A DNA stretch of 64,000 nucleotides from Myxococcales bacterium (lineage in GTDB: Bacteria; Myxococcota_A; Polyangia; Polyangiales; Polyangiaceae), in contig CAHJWM010000006.1 of the NCBI GenBank assembly GCA_903642325.1, positions 62,001-126,000 on the forward strand. The letters are read 5' to 3'. The translations under genes and the position numbers were made by a program. Below, one piece after another: positions 1-64,000 of this stretch. Within the stretch, counting starts at the first letter, position 1; each line of letters begins with the position of its first letter. The notes below the pieces were generated by a model, which was given only the letters and a program-made list of their open reading frames with translations, was not told the DNA's origin and searched no databases.

Positions 1-1318
1 GGGGCAAACCGAGGCTCCGCGCGGCCGCGCTCATGTTTTGGCCCGAGGTCTGCCAAGCATCGGTGATCATTCGCCGCTCGAGCATGCGCAATGGCTCCGA
101 AGCGGGCGGCGCAGTAGGGAAGGTGCCGCTCGTGGTGTCGGCGTTGAATTCAACGTCCCCCGGCACGCCAAACTCGGCGATGGCAGCTCGGACTTCGTCC
201 CTGCTCAGGCTTGGGCCCTGCGCTGTGCCCGCCGCCTCCGTGAGTACGATTTCAAGCTCTCGCACGTTCCCCGGCCAGTGATGCTCCAACAGCACCGCTA
301 GCGCGGGCTCGCTCAGCTTGAGTGGCGGGCGTTTGCTGCTCGCCGCGAGCTCGGCCAGCACTTGCCCGGCGATGAGCTCGATGTCGGCGGAGCGCTCGTG
401 CAGCGGGGGCAGCAAGATCGTGAAGCGCGACAGGCGGTCGTACAGCTCGGCATGCGCATCGCTGCTCGACGGCCGGCGGCGCGTCGCTGCGATCAGGCGA
501 GCATCGAGCTGCAAATCGATATCACCGGCCACGCGCCGAAAGGTTCGCGTCTCCAGCACGCGCAGCATCTTCGCGTGCAGTGACTTGGGCAAGTCGGCAA
601 TCTCGCTAAAAAACAGCGTACCCGCGCCGGCCAACTCGAATAGGCCGGTGCGCCCTTTCGCCCCGTCCGCGCCTGCGCTGCCAAACAACTCCACCTCGAT
701 GAGTTGTTCGGGGATCGCCGCAAGGCTTACCGGCACGTATCTCCCGCGCGGCGCCGACAATGCATGAATGGCTTCTGCAACCCGCTCCTTGCCCGTGCCA
801 CTCTCCCCCACGATGCTCAGAAAAAGCTCCGGGTAGCGAGCGGCGGTCTGCATTTGTTCGCGCACCGCGCACATGCCTGCGGTCTCGCCCCGAATTTTGC
901 TTAGCTCGCTCCGTGCTGAACGGGCGGGGGAATCCGGATGTTGCGGCGCGGTGCGGTCGTTTAGCAGGGCGCGCAAGCGCGCGTCGAGCTCATGACCCGT
1001 CACCGGTTTCTCCAAGACGTCGTTGGCGCCGTCGCGGATAGCGCGGACCGTCGTGGCCACGTTCAGGTAGCCGGACATCAGCACGGCAATGGGCCGGCAC
1101 AGCAGCCGGTCGAGCTCGTGAAGCACCTGCTCGCCGCCCGCTCCGGACAGCTGAAGGTCGAGCACGAGGGCGTCGAAGGGCTGTTGCTGAAGCGCGCGCA
1201 CCGCGCTTTCCGCGTTGCCAGCCGTACGCACCTGCCAACCCAAATGCTCGAGCTCCCGTCCGAGCCCCCGAACCACGTCGTCTCCGCCAGCGACGAGTAA
1301 GACGTAGGGCGCGCTCAT
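1..1318 (-). CDS. NtrC-like response regulator lacking the GAFTGA loop (3' end outside window)
   Basis: I translated this partial gene (439 codons, running off the left edge) from the minus strand. Residues 1-120 are a receiver domain: the phospho-acceptor Asp (LVLDLQL) and the Lys (EKP) are present, but the N-terminal acidic pair is replaced by Gly (VLLVAGGDD). An AAA+ domain follows with Walker [10 protein letters not shown] Fis-type helix-turn-helix begins at the edge (SAAARSLGLP). Where sigma54 activators have ELFGHxxGAFTGA, this protein has ELFGSAGADGAKGRTG. Walker B reads LFFSEIADLP, with Ser for the usual Asp. The GAFTGA loop contacts sigma54 in known activators, so this protein probably does not open sigma54 promoters; that is inference. 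It lies 222 bp downstream of the hybrid kinase on the same strand, its likely partner. Start is the ATG at 1318. Confidence 0.85.
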   Translation of the reverse strand, partial: MSAPYVLLVAGGDDVVRGLGRELEHLGWQVRTAGNAESAVRALQQQPFDALVLDLQLSGAGGEQVLHELDRLLCRPIAVLMSGYLNVATTVRAIRDGANDVLEKPVTGHELDARLRALLNDRTAPQHPDSPARSARSELSKIRGETAGMCAVREQMQTAARYPELFLSIVGESGTGKERVAEAIHALSAPRGRYVPVSLAAIPEQLIEVELFGSAGADGAKGRTGLFELAGAGTLFFSEIADLPKSLHAKMLRVLETRTFRRVAGDIDLQLDARLIAATRRRPSSSDAHAELYDRLSRFTILLPPLHERSADIELIAGQVLAELAASSKRPPLKLSEPALAVLLEHHWPGNVRELEIVLTEAAGTAQGPSLSRDEVRAAIAEFGVPGDVEFNADTTSGTFPTAPPASEPLRMLERRMITDAWQTSGQNMSAAARSLGLP

Positions 1319-1426
1319 GCGTGGCCACCGAGGTCGGCAGGCAAAGACTTCGAGGCGCGGTGCATGGCTGGAGCTTTTGGCATTGCTTGAACGCCGCGCG
1401 AAGCCGCCGGACGTCGAGTCAGGGTA

Positions 1427-1448
1427 CCGCAGTGTCCGGATACTGCGG
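1427..1448. promoter_or_regulatory. 22-bp near-perfect palindrome, candidate operator
   Basis: The site reads CCGCAGTGTCCGGATACTGCGG and equals its own reverse complement except for one symmetric pair of positions (8 and 15). It lies in the 222-bp gap between the hybrid kinase gene and the downstream NtrC-like regulator, about 110 bp upstream of the regulator start. Length and symmetry suit a dimeric Fis-type helix-turn-helix protein. A role in autoregulation is inference. Confidence 0.45.
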
Positions 1449-1540
1449 CGGATAAAGTGCCCTGCCAGCGGGTTGAGTCGCTCGTTTCGGTAGTTTGCAA
1501 TCCTATCGGCAAACCAAGGCACTCCATAGCATTGCCTTCG

Positions 1541-4054
1541 TCATGCACGGGCGGCGTCCGCATTCCCAGCGCCGAGCGATGTTTCGAGCATTGTCGGGCT
1601 CAGCGGCCGCTGGCTGGAAGCGGCACTAGGCACGAAAACGACGAACTGGCTCCCCACTCCAATTTCAGACTCCAGCTCGACGCTGCCTCCGAGCGCCAAT
1701 GACATCTCTCTCACCAGTGACAGGCCGAGACCAGCGCCTTGTGAGGACTGCGCAGGCTCACCTTGAAAGAATGGCTCGAATACCGTTGTGCGCAGGCTCG
1801 CTTCGATACCGGGCCCGGTGTCGCGAACCCGTACCGCACAGCGCTCCGCTGTGGTCGTAACCGCGACCGTGACCTCACCGCGCTCGGTGAACTTGAGCGC
1901 GTTCGAAACCAGGTTCACGAGCACCAGCCGTAGCAGGCGGCAATCGGTTTGGAACGGGGCTGCATCTTCGGCGCCGAGCAAGCGGAGACCCACACCCTTG
2001 CTCTCAGCCTGGCCTGCAAAGTCGTCGAGGACTCCGCGCGCCAACTCTCGAACGTCGAATTCGTTCACATTCAAAAGCAATCGACCGCTCTCGATGCGCG
2101 CGTATTCGAGCAGGGATTGAATGGTGTCGGTAAGGCGAGAGAGCGAGCGTCGCATGCGTACGACCATTTGCTCTTGCGCGTCATTCAGCATCCCGTGTTG
2201 GCCGCTCGCGAGTCGCTCGAGCTGCAGTTGCAGTGGGCCTAGTGGTGTACGAAGCTCGTGCGAAATCAATCGCAGCAGGCTGGTCTTGAAGCGGCTCGCT
2301 AGCTCGGCCTGCTCCAGCGCTTGACTCAGCGACTCGAGCAGCGATTCAAGCTGGCGCTTGCGCACGCTCAGCTGGCTCGCGAGCTCACCTACGTCGAACT
2401 CGCGGCTCGTGAGCTCGGCCCGCAAAATCGCGCGCGCTCTGCGTGCGCTGGTCAGGTTCCGGGCCCGCGCGATCAGCTCCGTGACAGTGAACGGTTTGCT
2501 CAGCCAGTCTTGCACTCCGTCCGACAGTACCCGGACCCGAAGCTCGGTGTCGTCGCGCGCCGTCAAGACTAGGACGGGCACGTCCTCGAGCTGCGCATTT
2601 TGGCGAAGTGCGCGCACGAATTCTTCACCGCTCATGTGGGGCATCATGAAGTCCGTCACGATCAAATCCGGCACGATGCGTTCGAGCTCCGCCAGCGCCT
2701 GCCGCCCATCGAAGGCTGCAAGCACGCGAAATTCACTGGCCAGACTGGCGCTCACGAAGCGATTCATGTCGGCATTGTCCTCGACCACCAGTACGAGCGG
2801 CAGATCGGGCAAACCTTGCGCGGCCCGTGACGCTGTAGGACGGGCGCGCAGCGCGAGCATTTCGGCGCTGCCGGTCGCGTCTGCGAGCTCATCCAACTCC
2901 GGGTCGCCCGGCGCATCCGCACGCTCAGCGGGCAGCGAGACCACGAAGCGTGCACCACCGAGTGCGGAGTCTTCGATTACGACGGATCCGGACGACGCCA
3001 GCACGAATTCACGAACGATGGCGAGTCCGAGACCCGTGCCGCCGAAAGCTCGGCTCGCTTTGCCATCGAGCTGCCGAAAACGCTCGAAGACTGCCTCGCG
3101 GTCCATTTTTCCGATGCCGGGGCCGCTATCGTCGACGCTAAACACGATCTCGGAGCGGCCCCCCTCGTCGCCCCCCACCAGCGCCACCTCGAACGTCACC
3201 CGGCCTCCACGGGGAGTGAATTTGAAGGCATTCGCAAGTAAATTCATGGCCACCCGCTGCAGTTTTTCGGGGTCGACGAGCAGATGTCGGCGCATCCGGG
3301 GCAGATTGACCTCGTAATGAACGCCTAGGTCCTGCGCTAGGGACCGAAACGTCTTGGCGAGGGCGCGCAGCACCGACAACACGTCCGTCGGCCGGCGGTC
3401 GAGCATTACGCCGACGGCGTCCGCGCGCGACAATTCGAGTAAGTCGGTGACATGCCCGAGCAATAGGTGCGCGTTGTGCTCCACGATGCTTAGTGCCTCG
3501 AGCTGCTCGGCGCCGAGGCCGGCGGTCTCGCGCAGACGCTGGAGCGGGCCGAGAATGAGAGTCAGCGGTGTCCGCAGCTCGTGGCTCAGATTGGTGAACA
3601 CTTGGGTCTTGAGGTCCGAAAGCTCCTGCGCACGCGCCTTGGCAATCGTCAGCTCGTTGACTAACAAGCTGAGCTCACCCTGCCTTTTGCCCGCGTCTCG
3701 CTCGCGGTTCGCAAGCGCGCTCAGTCGCTTGATCAGATCATGGAGCAGCACAACGGTGCCTGCAGCACACACCGCGGTCAGCCCTAGCACGCCGCGATGC
3801 ACCAAAGACTCTCTCTCGAAGAGTCCGAATGCAAAAGAAACGTGAGCCACGCTCGTGAACAACAAGAAGCCGCCGAACGGGACGTACCCCACTCGAAAGG
3901 GCAGGTCATCGAAGCGGCGGGCTAAGTAGCCGAGCGCCACCGCCACCGCCGCGCAGCAGCCTCCCACCATGAAGTCCAAGATGGCCGTAACGTGGAACTC
4001 CCACGCCGAAACGCGGGTCAGGGCCAAAAGCGTCATGTTGGCATTCCAATGCAT
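1541..4054 (-). CDS. membrane hybrid histidine kinase with two kinase cores around a receiver
   Basis: From the ATG at 4054 this is 837 residues. Three predicted membrane helices (about 25-45, 57-80, 88-108) are followed by a coiled stretch. Kinase core 1 has H-box His158 (SHELRTP), N-box NLLANAFKF, DDSGPGI and GGTGLGLAI. A receiver follows with phospho-acceptor Asp468 (LIVTDFMMP) and Lys in SKPF. Kinase core 2 has His599 (SHELRTP), NLVSNALKF, DTGPGI and GAGLGLSLV. Both cores look intact, so an internal phosphorelay is possible. No separate ligand-binding domain is visible; sensing may occur in or near the membrane. The frame is open to a TTG at 4165 and no start has a convincing ribosome site, so the N-terminus is uncertain by about 37 residues. 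Divergently placed from the regulator starting at 4347. Confidence 0.88.
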   Translation of the reverse strand: MHWNANMTLLALTRVSAWEFHVTAILDFMVGGCCAAVAVALGYLARRFDDLPFRVGYVPFGGFLLFTSVAHVSFAFGLFERESLVHRGVLGLTAVCAAGTVVLLHDLIKRLSALANRERDAGKRQGELSLLVNELTIAKARAQELSDLKTQVFTNLSHELRTPLTLILGPLQRLRETAGLGAEQLEALSIVEHNAHLLLGHVTDLLELSRADAVGVMLDRRPTDVLSVLRALAKTFRSLAQDLGVHYEVNLPRMRRHLLVDPEKLQRVAMNLLANAFKFTPRGGRVTFEVALVGGDEGGRSEIVFSVDDSGPGIGKMDREAVFERFRQLDGKASRAFGGTGLGLAIVREFVLASSGSVVIEDSALGGARFVVSLPAERADAPGDPELDELADATGSAEMLALRARPTASRAAQGLPDLPLVLVVEDNADMNRFVSASLASEFRVLAAFDGRQALAELERIVPDLIVTDFMMPHMSGEEFVRALRQNAQLEDVPVLVLTARDDTELRVRVLSDGVQDWLSKPFTVTELIARARNLTSARRARAILRAELTSREFDVGELASQLSVRKRQLESLLESLSQALEQAELASRFKTSLLRLISHELRTPLGPLQLQLERLASGQHGMLNDAQEQMVVRMRRSLSRLTDTIQSLLEYARIESGRLLLNVNEFDVRELARGVLDDFAGQAESKGVGLRLLGAEDAAPFQTDCRLLRLVLVNLVSNALKFTERGEVTVAVTTTAERCAVRVRDTGPGIEASLRTTVFEPFFQGEPAQSSQGAGLGLSLVREMSLALGGSVELESEIGVGSQFVVFVPSAASSQRPLSPTMLETSLGAGNADAARA

Positions 4055-4346
4055 GAGGCCGTTACAGACAGCAACGTGAGCTCCCGCATCCGGTCGCACT
4101 TGGCAACTACAGACGACCCTTCCGTCATCCGCGGCATGCTTGACCCCTTCACCGCGCGACGGCAACTGCTCGCGCCATTTGGGTCATCATGCCAGCGAAT
4201 CACGTGTTGCAGTTCGCCCCACCGGGACTGCCATCAGCGCGAGTAGCGAATTGGAAACTAGAACGACGTCGGCGCGGAAATGCTTGCGGGCTGCGTGTAC
4301 GTCTCTATGGTGTCGATTGCTGTAGTACGCGGAGGGAGACACGCAA

Positions 4347-5675
4347 TTGTCGACGCTATCAATCCTGATTATGCCGGAGCCACGCGCGCCTCTGCGACAA
4401 GAACTCGAGCAGCTAGGGCTCACCGTCTTCACCGCTTCCGACGACGAATGGGATCACGACGTCGATTTGGTTCTGATCCAGCCTAAGCTGCTGAGCGCTT
4501 CCGTGGCCGAGCTCCGGCAAAGCCTCGAGCATAGCCACCCGGGCGTGCCGGTGGTGGTCATGGGCGATGCGGGACTCGAGTCGGCTATCGCCGCGCTGCG
4601 CGCCGGCGCCGCGGATTATCTCGAGACCACCGCCTCTGCCCTCGAAGTTGCCGACGCTGCGCGTCGCGTCGCGCTCGAACGGGCCATCGCCAATAGTCTT
4701 TCCGGCGCCGCGCGAGCACCGGGCCAGGGTCTCGTGCTCTTGGGCGACAGTCCACCGCTTTGCGCCCTGCGCGAAAGACTCGCGGGCCTCGCCGCCTCGA
4801 ACGTGCCGGTGTCGATCACCGGTGAGCCTGGGTCGGGAAAGACGTTGGTCGCTCGTCTGCTACACGGTCAGCACAACCAGGCCCCCTTCCTTCGCATCGA
4901 TTGCGAGGCGATGTTTGGGTCTGTCGATCACCGCGCGCTCTTCGCTAGAGTGCTGAACGAAGTTGAAGTGTCGACGCTGCGGCCCCGGGCACAGGGCGCC
5001 GAGCACCACGCGAGCCTCTGCCTCCGCGAGGTGACGTCGCTACCGCTCGACGCGCAAGCCGAGTTGCTGCGCAGCTTGTCGTCTCGCGGCGTTCAGTCAA
5101 ACGGAGCGCCAGAGCATCCGGCCGCCTTCCGTCTTCTGACGACTTCATGCGTGCCGCTCGGGGACTTGCTCCGATGCGGCAAGCTCACTCGGGAGTTGCA
5201 CGACGCGTTGGCGGGAGCCGAGATCGTCGTCCCGCCGCTGCGCGATCGGGATCACGACGTCCTCACGCTAGCTGAGGCTTTGTTACGCGATGTCTCGCTG
5301 CGCTTGGGCAAAAGCGTTCGATCTTTGTCCACCGCGGCGGCTAAGGCTTTGCTGTCGCACGGTTGGCCCGGCAACGTCCGTGAGCTCGAGCACGTCATCG
5401 AATACGCGGTGACGGTCACCGCCGTCGATCACCTGAGTGACAGTGACCTACCCGAAACGCTCCAAAATCGTCGACATACTGCCGAGCTAGAGCCGGGCGA
5501 CGCGCGTTGGTCCGTGGTCGAGCGGCAGCATATTGAAGCCGTGCTGCGTTCGGTCGCGGGCAACCGGGCTCGCGCGGCCAGGCTCTTGGGCATCGACCGC
5601 CGCACGTTGCACCGAAAGCTCGATCGCCTCGGCATCAAGGTTCCGGCCCGTGCGCAGCCGGTGATTTCGAAGTAG
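4347..5675 (+). CDS. NtrC-like regulator with pseudo-receiver and no GAFTGA loop
   Basis: Starts at TTG, supported by a strong ribosome site GGAGGGAG at 4331-4338; 442 residues. Residues 1-115 fold like a receiver but lack the key residues: the phospho-acceptor position is Gln (LVLIQPKLL) and the usual Lys-Pro is Thr-Thr (YLETT). The AAA+ region has Walker A GEPGSGKT near residue 160 but no GAFTGA loop, and the Walker B region is degenerate (SLCLREVTSLP). The C-terminal Fis-type HTH (about 395-432, GNRARAARLLGIDRRTLHRKL) is well conserved. It probably binds DNA without being switched by phosphorylation and without activating sigma54 polymerase; this is inferred from the missing residues. Divergent from the hybrid kinase and similar in its defects to the regulator at 1-1318. 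Confidence 0.85.
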   Translation: MSTLSILIMPEPRAPLRQELEQLGLTVFTASDDEWDHDVDLVLIQPKLLSASVAELRQSLEHSHPGVPVVVMGDAGLESAIAALRAGAADYLETTASALEVADAARRVALERAIANSLSGAARAPGQGLVLLGDSPPLCALRERLAGLAASNVPVSITGEPGSGKTLVARLLHGQHNQAPFLRIDCEAMFGSVDHRALFARVLNEVEVSTLRPRAQGAEHHASLCLREVTSLPLDAQAELLRSLSSRGVQSNGAPEHPAAFRLLTTSCVPLGDLLRCGKLTRELHDALAGAEIVVPPLRDRDHDVLTLAEALLRDVSLRLGKSVRSLSTAAAKALLSHGWPGNVRELEHVIEYAVTVTAVDHLSDSDLPETLQNRRHTAELEPGDARWSVVERQHIEAVLRSVAGNRARAARLLGIDRRTLHRKLDRLGIKVPARAQPVISK

Positions 5676-5729
5676 CGGTCCGAGGCGCGCGTGCCTGGGT
5701 CGGGCAGCCTCCGTGACCGCGACGGCCGA

Positions 5730-6350
5730 TCAGTGCGAGTCCTCGTACCGCTTCATCTTGCGGTACAGCGTCACTCGGTCGATGCCGAGCTTCCGTGCCG
5801 CTTCCGAGCGATTGCCGCCCGTATCCCGAAGTACGCGCTCGATGTGGTTGCGTTCCAACGCCTCTAAATCTGCGCCAGTGGCGCTGCGCGTGTCATCGGC
5901 GGCGGCTGTTGGCAGTACGGGCGCGGAGTGCGGGCTCGGCTGATTCGGGGGCCCACTTTCGGGCTCGGCAAGGCGACGAACACGTGTCCTGCCGTTGCGG
6001 CGCTCGAGAGCTCGACGCACCGCGGCACCCAGATCCGACAAAGAGAACGGTTTGGCCAGAAAATCAGCGGCGCCGGCGCGCAAGCCGAGGGACACCGCGC
6101 GGCTATCGCCAAAGGCGGTCATCAAAATCACCGGCAAATCCGGGCGATTGCCGGCAATATCCGCGCACAGTTCGAGCCCACTTTCGCCCGGCATGCGAAT
6201 GTCAGTCACCACCACGTCTACGTCCGAATGCGCGCGCGCCGTGCGCGCATCCGGGCACACGGCCGTATCGTAGCCCAAATCTCGGAGCGCACCCGCCACC
6301 GCCTCGCGCGTCTCGTCATCGTCTTCCACAACTAAGATTCTCGATGTCAT
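5730..6350 (-). CDS. REC-Fis response regulator (ActR/PrrA/RegA type)
   Basis: A 206-residue protein with an intact receiver: acidic pair (VVEDDD), phospho-acceptor Asp50 (VVTDIRMP), Thr in LMTAF and Lys in AKPF. A Pro-rich linker of about 40 residues leads to a C-terminal Fis-type HTH (GNRSEAARKLGIDRVTLYRKM). There is no AAA+ domain, so this is the short two-domain type, as in ActR/PrrA. The frame is open upstream to 6494, but I chose the ATG at 6350 because the receiver begins there and a purine-rich GGGAGAGAGGGC precedes it. Convergent with the NtrC-like gene ending at 5675. The cognate kinase is not adjacent unless it is the hybrid kinase at 1541-4054. Confidence 0.88.
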   Translation of the reverse strand: MTSRILVVEDDDETREAVAGALRDLGYDTAVCPDARTARAHSDVDVVVTDIRMPGESGLELCADIAGNRPDLPVILMTAFGDSRAVSLGLRAGAADFLAKPFSLSDLGAAVRRALERRNGRTRVRRLAEPESGPPNQPSPHSAPVLPTAAADDTRSATGADLEALERNHIERVLRDTGGNRSEAARKLGIDRVTLYRKMKRYEDSH

Positions 6351-6438
6351 ATGGTCGCCCTCTCTCCCGGCCATATGCGCATTCCGAAGCGCGGCCCCAT
6401 CCACCTTGAGGGAGCCTAGCACGGGTGCTCGACCGTGC

Positions 6439-6475
6439 GCCCGCCGTGCCGCGAAGCCGAGCTGGCACGGCGGGC
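6439..6475 (-). terminator. strong hairpin after the beta-propeller lipoprotein gene
   Basis: A perfect 12-bp inverted repeat (GCCCGCCGTGCC / GGCACGGCGGGC) with a 13-base loop begins 16 bases beyond the stop codon of the gene at 6491-7498. It has no run of T, so it is not a textbook intrinsic terminator. Its position suggests transcript-end formation or protection. Confidence 0.5.
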
Positions 6476-6490
6476 GGATTCCGCCACTCT

Positions 6491-7498
6491 TCACTTCAGA
6501 TCATACACTTCCACCGCGTTCTCCAGGAAACGCGGCACGAGCAAGCGTTTGCGTTTGCTGTCGAAGCCGAGGTCCGCCGGCCCTTTTAGCTCGACGAAGG
6601 CCGGCGCGAAAGCGCCCCCGAGCGCCCCGCGATACACAGTCGAAGTCTGCCAACTGGAAATGAACAGCGAATCAGCAACTTGCACGATGCCATCCAATAT
6701 GCCGCCTGGCAGCTTAGTGACGTCTTGCTTCACGCCCTTTTCGTCGAGCCGATATAATTCGTTACTGCCGAACGCAACCACGAGCACGCCTTTGTCGACG
6801 GCCAGCAGTCCGTTGGGGCCGCTCAGCTCTTTGCTCTTCGCGAACGGCTTCGCCTTGCCCCTGTCGATTACGTACACGGCGTCGGTTCCCGTCGGCTCGA
6901 AGCCAGCTGCTCCGGACTTCATACCCGAGTCGGAGACGAAAATTCGGCCGTCTTTTGCGACTGCGATGTCGTTTAGAAACGTCGCGCCCGGTATGACGAT
7001 GTCGCCTTTGGGAGCACCCGTCTTGAGGTCGAACTTACGCACCGCGGTGATGTCTGCCACGTACAGAACGCCGTCCAAGATACCGGTCCCCTTGGGCGCG
7101 TCGAGCTTCACCTTGGCTGCGCCGCCCGCAATGAGCTTGGCCTTGACGACCTTGCCGTCGGGAGAAATCTCACTGATGTAGCCGTTGTTGTCGGCCTGGT
7201 CCGGCTTGCCGTCGATGTTCGACACCAGGTAGCGATCGTTGGCTTCGTCATAAAGCACGCTCTCGGGCGTGTTGATGCCTTCCGTGATGCGAAATACGGG
7301 GGTTGCGGCCGACGCTTTCTCGACCTTGGGCGCGTCGGGCGGTTTCACGTCGGCAGGTGACTTCGTTACCTCGACCGGGGCAGGCTCGAGGGACGACGCG
7401 GGCGCCATGGGGGCCGGCCCTGGAGGAGGCGTGGACCCTCCACAGCCCACGGTTACAGCTATCAAACCAAGAATGGAAAGGGAGCGGGGATGCAACAT
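6491..7498 (-). CDS. SMP-30/NHL-like beta-propeller lipoprotein
   Basis: From the ATG at 7498 the protein is 335 residues. It opens with a lipoprotein signal (MLHPRSLSILGLIAVTVGCG, Cys about residue 19), then a Pro/Ala/Lys-rich linker to about residue 60. The rest has repeated beta-propeller blades with motifs such as ILDGVLYVAD, FLNDIAVAKDGRIFVSDSG and LSGPNGLL, typical of SMP-30/gluconolactonase and NHL-type proteins. It would sit in the outer membrane or periplasm. Substrate and catalytic activity cannot be told from sequence, and many such proteins are non-enzymatic binders. An alternative ATG lies at 7510. It stands alone on its strand, ended by a hairpin. Confidence 0.75.
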   Translation of the reverse strand: MLHPRSLSILGLIAVTVGCGGSTPPPGPAPMAPASSLEPAPVEVTKSPADVKPPDAPKVEKASAATPVFRITEGINTPESVLYDEANDRYLVSNIDGKPDQADNNGYISEISPDGKVVKAKLIAGGAAKVKLDAPKGTGILDGVLYVADITAVRKFDLKTGAPKGDIVIPGATFLNDIAVAKDGRIFVSDSGMKSGAAGFEPTGTDAVYVIDRGKAKPFAKSKELSGPNGLLAVDKGVLVVAFGSNELYRLDEKGVKQDVTKLPGGILDGIVQVADSLFISSWQTSTVYRGALGGAFAPAFVELKGPADLGFDSKRKRLLVPRFLENAVEVYDLK

Positions 7499-7619
7499 GT
7501 CGACGGCCATAGCATTGCCAGCCCGAGCTGAGAAAGCGCCTCGAGCAACGACTGAGCTAGTCGATCGGCTTTTGCAGCGTGAGCTCACGAATCAGCAGAA
7601 GAAGATCCTGCCCTACGGG

Positions 7620-8696
7620 TCACTGCGACATGGCTCGTGCTGCGCTCTCGGCCGAGCGAACCGCCGCGTCGATACCGGAGCCATGAAAGGCTGCGCCCGC
7701 CAGCCACACGCGTTGCCCAACCAGTGCGGCACTGAGCGCGCCCACCCGAGCCCGATGCGCGTCATCGAAGACCGGCAGCGCCGCCGGCCAACGCGAAACC
7801 CAGCCGCGCTCGGCCGGGCCCGATAGGGGCAATACCGCGCCCAACGCCAGCTCAGCGCGTTCCAACCACGCGCCGTCCGAAAGCATTTCGAGCTCGAGCT
7901 CGCTGGGCCGAAAAAACAAACGCAAGAGCGCGTGCTCGGCGGGCGCGCGGTGGGGCAGCTTACTGGAGCTGAAGGTCACGGCGCGCAGCCCGCGCAGACG
8001 GTCCGGCAATGGCACGATGAAGCCCGTGCCATTCAATGGGTGCAAAACGGACTCACGGCGGAACGCGAGCGACACGGTCAAGCTCGACAGCAATGCAGAG
8101 TCACGCAAGGCCAGGGCAACTGCGCCGAAGGAGGAAGAAAGCAAAGCCTGAGCGCTGCGCGCGGGCGCGGCAATAACCACCGCGGAGAATACGCTCGTGT
8201 CACCCGCGGCGTCGGTTACCAACACACCGCTGCCTGCGGGGCTCACGCGCTGCACCTCGACGTTCATGCGAAATTCTGCCTGACCGTGCAGCAAGCTGGC
8301 GATGCGCTCAGGCAGCTCCGCCATGCCGCGCACGAAAGAGCGAATGCCGCGCCCGAGCTCGTCCGTTGGCACCTGGAAGCCGAGCAAACGGCCCGCTTCG
8401 CCCGGCGCAAGCTCGACCAGCGCCGCTCCGTCGAAGCGGAACGAGCGCTGTTCGAGCTGCTCGATCACTTGCCCGGCGATGCCCGCGTTCTCTGCCAGCG
8501 CAGGAACTGCGTTACTGCGGGCCACGAAGCCCTCAGCACCGTGTTCGATCAAAAATCCATCTCGGGTCTCGCTCTGCAGCTGCCCGCCGACGTTGGACCC
8601 GGCCTCGAACAACACGACACGATCGCCAGCCGCGCAACGCCTCAGCGCCACGGTGAGCCCGGCGATTCCAGCACCGATCACCGCAACGCGCTGCAT
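7620..8696 (-). CDS. hemG: protoporphyrinogen oxidase-like FAD amine oxidase (short)
   Basis: A 358-residue FAD-dependent oxidase of the protoporphyrinogen/amine-oxidase family. The dinucleotide-binding motif is at the N-terminus (VAVIGAGIAGLTVALRR), followed by GGQLQSE in place of the usual GG.l.t and the C-terminal FAD motif (WLAGAAFHGSGIDAAVRSAE). The family oxidises protoporphyrinogen IX to protoporphyrin IX in haem synthesis and is usually 450-480 residues, so this copy is clearly short and may be divergent. No other haem genes are nearby. The frame is open upstream to 8735; the ATG at 8696 begins the FAD fold directly. A carotenoid-desaturase-like or other amine oxidase is the main alternative. 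It lies downstream of mukB on the same strand. Confidence 0.7.
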   Translation of the reverse strand: MQRVAVIGAGIAGLTVALRRCAAGDRVVLFEAGSNVGGQLQSETRDGFLIEHGAEGFVARSNAVPALAENAGIAGQVIEQLEQRSFRFDGAALVELAPGEAGRLLGFQVPTDELGRGIRSFVRGMAELPERIASLLHGQAEFRMNVEVQRVSPAGSGVLVTDAAGDTSVFSAVVIAAPARSAQALLSSSFGAVALALRDSALLSSLTVSLAFRRESVLHPLNGTGFIVPLPDRLRGLRAVTFSSSKLPHRAPAEHALLRLFFRPSELELEMLSDGAWLERAELALGAVLPLSGPAERGWVSRWPAALPVFDDAHRARVGALSAALVGQRVWLAGAAFHGSGIDAAVRSAESAARAMSQ

Positions 8697-8725
8697 GCTG
8701 CGACCTAGTATGCACGGAGCTTCCG

Positions 8726-8749
8726 GCCACGCCAAACGTGGCGGGTTTT
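8726..8749 (+). terminator. hairpin with T-run between mukB and the oxidase gene
   Basis: GCCACG-ccaaa-CGTGGC forms a perfect 6-bp stem at 8726-8742, followed by GGG and TTTT when read on the plus strand. Both flanking genes are on the minus strand, so its polarity is opposite to them. It may terminate antisense transcription or be incidental. Confidence 0.35.
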
Positions 8750-8818
8750 AGCCAGCCGAGCACGTCGAGCGCGATGCCGGTCGCGAATGTGTGTTGGCCT
8801 TTCGTTACGCGCCCGCGT

Positions 8819-11800
8819 TCACTCGAAGCGAAATGCGGCTTGCTGCGCGTCCACGGCTTGGCTTTCGACCGCGTCGACTGAAACAGTCGGTAGCGACGCG
8901 CGCCTGCCGCTCACCAGCACTTCCTCGCGACCATCATCCGTGACTGTCCGCACCAGCCGGTAAGTGGTGTTGCCCTCGGCGCGAGCTACCTCGGGAGCGG
9001 CGATCAGCAATTGCAAATCGAGCGTTTGGCAAAGATCGAAGAGCACAGCCAAGTTGTCCGGGGAAAGCCGGTTGGCCTCGTCTAAGAAGAGAAAGCGGAG
9101 TGAGCCATGTTCGCGCTTGCCGCTGAGCAGATTCGCGTCGCGTTCCCACTCACTGAGCACCACCATCATTAGTGACGCACCCACGCCGATCGCCTCGCCG
9201 GTGGACAAGCGCGTGGGATTGGCGAGCTCCCAGGTGTCGCTGCTCCGACGTAATATTTCTACCGACAGCTCGACGTACTCTCGATAATCCAAAATGCGAT
9301 GGCCGCCGGATCGCCCGCCGGCGTAGCGGCGAAAAACCTCGTTTAGAGCATCCTCGATGGGCAGCGTGGGTTGAAACAGCAGCTCTTGCGCCTCGCCTGC
9401 GCGAAGCGCGCGCAACACCTGGGCCATCCGCTCCACGCGCTCGGCGCGCACGCGGATGCCGCGAATCGAGCCGAACTGCAGTGCCGACAGGCTTTGGTTT
9501 AGGCGACGCACCTGGCTACCGGCCCGTCGTAACTGCACTTCCATACTGCGTGCTAGGTCTTCGCTGGCTCCGCGCAGGTCGCCTTCCTGGCGCGCCAGGC
9601 GGCGCTCTAGGCCGAAAAGTTGGTCGCGCAGGCGCTCCAACGACTGCACTGGATCCAAGACGTCCGCGACCTGCGTCGGCACACGACTGGCAAGCCAAGC
9701 GCGCGCCGACTCCCACGCCGCGGCATAGGCGTCCCCGCTCGCGCTCCGTACATCCGGCCCGACACGCTCCTGCAAGACCAAGCTGAGCTCGAGGCCACCC
9801 TGGGCGGAGGATAGCCGATCAATCAAAAGCTCATAGCGGCTGCGCGCATCCGCCCACAGCTCCGCGCTAGGCATGGCTGAAGCTGCATCCAGCAGCTCCG
9901 CGCCGGCAATTTTCCGTTCGGCGATAGAGTCGCGCAACGACCGCCAGGCGAGCTCGCCCGGTCGTGCACGCGCTTCGGCATTGGCGAAGAGAGCTCGGCT
10001 GGCTTCGCGCGCACGTGATAGCTCCCGGCGTCGCTCTGTAAGCTTCGCCAGGCTGATACTTAGTGCGCGCTCCTCGAGCGCGAGCAACTCCACTTCTCGG
10101 CTCAGCTCGGCGCTTGGGCGCGCCGTGGCGTGAGCATGGACCGTGGAGGATTCGCCGACACCGAGCCGCGTGAGCTCGGCGTCCAAACGCGCGCATTGTG
10201 CGAGCAGCGCCGCCTGCGCGCCTCGTTCGGTCTGCCAAACGAGCGTTGCCCGTTCACGCGCGAGCTCCGACTCTTCCAGCGCATGTTCGGCCGATCGCAA
10301 CGCTCGCCGCGCATTTTCGTGTTGCTCTTGCAGGGCGGGCACGAGCGCGAGGCTCTGGCGAGCGCGCTCTTCGGCGTGCGAGTCGATGACGTCGCCCAGC
10401 TCGGCGAGCTCGTCGAGCGCCTCGAGCAGGCAAAACAAGCGATCACGTTCGCGCTCGAGCGCCGGCACTTCGAGCTCTGGCAAAGTCGGAGGGGCTGGCG
10501 CGAAGCGCAGTGCCTGCAGCATATCCTCCAGGCTTCGGCGTGCGCCGGCAACGCGCAACAGCTCCTGCGTTGCGGCTTCCGCTTCGAGCAGACGTTCGGC
10601 GACGGCGCGGGCCGCCGCGGAGTGGTCGGTGCCGTTTAGCAAAAACGCATCGGGGAGCAGAAGGCGGAGCGCTAGCACCCGTTGCTCGAGCTCGGCGCAG
10701 GCCGCGCTCGCGCGTGCCAGCTCGAGCTCGTGCTCGCGCTGCGCGTCTCGTAAGCCGCGCGCACGCAGCTGAGACGCCTCCCGGAATGGGCTGGTCGCCT
10801 CACTCAGCAAGCTCGGGTCGGCAAGGATAGGACCGAGCTCGAGCAGCATCGTGTCCAGCCGTCGCACGCGTAGCTCATTCGCGTCTAGGCCGGTTGCGAT
10901 GGACTCCGCTTCGAGCCGCAAGGTCGCGGCGCGTTGACTGCGCGCTCGCCGCCCGACGATTGGGTTGACCGGTAAGCGCGTAACGCGAACCCCGCGGTCA
11001 TGCTCGACTACCACGTCGGCCCCTCCGGGCTCGGCGCTGTCGCTTTCGACCTCACTGCCGCCGTCGGCCTCGATGCAGGCGCTGCTGTCGACGAGCCAGA
11101 CACTATCCATCTCGCGCGGGCGCCCGGCGAAGACTCGCGCGGCTGCCGCTGGGTCCCTTACTAGAAGCGCCTGGACGAGGGGGCCGAGCTGCGCTTGCAC
11201 ACGTGCCGCCCGTTCGGGCTCGATATCCTCGAAGCGCTGCACGAGGAGGTCCGCGTCGAGCTCGTCCCGCAAGCGGAGCAACTCGGGTGCGAAGGCGCCT
11301 TCCTGCCCTTCGAGCGCAGACGCAGCAGTGAGCAGGGCCGTCCGCTCCGCGGTCAGCTCGCGTGTAGCTCGATGCAAGGCCTCGGATTCGCCGGCGAGGC
11401 GCAGCCCGAGCTCGCTCGCGGCAGCGAACGTCCACGGCTCGGAACGCGGTTGAATGCGCGACAGCTGCGCGCTCGCCGACTTACGCCGAGCGCTCCGCGC
11501 TTCGAGCGCACGTAGCTCCACGTCGTTTGCCGTCAGCTCCTCCGCACTTCGCTGGAGCGCCGTGCGGGTTGCTTGTTCCGCCAGCCGCGCCTCGGCGAGC
11601 GAGCGCTCGGTTTCGCTCAGCCATTGGCTGAGCGCATCGGCGCTGATCTCGGGCTCGGCCAAGCCCAGGTCTCGTGCGCGGCCTTGGGCCCTGGCCTGAC
11701 GCGCCGCGAGCGCCTTTGCCTCTCGAAGCGCCGCGCTCAGGGCCGGGGCGCGGGCGGTGATCTCGTCCAAGCGGCTCAGGCGGCTGAGCTCCCATTGCGC

Positions 11801-13270
11801 GCGTTCGTAGCTGACCGCGCTGCCATCGCCAGCGACTACCGAAAGCGCGCCGAGGGCAGTCTGATATTCGACCCGCCTGAGCTCGCTCAATTGCTCGTCG
11901 CGCGCCGAACGCAAGCGCTCGCGGTCCACATGCTCGAGCTCCCGGCGCGCGCGGGCCGCGGTCATGTCCAGCTGAGCAACGTCGAACGTCGGCTCGCCGA
12001 GCAGGGACCGGGCGTCAGTCAACAATTGCGTCGCGCGCCGTTCGCGGTGCGCGTTGCGGTGGAGCTCGTCCAGGCCCTGCTGCACATCGGCTAGGCCCTG
12101 GGCGCTGCGCTCGTACCCCTCGCGGGCGCGCGCCTGTCCGGCGAGCGTTTCCGCTCGCGCACTGACTGCCTGAGCGCGCATAGCCGCAGCCGACACGACC
12201 GATGCTTCTCGCTCGAGCCGCTCCCCGTTCAACGCGATGCGTTCGCCGATCAGCGAGGCGGCATGGTCTAGCCGAGCTTGACCCTCGAGCGCACGTTGGA
12301 GCTCGGCGCGCTGGGTCGAGAGCCGCGAGGCCGACTCGGCGTGCTGCGCCTCGAGCGCAAGGGCATGCTCGTCCAAGGCTGCTAGCTCGCGGGCCGCGTC
12401 GGCCTCGGCCATGCGCGCCGTTTCGAGCGCGCTTCCTAGCTCATGGGCGGCCTCCCGGGTGGCGAGCACCGCGGCCGAAAACATGCCGTGCGCGGCCTCG
12501 TAGACGCTGGCGATTTCACGTTCTAGGCGCTGGGACTCGCTGACCTCGACACGCGTTCTGCGGCACGCGTCGAGGTTGCCGCGCATGCGCGATAGCGTAT
12601 CGCCGAGGCCGCTCTCCTCGCGCAGCAAAAACGAACGCAGCTCGGAGGTCAGCGCCCGCGAGATGCCGCCAGTCATACTGGTGCGCAGCATCTCGTTGAA
12701 CTTGTTCCGATCCTCGTCGAGGCTCAGGCGTAACGGGCTCACGCCGTGCTCGAACAACGCGGCGAAGTAGTCCCTGGCCGTCCCAAAACCGTGCCACGTC
12801 CCGCCCAAGGCTTTGGCGTTCTCGACCAGCTCCGCTCGTGTGGGCACTTCGTCGGCGCCGTCACGGCGCTGAAGCAGCAGATCCTGCAAGCGCACGTGGG
12901 GGCCCAATCCGGTGATCAGGAAAGGCGCGAGATCGACGCTGGGCTCCGCTTTGCGCGTCAACTCGACGCCCAAGATCAAGCGCCCCGCCTCGGGCAGGCC
13001 AACCTCCAGCGCAGCATAGGAGGGTCGGCCAAGCTCACCGAGCCGCCCCCAGACGCCTTTGTCGCCGCCGCTGGCGCCACTCTCGCCCAAGTTCGTGAAG
13101 CGCAGCCGAGACATGTCCGGCATGAGCACGACATAGGCCGCGATCATCACCGTCGTCTTGCCCGCCCCATTGGCGCCTTCTAGGGCAGTGACATTGGGGT
13201 CGAGCAAGTAGCGCTCATAAAATACGCCCTTCCAATTCACGAGGGCGAGCGCTGTCGCTCGCGCGCGCAT
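8819..13270 (-). CDS. mukB: MukB: SMC-like ATPase of the MukBEF condensin
   Basis: At 1483 residues it is almost exactly the length of E. coli MukB (1486). The N-terminal head starts with the MukB-type motif LVNWKGVFYERYLLD, Walker A GANGAGKTT (residues 32-40), then MPDMSRLRFTNLGESGASGG, which parallels MukB. The centre is two long Ala/Glu/Arg-rich coiled coils (about 230-1270) around a shorter non-coiled middle, as expected for arms and hinge. The C-terminal head has the ABC signature LSTGEAIGVGASLM, Walker B LRFLFLDEANRL and LIAAPEVA, all characteristic of MukB rather than SMC or the shorter MksB. MukB binds and organises chromosomal DNA with MukE and MukF. The ATG at 13270 shares TGATG with the mukE stop; a GTG lies one codon earlier. 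Confidence 0.93.
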   Translation of the reverse strand: MRARATALALVNWKGVFYERYLLDPNVTALEGANGAGKTTVMIAAYVVLMPDMSRLRFTNLGESGASGGDKGVWGRLGELGRPSYAALEVGLPEAGRLILGVELTRKAEPSVDLAPFLITGLGPHVRLQDLLLQRRDGADEVPTRAELVENAKALGGTWHGFGTARDYFAALFEHGVSPLRLSLDEDRNKFNEMLRTSMTGGISRALTSELRSFLLREESGLGDTLSRMRGNLDACRRTRVEVSESQRLEREIASVYEAAHGMFSAAVLATREAAHELGSALETARMAEADAARELAALDEHALALEAQHAESASRLSTQRAELQRALEGQARLDHAASLIGERIALNGERLEREASVVSAAAMRAQAVSARAETLAGQARAREGYERSAQGLADVQQGLDELHRNAHRERRATQLLTDARSLLGEPTFDVAQLDMTAARARRELEHVDRERLRSARDEQLSELRRVEYQTALGALSVVAGDGSAVSYERAQWELSRLSRLDEITARAPALSAALREAKALAARQARAQGRARDLGLAEPEISADALSQWLSETERSLAEARLAEQATRTALQRSAEELTANDVELRALEARSARRKSASAQLSRIQPRSEPWTFAAASELGLRLAGESEALHRATRELTAERTALLTAASALEGQEGAFAPELLRLRDELDADLLVQRFEDIEPERAARVQAQLGPLVQALLVRDPAAAARVFAGRPREMDSVWLVDSSACIEADGGSEVESDSAEPGGADVVVEHDRGVRVTRLPVNPIVGRRARSQRAATLRLEAESIATGLDANELRVRRLDTMLLELGPILADPSLLSEATSPFREASQLRARGLRDAQREHELELARASAACAELEQRVLALRLLLPDAFLLNGTDHSAAARAVAERLLEAEAATQELLRVAGARRSLEDMLQALRFAPAPPTLPELEVPALERERDRLFCLLEALDELAELGDVIDSHAEERARQSLALVPALQEQHENARRALRSAEHALEESELARERATLVWQTERGAQAALLAQCARLDAELTRLGVGESSTVHAHATARPSAELSREVELLALEERALSISLAKLTERRRELSRAREASRALFANAEARARPGELAWRSLRDSIAERKIAGAELLDAASAMPSAELWADARSRYELLIDRLSSAQGGLELSLVLQERVGPDVRSASGDAYAAAWESARAWLASRVPTQVADVLDPVQSLERLRDQLFGLERRLARQEGDLRGASEDLARSMEVQLRRAGSQVRRLNQSLSALQFGSIRGIRVRAERVERMAQVLRALRAGEAQELLFQPTLPIEDALNEVFRRYAGGRSGGHRILDYREYVELSVEILRRSSDTWELANPTRLSTGEAIGVGASLMMVVLSEWERDANLLSGKREHGSLRFLFLDEANRLSPDNLAVLFDLCQTLDLQLLIAAPEVARAEGNTTYRLVRTVTDDGREEVLVSGRRASLPTVSVDAVESQAVDAQQAAFRFE

Positions 13271-14085
13271 CACGATTCGCGTTCCTCGTGGCCGGTCAAC
13301 GTCTCACCGAAGTCCGCGAATTCATCGAGGTCGGCGGACTCCGCTCCGCCGCCGTCCAGTAGGGGTTCAAGCCGCTGCAAAACGGGCTCTTGATCGATTG
13401 GCTCGGGTTCGAGCGAGCTCGGTTCGAGCTCGGGCTCTTCGTTCTCCGCGTCGTCGCTGCCGTCGCCGAGCACGAGCTCGCCGCGTGCCACCATTCGCTC
13501 TAGTGCCTCTGCCGGTGAGCCGCGCCCACGCACCGGCTCGGCGAACCGGAGCAGGCCGGCTCTCAAGCGCAAAGTGTCGTCGTCCAGCAAGGAGACGAAG
13601 CCTAGGGCGGCCAAGCGCCGCAACGCCTCACTGAACTTGGCGCGCACGGTTTCTTCGGCCACGCGCTCGTCCACGCGCTTGCGCTTCGGGTTGAAGACGT
13701 GCGTCAACGAGTCACTGCCCATTACCGCTGCCAAATGCCCGAGCGCAGCGCTGCGTTTGACGACGCCTCCATGCTGCAGGGTGGCTGGGTCGAGATAGAG
13801 TAGGGTGAGGGCCTGCCCAACCAGCATCTCGGGCACCGATAGATGCCGGCGGCCTAGGCGATCGGTCGTTGGTAGCAAGTAGAAGTAACCATCGACCAGA
13901 TGGATCAGCTCGCAACCAAAACGGCGGTAGAACCCCTCTAGAAGCGGCTGGGCATCGCTCAGAAACCCGTACCAAGCCAGATCCTCGCGGTCCACGTGGC
14001 GGCCGCGCCGCAACGCCAAGTCAACATCGGGGAATTGCTCGTCGGCGACCACATCGCCGAGCGTGATGAAGCGAGTATCAGCCAC
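13270..14085 (-). CDS. mukE: MukE: condensin regulatory subunit
   Basis: Matches MukE along the N-terminal two thirds: FPDVDLALRRGRHV, then FLSDAQPLLEGFYRRFGCEL, GYFYLLP and a winged-helix region ending LRRLAALGFVSLLDDDTLRL. These mirror E. coli MukE (FPALDSALRSGRHI, then YLEEFYARYNVEL, GFFYLRP). The last 75 residues are an acidic tail rich in Glu, Asp and Pro. MukE binds MukF and modulates the MukB ATPase. I chose the GTG at 14085, inside the end of mukF with a GAGG upstream, giving 271 residues (E. coli MukE is 234). The frame is open to a TTG at 14124. Coupled to mukB by TGATG at the 3' end. Confidence 0.9.
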   Translation of the reverse strand: MADTRFITLGDVVADEQFPDVDLALRRGRHVDREDLAWYGFLSDAQPLLEGFYRRFGCELIHLVDGYFYLLPTTDRLGRRHLSVPEMLVGQALTLLYLDPATLQHGGVVKRSAALGHLAAVMGSDSLTHVFNPKRKRVDERVAEETVRAKFSEALRRLAALGFVSLLDDDTLRLRAGLLRFAEPVRGRGSPAEALERMVARGELVLGDGSDDAENEEPELEPSSLEPEPIDQEPVLQRLEPLLDGGGAESADLDEFADFGETLTGHEERES

Positions 14086-15400
14086 GGCGTTGCGCCTCGA
14101 CCAGTCGCCACTCTTCGATAGCAAGGTCCGCGTTAACGCTCAGCCACGGCCGATCTCGATCGTGCGTGGTATGCGCCAAGCGAGCGACGACCTGTGCCAC
14201 GCGCCCCGCCGTCACGAATTGCAGCTCGTCCGCAACGTCAGCGCTGACCTGCCGTGTCACGTCGCACAGGCCCGTCGAGCCGCCCGCCAACGCGCGCAGC
14301 ACGAGTCCCTCTAGTACGGCGTTCGGGTCGGGTCCATCGTTGGCGGCGGGCGGCCGCTCGCGCTCCGCGCGCGGCCGACTCACCTTTGGCTTGTGGTCTC
14401 TGAAAGGCTCCACCTCTCGTAACAGACGAGGTGACGGCGCGGCGGCCACCGCGAGGGCAAAGGGCCGGGTGACGTGCCGAGACAGTTGCTCTCGCAAACG
14501 TGCGATGAGTGCCCGCGATGGATCTAGCCGCACGACGTCGCACAGGTAACGGTGCACGTATTGATAGTACTCCGACCACGCGCGTTGCCGCGCCGCCCCC
14601 CACGCGCTGATCCGCTCGACCTGTTCGCTCACCCGCTGCACCGCGGACTCCGCCCCCGTCGCGCCCGCCTCGATCGCGACATCCTGAATGTCCTGCAATA
14701 CCGAGGACAGCTCGGACGCGTCCCGCAGCAGGATCTCGTTTAATTCGGCGAGCGTTGCGCTCGTGCTCTCGAGCAGGGCCAGGCAGCGATCGACGGCACC
14801 AAACCAGTCGGACTGCAGCAACTCCGCGATCTGCACCTGGAATGCCTGTTGCTCCAAGTCAAGGGAGCGTTGCCGGCGCTCGATCCCGCTGACCAGGTCG
14901 CTGACCGAGACGCGGAGCGGAGCTTCTACGGCCGTGTGCCAAGCCTCGGGCGTATGCGCCTCGGCGGAGCGGGTCAGGATCTCGGCCAAGCTGAGGCGTA
15001 GGCTTCGGGTGAGCACGCTGAGGTTTTCCCGCGTCAGCGTCTCGTCCTCCACGAGCGACTCGACGATGGCAGCCGCCAAACGCGTGAGCGCATACTCGCC
15101 AGCGCGCATCAAGCCCGCGCCATCGACGCGAGCGAGCAGCTTCTGCTCCCGCAGGCGCGCGATGGCGTGCGTCGCACGCCTACGCGGGCTCTCCGCGTGA
15201 GGCTCCAGCAGCGCGCTGACTTGTTCGAACACGTTCAGTAACTGGGCTTCGTCGAACGCAGCCAGCGCCGCGCCATTCGCGCTCAAATGCAGCGCCGAAA
15301 GGAAAATCAGATCTAGGCTGCCGAGCTCCAGCTTGGGCCGCGTGCTGGCCAGCGCCGCGAGAACGAGCCTGGGGTCTTTCGCACCGTCCGTCATCGTCAT
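14078..15400 (-). CDS. mukF: MukF: kleisin subunit of MukBEF
   Basis: From the ATG at 15400 the protein is 440 residues, the same length as E. coli MukF. The N-terminal winged helix (ELGSLDLIFLSALHLSANGAALAAFDEAQL) is followed by helices with clear MukF correspondences: VEAPLRVSVSDLVSGIERRQRSLDLEQQAFQ against E. coli [27 protein letters not shown], and RISAWGAARQRAWSEYYQYVHRYL against [24 protein letters not shown]. The C-terminal winged helix should clamp the MukB head. MukF dimerises and bridges MukB heads with MukE. The frame is open to 15691, but that extension runs through the tRNA-Pro gene and is rejected. First gene of the muk operon, overlapping mukE by 8 bp. Confidence 0.92.
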   Translation of the reverse strand: MTMTDGAKDPRLVLAALASTRPKLELGSLDLIFLSALHLSANGAALAAFDEAQLLNVFEQVSALLEPHAESPRRRATHAIARLREQKLLARVDGAGLMRAGEYALTRLAAAIVESLVEDETLTRENLSVLTRSLRLSLAEILTRSAEAHTPEAWHTAVEAPLRVSVSDLVSGIERRQRSLDLEQQAFQVQIAELLQSDWFGAVDRCLALLESTSATLAELNEILLRDASELSSVLQDIQDVAIEAGATGAESAVQRVSEQVERISAWGAARQRAWSEYYQYVHRYLCDVVRLDPSRALIARLREQLSRHVTRPFALAVAAAPSPRLLREVEPFRDHKPKVSRPRAERERPPAANDGPDPNAVLEGLVLRALAGGSTGLCDVTRQVSADVADELQFVTAGRVAQVVARLAHTTHDRDRPWLSVNADLAIEEWRLVEAQRRG

Positions 15401-15489
15401 GCTCTCGACGAGGCTTATATAGGCGGACGCCGGGCGGCGGTGACATACCTTCAGATCGCGACGCGCCGGCGAAGCGACCCGAACAAAAG

Positions 15490-15567
15490 TGGTCGGGGCG
15501 GGCGGATTCGAACCGCCGACCCCTTGACCCCCAGTCAAGTGCGCTAACCAGGCTGCGCTACGCCCCG
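15490..15567 (-). tRNA. tRNA-Pro (anticodon GGG)
   Basis: On the minus strand the sequence folds as a tRNA: acceptor stem CGGGGCG/CGCCCCG, anticodon stem CTTGA/TCAAG around loop CTGGGGG giving anticodon GGG (reads CCC), T-arm GGCGG-TTCGAAT-CCGCC, discriminator A, and an encoded CCA at 15490-15492. It ends 90 bp upstream of the mukF start on the same strand, so read-through into the muk operon is possible. Confidence 0.95.
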
Positions 15568-15782
15568 GACCGCTCTTCGCATCAGGTCTCCGACCGAAGG
15601 GCTCGCGGAACCTAGTCGTTCCGCCAGCAATTGCAACCTGATTCATTTCTACGCTCGAGCAGCGGTCGGTGCTCTTTGCGTGCGCCACCACGTGTCAACC
15701 GGGGCACTACCTGCGGCTCCTCCGCGGGCAACGCCACGGGACACGTTCGCCCCCGATGAAGGACCCAAACGCCGGGGATTTC

Positions 15783-15807
15783 GAGAATGATATTGACTTT
15801 CGTTATC
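15783..15807. promoter_or_regulatory. two overlapping Fur-box-like sites upstream of the imelysin operon
   Basis: Two 19-bp windows offset by 6 bp (15783-15801 and 15789-15807) each match the classical Fur consensus GATAATGATAATCATTATC at 14 of 19 positions, by hand alignment. Overlapping sites offset by 6 bp are typical of Fur operators. The area also holds a perfect inverted repeat TGACTTTC-N8-GAAAGTCA (15794-15817). It lies 64-88 bp upstream of the first imelysin start, in an AT-rich pocket. Iron control is inferred from this match and the operon content. Confidence 0.65.
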
Positions 15808-15870
15808 AAGAAAGTCATGAACTCGAACCGTGTGTGCGCATTTCGCTCGAGCGGCCCGAAGGGACCACAA

Positions 15871-17130
15871 ATGACTAAAATTACTACCAAAAACCTTAGG
15901 TGGCTGGCCGTCGCGGGCTTGGCCGCGGCCGCGGGTTGTTCGGACTCTAAAGATGGGGCCGCGCCGGGCGGCGAGGCGGGCGCGATGGGCAGCGGCGACG
16001 CGGGCGCTGGCGGCGAAAGCTCTGCCGACCTGAGCGCGCGCAGCGCAGTCGTGAAAAATTACGCCTCGAACCTGGCGCAAGGCTATGCCGATTCGGTCGC
16101 CGACGAGAAGGCATTCAAGACAGTGATCGACGCGTTCCTGGCCGCTCCAACCGAAGCGACTCTGACGGCTGCCCGCGATTCCTGGCTCGAGTCGCGCGCT
16201 CATTACATGCTCACGGAAGGCGCGCGCTTTTACAACGGCCCCATCGACGATGATCCACCGAACCACGAGGCCGTGATCAATTCCTGGCCGCTCGACGAGG
16301 CCTACATCGACTACACCACCGATGCGCAGGGCGTCGTCGACGAAACGTCGGGCGTGGTGAACAACCCCGACATCTTGAAGGACATCACGTTCAAGGGCTT
16401 GGACGACCTGAACGCCCAAGGCGGCGACGAAAACATCTCGTCCGGCTACCACGCTGTCGAGTTCTTGCTCTGGGGGCAAGCGCTGAAGAAGGTTGGACCC
16501 GGCGAGCGGCCGGCCACGGATTACGTCATCGGCGGCCCACGCAAAAACCCCGACCGGCGTGGCACGTACCTCGGGGTCGCCGTCGACGGCCTCATCAGTC
16601 ATCTAACCGCCGTGCGCGATGCGTGGACACCGAAGGCCAAGTATCGGGTCGACTTCGAGGCGGACACGGCCGCCGCGCTGACCAACATGTTCACGGGCCT
16701 GGCCAAGTTCAGCAAGGGCGAGCTCGGGTCGGAGCGCCTTGCGGCGGCTTACAAGTCGAAAGAGCGGCACGATCAACACGACTGCTTCAGCAGTGAAACG
16801 CTCGTCGACTACGAGCGCGACGCGCGCGGGATCCAAGACATCTATCTGGGGAACTACGGCGACAACGACGGCCCGGGCATGGATGAGCTCGTCCATGCCG
16901 CCGACCCCGCGTTGGACACCAAGCTCAAGGCCCAAATTCAAACGTCGATTGACGCCATCGTCGCCATCCCGAAGCCATTCGAAGATGCCATCGCCGGCGA
17001 CGACGACTCGAAAGGTCGCGTGAAAATCAAAGCCGCGCTCGATGCGCTCACGGCCCAAGGTGACCTGTTTGGCAAGGCCGCGGCGGCCCTCGGCTTGACG
17101 ATCCGGGTCGACGATCCTCCAGAAGAATGA
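15871..17130 (+). CDS. imelysin-family lipoprotein (IrpA type)
   Basis: A 419-residue lipoprotein: signal LAAAAGC with Cys23, a Gly/Ala-rich linker to about residue 50, then an imelysin domain. The family motif GxHxxE is present as GYHAVE (residues 192-197), followed by LLWGQ. The repeated helical-bundle halves fit the two-fold imelysin fold. Imelysins were named as peptidase M75 proteins, but structural work favours binding, often linked to iron uptake (EfeO and IrpA relatives). The ATG at 15871 has AGGGA 7 bases upstream; the open frame back to 15787 covers the Fur-like sites and is not used. First gene of a five-gene operon, overlapping the next by ATGA. Confidence 0.88.
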   Translation: MTKITTKNLRWLAVAGLAAAAGCSDSKDGAAPGGEAGAMGSGDAGAGGESSADLSARSAVVKNYASNLAQGYADSVADEKAFKTVIDAFLAAPTEATLTAARDSWLESRAHYMLTEGARFYNGPIDDDPPNHEAVINSWPLDEAYIDYTTDAQGVVDETSGVVNNPDILKDITFKGLDDLNAQGGDENISSGYHAVEFLLWGQALKKVGPGERPATDYVIGGPRKNPDRRGTYLGVAVDGLISHLTAVRDAWTPKAKYRVDFEADTAAALTNMFTGLAKFSKGELGSERLAAAYKSKERHDQHDCFSSETLVDYERDARGIQDIYLGNYGDNDGPGMDELVHAADPALDTKLKAQIQTSIDAIVAIPKPFEDAIAGDDDSKGRVKIKAALDALTAQGDLFGKAAAALGLTIRVDDPPEE

Positions 17131-18521
17131 CCCGCTGCGCCGTACTCGCAATTCTGCTTCTTGCAGCGAACGGCTGTAGCGGCGGTGCTGCAACGTCTGA
17201 CGCTGCAGTGGCGGCTCCGCCCGACCCGAAGTCGGGCGGAGCCGCCACCGTTTTGGACGTCACGGCGAACTCGTACTCGAACAGCATCGCTGGGCTCAGC
17301 GACGAGCAAGCGGGCGATTTCAGCTTTGGCCACTCGATATTCAGCCAAAACTGGGTCACCGCGCCGGCGACCACTAGTGGGACGGATGGGCTGGGTCCTC
17401 TGTACAACGCGCGCGCCTGCTCCACCTGCCATTCGCAGGACGGCCGGAGCCCGCCCTTCAGCTCGAGCGGCGGACTGCTCGGTCTGCTGTTTCGCTTGAG
17501 CATTCCGGGCCGCGCTGACAATGGCGGCCCAAACCCCGATCCGGTGTACGGGGATCAGCTGCGCCAGTTCGCTATCCTGAAGGTGCCCGCCGACGGCACG
17601 CCGCACGTGGCTTATGCTGAAACGCCCGGCAAGTATGGTGACGGCACGGACTTTTCACTCCAAACGCCGACCTACAACATCGACGGCTGGAACTACGGCA
17701 AGCCCAGTGCGGGCCTGATGATCTCACCTCGCACCGGCCCGTCCGTGATCGGCCTCGGGCTGCTGGAAGCCGTCCCTGAAGAAGAGATCTTGGCCCATGT
17801 GCACCCACCGGATGCGGATGGCGTGAGCGGGGTCCCAAACCATGTGTGGGACGCGGCGCTCCAAAAGACAGTGCTCGGCCGCATCGGATGGAAGGCGAAT
17901 CAGCCGACTACGCTGCAACAAACAGCGGCGGCGTTCGTCGGCGATATTGGAATCACCGGCTCCCTCTTCCCGACCGGCACCTGCACCTCGACGATGACCG
18001 CTTGCTTGCATGCGGCCTCCGGCGGCGACCCCGACTTCGAGCTGACTGATGATCGTTGGAAAGCCGTCGGCTTCTACATGAAATCGCTGGCAGTGCCAGG
18101 GCGCCGCGATATCGATGATCCTCGAGCGTTACAGGGCGAGGCGCTGTTTCAGCGCTTCGGCTGCACGTCTTGCCACCTGCCAACCCTGCACACCGGAGCC
18201 GACGCGGTTGCGGACGTCTTGAAGAATCAAACCATCCACCCTTATACGGACTTATTGCTCCACGACATGGGTCCGGACTTGGCCGACGGGCGCCCGGATT
18301 TCGAAGCCACCGGGAGCCAGTGGCGAACGACCCCGCTGTGGGGGATCGGTCTGCTGCAGACCGTGAATCATCACGCCTTCCTGTTGCACGACGGGCGCGC
18401 CCGCGGCGTCGCCGAGGCCATCTTGTGGCACGGTGGCGAAGCCGCTACCGCGCGCGAGAACTTTCGCCTAGCGGACGCGAGCGAACGCAGCGCGCTCCTC
18501 AAATTTCTGGAGTCCTTGTGA
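17127..18521 (+). CDS. DUF1111 di-haem oxidoreductase-like lipoprotein
   Basis: 464 residues with a lipoprotein signal (LLAANGC, Cys17) and two c-type haem-binding motifs, CSTCH at 98-102 and CTSCH at 346-350. The second is followed by a stretch ending LLHDMGPDLADG, characteristic of the DUF1111 di-haem oxidoreductase family, which resembles MauG/di-haem peroxidases. It would be periplasmic or outer-membrane attached, so the cell must have cytochrome c maturation. The start overlaps the imelysin stop (ATGA) and the end overlaps the second imelysin (GTGA), so the three are coupled. The order imelysin, DUF1111, imelysin is familiar from iron-regulated loci such as PA4370-PA4372 of Pseudomonas aeruginosa. 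The reaction and electron partner are not established. Confidence 0.88.
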   Translation: MTRCAVLAILLLAANGCSGGAATSDAAVAAPPDPKSGGAATVLDVTANSYSNSIAGLSDEQAGDFSFGHSIFSQNWVTAPATTSGTDGLGPLYNARACSTCHSQDGRSPPFSSSGGLLGLLFRLSIPGRADNGGPNPDPVYGDQLRQFAILKVPADGTPHVAYAETPGKYGDGTDFSLQTPTYNIDGWNYGKPSAGLMISPRTGPSVIGLGLLEAVPEEEILAHVHPPDADGVSGVPNHVWDAALQKTVLGRIGWKANQPTTLQQTAAAFVGDIGITGSLFPTGTCTSTMTACLHAASGGDPDFELTDDRWKAVGFYMKSLAVPGRRDIDDPRALQGEALFQRFGCTSCHLPTLHTGADAVADVLKNQTIHPYTDLLLHDMGPDLADGRPDFEATGSQWRTTPLWGIGLLQTVNHHAFLLHDGRARGVAEAILWHGGEAATARENFRLADASERSALLKFLESL

Positions 18522-19669
18522 GCAAAATAAGCAAGCGGTGGTCCTGCGCCGGTCTCGGCGCATCGTGCTTGCTCTTCGGCTGCGGCAGCACCGGCGCCCC
18601 CGCTCAAGATTACGGCACGCTGTTGAAGAACGTGAGCGAGGACGTGATTCTGCCGGAACATCGCGATTTCGCCTCCCATGCCGACGCGCTCGTGGTGGCC
18701 GTCCAGGCGCTCGAGGACCGGCCCAGTGATAAGTCGCTGAAGTCGGCGCAAGAAGCGTGGCGCGCTACACGCCGAGCGTATCGCGTGCTCGATTCGCTTC
18801 ATTTCGGTCCGGGCTACACGCTGCACATCAGCGAGCGCATCGACGTCGCGCCGGTCAACACCAAGGGCATCGAGGCCCTGGTCGCCGGGACCGACGCGCT
18901 CGACGACCAAGCCGTGGGGGACGCGGGAGGGCAAAAAAAGGGCTTCCTCGGCTTGGAATACCTGTTGTTCGCCGACCCAAGCACCGACAAAGCGCTGGCA
19001 CCGGCCCTCGCTGACGACGATGGCGCGGTTCGGCGCCGAACCTTGGCCTTGAGCATCGCTGATGAAATTCGATGCTCCGCTCATGAGCTGGACGACGCGT
19101 GGGAGCCAGCCACGCGAAATTCCAATGAGGTTGGGTGCTCCGCTCATGAACCGGGCGACGCGCAAGACAGCAACTACGCGGAGCAACTCGAGCAAGCTGG
19201 GTCGGGCAGTATGCGGTACGCGACACAACGTGCGGCGGTCGATGACGTGGTGAGCGGCGGCGTCGGCCCAGCGCTGGAATTGATCGTCGGGGTGCGCTTG
19301 GCCCTCCCACTCGGCTACAAGTCGGGTGGCACCCCCGAGCCCGAATCGGATCCGACGCGGCGCAGCGACAGTGCTGTGGCGGACATGCAAGGCACGTTGA
19401 GCGGGGTCACCGCGTTGTACCAGGGCCACGGTATTTCTGCGGTGATCCATGGGCTCAATCCTCAGCTCGACCAAACTGTGAACGATCAGATCGCCAAACT
19501 TCAAAGCGCGCTGAACGGCGTCCCGGCCCCCTTTGACGACGCGGTGCTTCATGACACCGACCAGGTGAAGGCGGCATATACCGCGGGTAAGGCCTTGAAA
19601 TCGACCTGGAACACAGACGTGTCGAGCGCCCTCGGCGCGACCGTCCAAGCCGACTTCGATGGCGACTGA
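18518..19669 (+). CDS. second imelysin-family lipoprotein, with an internal in-frame duplication
   Basis: A GTG start overlapping the previous stop (GTGA) gives 383 residues. The signal ends at a lipobox (SCLLFGC, Cys22). The imelysin domain shows KGFLGLEYLLF, the Leu-type variant of the motif in place of GxHxxE; this is usual for the second imelysin of such loci. Residues near 180-222 contain an imperfect 21-residue tandem duplication (EIRCSAHELDDAW and EVGCSAHEPGDAQ) that looks like an insertion. The protein is probably a cell-surface or periplasmic metal-binding partner of the first imelysin and the di-haem protein. The frame extends upstream to 18170 inside the DUF1111 gene, but the lipoprotein signal fixes the start. 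Confidence 0.85.
   Translation: MSKISKRWSCAGLGASCLLFGCGSTGAPAQDYGTLLKNVSEDVILPEHRDFASHADALVVAVQALEDRPSDKSLKSAQEAWRATRRAYRVLDSLHFGPGYTLHISERIDVAPVNTKGIEALVAGTDALDDQAVGDAGGQKKGFLGLEYLLFADPSTDKALAPALADDDGAVRRRTLALSIADEIRCSAHELDDAWEPATRNSNEVGCSAHEPGDAQDSNYAEQLEQAGSGSMRYATQRAAVDDVVSGGVGPALELIVGVRLALPLGYKSGGTPEPESDPTRRSDSAVADMQGTLSGVTALYQGHGISAVIHGLNPQLDQTVNDQIAKLQSALNGVPAPFDDAVLHDTDQVKAAYTAGKALKSTWNTDVSSALGATVQADFDGD
19062..19187 (+). repeat. imperfect 63-bp in-frame tandem repeat inside the second imelysin gene
   Basis: Unit 1 begins at 19062 and unit 2 at 19125, an offset of exactly 63 bp (21 codons). Both share the exact core TGCTCCGCTCATGA followed by similar Gly/Asp codons and CGACGCG. The repeat keeps the reading frame. 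Confidence 0.7.
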
Positions 19670-21917
19670 GGTCGCAAGCTCCCTCGTTCGCCGATTGGTT
19701 CGCCATGTGCTCCGCTGTCCAGCGCATGCACCGCTGCTAAGCGGCGTGTGCTTGCTGGCCCTGATGCTCGAAACGCGCCTGAGCCAAGGCCAGGCGCCGG
19801 CCCCGTCTCTGGCGACGCACTCCGCGCCGGCCCCGCCCGACGCGGAGAAATTGCTCGATGGCGCTGCGGCGCCGGATAGCGGGCAGGAGAGCGCGCGCGA
19901 GATCACCGTGCGAGGTAACAAGGCCGACGCGCTGAAGCGTGCTTCGGGCTCCGGCACCACCATCGGCGAACGTGAAATCCGCACCACGCAACCGGAGAAT
20001 AACGCCGAGCTCTTGCGCCGCGTGCCTGGCCTGCAAGTGCGCACCGAAGATCCCATGGGCTTGCGCCTGAACCTCGGCGTCCGCGGCCTGAGCCCGACTC
20101 GCAGCCGCCTGATCCTCATGGAGGAAGACGGCGTGCCCGTGGTAGTCAGCCCGTACGGTGAGCCCGAGCTCTACTACACCCCCATGGTCGAGCGCGTGCA
20201 GCGCTTGGACGTGCAGAAGGGCAGTGACGTGCTGCGCTACGGTCCGCAGACGGTGGGCGCCGTCGTGCAGCTCCACACTTTCGACCCCACCGTTCGTCCC
20301 GGCTGGTACGTGGCGCATCAGGTCGGCTCACGGGGCTACGGGTCTATTCAAGCCCGTTACTCGGGCACCACCGGCCCCGTCGGCTACGTCGCGCAAGTGG
20401 TGCGAAAAAGCGGGGACGGCTACCGCAATATGGGCTTCCACGCGACGGACGCATTCGGGAAGGCCGTCTACACGAACGCAGTCGCGGGGCAGCTGTCGCT
20501 CAAGCTCGGCTTCCACGACGATCGCGCGCGCACCACCTATCTCGGCCTGACCGACGCACTCTTTCGCGAGGACCCGCGTCGCGACACCATCGCTCCGAAC
20601 GATTTTTTCGCCGTCCGTCGCTATGAAGCGTCGGTAGTGCATGAGCTGCACGTCAGCGACGCCACGGCGCTCCGCTCGAGTGCCTTCGCTTATCAGATGA
20701 CGCTGTCGCAGCGCTTGCAGGATTTCGTACGCAAGCCCGACGTGAACGGCAACTTTCCGGAGGTGCTCGACCCCGTCGGCCTGTTTCTCGGGCGCACCAC
20801 GACGCTCCGCGACCGGCGCTACTACGTGGGCGGCGTTGCAAGTGAGCTCGAGCATCGCTTCAAAACCGGACCTGCGTTGCATCGCTTGAAAATTGGAGCC
20901 CGCGCGATCGAGGACGTGGCGCGCCGCAAGCTATTGGCGGGTGACACCCCGACCGCGGACGACGGCACGATCTTGACCGACGACACCACGCACATCCTCG
21001 GCCTCTCGGCATGGCTCGAGGACCAGATTGCGGTCACGGGAAAGCTTTTGGTGACGCCCGCCTTCCGCTACGAGCACTCCAGCTCCACCAAGGATTTTCA
21101 CGTCGCGGACCAAGACCCGAGCGAGCCGAAGCCGGTCTCGGCGACCAGCCACGCCGGCGGCGCGATGCCGGGGATCGGGCTGATCTACGGCACCGCCCGC
21201 GGCAACGCGTTCGGCAGCGCTTACTTGGGCTACTCCGCCCCGCGCGTCGGACAAGCGATCACCCCCCAAGGCCGCGACGCGAACCTACACGCCGAGCGCA
21301 GCAAGAATTACGAGCTCGGCGTGCGCGGGCGGAGCGACTGGCTACGCGCCGAAGCCGACGGCTTCCTGATCCAATTCGACAATCAGCTGGTCTCGAACAA
21401 CCCGCTCCAGGGTGACTCCGAATTCGTGGACGGCGGCCGCACGCGCCATCTGGGCGCCGAGGCAACGCTCGCCGTGCGCCTCGGCAAAGCTCTCGCACTG
21501 CCGCTCGAGCTCGATCTGGGAGCACAGTACACGTTCGTGCAGGCGCGCTTCGTGGGCGGCAATTTCGACGGCCGTAGCGTGCCTTATTCGCCTGAACAGA
21601 GCGCCAACCTGACGCTCGACTTCGCGCACGCGAGCGGGCTCACTGGCCAAGTGGCACTGGCCTACGTCGGCTCGCAGTACACGGACGAACGCAACACCGT
21701 CTTGCCCGGTACGTCCGGGCTCGACGGGGTGATCGACGCGTACACCACGCTCGATGTCGGCGCCCGTTATCGTTACGCGCCGAGCGGCGTCAGCTTTGGG
21801 CTCAGCGTGAAGAGCTTACTCGACAACGTGTACATCTCCGACCGTTTGCCGAACGGCATTTTCACCGCTGGTTTCCGCCAGGTCTTTGCGACCTTCGCAT
21901 GGTCTTCGGACGGCTGA
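19659..21917 (+). CDS. TonB-dependent outer-membrane receptor (FecA-like)
   Basis: A 752-residue receptor. After a long export region (hydrophobic LLSGVCLLALML near residue 30) and an Ala/Pro linker comes the plug: EITVRG near residue 80, LLRRVPGLQVR, LNLGVRGLSPTRSRLILMEEDGVP and VQRLDVQKGSDVLRYGPQTVGAVV. The remainder is a 22-strand-type barrel ending in an aromatic-rich strand (GIFTAGFRQVFATFAW). The plug resembles ferric-citrate type receptors, but the ligand cannot be read from sequence. It overlaps the second imelysin by 11 bp and the HTTM gene by 19 bp. With the Fur-like operator upstream, uptake of an iron complex or another metal is the best guess. No dedicated TonB/ExbBD genes are in the window. 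Confidence 0.9.
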   Translation: MATEVASSLVRRLVRHVLRCPAHAPLLSGVCLLALMLETRLSQGQAPAPSLATHSAPAPPDAEKLLDGAAAPDSGQESAREITVRGNKADALKRASGSGTTIGEREIRTTQPENNAELLRRVPGLQVRTEDPMGLRLNLGVRGLSPTRSRLILMEEDGVPVVVSPYGEPELYYTPMVERVQRLDVQKGSDVLRYGPQTVGAVVQLHTFDPTVRPGWYVAHQVGSRGYGSIQARYSGTTGPVGYVAQVVRKSGDGYRNMGFHATDAFGKAVYTNAVAGQLSLKLGFHDDRARTTYLGLTDALFREDPRRDTIAPNDFFAVRRYEASVVHELHVSDATALRSSAFAYQMTLSQRLQDFVRKPDVNGNFPEVLDPVGLFLGRTTTLRDRRYYVGGVASELEHRFKTGPALHRLKIGARAIEDVARRKLLAGDTPTADDGTILTDDTTHILGLSAWLEDQIAVTGKLLVTPAFRYEHSSSTKDFHVADQDPSEPKPVSATSHAGGAMPGIGLIYGTARGNAFGSAYLGYSAPRVGQAITPQGRDANLHAERSKNYELGVRGRSDWLRAEADGFLIQFDNQLVSNNPLQGDSEFVDGGRTRHLGAEATLAVRLGKALALPLELDLGAQYTFVQARFVGGNFDGRSVPYSPEQSANLTLDFAHASGLTGQVALAYVGSQYTDERNTVLPGTSGLDGVIDAYTTLDVGARYRYAPSGVSFGLSVKSLLDNVYISDRLPNGIFTAGFRQVFATFAWSSDG

Positions 21918-23242
21918 TCCGCGCCCTCGACCGCCCGGTCGATGGGGCGTCGTGTGTGGCCTTCCGCATCTCGTTCGGGGCCGTGCTGCTAGTCGCGACC
22001 GTGCGTTTCATCGCGCACGGCTGGGTCGCGAAGTACTACCTCCAGCCGAAGCTCTTCTTTCAGTATTGGGGCTTTGGCTGGGTGAGGCCCTTGCCCGGCC
22101 TCGGGATGTACGTGCTGTATGCGGCCATGACCGCCGCTGCGCTCGGCATGGTGCTCGGTTTCGCCTATCGCAGCGCCGCCGCGGTCTTCGCACTTGCCTT
22201 CAGCTACGCCCATTTTTGCGACAAGACCAATTATCTAAATCATTACTACCTCGTCAGCTTGCTCACTGGGTTGATGGTCGTGCTTCCGCTCGATCGCGAG
22301 TGGTCGCTTCGAACGTGGCGGCGGCCGAGCGAAACGCGCGTTCGAGTGCGCGCCTGGGTACTGTACGCAGTGCGATTTCAGATCGCCGTCGTCTACGCGT
22401 TCGGAGGCATTGGCAAGCTCGGACCGGACTGGTTGCTCCACGGCGAGCCACTTCGCATTTGGCTGTCGGCCAACACCGAGCTGCCGCTGCTCGGTCGCTT
22501 GCTGAGCGCGCCCTGGGCCGCGCTGGCGTTCAGCTGGTGCGGTGCGCTGTTCGATTTGAGCATCGTGCCGCTGCTGCTTTGGCGCCCGACGCGCACCCCA
22601 GCCTACGCCGTGCTCGTGACGTTCCACGTCCTCACCGCGCTCTTGTTCCCAATCGGCATGTTCCCTTGGATCATGATCGCTTGCGCGCCTATTTTCGGCG
22701 ATCCATCCTGGCCACGCGTGCTCTTCGAGCGCCGAGGCCTGCTCTCGCTCCCGATTGACGGCGTCGCTGGACCAACGCTCGATCGCGCCGGCCGGCTCGC
22801 GGCTTCGCTCTACGCCGTCGTTCAAGTGCTGGTTCCGATGCGCTGCCTGCTTTATCCCGGCAACACGCTGTGGACGGAAGAGGGCTTTCGTTTTTCGTGG
22901 AAGGTGATGTTGATCGAGAAGGCCGGCGATCTCGAGCTGACGGTGGTGGACGCTCGCGGACGCAGTTATCTCGTCGATCCGCGCGCGTATTTGACGCCGT
23001 TACAGGTGCGCATGGCCGCAACTCAGCCCGACATGATCCAAGAGCTCGCCGCGGACGTGGCGCGCGATTACCAAGCGCGCGGCTACGGTACGGTACGCGT
23101 GTATGCGGACAGCCAGGTCTCGTTCAACGGCCGGCTCCGCCAGCGTTTCATCGACCCCAAGGTAGACCTGGCCAGCCAAACCGACGGCTTGCGCCATAAA
23201 TCGTGGATCCTGCCCGCGCCCAGCAAGCCCGCATCTTTTTGA
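21899..23242 (+). CDS. HTTM / vitamin K-dependent gamma-carboxylase-like membrane protein
   Basis: 447 residues with several membrane helices in the first 290, then a soluble C-terminal domain. It has the features of the HTTM/VKGC family: FGGIGKLGPDWLLHGEPL, with Lys173 at the position of the catalytic Lys of human gamma-glutamyl carboxylase (AGxxKLxxDW), and EEGFRFSWKVMLIEK matching the carboxylase GYRFSW region. In animals the enzyme carboxylates Glu residues using vitamin K hydroquinone; bacterial homologues mostly have unknown substrates. Its place as last gene of the imelysin-receptor operon suggests it acts on or with these surface proteins, possibly making Ca- or metal-binding Gla residues. 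That is speculation. It overlaps the receptor gene by 19 bp. Confidence 0.82.
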   Translation: MVFGRLIRALDRPVDGASCVAFRISFGAVLLVATVRFIAHGWVAKYYLQPKLFFQYWGFGWVRPLPGLGMYVLYAAMTAAALGMVLGFAYRSAAAVFALAFSYAHFCDKTNYLNHYYLVSLLTGLMVVLPLDREWSLRTWRRPSETRVRVRAWVLYAVRFQIAVVYAFGGIGKLGPDWLLHGEPLRIWLSANTELPLLGRLLSAPWAALAFSWCGALFDLSIVPLLLWRPTRTPAYAVLVTFHVLTALLFPIGMFPWIMIACAPIFGDPSWPRVLFERRGLLSLPIDGVAGPTLDRAGRLAASLYAVVQVLVPMRCLLYPGNTLWTEEGFRFSWKVMLIEKAGDLELTVVDARGRSYLVDPRAYLTPLQVRMAATQPDMIQELAADVARDYQARGYGTVRVYADSQVSFNGRLRQRFIDPKVDLASQTDGLRHKSWILPAPSKPASF

Positions 23243-23250
23243 GGCGGGCT
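23226..23250 (+). terminator. small hairpin across the HTTM stop codon
   Basis: AGCCCGC and GCGGGCT form a perfect 7-bp stem with an 11-base loop containing TTTTT. It spans the end of the HTTM gene. Weak candidate for part of the operon end. Confidence 0.3.
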
Positions 23251-23267
23251 CGGGCTTGCGCGGAATT

Positions 23268-23371
23268 CGACGCCGAAGGCTGCGACGCGTTGCCGGCGGG
23301 GCGGGTGACCATGAAAAAAAATTATTGATGGTCACCGAGCGGGAACACGGCCGGCTCAGCCTTCGGCGTCG
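23268..23371. repeat. nested inverted repeat between convergent genes, possible bidirectional terminator
   Basis: Outer arms are a perfect 15-bp inverted repeat (CGACGCCGAAGGCTG at 23268-23282, CAGCCTTCGGCGTCG at 23357-23371). Inside lies a perfect 9-bp pair, GGTGACCAT (23304-23312) and ATGGTCACC (23328-23336), around a 15-base AT-rich loop with eight A in a row. The whole 104 bp can fold into a long interrupted hairpin on either strand. It fills the 183-bp gap between the plus-strand HTTM gene and the minus-strand CBS gene, which fits a bidirectional terminator; a small mobile palindromic element is the alternative. Confidence 0.6.
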
Positions 23372-23425
23372 CGCCGCGACTCCGGTCCGGGTGCGGCCCG
23401 GGAGGGCAAGCCGGGTGGGCTCGGA

Positions 23426-24172
23426 TCACAGACCGGGCGGGGGGATTGAAGCGCGGCCGCGCGGCTCGCTGATTGTAGCCAAGGTTTCGAGCAGGTGAGC
23501 CACGCTGGCCGGCGCTTGCGCGCTGCGCGGGCGCAAGTAACGCGCGATGTCACCGAGCGAGATCATACCGACCAAAAGCTCATTCGCGTCCACTACCGGC
23601 AACCGTCGCACCTGTCGCTCGCGCATGGCGGTCTCCACCGCAGCCAGTGAATCATCCGGGGAACAGACGCTGAGCGAACGCGACATAGCACTCGACACGT
23701 TGGTCGCGGCCAGCGCGACGCCCTGGGTGAGCGCCGCCATGCAGATGTCCCGATCGGTGATCACCGCACGCACGCGGCGCACGTCGTCGACTACGGCCAG
23801 GCAACCGCAATCCTTCTCCCACATGATCTGCGCGGCCCGGTGCAGCGTGTCGTTCGGGCTGCAGGTGTGCACCCGAACGCGCATGATATCGTGCACAGGC
23901 GCCTTACTCGGGCCGCCCTCCTGGGCGCGGACCGAGAAATCTCGAAACGCCTTGACCAGCTCGACCGCGAGCTCACCGGCCGCCTCGAACGCGCCCTCTC
24001 CCTGCTGCTCGAGTGAGCGCTCTAAACCCAAGAGCTTGGGCTCTACCGTTTCCCATTGGGCGCGCACCTCCAAGCCGGCGAGGTGAAGTTTCACGCGCAG
24101 CTCGTCACGCAGTTGCGAAAGCTCGGCCAGCACGGAACCAGCAGCATTGCGTTTTGGAAATCGCGAAGTCAT
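23426..24172 (-). CDS. CBS-domain-pair protein with N-terminal helical region
   Basis: 248 residues from the ATG at 24172, which has GGAG 8 bases upstream. Residues 1-90 are helical and charged (LSQLRDELRVKLHLAGLEVRAQ). Residues 93-225 hold two CBS domains: the first runs VHDIMRVRVHTCSPNDTL to AVITDRDICMAA, the second VSSAMSRSLSVCSPDDSL to VGMISLGDIARYL. CBS pairs bind adenosine-type ligands and usually regulate other proteins. The target is unknown. It lies 13 bp downstream of a second CBS gene with very similar motifs, so the two look like a tandem duplication in one operon. Confidence 0.87.
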   Translation of the reverse strand: MTSRFPKRNAAGSVLAELSQLRDELRVKLHLAGLEVRAQWETVEPKLLGLERSLEQQGEGAFEAAGELAVELVKAFRDFSVRAQEGGPSKAPVHDIMRVRVHTCSPNDTLHRAAQIMWEKDCGCLAVVDDVRRVRAVITDRDICMAALTQGVALAATNVSSAMSRSLSVCSPDDSLAAVETAMRERQVRRLPVVDANELLVGMISLGDIARYLRPRSAQAPASVAHLLETLATISEPRGRASIPPPGL

Positions 24173-24185
24173 GGGCAGCTCTCCT

Positions 24186-24701
24186 TCAACCGTTCTCGGG
24201 AAAATTCTGGCGGCCGGTCGCGCGATCCGCGTAGCCGCCCCCGAAGCGCGGAAGGCGGGGTTGGCTGACCGCCGCCAGCGTGTGTGCAACCGCGATCCAA
24301 GTCATGCCGTCGCCGCCATTGGTCTCACGACCCACGAGGTAGGCGAGATCACCGAGGGTGACGATGCCGACCAGCCGCCCCTGGTCGTCGACCACGGGTA
24401 CCCGTCGAATCTTGTTTTGCTGCATGATCGCCTGCACCGTGACCGCGGTGTCTCGCGGCGAGCACGTCTTCACGTCGCGCGCCATGGCGCTCGTGACGCG
24501 CGAGTCGTGCAGGGGCGCGCCCTGCAAGTGCGCGGCCATGCAAATATCGCGGTCCGTCACGATACCCACCAGGCGCCCATCCGTCTCAATAACGGGTACG
24601 GCGCCGCAATCATTTTCCCACATGATCTGCGCGGCCGTGCCCAACGTCTCGTCGGGTGATATGCAGCGCACGTTCCTGGTCATGATTTCGTCGATTTTCA
24701 T
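24186..24701 (-). CDS. CBS-domain-pair protein
   Basis: A 171-residue protein made of two CBS domains (residues 3-65 and 70-130) with a short tail: MKIDEIMTRNVRCISPDETL to GIVTDRDICMAAHLQG, then VTSAMARDVKTCSPRDTAV to VGIVTLGDLAYLVG. It shares AAQIMWE-DCG and ITDRDICMAA-type blocks with the downstream CBS protein, so they are close paralogues, but it lacks the N-terminal helical region. The ATG at 24701 is preceded by AGGA; the TTG one codon earlier is less likely. Stand-alone CBS pairs of this kind are often energy or adenosine-nucleotide sensors. Divergent from the SirB1-like gene. Confidence 0.87.
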   Translation of the reverse strand: MKIDEIMTRNVRCISPDETLGTAAQIMWENDCGAVPVIETDGRLVGIVTDRDICMAAHLQGAPLHDSRVTSAMARDVKTCSPRDTAVTVQAIMQQNKIRRVPVVDDQGRLVGIVTLGDLAYLVGRETNGGDGMTWIAVAHTLAAVSQPRLPRFGGGYADRATGRQNFPENG

Positions 24702-24815
24702 CAAGCGTCCTAGCGCGTCCTAGAGCGTGTAAATCGGCCCCCAGCTGCCAAAGTGTGGCAAAGGAGCGTAATCTGAGCAGTGTAATGCCTCGCGCCCGCG
24801 CGGTATACTAGCAGC

Positions 24816-25631
24816 GTGGACTTTCGGCAGTACGCTGCCCAATCGGACGATCGCCTGGAGCTGCTGACGGGCGCGCTCCTCATCGCGCACGATGCCTATC
24901 CGGGGCTCGACTTTCAGGCGCAGGAAGACAAGCTCGACGAGCTGGCGGCGCCGCTCCGTCGTCGTCACATCGATGAGCTGCCTGCCGCGCTGCAGGCGCG
25001 CGCCATCGGCGACCATTTGTTCATCCGCAACGGCTTCCACGGTAACGCCGACAACTACTACGACACGCGCAACTCATTCCTGAATGACGTGCTCGAGCGC
25101 AAGACCGGCATTCCGATCTCGCTTACAGTCTTGTTCGTGGAGGTAGCGCGTCGCGCCGGTGTTCGCGCGCGAGGGGTGGGCTTTCCCGGGCACTTCCTGG
25201 CGCGCGTCGACGACTCGGACGGCAGCGTGATCGTCGACCCATTCGCGGGCGGCGTCACCCTCTCGCGCCGGGATCTAATCGAGCTTCTGAAGAGAGTCGC
25301 GGGCAAGATGAAGTTTCAAGAGGGCATGCTCGACCCCACGCCCAACCGCCACATCGTCGCTCGTATGCTGATGAACTTGCGCGGCGTGTACGCGGCGCAG
25401 GCCGATTATCCGCGGCTTTTGTTGGTTCTCGATCGCTTGATCGATTTGATGCCCGACGTCACGGACGAGCTCCGCGACCACGGTTACTTGTGCGCCAAGC
25501 TCGGCGCTCCGCGGGCAGCCATCGAGCACTTGCAGCGCTACCTAGGCGTATTGCCAAATGCGGGGGACGTGGCGGAGGTACGAAAATTTTTGGCGCGGCT
25601 CGAACAGGACGCGGCCCAGCACAACAATTAG
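24816..25631 (+). CDS. SirB1-family transglutaminase-like/TPR protein
   Basis: 271 residues from a GTG start. The conserved SirB1 core is clear: LDELAAPLRRR near the N-terminus, LFIRNGFHGNADNYYDTRNSFLNDVLERKTGIPISLTVLFVEVARRAGV, then GVGFPGHFLARV and DPFAGG. The transglutaminase-like core is followed by helical TPR-like repeats (LRGVYAAQADYPRLLLVLDRLIDLMPD, then LGAPRAAIEHLQRYL). The usual Cys of active transglutaminases is not evident in the core, as is common in this family. Its exact role is not established. It ends 4 bp into the convergent small gene at 25628-25957. Confidence 0.85.
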   Translation: MDFRQYAAQSDDRLELLTGALLIAHDAYPGLDFQAQEDKLDELAAPLRRRHIDELPAALQARAIGDHLFIRNGFHGNADNYYDTRNSFLNDVLERKTGIPISLTVLFVEVARRAGVRARGVGFPGHFLARVDDSDGSVIVDPFAGGVTLSRRDLIELLKRVAGKMKFQEGMLDPTPNRHIVARMLMNLRGVYAAQADYPRLLLVLDRLIDLMPDVTDELRDHGYLCAKLGAPRAAIEHLQRYLGVLPNAGDVAEVRKFLARLEQDAAQHNN

Positions 25632-25957
25632 CGCGCCGTTTGCGGCAAGCCGCCGCTCGTGAGCGCGCACTGATAGTCGCCCAGCAAATAGTAGGCACGT
25701 CGGCACTCCACGTCTGCGCTGGCGCTGCTTTGCGGCTTGCCTTGCTCCAGCAGGCGCGTCTGGTAGCTGAAAGAGTATTTGAACGCGGAGCGATCTTCGC
25801 GAAGCAAGCTAACGCTGCAGTGCGCGCTGCCGCAGGCCGTGCTCTCCGCCAGGGCTCGCAGCGGAGCGTCGTCGCCGTACGTATTGTTCAGGCCAAGTGC
25901 CGTCGCGGCCAGGCACAGCACCATCAACAGCGGCCGCACAATCGAGCGCGCTTCCAT
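25628..25957 (-). CDS. small exported protein of unknown function
   Basis: 109 residues with an N-terminal hydrophobic signal (VRPLLMVLCLAATALG). The mature part has Cys residues at CGSAHC, near VECRRAYYLL and in DYQCAL, suggesting one or two disulfides in the periplasm or outside. I do not recognise the family. Its ATG directly follows the TGA of the methyltransferase gene (TGAATG), so the two are probably co-transcribed, and its 3' end overlaps the convergent SirB1-like gene by 4 bp. Confidence 0.6.
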   Translation of the reverse strand: MEARSIVRPLLMVLCLAATALGLNNTYGDDAPLRALAESTACGSAHCSVSLLREDRSAFKYSFSYQTRLLEQGKPQSSASADVECRRAYYLLGDYQCALTSGGLPQTAR

Positions 25958-26551
25958 TCAGCCGGCCATCTCCAGCTCGTAAAACGGTGGCGGCTTGTCC
26001 TTCGCCCACCAGAAGCCGGCGCCGACGCTGAGCAAGTGTTTGGCCAAGATGCCGCGGTAGTACGAGCCATTGCGCACGTGAATGTCGGCGTCCGTGCGCG
26101 CCTTGTCCGTCCGATCGCGCAGATCACCACGCGTCGTCACCTCCACGTAGATGAGACCGCGCGACATGGCCGCGATGTTGGCGACCGCGGGCGCAACGTC
26201 TGGGTCGGGGAGGTACTGAAGCACGCCCTGGCAAATGATCAGGTCGTGCTTTTTGCGATCGCGCCAGCGCGCGATATCGCGATTCAACCAGCCATGCTTT
26301 TTGCACATGGCTTGGCTCACCTCGGTACCGGTGTAAGCGATCCCTTTGTCGTGCTTTTCGAGCCACTGCTTCCAGAGGCCAATGCCTGCACCGATGTCGA
26401 GCACGCTCTTCAAGTCGAGGCGATTCCAACGCGCAAAGCCAACCACGAAGGAGGCAAGGTTCGCGTGCTCTTCAGGGCTGACGACGCGAGTCTGAGGGGA
26501 TTCGTAGAAGCGGTGGTAGTACGCTTCGTCGAAGCGACGAAACCGATCCAT
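25958..26551 (-). CDS. class I SAM-dependent methyltransferase
   Basis: A 197-residue methyltransferase with motif I VLDIGAGIGLWKQWL (about residues 50-65), an acidic residue after strand 2 (YTGTEVSQAMC) and motif IV-like HDLIICQGVLQYLPD, which is usual for SAM-binding class I enzymes. Conserved family features beyond the fold give no substrate. The N-terminus (MDRFRRFDEAYYHRFY) is typical of bacterial members of this subfamily. Followed directly by the small exported protein gene. Divergent from the ArsR-methyltransferase gene, with an AT-rich gap of 156 bp between the starts. Confidence 0.83.
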   Translation of the reverse strand: MDRFRRFDEAYYHRFYESPQTRVVSPEEHANLASFVVGFARWNRLDLKSVLDIGAGIGLWKQWLEKHDKGIAYTGTEVSQAMCKKHGWLNRDIARWRDRKKHDLIICQGVLQYLPDPDVAPAVANIAAMSRGLIYVEVTTRGDLRDRTDKARTDADIHVRNGSYYRGILAKHLLSVGAGFWWAKDKPPPFYELEMAG

Positions 26552-26637
26552 GTCCTTCAGTCTAACTCGAAGGCGATCGGCGATAGCGATGGCCTTTCTC
26601 GAGCGCGCACGTCGAGCGGCTGGTCGACGGGTTTGTA

Positions 26638-26700
26638 ACCTGCGGTTATGTATACCTAAACTTTATTATTGCGTACTTGCGAATATCTGTAACTATAGGC
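26638..26700. promoter_or_regulatory. AT-rich promoter region upstream of the ArsR-methyltransferase/ahcY unit
   Basis: This stretch is clearly richer in A and T than its surroundings, with TTATGTATACC, TTTATTATTG and GAATATCTGTAACTATAG. A repeated TTGCG (TTGCGtacTTGCG) occurs within it. It probably holds the promoters of the divergent methyltransferase and SahR-like genes and the operator of the ArsR-type protein, but I could not fix a palindrome or a -35/-10 pair. Confidence 0.4.
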
Positions 26701-26707
26701 GCGTTCG

Positions 26708-27694
26708 ATGACGCAGCCGGCACCCCTCGACGCGCGTTGGCAGCTCTACCGGCTGCTGAGTGACCCGTTTCGCTTACGTCTCCTGGCGCTTGCTGCCGAG
26801 GAGGAGCTCGCGCTCGGCGAGCTCGCCGACCTGCTCGCAGAGTCTCAGCCGAACCTGTCGCGCCAGGCCGCGCCGCTGCGTCAGGCCGGGCTGCTCTCCG
26901 AGCGGCGCCACGGCACGCGCACGTTGGTGCGCTTGGACGCAGCGGCCAAGTCCGATCCGGTGGTGTGTGATGCGCTGCTCGCCGGCCGGAGCATGTGCGA
27001 AAAGGACGGTAGCCTCGCCCGCATCGCCACGATCGTCCGCGCTCGCGACCAAAAGACGCGTGAATTTTTCGCGCGTCCGCCGCACACGGACGAGCCCATC
27101 GTGCTGGCGCCGGAGCTACCCGTTTACATCGCGGCGCTCGCGTCCTTGCTCGACCGCCGCGCACTGGCAGTCGATGCCGGCACCGGAGACGGCGCGCTCC
27201 TCGACGTGCTGGCGCCGGCCTTCGACCGCGTGGTCGCGCTCGACCGCAGCACCGCGCAGTTGGCACGCGCGGAGCGTCGGGTGCTCGCGCGCGGCTACGG
27301 CAACGTCGCATTTTTCTCGGGTGAGATAGACGACCCCGCCGTGCGCCACGCCGTCGGCTCGGGCGCGGATGTGGTGGTGGCGGCGCGCGTGCTACACCAC
27401 GCCCCACTGCCGCGGGAAACGGTGGCCGCGCTCGCGGCGCTGATTTGCCCAGGTGGCCATCTGCTGCTGCTCGACTACGCTCGCCACGCGGACGAGGCGC
27501 TGCGCGACGCACAGGCCGACGTGTGGATGGGCTTCGATGCGCGCGAGCTGACGGAATTTGCCCGCTCGGCGGGGCTTACGAACGTATGCGTGCGGGAGTT
27601 ACCGCGCGGGCTGTTCCAAAACGGTGTAGACGGGCACCTGAGTTGGCAGCTGCTTTCCGGCAAACGGCAGACGGAACGAGCTCACTCCCGGTAG
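26708..27694 (+). CDS. ArsR-family regulator fused to a methyltransferase domain (SahR-like)
   Basis: 328 residues. The N-terminal winged helix (about 8-85) is ArsR/SmtB type (LYRLLSDPFRLRLLALAAEEELALGELADLL, then QPNLSRQAAPLRQAGLL). The C-terminal part (about 145-300) is a class I methyltransferase fold with VDAGTGDGALLDVL as motif I and DVVVAARVLHHAP. This fusion next to ahcY matches SahR, the S-adenosylhomocysteine-responsive repressor of methionine-cycle genes in Proteobacteria, where the methyltransferase-like domain senses SAH. Here it lies 39 bp upstream of ahcY on the same strand, so repression of its own operon when SAH is low is likely by family analogy. Whether the domain also methylates anything is unknown. 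Confidence 0.85.
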   Translation: MTQPAPLDARWQLYRLLSDPFRLRLLALAAEEELALGELADLLAESQPNLSRQAAPLRQAGLLSERRHGTRTLVRLDAAAKSDPVVCDALLAGRSMCEKDGSLARIATIVRARDQKTREFFARPPHTDEPIVLAPELPVYIAALASLLDRRALAVDAGTGDGALLDVLAPAFDRVVALDRSTAQLARAERRVLARGYGNVAFFSGEIDDPAVRHAVGSGADVVVAARVLHHAPLPRETVAALAALICPGGHLLLLDYARHADEALRDAQADVWMGFDARELTEFARSAGLTNVCVRELPRGLFQNGVDGHLSWQLLSGKRQTERAHSR

Positions 27695-27733
27695 CACCGG
27701 GCTTTTCAGACAAGCACAAGGAGACGATCGACA

Positions 27734-29104
27734 ATGGAGCAGAGCGTTCAAGAGACGGGCACGATCGAGCGGCGCAAACAGAGTGGGGTCGCCACGCAGG
27801 AGGGCAAAAATTACCGGGTGGCCGACATCGGCCTCGCCGATTGGGGACGTAAAGAGATCTCGATCGCCGAGACCGAGATGCCGGGGCTAATGGCGCTGCG
27901 TGAGGAGTTCGGACCAAAGCAGCCGCTGAAGGGCGCACGTGTCGCCGGTTGTCTGCACATGACGATCCAGACTGCGGTGCTGATCGAGACCCTGACGCAT
28001 TTGGGCGCGGAGGTCACCTGGACCTCGTGCAACATCTACTCGACGCAAGATCAGGCGGCGGCGGCCATCGCCAAAACCGGCGTACCGGTGTTCGCTTGGA
28101 AGGGCGAGACGGAGGCCGAGTACGACTGGTGTCTGCAGAAACAGATCTTCGCCTTCGAAGGAGGCAAGGGTCCGAACATGATCTTGGACGACGGTGGCGA
28201 CCTCACCGTCTGGATCCATCAGAAGCACCCCGAGCTGTTCAACGGCTCTGATCCGATCCGCGGCCTGAGTGAGGAGACGACCACCGGCGTGCACCGTCTG
28301 TATGAAATGTTCAAGCGCGGGGACCTGAAGTGCCCGGCAATGAACGTGAACGATTCGGTGACGAAGAGTAAGTTCGACAACCTATACGGCTGCCGTGAGT
28401 CGCTCACGGACGGCATCAAGCGCGCGACCGGCGTGATGTTCGCCGGCAAGGTTGCCGTGGTCGCCGGCTTCGGCGACGTAGGCAAGGGCTGCGCGCAGGC
28501 CATGCGCGGCCTGGGGGCGCGCGTGCTGATCACGGAGGTAGATCCGATCTGCGCCTTGCAGGCCGCGATGGAAGGCTACGAGGTCACGACCATGGATCTC
28601 GCGGCGCCCCAAGCGGACATCGTCGTCACCGCCACCGGCTGCTGCGACGTGGTCGAGGCCCCGCACATGCAAGTGATGAAGAACGAAGCCATATTGTGCA
28701 ACATCGGTCACTTCGACAGCGAGATCGACGTAGCTTGGTTGGAGGGTAACAAGGAGATCCGCGAAGAGAACATCAAGCCGCAGGTCGATCACTTCATCTT
28801 CCCAGACGGCAAGAAGCTCACCGTGCTGGCGCGCGGGCGGCTCGTGAATCTCGGCTGCGCGGACGGTCATCCGAGCTTCGTGATGAGCTCGAGCTTCACC
28901 AATCAGGTGCTAGCGCAGCTCGCATTGTTCGGTGACAAGCTGCCCGTCGGCGTGCATCTCCTGCCGAAGAAGCTAGACGAGAAAGTGGCACGCCTTCACT
29001 TGGGCAAGCTCGGCGTGAAGCTCGACCGGCTCTCGGCCAAGCAGGCCGAGTATCTGGGTATTTCAGTGGAAGGCCCGTACAAGCCCGAGCTGTACCGCTA
29101 TTGA
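27734..29104 (+). CDS. ahcY: adenosylhomocysteinase
   Basis: 456 residues, full length. It hydrolyses S-adenosylhomocysteine to adenosine and homocysteine in the activated-methyl cycle, using tightly bound NAD. Visible family landmarks are [41 protein letters not shown], the catalytic [11 protein letters not shown] (Lys and Asp), the NAD-binding [19 protein letters not shown] and the C-terminal KPELYRY that completes the neighbouring subunit's site. A ribosome site AAGGAG precedes the ATG. It is in one unit with the SahR-like regulator and is followed by an intrinsic terminator. Confidence 0.98.
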
Positions 29105-29139
29105 TCGGCACGGGCCTGAGCCCGGGCCATGCGACTCGG

Positions 29140-29170
29140 CGCGGCTCTCGTGAGGGGGCCGCGTCTTTTT
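29140..29170 (+). terminator. intrinsic terminator after ahcY
   Basis: CGCGGC and GCCGCG form a 6-bp GC stem with a 12-base loop, followed by TCTTTTT. It begins 36 bases after the ahcY stop codon. Confidence 0.7.
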
Positions 29171-29219
29171 GCGGACCGCCTCTCGGCAAGCTTCGGAAGC
29201 ACGTGTACGCTGGTGAGTC

Positions 29220-29627
29220 ATGACTCCGGGCGAAAAGAACATCGTAAAGTGTCTCGTGGCGGTGGCTTGGGCGGACGGCAAGGTCGTGGCTCCGGAATCG
29301 GGCGTCATCGAAGGGCTGCTGTGCGGCTTCGACGCGAGTGAGGCGGAGGAAGGAGAGATGTTGGCCTACGCCAAGCAGCGGCGAACGCTGAGCGCCGATG
29401 CGCCGCTCAGCGCGCTGTCGCAGGAAGAACGCGAGCTGCTGCTGGCCAACGCTGCCCTGCTCACGCATGCCGACGGCGAGCAAAGTGCTTCGGAAAAGGA
29501 GTTGCTGGACAAGCTCGTGACGCTATTGGAGCTGGACGAAGAGTCGGCGGCCGCAATCTTGGACTCGGTTCCGGACGGCGCGCTCCGGCTGGGCTCGCAT
29601 GCCCTAGACCCCGACGAGTCGGCCTGA
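29220..29627 (+). CDS. TerB-like domain protein
   Basis: 135 residues, all-helical and acidic. The TerB-type pattern is visible in two places: VKCLVAVAWADGKVVAPESGVIEGLL and LLANAALLTHADGEQSASEKELLDKLVTLL, each with a hydrophobic helix followed by A-D-G and Glu residues. TerB-fold proteins were named for tellurite resistance but are widespread with unclear roles in stress and metal responses. No other ter genes are nearby, so tellurite resistance should not be assumed. It stands alone between ahcY and pheA. Confidence 0.7.
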   Translation: MTPGEKNIVKCLVAVAWADGKVVAPESGVIEGLLCGFDASEAEEGEMLAYAKQRRTLSADAPLSALSQEERELLLANAALLTHADGEQSASEKELLDKLVTLLELDEESAAAILDSVPDGALRLGSHALDPDESA

Positions 29628-29666
29628 GCCCGCGGCTCCGTGTTCCCCGCGTGTCCGTAACGAACT

Positions 29667-30539
29667 TCACACCGCGCGCGGGTAGCTGCCGAGCACGCGA
29701 ACCATGGAGCAATGCGCTTGGAGCTCTCTCAAGGCGAGCACGACCCCTGGGTCCTGGCGGTGCCCTTCGAGATCGGTGAGGAACACGTACTCCCAGCGCT
29801 TGCCCGCGGCCGGTCGCGACTCGATGCGACTTAGGTTGATGCCCGCACCATCGAAAATCTCCAGTGCTTGGCGGAGCGCGCCCCGGCTATGGGCGGTCGA
29901 GAACACGAGGCTGGTCTTGTCGTAGCCCGTGCGCGGCGCGTCTCCCTGCGCGATCACGACGAAGCGCGTCGCATTTTCGGCGCTGTCTTGGATGTTTGCG
30001 CGGATCACCGGGACGTCGTTCAGCTCAGCTGAAAGCGCGCTGCCGATCGCCGCCAGGCCCGCGTCGAGCGAAGCTTCGCGCGCTGCGGCAGACGTGGACA
30101 ACGACGCGACCTGCTCGGCATGCGCCAGATATTGTGCGAGCCAATGCCGGCATTGCGCGAGCCCCTGCGGATGAGAGGCGACGCGCTCGATAGCCCTCAG
30201 GTCTTGGGCTCGGCCGATCAGGCACTGCGCAATTTCCAGCACGACCTCGCCGCGGATGAACAGCTCTCGGTTCAGCAGCTCGTCCACGGTTTGGTTGACG
30301 CCGCCTTCCGTCGAATTTTCGATGGGCACCACGCCAAACTCGACCGAGCCGCCGCTCACCGCCTCGAACACATTGGCAATCGTGCCGTTTTCCAGGAAGG
30401 CGCAAGAGACGCCGAACAGCCGACGCGCGGCCATGTGCGTAAACGAGCCGGGTAAGCCGAAGAACGCGACCGGGCGTGGACTGAGCGGCCCGACCTCGTT
30501 GGCGCTCGTGCCTATGGTTGCGGACGCCGCCTCGGCCAT
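29667..30539 (-). CDS. pheA: prephenate dehydratase
   Basis: 290 residues. It converts prephenate to phenylpyruvate in phenylalanine synthesis. Seen in order: PVAFFGLPGSFTHMAA, VVPIENSTEGGVNQTVDELL, the family motif NATRF (catalytic Thr), then a C-terminal ACT domain with GINLSRIESRPAAGKRWEYVFL, the ESRP motif that binds phenylalanine for feedback inhibition. It has no chorismate mutase domain, so this is the stand-alone dehydratase type. The SCP2-domain gene lies immediately upstream on the same strand, 3 bp away, so they are probably co-transcribed. Confidence 0.95.
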   Translation of the reverse strand: MAEAASATIGTSANEVGPLSPRPVAFFGLPGSFTHMAARRLFGVSCAFLENGTIANVFEAVSGGSVEFGVVPIENSTEGGVNQTVDELLNRELFIRGEVVLEIAQCLIGRAQDLRAIERVASHPQGLAQCRHWLAQYLAHAEQVASLSTSAAAREASLDAGLAAIGSALSAELNDVPVIRANIQDSAENATRFVVIAQGDAPRTGYDKTSLVFSTAHSRGALRQALEIFDGAGINLSRIESRPAAGKRWEYVFLTDLEGHRQDPGVVLALRELQAHCSMVRVLGSYPRAV

Positions 30540-30542
30540 CGC

Positions 30543-30869
30543 TCAACGCACGATAGCGAGCAGGCTCTGCAGCCGCAGGGCGAGGCTCATGTCTCCGTCC
30601 ACCCGCAGTTGATTACCGAAGAATAATTGCTCACCGCTGACGCGTCCTTCGAATAAAGCGACACCATTTTCGGCCGTCATGGTTAGCGTGCAATCCGAGG
30701 CGCCGTCGCCCGCAGTCAGCGACGCGTCGCCTTTTAGATTCATGATCCAGGTGCCGCCGCCCTCGCCCTCCAGGACGAACTTGTAGACCGCGCCGATGGC
30801 CGCGGCCGCGTCCTGGTTAGCGGCCAAGCGTTCGCCGACCGTTGCCATGACTTCTTGCACGCGGCTCAT
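30543..30869 (-). CDS. SCP2 sterol-carrier-domain protein
   Basis: 108 residues forming one SCP2 (sterol carrier) domain: YKFVLEGEGGGTWIMNLKG, then DCTLTMTAENGVALFEGRV and GDMSLALRLQSLL. SCP2 domains bind lipids or acyl chains in a hydrophobic tunnel. The ligand is unknown. It overlaps the end of the upstream small lipoprotein gene by 4 bp (ATGA) and is followed 3 bp later by pheA, so the three form one unit. Confidence 0.85.
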   Translation of the reverse strand: MSRVQEVMATVGERLAANQDAAAAIGAVYKFVLEGEGGGTWIMNLKGDASLTAGDGASDCTLTMTAENGVALFEGRVSGEQLFFGNQLRVDGDMSLALRLQSLLAIVR

Positions 30870-31159
30870 GGCGTGACTCTCTTCGGAGGTTTCAAGATAG
30901 CGCCAGGCACCGGCAGCGTGGAGGCAGTCGTCGGTGCGGCGCTCGCGGACGCGGTAGCGGTCGCCACCGGCACGAGCACGATCGTAGTCGTGGGGGCGGC
31001 GCTACTGCTCGCGGTTGCGGCGGGCGCGCTAACGGTGGCGGGCGGCGCGGCCGAGACCGCGGGTGTGCTGTCGGCCGGTTTTTCCGTGATGATCGTGCAG
31101 GCGGGAATGACCACCGCTAGACCGATGGCAAATAGCAGAGCTTTGTGCTCGATTTTCAT
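30866..31159 (-). CDS. small Ala/Thr/Pro-rich lipoprotein
   Basis: 97 residues. A signal ends at a possible lipobox (AVVIPAC, Cys21), then low-complexity Ala, Thr, Ser and Pro with many T-V and S-A repeats. Probably anchored in the outer membrane or inner-membrane outer face. I recognise no family. First gene of the unit with the SCP2 protein and pheA (4-bp overlap). Confidence 0.5.
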   Translation of the reverse strand: MKIEHKALLFAIGLAVVIPACTIITEKPADSTPAVSAAPPATVSAPAATASSSAAPTTTIVLVPVATATASASAAPTTASTLPVPGAILKPPKRVTP

Positions 31160-31241
31160 GAATGAGATCTCCAGCTCGGGCCGACGCTAGCACCGTTCCG
31201 GCAGCCTGGGGGAGGCCGTAGCAAGCGGTGGTCCCGCGAAG

Positions 31242-32315
31242 CTAACGAGGACGCGAGGTGAGGGTGCGCGGCGCGTGCTCGCCGAATTTCGAGGCCAAGA
31301 AAGCGGCCGCGTGACGTCCGGTGTCAGTGGTCGGCACGTACTCGTCCGGGTCGATTGTGAGCGGCCGAGCGAGCAGCGGCCGTGAGTGGAGGCCCAGCAA
31401 GACCTCGATGTCAGCAATCAGATCATCCATGGAGGCGTAACGATTCTCGAGGTTCTTGCGCGTGGCGCCCTGGACCACTTGGTCCACCCGCAGGTCGAGC
31501 CGGTCGTTGAGCCACGAGGGTGGGGGAACAGCGGAAAACAGCTGATGGCGCAAGAGATCGGTTTGACCCACCGATTCGAACGGCAAATGGCCGGCAAACA
31601 CGCGAAACATCACCACGCCCATGCTGTAAATATCACTCCGCGCATCGACCTCTTCGACCAATATCTGCTCCGGTGACATGTACTCGGCCGTGCCCAGCAC
31701 GTGCTGCGCCTCGCTGCTTTCTTCGACGTTCCATAGTTTGGCCAGACCAAAGTCGATCACCTTGAGCCCGTACGGCTCCCCCGGTGGGCCGAGGAGCAAG
31801 AAATTGTCGGGCTTCACGTCACGGTGGACGATGCCCGCGCGGTGTGCGGCGGACAGGCCCGCCGCCGCCTGCCGCAGCAAAATCAGAGCGGTATCGAAGG
31901 GAATCGATGATTCACGGCGCAGGTATTCGCCCAGCGACTCGCCGAGCAAGGCCTCCATGGCCAGGAAAGGCACGCCATCCTCGGTCTCGCCCGATTCGAT
32001 CACGGTGGCGACGTTCGCGTGCGAGATGGCCCGCATGGCTTCGGCCTCGCGCGCCAGCCGCACGCGAAACTCGGGCGAGCTAGCCGTCTCGGGCGCCAGA
32101 ATCTTCAAGGCCACGGGGGTGTTCGTGCTCAGGTCCTCGGCCAAGTAGACCCGCGCGGTCGCGCCGCGCTTCAGGAAGCCGCGCACCTGGTAGCGGCCGA
32201 CGACCAGTGCGCCGCTCCGCGTGGACTCGGCCGCGCCGAAGGCCGCAAAGGGCGAGCTGAGCCGAGCCTCGCCCTCGGCGAATGGGCCCAGCTCAGGCTC
32301 GGTATCGCGCGACAT
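31242..32315 (-). CDS. serine/threonine protein kinase, cytosolic
   Basis: 357 residues with one kinase domain (about 40-305): VGRYQVRGFLKRGATARVYLAED (the Gly loop lacks the usual GxGxxG spacing), VALKIL with the ATP-site Lys, HRDVKPDNFLLL, the DFG motif in KVIDFGLAKL and EYMSPEQI. The C-terminus is about 50 residues, with no membrane segment or sensor domain visible. The unusual Gly-rich loop could lower activity, but the catalytic triad of Lys, Asp and DFG Asp is intact. The ATG at 32315 lies 20 bp beyond the gltA stop on the same strand, so co-expression with citrate synthase is likely. The frame remains open upstream inside gltA and is not used. Confidence 0.88.
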   Translation of the reverse strand: MSRDTEPELGPFAEGEARLSSPFAAFGAAESTRSGALVVGRYQVRGFLKRGATARVYLAEDLSTNTPVALKILAPETASSPEFRVRLAREAEAMRAISHANVATVIESGETEDGVPFLAMEALLGESLGEYLRRESSIPFDTALILLRQAAAGLSAAHRAGIVHRDVKPDNFLLLGPPGEPYGLKVIDFGLAKLWNVEESSEAQHVLGTAEYMSPEQILVEEVDARSDIYSMGVVMFRVFAGHLPFESVGQTDLLRHQLFSAVPPPSWLNDRLDLRVDQVVQGATRKNLENRYASMDDLIADIEVLLGLHSRPLLARPLTIDPDEYVPTTDTGRHAAAFLASKFGEHAPRTLTSRPR

Positions 32316-32335
32316 GGCTGCTCGCCGAGGCGAGC

Positions 32336-33676
32336 TCAGTCCGTCTCGCGTTTGGACGTCGTCGCCGGCTGAGCCGACGCGGGCGACCGCTTGTCCATAT
32401 TGATGAACTCTCGCTCCTCGTAGCCGGTGTAGATCTGACGCGGCCGCGCGATTTTTTGGTCCTTGTCGAGCAGCATTTCTTCCCACTGCGCGAGCCAGCC
32501 GGACGTGCGCGGGATGGCAAACAGCACCGGGAACATATCGGCCGGGATCTGCAAGGCCTCGTAAATCAAACCGGAATAGAAATCGACATTTGGATACAGC
32601 TTGCGAGAAACGAAGTAGTCGTCGGTGAGCGCGATGCGCTCGAGCTCGAGCGCAACGGGCAAAAGCGGGCTCTTCTTGCCCACGAGGTCGAACACTTGGT
32701 CCGCCAAACGCTTGATCACCTTTGCGCGAGGGTCGTAATTCTTGTAGACGCGGTGACCGAAGCCCATCAAACGCGCGCCCACGCCGCTCTTCACCTCTTT
32801 GACGAAGGCGGGAATGTTGGAGACCGAGCCGATTTCGCGCAGCATGCGCAGGACGGCTTCGTTTGCCCCGCCGTGAAGCGGGCCGTAGAGCGCGGCGGCC
32901 GCGCCGGCTACCGCCACGTACGGATCGGCACGCGAGCTTCCGATCGAGCGCATGACGTTGGTCGAGCAATTTTGTTCATGATCGGCGTGCAAGATGAAGA
33001 GCACGTCGAGCGCTTTGACGATCTCCGGGTGCACCTCGAATTTCGGCTCCGCGATGCGCTTCATCATCTGCAGGAAGTTCTCGGTGTAGCTGACCTCGTT
33101 GCTCGGATACACGAACGGCATGCCCATGCTGTGACGGAAGCTCCAAGCCGCGAGCGTGGGCATCTTCGCGATCAAGCGCACCATCTGCTGACGACGAATG
33201 TCATGGTCCAGCACGTGCTTGGCCTCGGGATAGAACGTGCTGAGCGCGCTCACGGTGGCGACCAACATTCCCATGGGGTGGGCGTCGTAGCGGAAGCCGT
33301 CGATGAACGTTCGTACGTTCTCGTGCACGAACGTGTGGTGCGTGACGTCGCTCGTGTACTTGTCGAGCTGCGACTGCGTCGGCAGCTCGCCGTTGATCAG
33401 CAGGTAGGCGCATTCCAAGTAGGTCGCCTTTTCCGCAAGTTGGTCGACGGGGTAACCGCGGTAACGCAGGATGCCTTTGTCGCCGTCGATGTAGGTGATC
33501 GCTGAGCGACAAGACGCCGTGTTCATGAACGCGGGGTCGTAGGTCATCAGCCCAAAGTCGCCTTCTTCGACATGGATCTGCTTCAGGTCCAACGCCTTGA
33601 TGGTGTCCTCGGTCACCGGCACCTCGTACGTCTTGCCGGTGCGGTTATCGGTAATAGTTAGAGTTTCCTTAGCCAT
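32336..33676 (-). CDS. gltA: citrate synthase
   Basis: 446 residues from the ATG at 33676 (the frame is open further upstream without support). It condenses acetyl-CoA with oxaloacetate at the entry to the TCA cycle. Family markers: ILRYRGYPVDQLAEKATYLE, ILHADHEQNCSTN with a catalytic His, GPLHGGANEAVL with the second His, GFGHRVYKNYDPRAK with the third key region, and DFYSGLIYEALQIP. Length and motifs are those of type II (hexameric, NADH-sensitive) enzymes; I cannot decide allostery. Divergent from the L,D-transpeptidase gene, with 112 bp between starts. Confidence 0.97.
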   Translation of the reverse strand: MAKETLTITDNRTGKTYEVPVTEDTIKALDLKQIHVEEGDFGLMTYDPAFMNTASCRSAITYIDGDKGILRYRGYPVDQLAEKATYLECAYLLINGELPTQSQLDKYTSDVTHHTFVHENVRTFIDGFRYDAHPMGMLVATVSALSTFYPEAKHVLDHDIRRQQMVRLIAKMPTLAAWSFRHSMGMPFVYPSNEVSYTENFLQMMKRIAEPKFEVHPEIVKALDVLFILHADHEQNCSTNVMRSIGSSRADPYVAVAGAAAALYGPLHGGANEAVLRMLREIGSVSNIPAFVKEVKSGVGARLMGFGHRVYKNYDPRAKVIKRLADQVFDLVGKKSPLLPVALELERIALTDDYFVSRKLYPNVDFYSGLIYEALQIPADMFPVLFAIPRTSGWLAQWEEMLLDKDQKIARPRQIYTGYEEREFINMDKRSPASAQPATTSKRETD

Positions 33677-33788
33677 TGCTCGCTTCGCTTCTCGCCTAGA
33701 ATGGGGGACCCGCGTCGAAAGCGGGCTCAAGGCCCGCACAGTACGCCGATTTTTAGGCCCATCTGTCAGGTTTTGGCATGTGGAGGGA

Positions 33789-35411
33789 ATGCTTTCGAGG
33801 TCACGTCTCAGTTTCCTCAGCGGGGTCGTTTCGCTGACGGCCCTGGTGGGCGTGGCGGCTTGCTCCGAACCAACTCCGTTCGCTTCCAAAGACCCCGCGG
33901 CCTCTCGGCTAAAGCCCGAAAACGGAGGGTTCGTCGCGGATCTCAACGACTTCCTCCAAATCCCGGTCCCGCCAGCGGACGGACCCGAGCTCGCGCCGCT
34001 CGCCATGACGGTCGCCGTGATGCAGAAGCCCGACCCGAAGGCCGACACTTTGGGTTACCTGCGTGTCGGTGCCCGCGTGGCTCGTTCCCAAAAACCGATC
34101 GGCAACGAAGGCTGTCCGGAGGGCTGGTACGCGGTGCGTCCGGCGGGCTTCGTCTGCGCAGGGTCGAACGCAACCCTCAAGCTCGACCACCCACTGGCAC
34201 GGGCGCTCCGGGTCGAGCCAGATCGCAGCAAGCCCATGCCGTACAAGTATGCGTTCTTGCGCGCTATCGCGCCGAATTACATGCGCATTCCCAGTAAGGC
34301 CGAGCAGTTCGAGTACGAGATGCGCCTCGAGCGGCATCTGCGAAATTTCAATAAGCTGCGCGACAAGTGGGACGCACTCGACGTGGGCGCAAACGACGTC
34401 CCACTCGACCTGAGCGGCAACGCCAGCGGCGCGATCCCGGAGCACGCGCGGCCCATGAACGAAAATCTGCGATTCGGCGGCAACGGCGACGACCAAGTGC
34501 CCTGGTGGCTACAAGGCGATCGCCGCATCCCCAATATCTCGTCTTTCAAAACCCCGAGCTTTGCCGTGATCGCCGATCGTTTGAAGCGCCATGCGGGGGT
34601 CTCGCTGATAGGCACCTTCGTAGCTGGGCCAGAAGCTCAAGCTCGCCGTTTTGCGATCGCAACCGATGCTCGCTTGATTCCAGCAGATAAACTGAAAGCT
34701 GAGTCGGGCTCACCGTTCCATGGGGTAGACATCAAACAAATCGGTCTGCCGATCGCGTTCGCGCAAAAGGAAGGAACCAGGTACTACGACTTCCGCGGTG
34801 GCGCGCCGCTGCCGGGCGACGCCGTGGCGGGTCGTGATTTTCTGGCTCTCACGGGAAACATCAAGGAATACGGTGGCGATCGCTTCGTTCAGGCCCGGAG
34901 TGGGCGCTGGTTGAAGAGCGCCGAATTACGCACGGCGGCGAAGGCCAGTCGCCTGCCGGCGTGGTCCAACAAGAGGGCCAAGTGGATCGAGATCTCGATC
35001 GTGAATCAAACGCTCGTCCTCTGGGAGGGCGACGTGCCCGTCTACGCAACCTTGGTCTCCACCGGCCGCGACGGCATGGGCGATCCACAGAAAACATTGA
35101 GCACTCCGATGGGCACCTTTCGTGTCTATCAAAAGCACATCACGACCACCATGGACTCGAGCGTCGCCGATCACGAGTTCGAGCTGCGCGACGTGCCGTG
35201 GGTGATGTACTTCAAGAGCGGCTACGCGCTGCATGCGGCCTACTGGCACGACGACTTCGGCCATGTTCGCTCGCATGGCTGCGTGAACATGTCGCCCATC
35301 GACGCCCGTCGCGCATTCATGTGGTCCGCCCCGGATGTCCCGGAGCACTGGCATGCCGCATACACGACCAATGCCGTGGAGCAGGGCACGATCGTGTACA
35401 TTCACGCCTGA
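33789..35411 (+). CDS. L,D-transpeptidase lipoprotein
   Basis: 540 residues from the ATG at 33789; a GTG at 33780 in frame has similar support. A lipoprotein signal ends at LVGVAAC (Cys25). A central part of about 330 residues has no recognisable domain apart from an SH3-like stretch. The C-terminal YkuD catalytic domain begins near residue 395 (KWIEISIVNQTLVLWEGDVPVYATLVSTG) and contains HDDFGHVRSHGCVNM with the catalytic Cys near residue 497 in the signature H-x(6)-SHGC. Such enzymes make 3-3 peptidoglycan cross-links or anchor lipoproteins to the wall. Divergent from gltA. Confidence 0.85.
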   Translation: MLSRSRLSFLSGVVSLTALVGVAACSEPTPFASKDPAASRLKPENGGFVADLNDFLQIPVPPADGPELAPLAMTVAVMQKPDPKADTLGYLRVGARVARSQKPIGNEGCPEGWYAVRPAGFVCAGSNATLKLDHPLARALRVEPDRSKPMPYKYAFLRAIAPNYMRIPSKAEQFEYEMRLERHLRNFNKLRDKWDALDVGANDVPLDLSGNASGAIPEHARPMNENLRFGGNGDDQVPWWLQGDRRIPNISSFKTPSFAVIADRLKRHAGVSLIGTFVAGPEAQARRFAIATDARLIPADKLKAESGSPFHGVDIKQIGLPIAFAQKEGTRYYDFRGGAPLPGDAVAGRDFLALTGNIKEYGGDRFVQARSGRWLKSAELRTAAKASRLPAWSNKRAKWIEISIVNQTLVLWEGDVPVYATLVSTGRDGMGDPQKTLSTPMGTFRVYQKHITTTMDSSVADHEFELRDVPWVMYFKSGYALHAAYWHDDFGHVRSHGCVNMSPIDARRAFMWSAPDVPEHWHAAYTTNAVEQGTIVYIHA

Positions 35412-35452
35412 TCGACTCGATGAGCCAGGCGGAAAAAAGTGCCGGGCGAGGG

Positions 35453-37120
35453 CTATTGAATGGTGAAGCTCTTCGAGACGGTCACGGGGTCGCCGGAAAA
35501 TGCGGGCACGCGGGCCGCGCGGAATAGGCGAGCAACGCAGCCTCCAACGTCGGTGCCGGCGAACGCGCCGCCGACGTTGGTCATCGTCGCGCGCCCACTG
35601 GGAGCGAATGTGACCGAAACCTTACCCGAGCCGGTCGGACCCTCCGGCGTCTTGCAACTAACGGCATCCGCAGCAGCTGCGCCGAGGGCCGAGACGGCCG
35701 CGCCCTTATCGAAGGCAACGCCCTCGGTGGCCGGTGGCGGCGTTGCCGGTTCGTCCTCGGGCGCCTTGGATTCCGCGGGTTTCTCCGGCACGGCGGGCGT
35801 CGCGGGAGCTGCTGGCGCTGCGTTCGTGGCCGGTGCCGTCGGCGCTGGTTTGTGGCCTGTCGCAGTCACCGCCCGGGCCACGCTCTCCGCGGGCGAGGGC
35901 TCCGCGCTCGCGCGCGCGCGAGGAGCTTCAAGCGCCGTGCTCGCGGCAGGAGCTGCTGACGGAGCGGCCGGCGGCACCGCGGGTGCCACCGCCTTGATCT
36001 CCGGCATGGCGCTCGCTGCCGCGCGTTCCCTGTCCGTCTTTTGCTGCATGACGAAGAACACGCCGCCAGCGGCTGCGGCCAGACCCAAGACGGCCACCAG
36101 CCAAAGCGGAGCGCCCCGTTTTCGGTCCGCTGAGTTCGGCACCTCGACCGGCTCGCTCGGACGGACTTGCGGCTCGGGGGCGATCGTGACCGGCCTGGTG
36201 AAATCGGGGGCCTCCAACGTCTGAAAGCCGCCGCCGCCCATGTTCAGCAACGCATCCGCCGCGGCGTCCCCAAATAGCGCGTCGGACGCTTCTTTTTCCC
36301 GCGCTCGGTCCCTCGCCTTGTTCTGACCGAGAGACTTCGGCTCGCCCTTCGTGAGGGCATCGAGAGAGAACAGTACCGAGCTCTCGTTCCGAGCGCCCGT
36401 GAGCTTATGGTCGTCTTCTTCGGGCGAGCCGAAGTCGAGCGACTCATCGGCTTCGCTCCCCGCATGGGAGACACCGCCGAAGAGATCGACGGCGTCGCTG
36501 CGCGACTTCGCGCGGCGAGCGGCGGACTTTGTCGAAAGCGGCTGCGCTACCGCCACCGGCATCGCCGGCGTAGCCGCGACGGGCGATGACTCAGCCGCAA
36601 GGTTGAAAGGCGCGGCCGGCCTTGCTTCGCGCGGCACGGCCAACTCGAGCGGCGGTCGCGGAACGCTCGCGGGCTCGGTGATGTTTTGATCAGGAGCCGA
36701 GCGCGCAATCGAATCGAGCTCTTCATCGTCAGTGTTCGAGAGCGGCGAGGCTACGCGGCGTGCGACGCCGGCTTTGCGCATGGCCTCGGCGACCTCCGGC
36801 ACTTCGAACGGCGGCAACCAATCGGGCATGCCGTCCGTCCAAAGCACCGCGTGTTCGCCGAGCTTTGCGCTGCGATACAGGGCGACGATCTCCGCAACGG
36901 TGTGTGTCTCTTGCCGGTCGTCCGAGAAGCCGACGATGTACGAGGTAGGCGCGGGGTCAGCCTGCACAGGCTCCGCCGAATTGGGGTCGGCGAGTAGTGC
37001 ATTTCCGTCCACGATGATGTTCGTGCCGCAATGCTTGCAGGTAATGCGCACCTTTCTGCCGCGGACTTTTTCATCCGGAATCGCATATTTCGCCGGACAG
37101 CCGGTGCAGGTCACATTCAT
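35453..37120 (-). CDS. zinc-ribbon/GYF_2/TonB-C protein of the AgmX/GltJ type
   Basis: 555 residues. An MJ0042-type zinc ribbon has Cys5, Cys8, Cys28 and Cys31. A GYF_2 region follows (YIVGFSDDRQETHTVAEIVALYRSAKLGEHAVLWTDGMPDWLPPFEVPEV). A long, acidic, disordered stretch reaches a single membrane helix near residue 342 (LWLVAVLGLAAAAGGVFFVM), then a Pro/Ala-rich segment and a TonB C-terminal-like end (KVSVTFAPSGRATMTNVGGAF and VARLFRAARVPAFSGD). This architecture is the AgmX/GltJ group, best known from gliding motility in Myxococcus xanthus but present as several copies with other roles. Which role this copy has cannot be told. It may be cell-envelope spanning. Convergent with the transpeptidase gene, 41 bp away. 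Confidence 0.75.
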   Translation of the reverse strand: MNVTCTGCPAKYAIPDEKVRGRKVRITCKHCGTNIIVDGNALLADPNSAEPVQADPAPTSYIVGFSDDRQETHTVAEIVALYRSAKLGEHAVLWTDGMPDWLPPFEVPEVAEAMRKAGVARRVASPLSNTDDEELDSIARSAPDQNITEPASVPRPPLELAVPREARPAAPFNLAAESSPVAATPAMPVAVAQPLSTKSAARRAKSRSDAVDLFGGVSHAGSEADESLDFGSPEEDDHKLTGARNESSVLFSLDALTKGEPKSLGQNKARDRAREKEASDALFGDAAADALLNMGGGGFQTLEAPDFTRPVTIAPEPQVRPSEPVEVPNSADRKRGAPLWLVAVLGLAAAAGGVFFVMQQKTDRERAAASAMPEIKAVAPAVPPAAPSAAPAASTALEAPRARASAEPSPAESVARAVTATGHKPAPTAPATNAAPAAPATPAVPEKPAESKAPEDEPATPPPATEGVAFDKGAAVSALGAAAADAVSCKTPEGPTGSGKVSVTFAPSGRATMTNVGGAFAGTDVGGCVARLFRAARVPAFSGDPVTVSKSFTIQ

Positions 37121-37659
37121 CGCTCGCGCCCAACGACCGCGTCACCCGCGGCGCCTCTGAAGTTACTCAAAGACCCCAATTACCACGGCTTTTTAGGATT
37201 GCCTACGCTCAAGCTCGAGCACTGACCGTAATACGCAGTCGTTTTCAGGCGGTAGCTAGTCTTTCAAATCTCTTACACCTTTGCGCTCGGTCTTCGCCCG
37301 GGCCCGGACCCTCGACTGGTGCGTGCCATCGCGACGCTCTGGTAATACCTACCTGACTGCAGATCTGTGCTGCCTCGGGATTTTGGCGCGGTCGCTCCGA
37401 GTGCTTCTTGCTCATTGAGCCTGAGCGCGTTGATTCGACGTTTCACCATTACACCGATGACGGCATTTCTTTGCCGACTCACTCTGCGCGCGCTCGTACG
37501 CGACCCGGCTCAATGTCCATTGATTCGGCTGTCACGGTGATCAACGGCTCGCCGCGGACTGGTCGTCCGCCGCGAGCCGTTCCCTAGCCGGAAGCCGGTT
37601 TTTGGCGCGCGCCACGCTGGACCGGCACTCGAGGAAAAAGACTGACACACTCCGGTTGC
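37121..37659. other. 539-bp gap without a recognisable gene
   Basis: No open frame in this gap has the codon pattern of its neighbours. It has lower GC than the genes around it. It contains the divergent promoters of the AgmX-like gene and the acyltransferase gene and a strong 17-bp hairpin at 37543-37581. No tRNA or known RNA could be recognised. Confidence 0.6.
37543..37581. repeat. 39-bp hairpin upstream of the acyltransferase gene
   Basis: Arms AACGGCTCGCCGCGGAC and GTCCGCCGCGAGCCGTT pair over 17 bp with a single mismatch around loop TGGTC. It ends about 78 bp before the acyltransferase start. Downstream CCGGaaGCCGG-TTTTT adds a small second hairpin with a T-run. Possible leader attenuator, RNA structure or protein site; no function is shown. 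Confidence 0.5.
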
Positions 37660-38367
37660 ATGTCGCTCCGTCATCTCTTGCATGCGGCGTTGGTCACTCT
37701 TCGAGTCAGTGTGCCCACAATCGCGGAGGCCATGCTGGGGCGGCTGACGCCTGAGGCCTGTGACGCACGTTTGAATTGGTGGTCGAAGCGCTTGTTGTCG
37801 GAAGCAGAGGTGGCACTCAGCGTGAGCGGCCCACCACTTCCCCCGGGCGGGGAAGCGTTCGTGGTGATGTCGAATCACCAATCCCTGTATGATATTCCAG
37901 CGCTCTATCAGAGCCTGCCGCTCCGTTTGCGCATGGTGGCAAAGACAGAGCTCTTTCGGGTCCCGATCTGGGCACGTGCCATGCGCTGCGCGGGCTTCAT
38001 CGAGCTCGATCGCTCGGCACGCGAGCGTGCCATTCACAGCTTGGAGCGCGCAAAGACCGCGCTAGAAAGCGGTACGAGCATCTGGATCGCCCCGGAGGGC
38101 ACGCGCAGTCGCGATGGCCGACTTGGAGCATTCAAGCACGGCGGCTTTCACCTCGCGGTCGGTTCGGGCGCTCGCATCCTGCCTGTCACCGTCACCGGCA
38201 CCAATTGCATCCTGGCCGCAAAGGGTGCCCGAGTGCAGCCCGGGGCAAGTGTTCGCGTTCGAGTTCACGCACCGGTCGATCCGGCCGCCTTCGGCGGTGA
38301 GGTCGGAGAGGCACTCGTGCAGGCCGTTCGGCATTCCATCGCGAGCGCGCTGCCCGGGCCGGCCTGA
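37660..38367 (+). CDS. 1-acyl-glycerol-3-phosphate acyltransferase (PlsC-like)
   Basis: 235 residues with the acyltransferase motifs of the PlsC family: NHQSLYD (NHxxxxD, motif I) near residue 71, and EGTRSRDG (motif III) near residue 147. The region AFKHGGFHLAVGSGARILPVTV fits motif IV. It likely acylates lysophosphatidic acid at the membrane, though some PlsC-like enzymes act on other lipids. A membrane segment is only weakly predicted at the N-terminus. It runs convergent to gltD: the stop TGA (38365-38367) directly abuts the gltD stop (TCA) with no bases between. Confidence 0.85.
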   Translation: MSLRHLLHAALVTLRVSVPTIAEAMLGRLTPEACDARLNWWSKRLLSEAEVALSVSGPPLPPGGEAFVVMSNHQSLYDIPALYQSLPLRLRMVAKTELFRVPIWARAMRCAGFIELDRSARERAIHSLERAKTALESGTSIWIAPEGTRSRDGRLGAFKHGGFHLAVGSGARILPVTVTGTNCILAAKGARVQPGASVRVRVHAPVDPAAFGGEVGEALVQAVRHSIASALPGPA

Positions 38368-39786
38368 TCAAGGCAGCTCGGTGCGGCCCATCAAGAACTG
38401 GTCGACGTTGCGAGCGGCTTTTCGGCCCTCCGCGATGGCCCACACGACAAGCGATTGACCTCGTTGGCAATCGCCCGCGGCGAACACGCCAGGTACGCTG
38501 GTCATGAACTCGCTATCGACCTCGACATTTCCGCGACGGTCGAGCTTGAGACCGAGGTCGGTGACGATGCCCGGATGCTCGGGGTGTACGAAGCCCATGG
38601 CCAAGAGAACCAGGTCCGCCTCGAGCTCGAACTCACTGCCGGGAACACGCTCGAAGCGGCCGCTCGTGAGCTCGACGCGTACGCAGTGCAGCTTCTGCAC
38701 CTTTCCGTCGCCGGAGACCCGCTCGGTGGACACGCTCCAATCCCGCTTTCCGCCCTCTTCATGCGAGGAGGAGGTACGGAGCTTCAGCGGCCAGAGCGGC
38801 CAAGGCGTGGACGACGCGCGCTCACCCGGGGGCTCGGGCATGATCTCGAAGCTGGTGACGCTGAGCGCGCCTTGACGGTGCGAGGTGCCGATGCAGTCGC
38901 TGCCGGTATCGCCGCCGCCGATCACAATTACGTTTTTGCCAGTCGCCAAGATGGTTTCCGACTCAGACACGGGCAGACCCGCAACGCGGCGGTTCTGTTG
39001 GGTCAGAAAATCCATGGCGTAGTGGGTCCCGGGTAGCTCGCGCCCGGGTACTTCCAGATCGCGTGCCTTGCGCGAGCCGATGGCCAGGATGGTCGCGTCG
39101 AAGTCGCCCTTCAGTTGCTCTGCCGTCAGGTCGTGGCCCACGTCCACGCCAGTCTTGAAGGTCACGCCCTCGGCCGCCATCTGCTCGATGCGGCGTTCGA
39201 CCAGCACCTTTTCCATCTTGAAATCGGGAATGCCGTACGTCAGAAGCCCGCCAATGCGGTCGTCCCGCTCGAAGAGCGTGACGTCGTGCCCCGCCCGCGC
39301 GAGTTGCTGAGCGGCGGCCATGCCGGCCGGGCCCGAGCCGATCACCGCGATTTTCTTGCTAGTCTTGGTCTTGGCCAATACCGGTTTCACGAGGCCCTGC
39401 TCGAAGGCGCGATCGACGATCGAGCGCTCGATCAGCTTGATGCTCACCGGATCCTCATTGATGCCGAGCACGCACGCGGCTTCGCAGGGTGCAGGACACA
39501 CGCGACCGGTAAATTCCGGAAAGTTGTTGGTCGCGTGCAGCGCGGCGATCGCTTGCTCCGGCTTGTTCCGGTACACGTGATCGTTCCAATCCGGAATCAG
39601 ATTGCCGAGCGGGCAGCCGGTGTTGCAGAACGGGATTCCGCAATCCATACAACGCGCGCCCTGAGCCGAAACCGCCTCCTGCAGGATCGGAAGCTCGAAC
39701 TCGCGGTAGTCTTTGACGCGCTCACGCACCGGTCGTTTGGACGGATCGACCCGTTCGATTTCAAGAAATCCTGTGATTTTTCCCAC
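38368..39786 (-). CDS. gltD: glutamate synthase small (beta) subunit
   Basis: 472 residues. It passes electrons from NADPH through FAD and iron-sulfur clusters to the large subunit. Visible: N-terminal Cys cluster (CMDCGIPFCNTGCPLGNLIPDWND and APCEAACVLGIN), two FAD/NAD-binding folds (KIAVIGSGPAGMAAAQQLARAG and KNVIVIGGGDTGSDCIG), and the C-terminal FAD motif (PGVFAAGDCQRGQSLVVWAI). All expected features are present. It lies 45 bp after gltB on the same strand. Confidence 0.97.
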   Translation of the reverse strand: MGKITGFLEIERVDPSKRPVRERVKDYREFELPILQEAVSAQGARCMDCGIPFCNTGCPLGNLIPDWNDHVYRNKPEQAIAALHATNNFPEFTGRVCPAPCEAACVLGINEDPVSIKLIERSIVDRAFEQGLVKPVLAKTKTSKKIAVIGSGPAGMAAAQQLARAGHDVTLFERDDRIGGLLTYGIPDFKMEKVLVERRIEQMAAEGVTFKTGVDVGHDLTAEQLKGDFDATILAIGSRKARDLEVPGRELPGTHYAMDFLTQQNRRVAGLPVSESETILATGKNVIVIGGGDTGSDCIGTSHRQGALSVTSFEIMPEPPGERASSTPWPLWPLKLRTSSSHEEGGKRDWSVSTERVSGDGKVQKLHCVRVELTSGRFERVPGSEFELEADLVLLAMGFVHPEHPGIVTDLGLKLDRRGNVEVDSEFMTSVPGVFAAGDCQRGQSLVVWAIAEGRKAARNVDQFLMGRTELP

Positions 39787-39831
39787 GACTTTTCACTCTC
39801 GTTGAACAATACGGGTGGGCTGCGGCACACT

Positions 39832-42800
39832 TCACTCGGCGTTAGCTGCCTGCGCGCCAGCTGTCGAGCCCGGCTGTAGCACGGGCAAGCCAGCGTTGGT
39901 CGTTGCCTTTTCGCGCTTGGCCGCCTCCGCGAGCACGCGGCGATACTCCGTCGGCACCACTTTCACGAAGCGAGTCTGCGCGGTTTCCCAATGGGCCAAA
40001 AGCTCGGCGGCTTTGGGGCTGCCCGTGCGTGCGAAGTGCTCTTCGAGCAGGGCCGCTACGAACGCCGCGTCATCTGCACCGAGTCCTTCGAGCTCGACCA
40101 TGCCGGTGTTGCAGCGCGACTTGAAGTCAGACCCTTCGTCGAGGACGTAGGCCATGCCGCCGCTCATTCCCGCGGCGAAGTTACGTCCGGTGCGTCCCAG
40201 CACGAGCACGTGCCCGCCGGTCATGTATTCGCAGCCGTGATCGCCCACGCCTTCGATCACGGCGGTGGCACCGCTGTTGCGTACGGCGAAGCGTTCGCCG
40301 CCCATCCCGTTCAAAAAGGCCTTGCCGCTGGTTGCGCCGTACAGCGCCGTATTGCCGACGATGATGTTGTTCTCGGCACGGAAGCCGACGCCGCGTAGCG
40401 GGCGAATCGCCAGGATGCCGCCAGACATGCCCTTGCCCACGTAATCGTTGGCGTCCCCCTCCAAGCTCAGCGTCATGCCGCGCGTGACAAAGGCCCCGAA
40501 GCTTTGTCCGGCAGCGCCAGTGAAGTGTAGATCGATGGTGCCTTCGGGCAGGCCGTCTTGCCCGAAACGGCGTGCGACCTCGCCGGCCAGCATGCCGCCG
40601 ATGGTGCGATGCACGTTGCGCACTGGGAGATCGAGCCGCACCGGTTCGCGCCTTTCGAGCGCCGGTTGACAGCGCTCGATCAGCATCACGTCCAGGGCCG
40701 AGCTGAGACCGTGGTCTTGCTCGATGGACTTACTGACGAGGACACCGGGCCGCGCGTCCGCCGGCATGAGGACGTCCGAAAAATCCAATTTGGACGCCTT
40801 CCAGTGCTTCACATTGGTCTTTTGCTTGATGCGACCGACCTGTCCGACCATCTCTTGAATGGTGCGGAAGCCGAGGCTCGCCATGAGCTCACGGGTTTCC
40901 TCGGCAACGTAGAACATGAAACGGACCACGTGCTCTGGCTGGCCGTCGAACTTTGCGCGCAGTACCGGATCCTGCGTCGCGATGCCGACCGGACAGGTGT
41001 TGAGGTGGCACTTCCGCATCATGATGCAGCCAGCGGCGACCAACGGGGCGGTCGCGAAGCCGAACTCTTCCGCGCCCAAGAGGGCCGCGTACACCACGTC
41101 GCGGCCGGTACGCATCTGGCCGTCGGCCTGCAAGAACACGCGGCTTCGCAGATCGTTCTTCACCAGCACCTGATGAGTCTCGGCCAGGCCGATTTCCCAA
41201 GGGATGCCTGCGTGTTTGATCGAGGTGAGGGGGGAAGCGCCGGTACCCCCGTCGTGGCCGGCGATCAAAATCACGTCGGCGTGCGCCTTGGCGACGCCGG
41301 CGGCAACCGTGCCCACGCCCGCCTCTGCCACCAACTTCACGCTGATGCGCGCGCGGGGGTTGACCATCTTCAAATCGAAGATCAGCTGCGCCAAGTCCTC
41401 GATCGAGTAGATGTCATGATGCGGAGGAGGCGAGATCAAGGTGACACCCGGCGTGGAGTGACGCGTTTTGGCGATGATCGCGTCTACCTTGTGCCCGGGC
41501 AGCTCGCCGCCTTCGCCGGGCTTCGCACCTTGTGAAACCTTGATCTGCAGCTCGTCGGCATTGACCAGGTAGTAAGTGGTCACGCCGAACCGGCCAGACG
41601 CAACCTGCTTGATGGCGCTACGTCGGAAGTCGCCGTTCGAGTCCTTCTGATAGCGTTCGTCGCGCTCGCCCCCTTCGCCCGTATTGCTTTTGCCACCGAT
41701 GCGGTTCATGGCAATCGCGAGCGTCTCGTGCGCCTCGCCGCTGATCGAGCCGAAGCTCATCGCTCCCGTGGCGAAGCGCTTCACGATCTCGGTCGCCGGC
41801 TCTACCTCGGCGAGCGGTACGGGCGCGTCGCTTTCGACAAGATCCCACATCCCACGGAGGGTGATGAGCCCCATCGTCGAGATCTGGCTGTTGATCAGGG
41901 CGGCGTATTCTTTGTAGCTCTTCACGTCGTCCATGCGCACGGCCCGCTGCAGGGCGGCGACGGTGCCCGGGTTCCACAAGTGGCGTTCACCCTGAGCGCG
42001 GAACGCATACTGCCCGCCGATGTCGAGCATCGGCGAGGCCTCGGTCACCTTGGGATAGCTGCGGTCGTGCCGGAGCCGACATTCCTCGGCCAGAACATCG
42101 ATGTCGATGCCCGAAATGCGCGAAGAAGTGCCGGTAAAATAGGTGTCGACCACCTCCGGGGAAAGGCCGATGGCCTCGAAGATCTGCGCACCCTGATAAC
42201 TCTGCAGCGTGCTGATGCCCATCTTGCTCATCACCTTGAGCAAGCCTTTGTTTATCGACTTGATGTACTTGGTCTGAGCGAGCTCCGGGTCTTTCAAGCC
42301 CGGGAACGTGCCGTCCCGCACCATCTGACTCACGGTCTCGAGCGCCAAATACGGATTGATGGCTCCCGCGCCGTAGCCGAGGAGCAAGCTGAAGTGATGC
42401 ACCTCACGCGCGTCCCCCGTCTCGACGATGATGCCGATCTTCATGCGCGTGCCATTGCGCATCAGGTGGTGGTGCACGGCGCCAGTTGCAAGCAGGCTGG
42501 GCACGGGTGCCATCTTCTCGTTCGATCCGCGGTCACTGAGGATGACTAGGCCGTGACCGTTCAGCACGGCGAGCGACGCCTGTCGACAAAGCTCGTCGAT
42601 CGCCGCCTTCAGACCCTCGCCCCCCTCCTCGACGGGATAAAGCATCGGGATGGTCGGTGGCAGCCTGACCTGCTGCAGATGCGCCTCCCGCAGCTTGGCT
42701 AGGTCCAAATTCGTCAGGATCGGATGGGTGAGCTCCAGCATCCGCGCCTGGTTGGGCAACTGAAACAGGAGGTTGCCCTCGCCCCCGATGTACGCCTGGA

Positions 42801-44418
42801 GGCTCATCACGAGCTCCTCGCGGATCGGATCGATCGCGGGGTTCGTCACCTGGGCGAAGTGCTGTTTGAAATAGTTGAACAGCAGCTGCGGACGGTCGCT
42901 GAGCACGGCAAGGGGCGTATCGGTGCCCATCGATCCGCGCGGCTCGTCGCCCTTTTCCGCCATCGGTGCCATCAGAAAGCTGAGATCTTCTTGGGTGTAG
43001 CCGAAGGTTTTTTGGCGCTGCACGAGGGAGGCGTACTCGCGGTTCGTCGCCGTGGGCGGTGCGATTTCGATCTCGCTGAGCGAGATCTTGTTCTCACGGA
43101 TCCATTGGCCGTACGGGCGCGCTTTGCACACGGCATCTTTAATCTCCTCGTCCTCGACTAGGCGGCCGAGCTCGGTGTCGACGAGGAACATGCGCCCGGG
43201 CTCGAGCCGGCCCTTGCGCTCGATGTTCTCGGCTGGAAACTCGAGCACGCCGGTCTCCGAGGCCAGCACGACCAAGCCGTCCTTGGTGATCGTGTAGCGC
43301 GCGGGTCGGAGGCCGTTCCGGTCGAGCATGCCGCCGATGCGTTTGCCATCGGTGAAGGTGAGGGCGGCGGGACCGTCCCAGGGTTCGACTAAGCACGAGT
43401 GGTACTCGTAGAAATCACGCTTGTGCGCGGGCATCGCGGCGTCGTTCTGCCAAGCCTCGGGCACTAGCATCATCATCACGTGAGGAAGGCTGCGACCCGC
43501 GTGGAGCAGCAGCTCCGTGACGTTGTCGAGCATCGCCGAGTCACTGCCGCCCGGCGTGATCGTGGGCAGGATGTGACGCACGTCCTCACCGAAGATCTCT
43601 CCGTCGAACAGTTGCTCGCGCGCCGCCATCCAGGCGGCATTGCCGCGCACGGTGTTGATCTCGCCATTGTGGGCGAGAGTGCGGAAAGGCTGCGCAAGCT
43701 CCCACGTGGGAAAGGTGTTGGTGCTGAAGCGTTGGTGCACCATGGCCAGCGCGCTGACCATCTTTTCGTCCTTGAGCTCGATGTAAAATTCAGCGAGCTG
43801 TTCGGCCAGCAGGAGACCCTTGAAGATGATCGTGCGGCAGGACAGGCTCGGAATGTAGAAGGAGCCCTTGCCGGCCAGGCTGGTCTCGCGCACGGTGCGC
43901 TCTGCCCATTTGCGGATGACGAATAATTTGCGCTCGAAGGTGGCCTCGTCATCGCAGGTCGAGCCGATGAACACCTGTCGGATCACCGGCGCGCTCTCGC
44001 GAGCCGCCGGGCCGAGAACGCTTTCATTCACCGTCACGTCCCGCCAGCCGATCAGGCGTTGCCCCGTGCCGAAGATCTTGTCCTCCAGGATCTGCTGACA
44101 GCGGCGGCGTTCTTTGCGATCACGCGGCAGGAACACGCAGCCCACGCCGTACTTGCCGGCCTCCGGTAGATCGATGTCTGCTTCGTCGCAGGCGTGTCGG
44201 CAAAAAGCATCTGGGATCTGAATCAGGATACCCGCGCCGTCCCCTGTCAGCGGGTCACAACCGGTCGCGCCGCGATGCACGAGGTTGAGCAGAATATCGA
44301 TGCCCATCTTGACGATATCGTGGGACGCCTCTCCCTTGATGTTGGCCACGAAACCGACGCCGCACGCATCGTGTTCGAATTTGGGGTCGTAGAGTCCTGA
44401 GCGGGGCGGAAGTGTCAT
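39832..44418 (-). CDS. gltB: glutamate synthase large (alpha) subunit
   Basis: 1528 residues from the ATG at 44418. It makes two glutamate from glutamine and 2-oxoglutarate. The N-terminal glutamine amidotransferase begins at Cys19 ([11 protein letters not shown]), exposed after removal of a short propeptide as in the family. Then come the central domain, the FMN-binding barrel ([36 protein letters not shown]), iron-sulfur Cys ([20 protein letters not shown]) and the C-terminal beta-helix (GGMAYVLDE). No other start fits: the frame opens as far as 44574 without a signal. Paired with gltD. Confidence 0.97.
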
Positions 44419-44717
44419 GGCTGGGCTCGATGTCGGGGATTGCGTTGAAAGGTAGGGCCTTGCCTCGTTGGGGCGCCCGATGACGATGCGGGCGGGGACG
44501 GCTCCGACCCGCCGGGGCAAGTATAGGGCGATCGACGGGCCGGGATAGGTCGAACCCGCGCTCACTTCTGCCACGAAGCCGCCTCGCGCACAATAGGCTT
44601 ACCGGCCGGGGCGTCAATCGCAGGACATGAGATCTACACGGCTTTATTAGCCTTGCGCGAGTTCCGCCCCGCCGCTTTCCGCGCCGGCGGGATGGCGAAA
44701 TTGGCCGGAGGGTCGAC
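44419..44717. other. 299-bp gap between addA-like gene and gltB
   Basis: It holds the gltB promoter region and, near the end of the addA-like gene, a 7-bp hairpin CCCGCCG/CGGCGGG at 44668-44691 without a T-run. I see no gene in it. Confidence 0.5.
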
Positions 44718-47700
44718 CTAATATGGCGGCGGCGGTGCCGATGCCGTTCTCACATAGCAAGCGGAGACATACCCACAGCGCGCCTTGCGGCAAGCGGGCT
44801 CCGCCACAGGCGGCCAGGCGTCGTGAAAGCGCGCTTCCACGAGCCGCGTACCGAGCTCGAAGAAGTCGAAGGAAGCGGAGGTTTGCCAGTCGGGCTCGTT
44901 GTCGTCCGACAGCAAGTGCACGAGCCCCGTGCGGACGCGGTCCGTGCCGTAGTGGCGCTGCACGGCTTCACGATAGGCAGCTAGTTGAAATGAATACCGG
45001 TCTTCATCACCCCCGCGCGAGCGTTTGTAATCGATGACATCGACGCTCCCGTCCGCGCGCTCGATCACGAGGTCCAGCGTCGCTTTGAGCACGATGGTCG
45101 CGGCGCGCAACGCGGGGTCGGCCGGGCTCTGGCGAGGACGCAACGCGAACAGCTCGAGCTGTCCGGGCGCGACCCGGCGAGCGCGCGAGCGGCGCGCTCG
45201 GTCGGCGACCGTGGCTTCGGGCGGCGTTGGCTCTTGGACGCTCCGGAAGGGGATGCCGAGCGCGAGCTCACGCCGGATGCGCGAGCCGTCATGCGCCACT
45301 GAGCGCGCGTAAGCTCCACTCAGAAAGCGCGCGATGCCGCGCGCGGTACCCGCGCTCGCTTCTGAGCGCGGGTCCAGTCCTTCGCGCGCCAGCGCTTGCA
45401 GAATCTCCTCAGCGGCGATGGAGACACCCCAACGCTCCGCGGGAAACGCCTCTAGTACTCGGTGCGCGGCGCTGCCCAGGGTCCGCGGATCTTCGCCGCC
45501 CACGACCTCGGCCGCCCCTGGCCCCAAGCGCGGCTCGGCAATTTCATAGAGGTGGCTCAGCTGGAAGCGGCGCGCGCAAATCGCGAAGTCGGAAAGCGCC
45601 GTCACCGAAATTGTGCCCAACGTCACGCGCGGACGCGTTGGGCGCTCCGGCGGCGGTGAAGGCGCAGCGTCGATCGGCACTGAGCCGAGCGGCTGTTCTT
45701 CCAGCAGGTCGCGCGCGGATAAGCGCTCGACGCCGGCGATCTCCAGCAACTGCCCGCTGACGGCGGCCACGGACTGAGCCAGTGAGCCCGAGCGCAGTTT
45801 ACCAGCTGGCAAGATGATAGCCAGGTGATTGCGCGCGCGGGTCAGCGCGACGTACGAGAGCCGCTGTCGCTCGGCAAGCGCGCGCGCCGAAGCATCCTCG
45901 CCAGCGCGCCGGGATAGCGGAGTGGCGAGGGCACCAGCGTCGGTGACGTGGCGAATCACGAGCGACGTGTCCCGCTCGCCGCGCAGCAAAGAAATCGGCG
46001 CCGGGCTTGGCCGCTCACAGGAACCAGTATCGAGGACGATCGTCGTTGGAAACGCCAGGCCCTTGCTACCGTGGATCGTCAGCAAGCGCACCGCCTCGTC
46101 CTCGTCAGAAAAAACCGCGGCCTCGGCTTCGTCTGTTTCGTTGTCGATTTGGCGCTGCAACCAGCGTGCGAAGCCGTGCGGGCTCCCGCCCTGGCGTGCG
46201 GCGATTTCCAGCAGGCGTAGTACGTTGCCGAAGCGCGTTCGGCCCCTCGGCAGTAGGGAATACAAAGCCTCGAGCTGGAAGCGATCGGCGATCATGGCCA
46301 GGGCATCCCGTGCGGAGAGGCGCGGGGCAACTTGGCCGAGCTCCAGCAGGCGCTCTCGAAGCAACGTGACGGACGCTTGCTGCGCGGCGTCACTCACACG
46401 GTTTATGCTCCAATCGCGCGCGGGGTCGAGGCCGCGGCGCGGGGTGGACAGCTCGGCCAGCGTGCGATCACTCAAGCCGCCGAACGGGCCCCGCGCAACG
46501 ACGGCAAGCGCATGGCGATCCCCCGGATCAATCTGTAGCCGCAGGGCGGCAAACATGTCGCGTATCTCCGACGTTGCGTAGAGCGCGCGCCCCGCAACTA
46601 CGAAGGGAATATTGAGGCGATCCAACGCCAGCTCGAGCAGCGGTAAGGTTGCCCTGCGCCGTGCCAGCAGCGCGATGTCGGAAAACCGCGTGCCGGCGCG
46701 TGACATCCGAGCGCACAGGCCGGCGGCCGCGAAGGCGCTGCGCAGCGCGCCTTCGGCGTGGCGCAACATCGCCGAAGCATGGGGGTCCTGCGGCGGCTGC
46801 CCGTCGTCCTCGACCAAAATCACTTTGCCCGGCGGAGCCTGTGAGTGAATGGCGGGCAGCACGAGCTCTTCCGCCGCTGTGTACCGAATTTCGAACGCAC
46901 GCTCCGGGCGCTCGCAGAAATCCGCCCTCGCGATCACGTTGACGGCCTGCAAAATCGCGCTCGCGGAGCGGTAGTTCTCGGTCAAGCTATGAAAGTCTGC
47001 GACCGGAGCGGCGCTGGTGGAGACGCCGCGAAGCTGCAATTTTTCGGCTGCAGCCGCCCCTGCCAGCTCGGCGGCGAGTTGAGCGTAGACCGCGACCTCT
47101 GCTCCGCGGAAGGCATAGATCGACTGTTTTCGGTCACCGACCACGACCAGCCCGCGCGGGCTAATAGCGGACGGCGGGGGCACGTTCCCCGGCCGGCGCA
47201 GAGCGATGGAGCTCGGCGCCTCACGCATCAGCAGGAGCAGATCGCGCTGCACCCGGCTCGTGTCTTGAAATTCGTCCACGAGCAACACTTCTGTCTTCTG
47301 ACTCGCGATGCGGGCAAGCTCTGGGTGGTCGCGAAGCCCGTCGCGAGCCAAACGCAAGACATCCCCGAAGCCGAGTGTGCCGTCATTTCGGCGCCTCTGC
47401 GATAGCTCGCGCTGGATTGCCGCAAGCAGGGCGTGAGCGCCGCGCGCGTCGGCATCGAGCTGTTCGGCCCGCTCGGCATGCTCGACCAATGCCTGCCAAC
47501 GCTCGCTCTTCGTGCCGCCCGACAGGCGGTCCTGAAAAGCCATGAACGCATCGAAAAAAGGCAACGCCTTCAGCTGATTGGATGCACGCACCTCGGAAAG
47601 CTCCTGCACCGCGCGGCGCAAAGCCGCGAAATCCAGGCTTTGCAAGGCGCTCAAGGCGGCCCGCGCGGGGACGCTCAGGGGCGATGGGGCCGCAAGCCCG

Positions 47701-48374
47701 ATGCTCTCACATACCTTACGCAACTCTTCCAGCTGGTGCGCGGCGTCCGCCACGTGATCGCCTGTGCTCAACGCCTCGGCGGCCAGGCCCTCTTCGTCTA
47801 AGCGCCCGAGCAGGACGGTGATCTCGTTGCGGGCACGCTCGAGGCCGTAGCAGGCGTCGAGCAGGCGCGTGGCCGCGGTCGCCAAGGGCCCCGCCAAGGC
47901 TTCGTCCAAGACATCATCGATCGTCCGCTCGGCATCGCTGAATGCTTGGTCTTCGTCAAGAATGGTGAAGGTCGGGGACAGTCCAAGCTCGAGCGCATGC
48001 CGCCGCAGGATACTAGCGGCGAGCCCGTGCAAGGTATCGATGACCGCGCCCGGCAGCTCGTCGAGCACCGCGCGCGCGCGCGCATTGAGCTCTTTTTCGG
48101 CAATTCCTTGGGCCGCCGCCAGCGCTGCCAAGGAATCATCCCCACATGTGCCTGGCTGGCACAGCATGCGCAGGCGAGCTTCGAGCCGCTCACGGATCTC
48201 GGCGGCCGCGGCGCGGGAGAAGGTGGTGGCTACGATACGATCACTCGGTACCTGCTTGCCGCCCGTGGTTAAGCCCAGCGCAAATGCCAGATAGATGCTG
48301 GTTAAAAGCTGGGTCTTGCCCGTGCCTGCGCTGGCGGCAATCACCGCATTTCGCTCTAAGCCCGGTAGCGTCAC
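44718..48374 (-). CDS. AddA-type UvrD helicase with C-terminal nuclease
   Basis: 1218 residues from a GTG that overlaps the upstream stop (GTGA). It has Walker A AASAGTGKT (residues 13-21), motif II VLLVDEFQDTSRVQRDLLLLMREAP, and further helicase motifs (HGSKGLAFPTTIVLDTG, YVALTRARNHLAI), all of the UvrD/RecB/AddA type. The C-terminal nuclease has VDVIDYKRSRGGDEDRYSFQLAAYREAVQ, a PD-(D/E)xK site. The set fits AddA, which with AddB resects double-strand breaks for recombination. The RecB-like alternative is less likely because no RecC or RecD neighbour is seen. The partner gene lies immediately upstream. Confidence 0.87.
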   Translation of the reverse strand: MTLPGLERNAVIAASAGTGKTQLLTSIYLAFALGLTTGGKQVPSDRIVATTFSRAAAAEIRERLEARLRMLCQPGTCGDDSLAALAAAQGIAEKELNARARAVLDELPGAVIDTLHGLAASILRRHALELGLSPTFTILDEDQAFSDAERTIDDVLDEALAGPLATAATRLLDACYGLERARNEITVLLGRLDEEGLAAEALSTGDHVADAAHQLEELRKVCESIGLAAPSPLSVPARAALSALQSLDFAALRRAVQELSEVRASNQLKALPFFDAFMAFQDRLSGGTKSERWQALVEHAERAEQLDADARGAHALLAAIQRELSQRRRNDGTLGFGDVLRLARDGLRDHPELARIASQKTEVLLVDEFQDTSRVQRDLLLLMREAPSSIALRRPGNVPPPSAISPRGLVVVGDRKQSIYAFRGAEVAVYAQLAAELAGAAAAEKLQLRGVSTSAAPVADFHSLTENYRSASAILQAVNVIARADFCERPERAFEIRYTAAEELVLPAIHSQAPPGKVILVEDDGQPPQDPHASAMLRHAEGALRSAFAAAGLCARMSRAGTRFSDIALLARRRATLPLLELALDRLNIPFVVAGRALYATSEIRDMFAALRLQIDPGDRHALAVVARGPFGGLSDRTLAELSTPRRGLDPARDWSINRVSDAAQQASVTLLRERLLELGQVAPRLSARDALAMIADRFQLEALYSLLPRGRTRFGNVLRLLEIAARQGGSPHGFARWLQRQIDNETDEAEAAVFSDEDEAVRLLTIHGSKGLAFPTTIVLDTGSCERPSPAPISLLRGERDTSLVIRHVTDAGALATPLSRRAGEDASARALAERQRLSYVALTRARNHLAIILPAGKLRSGSLAQSVAAVSGQLLEIAGVERLSARDLLEEQPLGSVPIDAAPSPPPERPTRPRVTLGTISVTALSDFAICARRFQLSHLYEIAEPRLGPGAAEVVGGEDPRTLGSAAHRVLEAFPAERWGVSIAAEEILQALAREGLDPRSEASAGTARGIARFLSGAYARSVAHDGSRIRRELALGIPFRSVQEPTPPEATVADRARRSRARRVAPGQLELFALRPRQSPADPALRAATIVLKATLDLVIERADGSVDVIDYKRSRGGDEDRYSFQLAAYREAVQRHYGTDRVRTGLVHLLSDDNEPDWQTSASFDFFELGTRLVEARFHDAWPPVAEPACRKARCGYVSACYVRTASAPPPPY

Positions 48375-51247
48375 TCGCTCGCCTCGTGAGGCGCAGAAAG
48401 CGGGCGACGGCAAATGTCGCGCGCGTCACAGCGCGTGCAAGAGCTCGGAATGGCCGGCCGCGCAGGTACTCGCCCCGCACGCAAACTGGCAATCAGCGCC
48501 TCGGCACGCACGAGCTTATCGGCGATCGCCGGCGCGCCAGGCTCGCTCTCTTCGAGCGCCGCTCGCCACTCAGGCTTGCGCCGCTGCAGGCTCAGATAGC
48601 CCGAGCTGACCCGGGTCGCACCGTAGTGCTCAGCGACCTTTTCAGCGTATAGCCAAGGCTGAAATAATTGCTCGCCATGATCACCGCCGAGCCGCACCGT
48701 GCCGGTCTTGTAATCGATCACGCGGACCACGCTGCCGTCGCTGTTGCGGTCGATGCGATCGATGCGACCGGAGACGAAGTAGTCACCAATGGCGAGAGCC
48801 GGCCACTCTTCTTGATTGCCGAAGGCGCGCTCGGCTTCGGCGAACCACGTGCCTTCGGCGTCTGCGAACGACCAACGGAGCAGGGCGGCGACGTCCTCCA
48901 GCGCCGAAGTCAGGGCGGCGCCGCGCAATTTGTTGCTGGTCTGTGCGCGCAAATAAGCTTCCGCGCGTGACAGCGCCAAGCGCTCCAGCTCGGCCCGCCC
49001 CTGCGCTGCAAAGTGCTCGCGTGTCCCCGACAGGGCGATGGCCAATGCCTCGTGAATCAACATGCCGCGCTCACGCGCGCTCAGGCCATCGCCCACCGCA
49101 TCGTCGCGCACGGCGCGTAGCACCACGCCGGAGAAGCCTAAAAACGCGCAGCGTGCGTAGCGTTCCAGCTGGGTGAGGGCCAGGGGCCTCTCGGCGTCCC
49201 CACCAACCCAATGCTCGAGCGTGCCCGCCGCGCCGTTCTCGAAGCTCAGCGCCTGATCGGGATCGGCGTAAAAGTCTTGACGGCGTCGCTCGACCGCGGC
49301 GCGTGCCTGTACCTCCGCGCTTGCCGTAGGCAGCGGCACCACCCGCCGAGCATTTCGGTCCAGCGGCGACGGCGGTTCGACGCGTATCGTCTGCGCATTC
49401 AAATTCGTGACTAGACGGCTGGCCCCGCTACCGCCCTTGGCGTCCCGCGCAGCCCAGGTGACCACGGCCTGCTGGGCTCGAGACATCGCCCCAGCAAGCG
49501 CGAGCCTGATGAACGATGCGCGCTCGGCCGCGCTCGCGGGTCGATGCCGCACGGGCAGCTGGTCGATTAAATCCGCATCGAGCACGCCATCGGCGCTCGA
49601 GCCTTGCCAATCGAGAGTGGAGGATGCCGCGCGGCAAACGACCAGCAAGTCCAAATCCAATCCAGCGACCTCGGCCGCGCGAGCAACGCGCAACGTGCCG
49701 GCACGGAGCGCGCCCTGGCTGGGCCCGACCGCCGCTAGAGCGGCCGCGAGCTCTTGGGCGAATTCCGGTAGCTCGATGGGTTCGTCCGCAAGCTCGAGGA
49801 GCTCGGCCGCGGCCACGACGCGCTCCAGCGCGAGATCGATGGCGCGGCCGGCGCGGGCGTTTTGCCCAAGCGCGGCCAGCGGCGCCTGATCGGCGCCTTC
49901 GGCGTAGCGAATGGCTTGCGTCAAGCCTCGGCGCGACGCGGACAACAGACCCAGCTCGGCGAACAGCTCACGCCACAGATCGCGGAACACCCGACGCGTG
50001 CTCGCGGTGCGCAGCCGAGCAAAGCGGGTGAAGAGGCCAGACAACACCCGTTCGGCGGCGTCCAGCGCTTCGCGCCCTCGATCGTCGGTGGCGCCCAGAC
50101 GCCGGCGATGAGCGTGGACGGCGGCGATCAGCTCCCCGCCGCGATCGACCCGCACCGGCAAGCGCTGAATGATATCGATGAAGCGCACGTGCTTTTGCTC
50201 ACCCAAAAAAACGCTGAGCTCGAGGTCAGGGGTGCGCAGCACATCCACGAGCGCATCTCGCGGCACCGGGCCCTGGGCGAGGCGGAGCAACTCCAGAGCG
50301 GCATGTGCTTCCGGGGCAGCGTGCGCGGGCCGGCTCCACGCTTCGCTGAACGGTAGACGAGCGGCGGTCAGCTCCGCGCGCAACGGCTCGAGAAACGCTT
50401 CGGCTGCCTCCACCGGCACGATCGCGATGCGGTCGAGTGCGGCGCCCCGCGCCACGGCGTCCAGGACGGAGCGAGCCACGGCGCGCGCTTCACTTGCTTC
50501 ATGTGCCGCTTGAATGACGACCGGCGCGCTTCCCGGCCGGACGTCGGCAAACTCCAGCTCCGGATGCTGGCTTTCGTTGGCCCAGCGCTGTTCGAGCCGG
50601 GCGGCGCAGGCCGCCACTGCCTCGCGTAAGCCTGGCCCCACGTCTTCGCGCACGCTCGGCAGCTCGATCACGACTCCGCCGCCAGACTCGGCGTAGAGCT
50701 TGCGGTGTAGTGCCTCCAGCAAGCAAATGTCCCCATTTTCCCAGTGCGAGAGGCCGCGGACGCGAGCCGTGCGCACGCCATCGAGCTGACGCAGACTGAC
50801 GCTAGACAGCGCGCCGGACGCCAGACTCGTGTTTTCTCTTTCGTCCCGCAGCCCAAGCTCGCTCAGCCTGCGACTAGTCCGGGTGAGCGCGTCCGCCAAA
50901 AGGGCGCTGCGCGAGCTCGCCACCCGCACCAAGTCTGCGGAACGAGTGCCCGCTCGGCGAAGCTGCCCTAGCGCTTCATCGACGGCTAGACCTAGGGCGG
51001 CTGGTTGACCACGGAGCGAGCGGCGTGTGAGCAAGCGCGTGGCCTCGCGCGTGGCTTCTCGCTGCGTCGGCAGTGCCGCCTCCAGCACGCAGGTCGAAAG
51101 CTCGCGCAGCGTCAGTACGGTGGCGCCGCGCGCGGCTTCATGCTCGGCTTGGCGCTCGCTCGTCACCAGCACGAGCTCGGACGCGTTCCGTTCCGGGGTC
51201 ACCTGCAGCGAGTACTTTCGCGACTCGAGTCCGTCAAGGCGCGCCAC
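48371..51247 (-). CDS. AddB-type nuclease with iron-sulfur Cys
   Basis: 958 residues from the GTG at 51247; the frame extends upstream to 51331 but overlaps the SRPBCC gene there, so the N-terminus is uncertain. The C-terminal nuclease has GRIDRIDRN and VIDYKTG, a PD-(D/E)xK site, flanked by Cys in YARCAFLGF and CTRCDARDICRRP, the four-Cys pattern that holds a 4Fe-4S cluster in AddB. The N-terminal part is a divergent helicase-like domain without a Walker A that I can see; E. coli RecC and AddB are similarly degenerate. It is coupled to the AddA-like gene by GTGA at 48371-48374. Confidence 0.8.
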   Translation of the reverse strand: MARLDGLESRKYSLQVTPERNASELVLVTSERQAEHEAARGATVLTLRELSTCVLEAALPTQREATREATRLLTRRSLRGQPAALGLAVDEALGQLRRAGTRSADLVRVASSRSALLADALTRTSRRLSELGLRDERENTSLASGALSSVSLRQLDGVRTARVRGLSHWENGDICLLEALHRKLYAESGGGVVIELPSVREDVGPGLREAVAACAARLEQRWANESQHPELEFADVRPGSAPVVIQAAHEASEARAVARSVLDAVARGAALDRIAIVPVEAAEAFLEPLRAELTAARLPFSEAWSRPAHAAPEAHAALELLRLAQGPVPRDALVDVLRTPDLELSVFLGEQKHVRFIDIIQRLPVRVDRGGELIAAVHAHRRRLGATDDRGREALDAAERVLSGLFTRFARLRTASTRRVFRDLWRELFAELGLLSASRRGLTQAIRYAEGADQAPLAALGQNARAGRAIDLALERVVAAAELLELADEPIELPEFAQELAAALAAVGPSQGALRAGTLRVARAAEVAGLDLDLLVVCRAASSTLDWQGSSADGVLDADLIDQLPVRHRPASAAERASFIRLALAGAMSRAQQAVVTWAARDAKGGSGASRLVTNLNAQTIRVEPPSPLDRNARRVVPLPTASAEVQARAAVERRRQDFYADPDQALSFENGAAGTLEHWVGGDAERPLALTQLERYARCAFLGFSGVVLRAVRDDAVGDGLSARERGMLIHEALAIALSGTREHFAAQGRAELERLALSRAEAYLRAQTSNKLRGAALTSALEDVAALLRWSFADAEGTWFAEAERAFGNQEEWPALAIGDYFVSGRIDRIDRNSDGSVVRVIDYKTGTVRLGGDHGEQLFQPWLYAEKVAEHYGATRVSSGYLSLQRRKPEWRAALEESEPGAPAIADKLVRAEALIASLRAGRVPARPAIPSSCTRCDARDICRRPLSAPHEASE

Positions 51248-51269
51248 GCTCAGGCACGGACATTCACCG

Positions 51270-51908
51270 TCAGTGCGGCTTCCGTTTTTCGGATTCGTCG
51301 CGAGAGCCTTCCACCGCCTTGGCCGCGGCAAAGCGAACTTCCGGTACGACGAGCGAATCGGGCACGGGCATGTCCGGCAAAATCAGCAGCTCGAGCACGA
51401 CTTGCGTCGTCGTGTCGTCGAGTTTCTTGAGGCGCCAAACCGCGTCCAGCCGTTTCACGTTGCCCTTGATCATGTGGCCTTCGACCACCTCGGTCTCGCC
51501 CACCTGTTTGACTGGTTCGAAGCGCACGATGGCCCAGACCTTGGCCGCGCCTTTCAAGATTGGCACCTGGAGATAGACATCGGTCTTATCGCCAGAGCGG
51601 CCCACGATGCGCGACTTCTCGAAGCGCGACATGAAGCTCGCATAATTTTTATAATCGAGCACCACCGAGCGAACGAGGTCCTCCGGAGCGTCCACATTCA
51701 CGCGCGCGGCGCCCGCATGGGTGTCGGACCACGGCGTCTTGACCTCGAAACGTTCGACCTTCCGCCACTTGTCTAGCTCCGGACCGGGCGCGGGGGCGGC
51801 CGCCGCGGATACGCTGCTCAATAATGTGCAGCCAAGGAGCGTGAGCGCGCCAGCGCGACCCATGCCGCGAAGACAGCCCCGCAGATTGCTGAAATTACAA
51901 ATCGTCAT
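51270..51908 (-). CDS. exported SRPBCC (START/cyclase-like) protein
   Basis: 212 residues with a secretory signal (GALTLLGCTLLSSVSAAAAP), followed by a START-like domain: AARVNVDAPEDLVRSVVLDYKNYASFMSRFEKSRIVGR, then TDVYLQVPILKGAAKVWAIVRFEP. This is typical of the SRPBCC superfamily, whose exported members are of unknown function. The signal would begin better at the ATG at 51863; the longer start at 51908 adds 15 residues. It lies 22 bp upstream of the AddB-like gene on the same strand, but the AddB start is unclear, so the operon link is tentative. Confidence 0.78.
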   Translation of the reverse strand: MTICNFSNLRGCLRGMGRAGALTLLGCTLLSSVSAAAAPAPGPELDKWRKVERFEVKTPWSDTHAGAARVNVDAPEDLVRSVVLDYKNYASFMSRFEKSRIVGRSGDKTDVYLQVPILKGAAKVWAIVRFEPVKQVGETEVVEGHMIKGNVKRLDAVWRLKKLDDTTTQVVLELLILPDMPVPDSLVVPEVRFAAAKAVEGSRDESEKRKPH

Positions 51909-52069
51909 GATGCGCCCTACTTCAGTCTCTTCTACGCCAAGGTTCGCTTAAGTTCCCCTCTGTCACCCAGTATAATCCGAGTAACCTTAAAAGAATGCGA
52001 GTTTTGCCCAATTTCTTCGGGAGCGTGCAAACGCATTGTATCGAATTGCCATTCCTGCTCGTGGCACGC

Positions 52070-52441
52070 TCATTCGAGCTGGCTGGGCTCGCCTGGCGTG
52101 AGCGGCGCCATCGTGCACGTCCCCGAGAACTGGACGCCCTTGTCCATGAAGATCTCCGGCGAGTGCAGCGTGCCGGAAACACGCGCCGGCACATACAGCT
52201 CGATGGCCCGCGCCGCGCGCACGTTGCCGTGCACCGTGCCGCCCTTGATGATTACGGTCGCTACCTCGATCTCCGCATCGACCTCAGCGCCATCGCCGAT
52301 CACCAGCGTATCGCCACTGGAAATTTCGCCGCGGAAGCTCCCGTCGATCCGCACGCGCCCTTCGAACTGGAGCTTGCCTTCGAAATGGGTGCCGCGGCCG
52401 AGCAGGGCAGTAATTTCAGTCGCAGGGAGCGAGACGGACAT
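52070..52441 (-). CDS. bactofilin
   Basis: 123 residues from the ATG at 52441, which has GGA 8 bases upstream; the frame extends to 52642 without support. The DUF583/bactofilin core is clear: ATEITALLGRGTHFEGKLQFEGRVRIDGSFRGEISSGDTLVIGDGAEVDAEIEVATVIIKGGTVHGNVRAARAIELYVPARVSGTLHSPEIFMDKGVQFSG, a beta-helical repeat with strongly periodic Gly. Bactofilins polymerise into cytoskeletal filaments without nucleotide; myxobacteria carry several copies that affect cell shape and chromosome segregation. Divergent from the barrel gene starting at 52495. Confidence 0.93.
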   Translation of the reverse strand: MSVSLPATEITALLGRGTHFEGKLQFEGRVRIDGSFRGEISSGDTLVIGDGAEVDAEIEVATVIIKGGTVHGNVRAARAIELYVPARVSGTLHSPEIFMDKGVQFSGTCTMAPLTPGEPSQLE

Positions 52442-52494
52442 CACCGGCATCCTAGCCAAGAAATAGGGACGAGAGTAATATCCCAGCACTTCGC

Positions 52495-53679
52495 TTGGCC
52501 CCACGGACGCATTTCCGGCACTGGCGAGCGGCGCCTCTGTGCGCTGCTCTCGTCGCGTCGAGCCTGAGCGCCGGTCCGGCCCACGCTCAGGAGGCACGCG
52601 CCGCTGGCGCCCCACCCGCCAGAAGGGTCGATAAGCCGGCACCGCTCAATCGCACGGTGCAGCCCGGCGTGGAGCCGACCACACTGCCCTGGCATGACAC
52701 ATACCTATACTGGGACAACGCCGTCAGCACCAACACCGTCGGCTTGGGCCAGGCCTACCAAAGTCGAGACCCAGTCTACGAAATCACGTTTGGGCTCCGG
52801 CCTCGGTACTACTTCATCGATGACCCGGTGAAATCGATCAGTGTGCGCGCCGACCTCGGCATTGCGACGGAGCGCACGAACAGCGATACCACGACCCAAC
52901 GGGGGGAATGGTCCGCGACTGACTTCGAGCTCTACGGTGCGTTCAGTTACAAGCTGCGCGAGAGCTCCGATGACCTCACTGAGCTGTCGCTACGGCTACC
53001 GCGGCTGACGTTACCGACATCGACCATCAGCTACGACAGTGGCAAGTTGCTTGGCCTCGGCGTGCGCGTTGGGCTGCGTGAGGACGTAGCGCTCGAGGGT
53101 AGGGACGCTAAATTTTTTCCTAACCTGGAGCTCGTAGCCAAGTTGGAATACGGCTACCAGTTCACGCGCGCGGACACGCCCACTAACTCGGGCCTGGAGC
53201 GCATTCGCTTGGACACAGACGGACGTTCCACCGTTTCCGACCAATTGAGCGGCGCGACCTTCGCTCGACAGTCCGCGGTATTCGGCGGTGCGGCGTTGCT
53301 TCACGTTTACCGTGACGTGTTGTGGAGCAGCTCGCTCGAAGTGCGTCCGGCATGGAAGTACCCGGTCGATCACGACGTCCAGGTGTGCGGTGTGATTCTC
53401 ACCGGCTGCAGCCAGGCGAGCGGCATCTCGGATCCGCAGACGCGCTCGGTGCTGACGCTGTTCACGACTGAATTTCTGGTTTCGTTATCGAACACGCTGG
53501 GGCTCTCGCTGGGCTATTCCAACTTGACGGCACAACTTGGCCCCGACGGTCGCCGGCGCAGCGTGTTCTACAGCCCGGACGCCCGCTTCTACGCGACGCT
53601 CAGCGTGGGTCTCGACCACTTGTACGCCAATTTTTCCCACCGTGGGCAACAGACCGCGAGCGCGGCGCATATTCGCTGA
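52495..53679 (+). CDS. outer-membrane beta-barrel protein of unknown function
   Basis: 394 residues from a TTG; an exact start is uncertain. A signal peptide (LCAALVASSLSAGPAHAQ) is followed by an Ala/Pro linker and then amphipathic beta strands with aromatic ends, such as YEITFGLRPRYYFID, TDFELYGAFSYKL and RFYATLSVGLDHLYANFSH. The length suggests a 14- to 16-strand barrel. No family name could be assigned. First gene of the plus-strand group with the LptD-like gene, 2 bp upstream of it, and divergent from the bactofilin gene. Confidence 0.72.
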   Translation: MAPRTHFRHWRAAPLCAALVASSLSAGPAHAQEARAAGAPPARRVDKPAPLNRTVQPGVEPTTLPWHDTYLYWDNAVSTNTVGLGQAYQSRDPVYEITFGLRPRYYFIDDPVKSISVRADLGIATERTNSDTTTQRGEWSATDFELYGAFSYKLRESSDDLTELSLRLPRLTLPTSTISYDSGKLLGLGVRVGLREDVALEGRDAKFFPNLELVAKLEYGYQFTRADTPTNSGLERIRLDTDGRSTVSDQLSGATFARQSAVFGGAALLHVYRDVLWSSSLEVRPAWKYPVDHDVQVCGVILTGCSQASGISDPQTRSVLTLFTTEFLVSLSNTLGLSLGYSNLTAQLGPDGRRRSVFYSPDARFYATLSVGLDHLYANFSHRGQQTASAAHIR

Positions 53680-53681
53680 TC

Positions 53682-55496
53682 GTGCGGCGCCGCCATTCGA
53701 TAGCGGGCGTCTGCTCGGCCTTCGGCTCGCTCGGCGTGCTCGCCCGCGCGGCGGCGGCGGCGCCAACGTCCCCGACTCACGAATACCGAGTCGACTTCGC
53801 GGCTGACCACGTCTCGGTCGATGGCGAGCTCGGTTCGCTAGAGCTCGACGGCAATGTGCGCGTGCAAGCGCAGCGATATCGGCTCAGGAGCGAGCACTTA
53901 CGCCTGCGACGCGGGCCGCGCGGGGTCGAGGTCGACGGCGCCGCCGACGTCGCGTTCTGCACCTGCGAGAGCCCACCGGTCCGGTTACGCGTCAGCCACG
54001 CCACGCTAGCTCCGCCCACGGATGCGCTCTTCGCCAATCCAAAGCTCGAGCTTTGGGGCTTACCGGTGCTCTGGCTGCCCGGCTTGTGGCTGCGCGCTCC
54101 GACGCGCAGTGGCCTGACCTTTCCGCGTTGGTCATACCGAGCGCGGGACGGCTTTTTCGTCGGCGGCGGGGCCTATTTCCCGCTGGCTAGCGATGATGGC
54201 CGCATCACTAAAAGCCTGAGCATCGGCGCGGGCGCCTATCTGCTGCATGGCGCCCGCCTCGAGGCCAAGCTCGACACCGAAAGAAGCTCGTCGCGCGTAG
54301 CGTGGGACCGCGTCGGTAACAGCGCCGTAGAAGTCGACGCGCACGGGAGCGCGGCCATGTCCGGGGCAACGTTTGCCTACCGCATCGATGCGTTGCGCGG
54401 CGCGCGCGCGCCCGTCGAGCCATCGCCTTTGGAAGTTGCCGCGCGCCGTACCGACCGCTTGCGCGTCAGCGTGCTGCACGTCGATGAGCTCGCAATTGGC
54501 TTTGGGTTGCGCGCGGACGCGCCGCGTGCGGGCGCTTTTCGTGACCTCGGTGCGGGTGGCCCGGAGCTCCATCTCGGGCTGTCCAGCAACCTGGGCCGAA
54601 ACACCGCTTACGATGCCTACGCGGTCGCGCGCATCAGCACGACCGCGGCAAATCACGCAGAAACGGCCGTCCTCGAGCGCGCTACGCTGAGCTCGAATGC
54701 GCGCCCCGGCCCCTTCGGGGTGTCCCTAACTGCGTCGCAAGCCGCGCAGCTGCGCCAAGCCGAGCTGAGCCGTGACGGCGACCTCCGCGGCGGGCTGCAG
54801 GCGCGCGTGGGTTTGCCGCTGATCCGGGACTACGGCGGGGTCCTGCACCTCGTCGAACCGCTCCTAGTCAGCCGCGCCCGGGTAGACGCGTCGCGCCAGG
54901 GGTTACGACGAACCAGCGGCGGCGAGCTCCTAGCCGCGGCAGGGGTGGACAGCTCGCTCGGCGAGCGCGCGACGCGGCAGGCGGCTAGTATTGCAGTGCG
55001 GGCGGGCGCCATCGCACGCTCGGGCGCAAGCGAGCTCGTCGCCATGACCCGCACCACCGCCGACGCTCGTGCAGTCGGCATCTCGCAGTCCTTCGCGGTG
55101 GCCTCGCTGACTGCGCGGCCGGCGGTCGCGTCCTTGAGCCGTGTCCGTGTCGGGCCGGCGGATGGGCTGCACCTGCGGGTCCGCGCGGACGGCACCAGTG
55201 GTGGCCCGAGCGCGAGCGTTCGCACGCTACTCGACGAAAACTGGTTCGACCCAGCCCGTCCTTTCCTGGATCGCGAGGGTTGGTCTGGCGGCAGCGAGGT
55301 TTCGCTGCCGTGGACGCGGGCGCTGTCGACCTCAGCTGCCTTGGACTACGACCTCACACGAAAGGCGCTGCTGGCGACCTGGTTCGGGTTTGGGTACCGC
55401 CATCCCTGTGGCTGCCTGGCGGTAGCAGGGTTCGCGGGCCATCGGGTGGGCCGCGACGGCGTGGATGCCTGGCTTGGCCTCGATCTCGCGCCATAA
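53682..55496 (+). CDS. LptD-like (OstA) outer-membrane protein
   Basis: 604 residues from a GTG. Signal peptide, then an OstA-like N-terminal stretch (YRVDFAADHVSVDGELGSLELDGNVRVQAQRYRLRSEHLRLRRG) and a beta-barrel with LptD-like features (KLELWGLPVLWLPGLWLRAPTRSGLTFPRWSYRARDGFFVGGGAYFPLA). LptD inserts lipopolysaccharide into the outer membrane, but this copy is shorter than the usual 750-850 residues and has no LptE or LptA beside it. The two Cys near CTCESPP could form a disulfide. It may be a divergent paralogue rather than the essential LptD. The GTG is 2 bp after the barrel-protein stop; the next gene starts right after its stop. Confidence 0.7.
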   Translation: MRRRHSIAGVCSAFGSLGVLARAAAAAPTSPTHEYRVDFAADHVSVDGELGSLELDGNVRVQAQRYRLRSEHLRLRRGPRGVEVDGAADVAFCTCESPPVRLRVSHATLAPPTDALFANPKLELWGLPVLWLPGLWLRAPTRSGLTFPRWSYRARDGFFVGGGAYFPLASDDGRITKSLSIGAGAYLLHGARLEAKLDTERSSSRVAWDRVGNSAVEVDAHGSAAMSGATFAYRIDALRGARAPVEPSPLEVAARRTDRLRVSVLHVDELAIGFGLRADAPRAGAFRDLGAGGPELHLGLSSNLGRNTAYDAYAVARISTTAANHAETAVLERATLSSNARPGPFGVSLTASQAAQLRQAELSRDGDLRGGLQARVGLPLIRDYGGVLHLVEPLLVSRARVDASRQGLRRTSGGELLAAAGVDSSLGERATRQAASIAVRAGAIARSGASELVAMTRTTADARAVGISQSFAVASLTARPAVASLSRVRVGPADGLHLRVRADGTSGGPSASVRTLLDENWFDPARPFLDREGWSGGSEVSLPWTRALSTSAALDYDLTRKALLATWFGFGYRHPCGCLAVAGFAGHRVGRDGVDAWLGLDLAP

Positions 55497-56717
55497 ATGG
55501 GGGCGAGCCGCCATTTTGGGCTCCGTTCGTCGGCAATGCCCGCGGGAGAGTCGCAGCATCCTCGCGATTCTAGTAACGTCATTAGCATCGTGTCGGAGAG
55601 CGAAAAGCCGTCTACGTCCGAGCCCGCGCTAGCGTCGCTAGTCGGCTTGACGATTGTCGTCGCCGACGACGACCGTATCGCGCGTGAGCTCTTGGCCGGG
55701 ATACTGCGCCGCCACGGCTTCGTCGTGGAAAGCGTGCCGGATGGTCAACTAGCGGTAGAGCGGGTAGCCAAGGGCGGCGTCGATTTGGTCCTCCTCGACG
55801 TTCTGATGCCACGGTTGTCCGGCCTCGAGGCATGTCGCCTGCTGAAGGGCATGACGAGCGACGGCTTCTTGCCCGTGGTCCTCGTTACTGCAAAGACCGA
55901 CACCGCCAGCCGCGTCGAGGGTTTGAAGATCGGCGCAGACGACTACGTGTGCAAACCGTTCGAGGAGGACGAGCTCGTGGCCCGCGTACAGGCCATGCTG
56001 CGCATCAAGCGGTCACATGACCACGTGATCGTATCGCGAGCCCGTCTGGAACAGCTGAGCCTGCATGACGACCTGACTGGCCTTTATAACTATCGCTACC
56101 TGCACGCGCGCTTGAACGAAGAGTTCAAACGCGCCGAACGCTACCATGACCCGCTCGCTTGTCTCGTGATCGACATCGATCGCCTGCAGGCGCACAACGA
56201 CGCCGGTGGTCGGGACGCGGGAGACCGCGTGCTACGCTTCGTTGCCGACACCATTCGGCGCTCGCTCCGCGAAGTGGACGTAGTGGCTCGCTTCGGCGGG
56301 GACGAATTTTTGGTCGTCCTGCCCAGCACCCATTTCGCGGGCTCGGTCACCGTCGCCGACCGGATCTTCCAGGACGCGAACCAGCGCATCGCGGGCTGGG
56401 AGCAGCGCTCAGCGCTCCCGGTTGCACTGTCGCTCGGCGTCGCGCTGTTTCCTTCGCGCGACGTGCGTACCAAAGATGCCCTCCTGCGCGGCGCAGACGC
56501 AGCGCTCCACGCCGCGAAGCGCGACGGTGGGAATCGAATTTGCGTCTATCAACAGCAGGGGCAAATGTACACGCCGGTCAGCGGTTTCAGCGTCACGGAA
56601 ACGGCACCAAAAGCGATCAAGCCCCGCTCCGACCGACCCTATTACCGCTCCGATCGGCCGACCGCGCCGTCCAGCGTCGCGCGCCCGCCGGTCACGCCCG
56701 AGAGGAAGCCGGAGTGA
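55497..56717 (+). CDS. REC-GGDEF diguanylate cyclase
   Basis: 406 residues. Residues 50-170 are an intact receiver ([11 protein letters not shown], Asp in [13 protein letters not shown], Lys in CKPFEEDE). Residues 185-350 are a GGDEF domain ([26 protein letters not shown]). The product-inhibition site REVD lies five residues before GGDEF, as in feedback-regulated cyclases. The enzyme makes c-di-GMP when the receiver is phosphorylated, by family analogy (PleD/WspR group). The ATG lies directly after the LptD-like stop; an internal ATG at 55536 is an alternative. It overlaps the next regulator by GTGA. Confidence 0.9.
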
Positions 56718-58189
56718 CACTGTCGGTCCGACCGCGGCCCGGCGAGTCCGGGGCGGTGAAGCTCGAGGAAGCGCCACCGCGCGTACTGGTCGTCGACGAC
56801 GAGCCTACCTTACGCCGCACGCTTGCTCGCTTGCTGAACAGCCGTAACATGACGGTTTTGACGGCCGACGACGGGGCGCAGGCCATCGCGCTCTTGGCGC
56901 GCGAATCGGTCGATGTCGTGCTCGTCGACTTGATGATGCCGAACGTGGGCGGGCTCGAGCTCCTCGACCACGTGCGTGCGTCGCACGCAGGCGTGGAGGT
57001 CATCATGATGACGGCGTTCGGCGACGTCGAGACCGCGGTCAAGGCCGTGCGCGCGGGGGCTTACCACTTCCTCACCAAGCCTTTTCGCTCGAACGACGAG
57101 GTGGTGCTCACCGTCACCAAAGCGGCCGAGCGACGGCGGCTCGTCGACCGCGCGCTTCTGCTCGAGCGACGGCTCGAACAGATGGAGAAATTCGGGGAGC
57201 TGATCGGCAACTCCAGCGCTATGCAAGAGGTGTATCGGCTGGCGATCGGAGTCGCGCCGACATCTTCGACCGTGCTCATTCTAGGTGAGAGCGGCACGGG
57301 TAAGGAGCTCACCGCGCGCGCCATTCACGGCCATTCGGCGCGCGTCAGTAATCCGTTCGTTGCCGTCAATTGCTCCGCGATTCCCGTCGACCTCGTCGAG
57401 AGCGAGCTATTTGGGCACGTGCGCGGGGCCTTTACCGGTGCCACTGCCACCCGCGCCGGCCTGTTCGAATCGGCCGACCGCGGCACGTTGTTCCTGGACG
57501 AGGTCGGGGATTTGCCGCCGCTGGCGCAGGTCAAACTGCTGCGCGCGCTGCAGGAAGGCGAGGTCAAGCGCGTCGGTTCGAACGAGACGCGTATCGTCGA
57601 TGTGCGCGTGGTGGCCGCCACCAACGTCGACCTACGGAGCCGCATCGCCGCTGGGCGCTTCCGTGAGGATCTTTATTATCGCTTGAACGTCGTACCGATC
57701 TCGCTGCCTGCGCTTCGTGAGCGACGCGAGGATATTCCGCTGCTCGCCTATCACTTCTTGCAAAAGTATGCGTCGCGCTCCGGCAGCCAAGTGAAGAAGA
57801 TTTCACCGGACGCCATGCGCCTCTTGGCGGCGCATCATTGGCAAGGCAACGTACGTGAGCTAGAGAACGCCATCGAGCACGCTGTCGTATTCTGTCGGGA
57901 CGACACCATGACCCCGGGTGAGCTGCCGTTCGGCCGACCCAGCAATGGAGCGCCCGCTGATACCGCAGCGAGCAATGGCGCGGATGCTCCCAACGACACG
58001 CTTTTCGAGCTTCCTTACCGCGAGGCCAAGGAGCAGTCGCTCGAGGCCTTCGAGACCGCGTATTTCGTGCGCCTTTTGCAGCGCACGCAGGGCAACGTAT
58101 CGGAGGCAGCGCGCCAAGCCGGGCTCGACCGTTCGAATTTTCGGCGCGCGGTCAAGCGAGCTGGCGTAAGAGTTCGCGACGACGAATGA
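56714..58189 (+). CDS. sigma54-dependent response regulator (NtrC type)
   Basis: 491 residues from a GTG overlapping the previous stop, with a purine-rich AGAGGAAG upstream. Receiver ([10 protein letters not shown], Asp in VVLVDLMMP, Lys in TKPF), AAA+ domain with Walker A GESGTGKE, the complete GAFTGA loop in [13 protein letters not shown], Walker [13 protein letters not shown], the R-finger region DLYYRLNV, and C-terminal Fis-type HTH ([21 protein letters not shown]). This is the textbook active form, in contrast to the two NtrC-like proteins at the left of the window. It should activate sigma54 promoters when phosphorylated. Co-transcribed with the cyclase and the TolC-like gene (ATGA overlap). 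Confidence 0.93.
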
Positions 58190-59622
58190 CCCGTTCCTGG
58201 ATATTCGGCCGAGCGGGCACGCGTAGCGCTCTGCTCCGAGTTGCATGCCTAGTAGGGCTTTCTACCTCGGCTGGCCATGCGCGAGCGCAAGACTCTACCG
58301 AGGCCCTGAACGCTGCCGCAAGCTCGCTGCCGCTCGCCGCCCCGCATGCGCGCGTGTTGTCCTTGAGGCGATGTCTGGAGCTTGCCGTCTTGAACTACCC
58401 ACGGGTGGCGGAAGCGCGCGCACGCTTGCTGCAAAAACGGGCGCAGCTCGACCAAGCCTTCAGCGCACCGTACAGCGACTTCACGATGACGGGCGGCGTC
58501 GGTCCGGCCCCGACGGTGCGCGGCACGTCCGTCTACAGCCCGGACACGGACAAGGCCATCACCAACCACCTGGGTATTGCTTGGCAGCTCGGCGTGACGG
58601 GTGCAATTCCGCTTTGGACGTTCGGCAAGATCAGCAATCTTTGGGACGCGGCCGACGCGCAAGTGCGGGTCGGCGAGCACGAGGTGAAAAAAGAGCAAAA
58701 CGACGTGAAGCTTACCGTGCGCCGCGCGTATTACGGCGCGCAACTGGCACGCGATGCGCTCACGCTGCTGCGCGAAGCTTCCGGCCGCATCGATTCCTAC
58801 CTCGGGCGCATGCAAAAACAAGTCGATCACGGGGAGGGGGACGACGTCGCGCTGCTCAAGCTAAGGATGTACCGAGCGGAGCTCGATGCGCGTCAGAGCG
58901 AAGCCACGCGCCAAGAATCCATCGCCATTTCGGGCCTCCGCTTCCTCACGGGCGGTCCAGATGTCGAAGTGCCCGACGCGCCCCTCCAGCAAAGCAGCCA
59001 CCGGCTTGCCCCGCTCGCTCACTACCTGTCAGCGGCGCGCTTGTATCGCCCGGAAGTAAACATGGCGCGCGCGGGTGTGCTGGCGCGCGAAGCGCAGGCG
59101 CGCATGGAGCGCGCCAAGTATTTCCCCGATCTCGCGCTCGGTATGAGCTTCAATTACTCCGCCGCACCGCTGGTCGAAGACCAGAGAAACCCGTTCGTGC
59201 GCGACAACGCCAACTTCCTCAGCTACGGCGCGGCCCTCGTTTTCAGATACAAGCTCGATTTCTTGCCTCAGTCGGCTCGCCTGGCGCAAGCCAACGCCCA
59301 ACTCGAAGAACAGCGCGCGACCGAGCGCTACGCGTTGGGCGGTGTCGGTACCGAGGTGGAGCAAGCCTTTCTGGAAGCGGAAGACGCCGCGCGCCGTTTA
59401 GACGCCTACACGCGCGCTACGGGCTACGCCAAGCAGTGGCTAATCCAGATCCAAGAAGGCATCGACGTCGGCACCTACGAGAACGAAGATATCGTCGACC
59501 CCGCAAAAGAGTACGCTACCAAGCGCTTTTTACAGATGAACGCCACCTACGACTACAACATCGCGCTCGCCAAACTTGCCCAAGCGACGGGTTGGGAAGT
59601 CGTCACCGGCGCCGACGAATGA
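58186..59622 (+). CDS. TolC-family outer-membrane efflux protein
   Basis: 478 residues. A signal peptide ([15 protein letters not shown]) precedes the two-fold repeat of the TolC family: [33 protein letters not shown] at about residue 60, and [41 protein letters not shown] in the second half. Long helices with Ala heptads lie between barrel strands. It would be the outer-membrane part of an efflux or secretion system, but no inner-membrane pump or fusion protein is nearby, so its partner is unknown. Last gene of the run from 52495, overlapping the sigma54 regulator by ATGA. Convergent with the Fic gene. Confidence 0.88.
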
Positions 59623-59748
59623 GCCCCTCGCGCCAGCATTGTTTTTCGGACTTACGCTCGAGCTAAAGGGGGGCGCTCGCGCTCCAGCATCGCAGCTCGA
59701 AGCCCGAGCGGTAGCGAGCCCTGCCGCCCCCTACGGCCCAGCCCATGT

Positions 59749-61713
59749 TCAGTCGTCGCCGCTGTCATCGTCGGAATCGGTCTCGCTGTCGGAGTCCGAG
59801 TCGTCCATCTCTTGGTCGAGATACAGGTCGGAGTCGTCATCGCGCGCGGTCGCGGCCGCGGCCACCGCCGATGTCGGCTTCTCGGACTTCTCCGACTTTT
59901 CGTCGCCTTTGGGCGGCGAAGAAGAGCGTGACTTGGTGGCGTCGTGGTCTTCGATCTTCTTTTCGATGCTGAGGAGCGCATTCATGATCGACTCGCTCAC
60001 CATGGACACGATGACGGGTAGCTGGCCCTTCAACGCTTCGTAATAGCGTTGCCGCTCTGTAGAATGAATGATCGCCGGCGGGTGGCCCGCCCGCATCAAG
60101 AGCACGTTCATCAATAAGCGCGAGACCTTACCGCTGTCTTGCGGGAACGGAAATACGCGCAGCAGATCATAGTGGATGCGTGCCGCGATCCGGATCGGGC
60201 TCTTCAGCTTTTTCGGCTCCGGCCCGTTCAGCCAGTCGATCACCTGGCGCGCCTTGTACGCGATCTTGTCGGGCGCTGCGTACTCGTGAAAATACAAGCG
60301 ATGCTGCGGGATGTCCTTTCGGTACTTCACCGTCTTCACGTCGCCCTCCTCCGGGTGGAGGATGCAGTAGATCTTTTTGATCGTATCGACGCTGATGGGA
60401 ACGCGCTTCTTCTCCGACAGCTCGCGCACGTACTCGATGGCCTGCCGATGCCGGCGGATCTCGTCGCACACAGGCTGAAGCCCGGAGTCGGCGACCACGC
60501 TCATGTTCGGGTCAATCGCCGTCTTCAGCTCTTGAAAAGTGTACACGACGCCTTCCAACGCGCTGTCGTGATAGACCCACGACATCTCGAAGCTCTCGCG
60601 GTATTCGCGGTGAAACTGATCGTCGAGGCCGTTCAAACGCTCGTTGATAGTCGCCCAGCGCTCTTCGACCGAAAGCTGGGGCGGCGGAGGTGACGGAGGA
60701 GCGGCGGCAGCGGGCACGGGCAACGCCGGGGCGGCCTGCCGCGGCGGATCCTGCGCTATTTCCGGCAGGCGGGTACCGAGAAGCTTCTGCCGTTCCTCGA
60801 GCTCTTGGCGGCGAGTGGTGCCTGACTGATTGGGGATCGTGTCTGCGCGGTACTGACGAGTGGTGACGCCCCGGCCAATGCCATCCCCGCGCTGTGAGCG
60901 CTTGCTCGCGCGAGCAACTTTGCCCTCTAAGGCGCGCCGCGCGGCCTCGCGCTCGGCCCGGATGCGCTCGCGCTCGGTTTCCTTGGCTTTGCGGTAGGCT
61001 TCGCGCTCCGCATCTTTTGCCTTCTTCTCCTCGTCCTTCAGGCGCTTCGCTTCTTCGCGCGCGGCGTCCCGCTCGGCGATCTTCTGAAGCCGCTCTTCTT
61101 CGCGCTCACGCGCGATGCGCTCTTTTTCGGCGTCCTTGGCCTTTTGGGCGGCCACGCGCTCGGCGTCTTTGGCTTTCTGAGCGGCGACGCGTTCGGCTTC
61201 TTTTACTTTGAGCCCGGCCACGCGCTCGGCGTCTTTGGCTTTCTGCTCACGCGCGCGTTCTTTCTCGCGCTCTTTTTTCTCGCGCTCGGCGGCCTTGGCT
61301 TTGGCGGCCTTTTCGCGTTCGGCGTCTTTGCGGAGCTTTTCGCGTTCGCGCTCTTTTTTCTCGCGCTCGGCGGCCTTGGCTTTGGCGGCCTTTTCGCGTT
61401 CAGCGTCTTTGCGGAGCTTTTCGCGTTCGCGCTCTTTTTTCTCGCGCTCGGCGGCCTTGGCTTTGGCGGCCTTTTCGCGTTCGGCGTCTTTGCGGAGCTT
61501 TTTGCGATCCACCGGTGGCCGAGCGTCGGCCTTGGCGGCCTTTTTCTTGGCGGCCGTTCGCTTGGCGACTACGCGAGGCGCCTTTTTCGGCGCACGTTTG
61601 GGCTTTGCGGCCGGCTTTTTGGTCGCCGGCTTTTGGGCCTGTTTACGTCGATTAGGAGCGGCCTTCGCCTTGGCGCGGCCGTTCTTCGGAGGAGCTTTCT
61701 TTCGGACGGACAT
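59749..61713 (-). CDS. degenerate Fic-domain protein with repeated charged coiled coil
   Basis: 654 residues from the ATG at 61713. Residues 1-65 are Lys/Ala/Pro-rich, like a histone-H1 tail. About 65-275 is a highly charged Lys/Glu/Arg helix with a 27-residue repeat present three times (KLRKDAEREKAAKAKAAERE core). From about 370 a Fic region follows: SALEGV near the inhibitory helix position, then the catalytic loop. Active Fic enzymes have HPFx(D/E)GNGRxxR; here it reads FPFPQDSGKVSRL, so the catalytic His, the Asp/Glu, the Asn and the first Arg are changed. AMPylation activity is therefore unlikely. The C-terminus is acidic (DSDSDSETDSDDDSGDD). Function unknown; DNA or protein scaffolding is a guess. 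Confidence 0.8.
   Translation of the reverse strand: MSVRKKAPPKNGRAKAKAAPNRRKQAQKPATKKPAAKPKRAPKKAPRVVAKRTAAKKKAAKADARPPVDRKKLRKDAEREKAAKAKAAEREKKEREREKLRKDAEREKAAKAKAAEREKKEREREKLRKDAEREKAAKAKAAEREKKEREKERAREQKAKDAERVAGLKVKEAERVAAQKAKDAERVAAQKAKDAEKERIAREREEERLQKIAERDAAREEAKRLKDEEKKAKDAEREAYRKAKETERERIRAEREAARRALEGKVARASKRSQRGDGIGRGVTTRQYRADTIPNQSGTTRRQELEERQKLLGTRLPEIAQDPPRQAAPALPVPAAAAPPSPPPPQLSVEERWATINERLNGLDDQFHREYRESFEMSWVYHDSALEGVVYTFQELKTAIDPNMSVVADSGLQPVCDEIRRHRQAIEYVRELSEKKRVPISVDTIKKIYCILHPEEGDVKTVKYRKDIPQHRLYFHEYAAPDKIAYKARQVIDWLNGPEPKKLKSPIRIAARIHYDLLRVFPFPQDSGKVSRLLMNVLLMRAGHPPAIIHSTERQRYYEALKGQLPVIVSMVSESIMNALLSIEKKIEDHDATKSRSSSPPKGDEKSEKSEKPTSAVAAAATARDDDSDLYLDQEMDDSDSDSETDSDDDSGDD
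61263..61505 (-). repeat. 81-bp tandem repeat, three copies, inside the Fic gene
   Basis: The copies are spaced exactly 81 bp: matching anchors begin at 61321, 61402 and 61483. Base differences between copies are few. Each unit encodes 27 residues of charged helix, so copy-number change would keep the frame. Confidence 0.85.
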
Positions 61714-61962
61714 CGCGGAAATCAGCGGCAAAATAAGAGAACGGCTAGACCCTGACGCCGGCCGTCCGAGCGAACACCGAGCGCTCCCTCGAACCGCGGC
61801 GGGACCGGCGTCCCAGGGCCGAAGCCCTCGGCAACCTAATCGGCTGGCACACAATCCGTCAAGGTCCGTATCTCGTTGTTTGTTCTAAGCTGAGCGCGCC
61901 CCGCAAAGGCGCACGCGAGAGGACCGACACGCGCACGACCGGCCCGCGAATCTCGAAGCGAG
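61714..61962. other. 249-bp gap upstream of the Fic gene
   Basis: No coding pattern. It holds the Fic promoter region and the sequence downstream of the map stop. A 5-bp hairpin (GCGCC-ccgcaaa-GGCGC) is the only structure seen. Confidence 0.5.
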
Positions 61963-62778
61963 CTACTTGAAGTAGTCGGGGAAAATTTCGCTGTTAGCGA
62001 GCGGCCGGTTGCGCTCCGTCAGCACCTCTACGCCGCTCTCGGTCACGAGCACGGTATGCTCGAATTGAGCTGAAAGAGAGCCGTCTGACGTAACGGCGGT
62101 CCAGTCATCATCTAAAACGTCGACCTCCCACGAGCCGATGTTCACCATCGGCTCGATCGTGAAGGTCATGCCGGGCTTCAGCCGCTCGCCCTTCCCCCAG
62201 CGACCATAGTGCGCGACCTTTGGCTCGTCGTGAAACTTACGGCCGATGCCGTGGCCCACGAAGTCACGCACCACGGAGCACCCCTGACCCTCGGCAAACT
62301 CCTGAATCGCCGCGCCCAAATCGCCGAGCCGCGCGCCGGGGCGAACCTGGGCAATGCCCAAACAAAGCGAGCGCCGTGCCACCTCTACCACGCGGCGAGC
62401 CTCCTCACTGACCTTGCCCACGTAGAAGGTGGCCGAGGTGTCGCCGTGGAAGCCCTTGTAGATGTGAGTGACGTCGATATTGATGATATCCCCGTCGCGC
62501 AGCACGCGTTCGCCGGGGATGCCGTGACACACCACCTCATTCACCGAGGTGCAGACGCTTTTTGGAAACCCTTTGTAATTGAGCGGCGCCGGTCGCGCGC
62601 CCTGCTTGAGGGTGTGGGCGTGCACGAAGCTGTTGATCTCTTCCGTGCTCAGCCCTGGGCGCACGATCTCACCAACGGCGGAGAGGGTCTCTGCGGCGAG
62701 CTGCGACACGACCCGCATTGCGTCGATTTCGGCCGGCCCCTTGATTTCGACTGCTGAGCTACGAAAGTGCATGTCCAT
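61963..62778 (-). CDS. map: methionine aminopeptidase, type I
   Basis: 271 residues. It removes the initiator Met from nascent proteins. The metal ligands are all in place: Asp in INIDVTHIYKG, Asp in HGDTSATF, His in GHGIGRKFH, Glu in FTIEPMV and Glu in FEHTVLV, with the substrate-site His in VVCHGIPG. There is no N-terminal zinc-finger extension. The ATG at 62778 starts MDMHFRSS; an internal ATG two codons on is equally possible. Confidence 0.96.
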   Translation of the reverse strand: MDMHFRSSAVEIKGPAEIDAMRVVSQLAAETLSAVGEIVRPGLSTEEINSFVHAHTLKQGARPAPLNYKGFPKSVCTSVNEVVCHGIPGERVLRDGDIINIDVTHIYKGFHGDTSATFYVGKVSEEARRVVEVARRSLCLGIAQVRPGARLGDLGAAIQEFAEGQGCSVVRDFVGHGIGRKFHDEPKVAHYGRWGKGERLKPGMTFTIEPMVNIGSWEVDVLDDDWTAVTSDGSLSAQFEHTVLVTESGVEVLTERNRPLANSEIFPDYFK

Positions 62779-62823
62779 CTTCGTTGTAGCCTCGATTCGA
62801 GGCGCGGGGGAGTCGCAAGAGTA

Positions 62824-63444
62824 TCACCGTTTCGGGCCGGACGCCGCTCGAATCAGGGCAATGCGGGCGCGCAACTCGGGAAGGTTCGGCTCGCCGTGAA
62901 AATGCAGCACGACCTCATCGCTCGCGCGATAAGCGCGAGTCATGAGCAAAATTTCCTTGCCAACCCAGGCGCCGCCCACGCGGTCCAACCAGTGAAATGC
63001 CGGGTCTCTGGCTGATATCGTCAGAGAGACCGGTTCCGTCGGCAAGGGACCCGCCAGGCTGGCTAGGGGTCGGAAAACCAGCGAGTAGCGGCGCTTGTCG
63101 TCGACGCTTCCCTCACGCGATACGGTTGCTACTTTGACGACCCAAATATCTTCGGCAAGCCGCACGCGGTCGTTGAAATGCGGATCGTCGCCCGCTACGC
63201 CCGGCACGAACGCCGTCTCGAATAAGTGTCCGGAAAAGCTGTCGTCGAGCAAGGTCGCGTCTTCCGCGCCAAAGCTCGGCAGGCCCTCCGCCGGCGACCT
63301 TGGCGGCGGCGGTGGGCGGCACGCGACTGCGATCACCGCCACCAACAGTGCGACCCCTTTGACTGAGCGGCGAAGTAACAGCACGTGTCTGATGACTTTG
63401 GAAAAACTGACGAGCCGAGAGCGCTTGAATTCGATAAAGAGCAA
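62824..63444 (-). CDS. lipoprotein of unknown function
   Basis: Up to 206 residues; the start is uncertain. A basic region and a hydrophobic core end at a possible lipobox (VAVIAVAC) with Cys about residue 42, so the real start may lie about 20-25 residues downstream. After a Pro-rich linker the soluble part has no family I recognise (HFNDRVRLAEDIWVVKVATVSREG, and RRYSLVFRPLASL). Upstream of map on the same strand, 45 bp apart, and divergent from the exported protein gene at 63587. Confidence 0.55.
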   Translation of the reverse strand: MLFIEFKRSRLVSFSKVIRHVLLLRRSVKGVALLVAVIAVACRPPPPPRSPAEGLPSFGAEDATLLDDSFSGHLFETAFVPGVAGDDPHFNDRVRLAEDIWVVKVATVSREGSVDDKRRYSLVFRPLASLAGPLPTEPVSLTISARDPAFHWLDRVGGAWVGKEILLMTRAYRASDEVVLHFHGEPNLPELRARIALIRAASGPKR

Positions 63445-63586
63445 AAAGACCCGACGGGGCGACGCGACAGAGACTTATTCGAGGGGTGTCTTCGTCCAAC
63501 TGTCTGCTTGAGTGATTCGAGCGATGAGTGTTAAGTTTCCGTGCCGCTTCGCGGCGGGTAAGCTCGAAAATTTTCGGAGGATAGCA

Positions 63587-64000
63587 ATGAGGCTGAGGCT
63601 TCTGTCACGTTTGCCACGTTTTGCGACGCTTTTCGCGCTGGGTATGGCATCCTCTGCGCTGGTCGTCGAGCCCCGACTTGCCTCGGGCAAGGACAAACCA
63701 GCGGAAAAGCCGGGCGTTGGCGTGATCGACAAGGTCGTCGGCATATCGCCCAAGGGCCTGCACTGGGGCCTGACCCTGGAGGGCGTGGCCAAGCTTTACG
63801 ACAAGGTGTTCGAGGACGAATACTTGCCGCTTTTGAAGAAGGCCGAGCCTGGCAATGAGATGACCGCCCTCGAGGACGAGCAGCGCAACAAGCAGGGCAT
63901 CCTGCGGCGCGGGCGGATCGATTTTGGCGCGACGCCCACCGGCGTCGACCAGTCCCCGCTAAAGGGCGAGTACAGCTACCGAAATGCGGAAAGCATGGCG
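63587..64000 (+). CDS. exported protein of unknown function (3' end outside window)
   Basis: The first 138 codons, running off the right edge. An ATG with a clear GGAGGA ribosome site starts a signal peptide (LPRFATLFALGMASSALVV). The mature part begins GKDKPAEKPGVGVIDKVVG and continues with a stretch around LEGVAKLYDKVFEDEYLPLLKKAEPG. I do not recognise the family; it has the codon pattern of a real gene. Divergent from the lipoprotein at 62824-63444. Confidence 0.65.
   Translation, partial: MRLRLLSRLPRFATLFALGMASSALVVEPRLASGKDKPAEKPGVGVIDKVVGISPKGLHWGLTLEGVAKLYDKVFEDEYLPLLKKAEPGNEMTALEDEQRNKQGILRRGRIDFGATPTGVDQSPLKGEYSYRNAESMA

Follow-up and report, generated by a model that had tools for sequence, protein, structure and literature searches.

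The closest described relatives of the protein reported here are the class-II Fic AMP transferases, among them FICD (HYPE). Removal of AMP by FICD also requires the catalytic histidine of the Fic motif, HPFx(D/E)GNGRxxR. Several proteins depart from this motif. In Bartonella, BepC, Bep5 and Bep8 have a Fic fold with a degenerate motif (PMC7842960, PMC8401265); in the text available, BepC works non-catalytically by recruiting a partner, a precedent for a non-catalytic FIC domain (PMC7842960), and Bep5 and Bep8 are described as having degenerate motifs and intact folds (PMC8401265). The plant-pathogen effector AvrB has a Fido fold without the usual motif and a known glycosyltransferase activity, as a rhamnosyltransferase in the sections consulted (PMC10866546). 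CbFic2 and CccR, as far as the available text goes, join an active Fic domain to a helix-turn-helix DNA-binding part (PMC10628234, PMC9755527). Khater and Mohanty described Fic clades that lack crucial residues and are possibly inactive or altered in function; the word Myxococc- is absent from the available portion of their text, as is any class-wide conserved family of the kind described below (PMC4454073). Nor is such a family mentioned in the accessible text of a 2025 AMPylation review (PMC12409994), and a search of titles and abstracts in the open-access literature, with most subscription papers and all preprints outside its scope and hence weak as evidence, returned no paper on it. In the portions of the literature covered, most Fic domains that lack the canonical motif occur in secreted effectors, each from a single genus.

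The gene considered here lies in a window of 64,000 nucleotides (the whole stretch of DNA analysed) from a Myxococcales bacterium. It encodes a 654-aa protein with the following parts:

59749..61713, minus strand: whole gene, 654 aa, with its ATG at 61713 and a third-position GC of 0.67-0.88 throughout
61516..61713, minus strand: Lys/Ala/Pro-rich tail, aa 1-66, predicted to be disordered from its composition and low pLDDT
60895..61506, minus strand: charged helix, likely a single alpha helix, aa 70-273, from composition and AlphaFold
61265..61506, minus strand: 81-bp tandem repeat, 3.0 copies, within the helix
60805..61038, minus strand: helix end and linker, aa 226-303, from an alignment of 13 long members
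59914..60675, minus strand: pseudo-Fic domain, aa 347-600, from Pfam, AlphaFold and fold comparison
60544..60579, minus strand: inhibitory-helix motif WVYHDSALEGVV, aa 379-390, retaining Glu387 but having Asp383 where Ser/Thr is usual
60283..60324, minus strand: flap region YRKDIPQHRLYFHE, aa 464-477, modelled as coil
60118..60153, minus strand: changed catalytic loop FPFPQDSGKVSR, aa 521-532
59752..59913, minus strand: Asp/Ser-rich protein end, aa 601-654, predicted to be disordered from about aa 603

The ATG matches the first Met in most of 12 aligned relatives (L007 begins three residues earlier); a longer frame with a TTG start is also present. The high GC at third codon positions extends across all five parts of the protein, so the odd tails also fit coding sequence. 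Named by eye, the neighbours are a methionine aminopeptidase-like gene upstream on the same strand (61963-62778) and a convergent TolC-like gene downstream (58186-59622).

The domain is recognised by the Pfam Fic family (PF02661) at 39.9 bits against a cut-off of 24, and 95 of the 95 members of profile A2 match PF02661 at E <= 0.01. By sequence, the closest solved relative is FICD (E 9.6e-19). An AlphaFold2 model of the domain, built on a 95-row alignment, has a mean pLDDT of 94.3 and a pTM of 0.88. Its top Foldseek match is again FICD (E 1.2e-10, 22% identity), which also leads by VIA-align (Z 26.0, rmsd 2.6, 241 residues aligned); among the matches listed by VIA-align there are only Fic and AvrB-type chains. 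AvrB itself stands lower in that list (Z 12.8), with 9% identity in the aligned part. The predicted fold bears out the original prediction that the Fic helices flanking the loop persist. The flap is coil in the model here, unlike that of FICD. Partial matches, all far under their cut-offs, to the NCBIfam families XopAC, mobile mystery protein B and SoFic, and of the acidic end to SURF2, were set aside.

Compared with HPFx(D/E)GNGRxxR, the loop FPFPQDSGKVSR has Phe for the catalytic His (Phe521), Gln for the metal-binding acidic residue (Gln525), Asp for the first Gly, Ser for Asn (Ser527) and Lys for the first Arg, while it keeps PF, the second Gly and the last Arg. The loss of the His, the acidic residue, the Asn and the first Arg had been predicted from the window sequence and is confirmed. 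The changed Gly was considered as the counterpart of the nucleotide-blocking Gly of Bep8, but this was rejected; in the text available, the Bep8 case concerns the other Gly (PMC8401265). The inhibitory helix departs from the class-II motif (S/T)xxxE(G/N) in that Glu and Gly are kept but the Ser/Thr is replaced. The protein is like FICD in its fold, in its inhibitory-helix Glu and in the last Arg, and differs from it in the catalytic His, Asn and first Arg as well as in this Ser/Thr position.

The same replacement is found in relatives. Family members were chosen from all fetched loci by a profile score of at least 115 bits, with the motif ignored; this gave 192 distinct sequences, of which L305 and L306 were removed as canonical on reading, leaving 190. 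The scoring profile was itself built from the pseudo-Fic family, the rows carry bacterial class labels assigned by locus number, and the loops were read in the fetched loci, a subset of the matched genomes. An aromatic residue stands at the catalytic position in 187 of the 190 (Phe 121, Tyr 58, Trp 8), the others being His, Ser and Leu once each. The Asn position holds Ser in 163, Thr in 11, Pro in 11, Asn in 4 and Ala in 1. The Pro that follows the His position is present in 189/190, the second Gly in 187/190 and the last Arg (Arg532 of the window) in all 189 rows with a letter there. None of the 190 distinct sequences has the intact motif, whose presence in a close relative had been named at the outset as a refutation, since it would speak for local decay or sequencing error. 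On sequence grounds the view that the protein is derived from Fic and is not an AMP transferase is well supported. One member read, L088:7345-8175, has His at the catalytic place (IHPFARHSGKLARL), with the remaining motif changes intact.

Conservation extends to the inhibitory helix, where the family pattern is H-D/E-x-x-x-E/D-G: His is found in 186/189 rows, the Ser/Thr position is Asp or Glu in 189/189, adding an acidic residue, and the inhibitory Glu position is Glu in 184 and Asp in 5 (n=189). Five positions are invariant (Gly388, Arg465, Arg532, Arg554 and Tyr557), and most residues that vary little or not at all are polar or charged. Judged by the alignment with FICD, canonical Fics often retain the corresponding residues, so these five positions may be structural. 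From PF to SG the sequence depends on lineage; an Asp precedes the Ser in 69/71 sequences of the window's group, and elsewhere His or Asn usually stands there. All 36 rows grouped with the second of the three bacterial classes introduced below (two of these rows being canonical) have the metal-binding acidic residue, as does part of the third class.

In a quick IQ-TREE analysis, 95 members of the family were set against 32 canonical Fics drawn from the same collections, and one branch (SH-aLRT 94) separates the two groups. This favours a single origin of the family but falls short of proof, because the loop columns were included, some of the canonical sequences sit on long branches and the tree is unrooted. 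Among 89 close pairs from 73 sequences, the median dN/dS is 0.139 (range 0-0.41); the pairs were ungapped, with dN < 0.2 and dS 0.05-1.2, a filter that biases the values low. On these estimates selection on the gene is purifying. Local decay to a pseudogene, or a sequencing error in an ordinary Fic gene, would account for the absence of the four usual catalytic residues, but the same replacement recurs across 190 distinct sequences under purifying selection; this reading is contradicted and is given practically no probability.

The family is widespread in three bacterial classes, the window's class, that of locus L072 (the second) and that of genome G305 (the third), which are inferred to be Polyangia, Myxococcia and Bradymonadia. 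The window's class was searched with the 247-aa domain and the other two with profile A2. In the window's class, 277/289 genomes match at E <= 1e-5 and 275/289 at E <= 1e-20; among the nearest relatives the figure is 89/97. The gene is also matched in G187 (E 9.8e-34), whose 1.6-Mb genome is 98% complete. The second class gives 116/116 genomes at E <= 1e-5 and 115/116 at E <= 3e-66, the exception being G546, whose lone match is a canonical Fic. In the third class the figures are 55/57 at E <= 1e-5 and 46/57 at E <= 1e-30; one weaker match there, in G411 (L221), was read and is also a canonical Fic. Within a sample of the window's phylum, profile A1 is matched in 144/282 genomes at E <= 1e-5; outside the window's class all matches at E <= 1e-25 (44 genomes) fall in six families of the third class, and the other classes of this sample seem to be without the family. 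A search bearing on other phyla confirmed 43 loci from 75 candidate stretches, all titled myxobacterial or delta-proteobacterial, by a method that reaches close relatives only. Matches in 178 plasmid and 5 phage records all have below 60% identity (22-32% among the matches listed) and look like ordinary Fics; three plasmid Fics that were read carry HPF[IV]DGNGR. The Beps are secreted effectors of one genus, and BepC retains its His; the gene described here is, by contrast, chromosomal and spread through whole classes, and its product has an aromatic residue instead. The breadth of the family, its uniform loop replacement and the tether specific to the window's bacterial family are the new points.

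No universal partner gene was found within 1.5 kb among 151 loci with context; linkages shift with lineage, and the idea of a fixed genomic partner was dropped. Every second-class locus with context (19/19) has a DHH/DHHA1 phosphoesterase gene within 1.5 kb downstream in the same orientation, for example at L303:6545-7606, and in 10 of the second-class loci a cysteine desulfurase-like gene follows it within 1.5 kb. A branched-chain aminotransferase gene is found upstream in 7/19 second-class and 9/28 third-class loci, and a GTP cyclohydrolase II gene is adjacent in 13/28 third-class loci and in 5/23 loci from other orders within the window's class. Elsewhere in the window's order, in other families (L076-L107), a sensor histidine kinase gene is found just upstream in 19/29 loci; an Omp85-family gene lies farther upstream in 19 of the L076-L107 loci. 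In the window's group (52 loci, two families) the neighbours, named by eye, are recN-like and divergent in 20, map-like and upstream in 12, and TolC-like and convergent in 11. A GroEL gene beside the gene in L072 was considered as a link to the chaperone target of FICD and set aside, as it lies within 1.5 kb in 1/19 loci of that class. To judge by these gene names, the neighbourhoods are mostly of housekeeping type, unlike a toxin-antitoxin or defence island. A Fic/Doc toxin-antitoxin module was set aside as unsupported: no antitoxin-like neighbour cluster was found, and the distribution in the window's class (275/289 genomes) is not the patchy, mobile one of such modules.

Outside the Fic domain the protein of the window is unusual in composition. 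Its first 66 residues include 18 Lys, 18 Ala, 9 Pro and 8 Arg, with pLDDT below 50 at all but two positions, and its last 48 include 15 Asp and 9 Ser; the Lys/Ala/Pro tail of H1-like (or HMGA-like) composition and the acidic end that had been noted at the outset are both real features, as is the repeat within the helix, whose 81-bp copies match at 98%. In an AlphaFold2 model of the full-length protein, built from 13 full-length rows, aa 70-273 form a single unbroken helix of 204 residues, with low confidence at 1-66 and 603-654; the mean pLDDT is 69.8 and the pTM 0.46, and long helices of such a type are easily over-predicted. The original prediction had called this part a charged coiled coil. 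The a and d positions, however, hold 0-3 hydrophobic residues (I, L, V, M, F, Y, W, C) per 8 (28 aa), or 2-6 with Ala included, and pairs of opposite charge at i+3/i+4 are more frequent than in shuffled sequences (2/2000 reach the value). Because of these few hydrophobic positions and the charge pairs, a charged single helix is likelier than a coiled coil. CbFic2 and CccR resemble this protein in joining a Fic domain to a DNA-binding part, here a candidate tail; the comparison, as far as the available text on them allows, is of a helix-turn-helix and an active Fic with a disordered basic tail and a changed motif. The DNA-binding tail of Myxococcus CarD is reportedly the subject of published papers.

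Lys/Arg-rich N-terminal extensions in the window's bacterial family range from about 10 aa to several hundred. Outside that family most members have little before the Fic domain; a few have longer frames, with unsure starts. Thirteen aligned long members have in common the segment EAYRKAKxxERERxRxxREAARRALEGKVARAxKR...YRPDxIPNQSGTTRR, and in them aa 226-303 are much better conserved than the preceding tail and helix. A profile of this segment found at most 25 distinct ORFs, each of them a pseudo-Fic, and it was often the charged helix that was matched rather than the segment. A long acidic end (57-86 aa, 18-36% Asp+Glu) is present in six proteins, all of the window's genus. Seen in the window's bacterial family and highly variable in length, the basic tail and charged helix look like an add-on apart from the core function. 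Since the tail, helix and linker are specific to the family and the acidic end to the genus, the main function of the protein is unlikely to be nucleic-acid binding. That the Fic domain is a mere folding module, with tail, helix and linker doing the work of a nucleic-acid-binding protein, would suit the H1-like composition, the long helix and the conserved linker; as it is the Fic domain that is conserved across classes, and most members elsewhere have little in front of it, this is very improbable.

What the alignments and the model establish is the loss of the catalytic His, the retention of the Glu and last Arg, the predicted fold, the breadth of the family and purifying selection. The gene is probably not a broken one but codes for a functional protein, either a binder or regulator or an enzyme whose chemistry is new. 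The reading preferred here, by a modest margin over even chances, is of a vertically kept pseudo-Fic held in the inhibited shape and exerting a regulatory or adaptor function through binding. On this view a Fic fold of FICD-like (class II) type would have lost AMP transfer once, early in these bacteria, and would have been kept as a core gene since. Glu387 and Arg532 may lock the domain permanently in the inhibited shape, with the inhibitory helix staying docked, and the aromatic side chain would occupy the place of the catalytic base, as far as can be told for the pocket from alignment with FICD rather than from coordinates. A ligand with a phosphate group, or else an acidic peptide, is suggested by the invariant Arg residues and the His-Asp pair: it would be bound by Arg465, Arg532 and Arg554 together with His382 and Asp383, and through this binding the domain would act as regulator or adaptor. 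In the window's bacterial family, the basic tail on a rigid helix of ~30 nm might tether the domain to an acidic surface such as nucleic acid. Of the original prediction, the suggestion of a scaffold or binder is plausible, and its interpretation as a whole is partly supported.

The main rival to the binder reading is a Fic-fold enzyme with new chemistry, in which a new active site would be made up of the H-D/E-x-x-x-E/D-G helix together with the three Arg and the S-G-K loop. The strict conservation of the His, Asp/Glu, Glu and three Arg is equally expected from an altered enzyme, and the mostly polar or charged character of the conserved residues suits one, as does the phosphoesterase gene downstream in every second-class locus. 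AvrB offers the precedent of a divergent motif with rhamnosyltransferase activity, in the text available (PMC10866546). The metal-binding acidic residue of the second class and part of the third, the lack of a partner gene shared by all classes, and the single His member L088 likewise speak against the binder reading. Set against an enzyme are the lineage-dependent residues from PF to SG and the chance that Gly388, Arg465, Arg532, Arg554 and Tyr557 are structural and were inherited from canonical Fics. With residues of pocket type invariant, an altered enzyme is a possible reading, held with clearly less confidence than a binder. A narrower proposal, removal of AMP or another phosphodiester group with the inhibitory Glu (which supports deAMPylation in FICD) as the working residue, is consistent with an acidic residue kept there in every row, but the FICD reaction needs the catalytic His, here mostly aromatic. 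AMP removal has also been proposed for the degenerate Bep8, in the text available (PMC8401265), but that proposal relies on Glu replacing the second Gly, and the position is nearly always Gly here; the idea is improbable. Also tentative, and no better placed than the altered enzyme, is the broader claim of a core protein in three classes of myxobacteria and their kin that has a new active or sensing site, a novel Fido chemistry or ligand and a housekeeping role. A changed Fic kept in nearly all sampled genomes of whole classes is a clean case for non-canonical Fic function, and the large natural alignment of pseudo-Fics is a source for choosing residues to test.

Canonical Fics occur alongside the family. 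PF02661 gives 1 to 10 matches per genome in 116 genomes of the window's class, where a single match may be the pseudo-Fic itself, and a canonical-type motif is present in 28 ORFs within 30 fetched loci of that class. Another Fic-family ORF in the window's genome, on a small contig (L001, G000:C125), carries the Doc-like motif HPFIDGNKR. In the second class, a long second copy (87-124 bits) was considered as a further family member and rejected, the five loci read (L305-L309) being Fics with His and GNGR; in L307 the Asp of the otherwise intact His and GNGR motif is replaced by Gly. L070, L072 and L074, also of the second class, carry in alignment A1 a charged insert of ~20 aa, such as ERRERTEKELAKEKE, directly before the YRKD flap segment.
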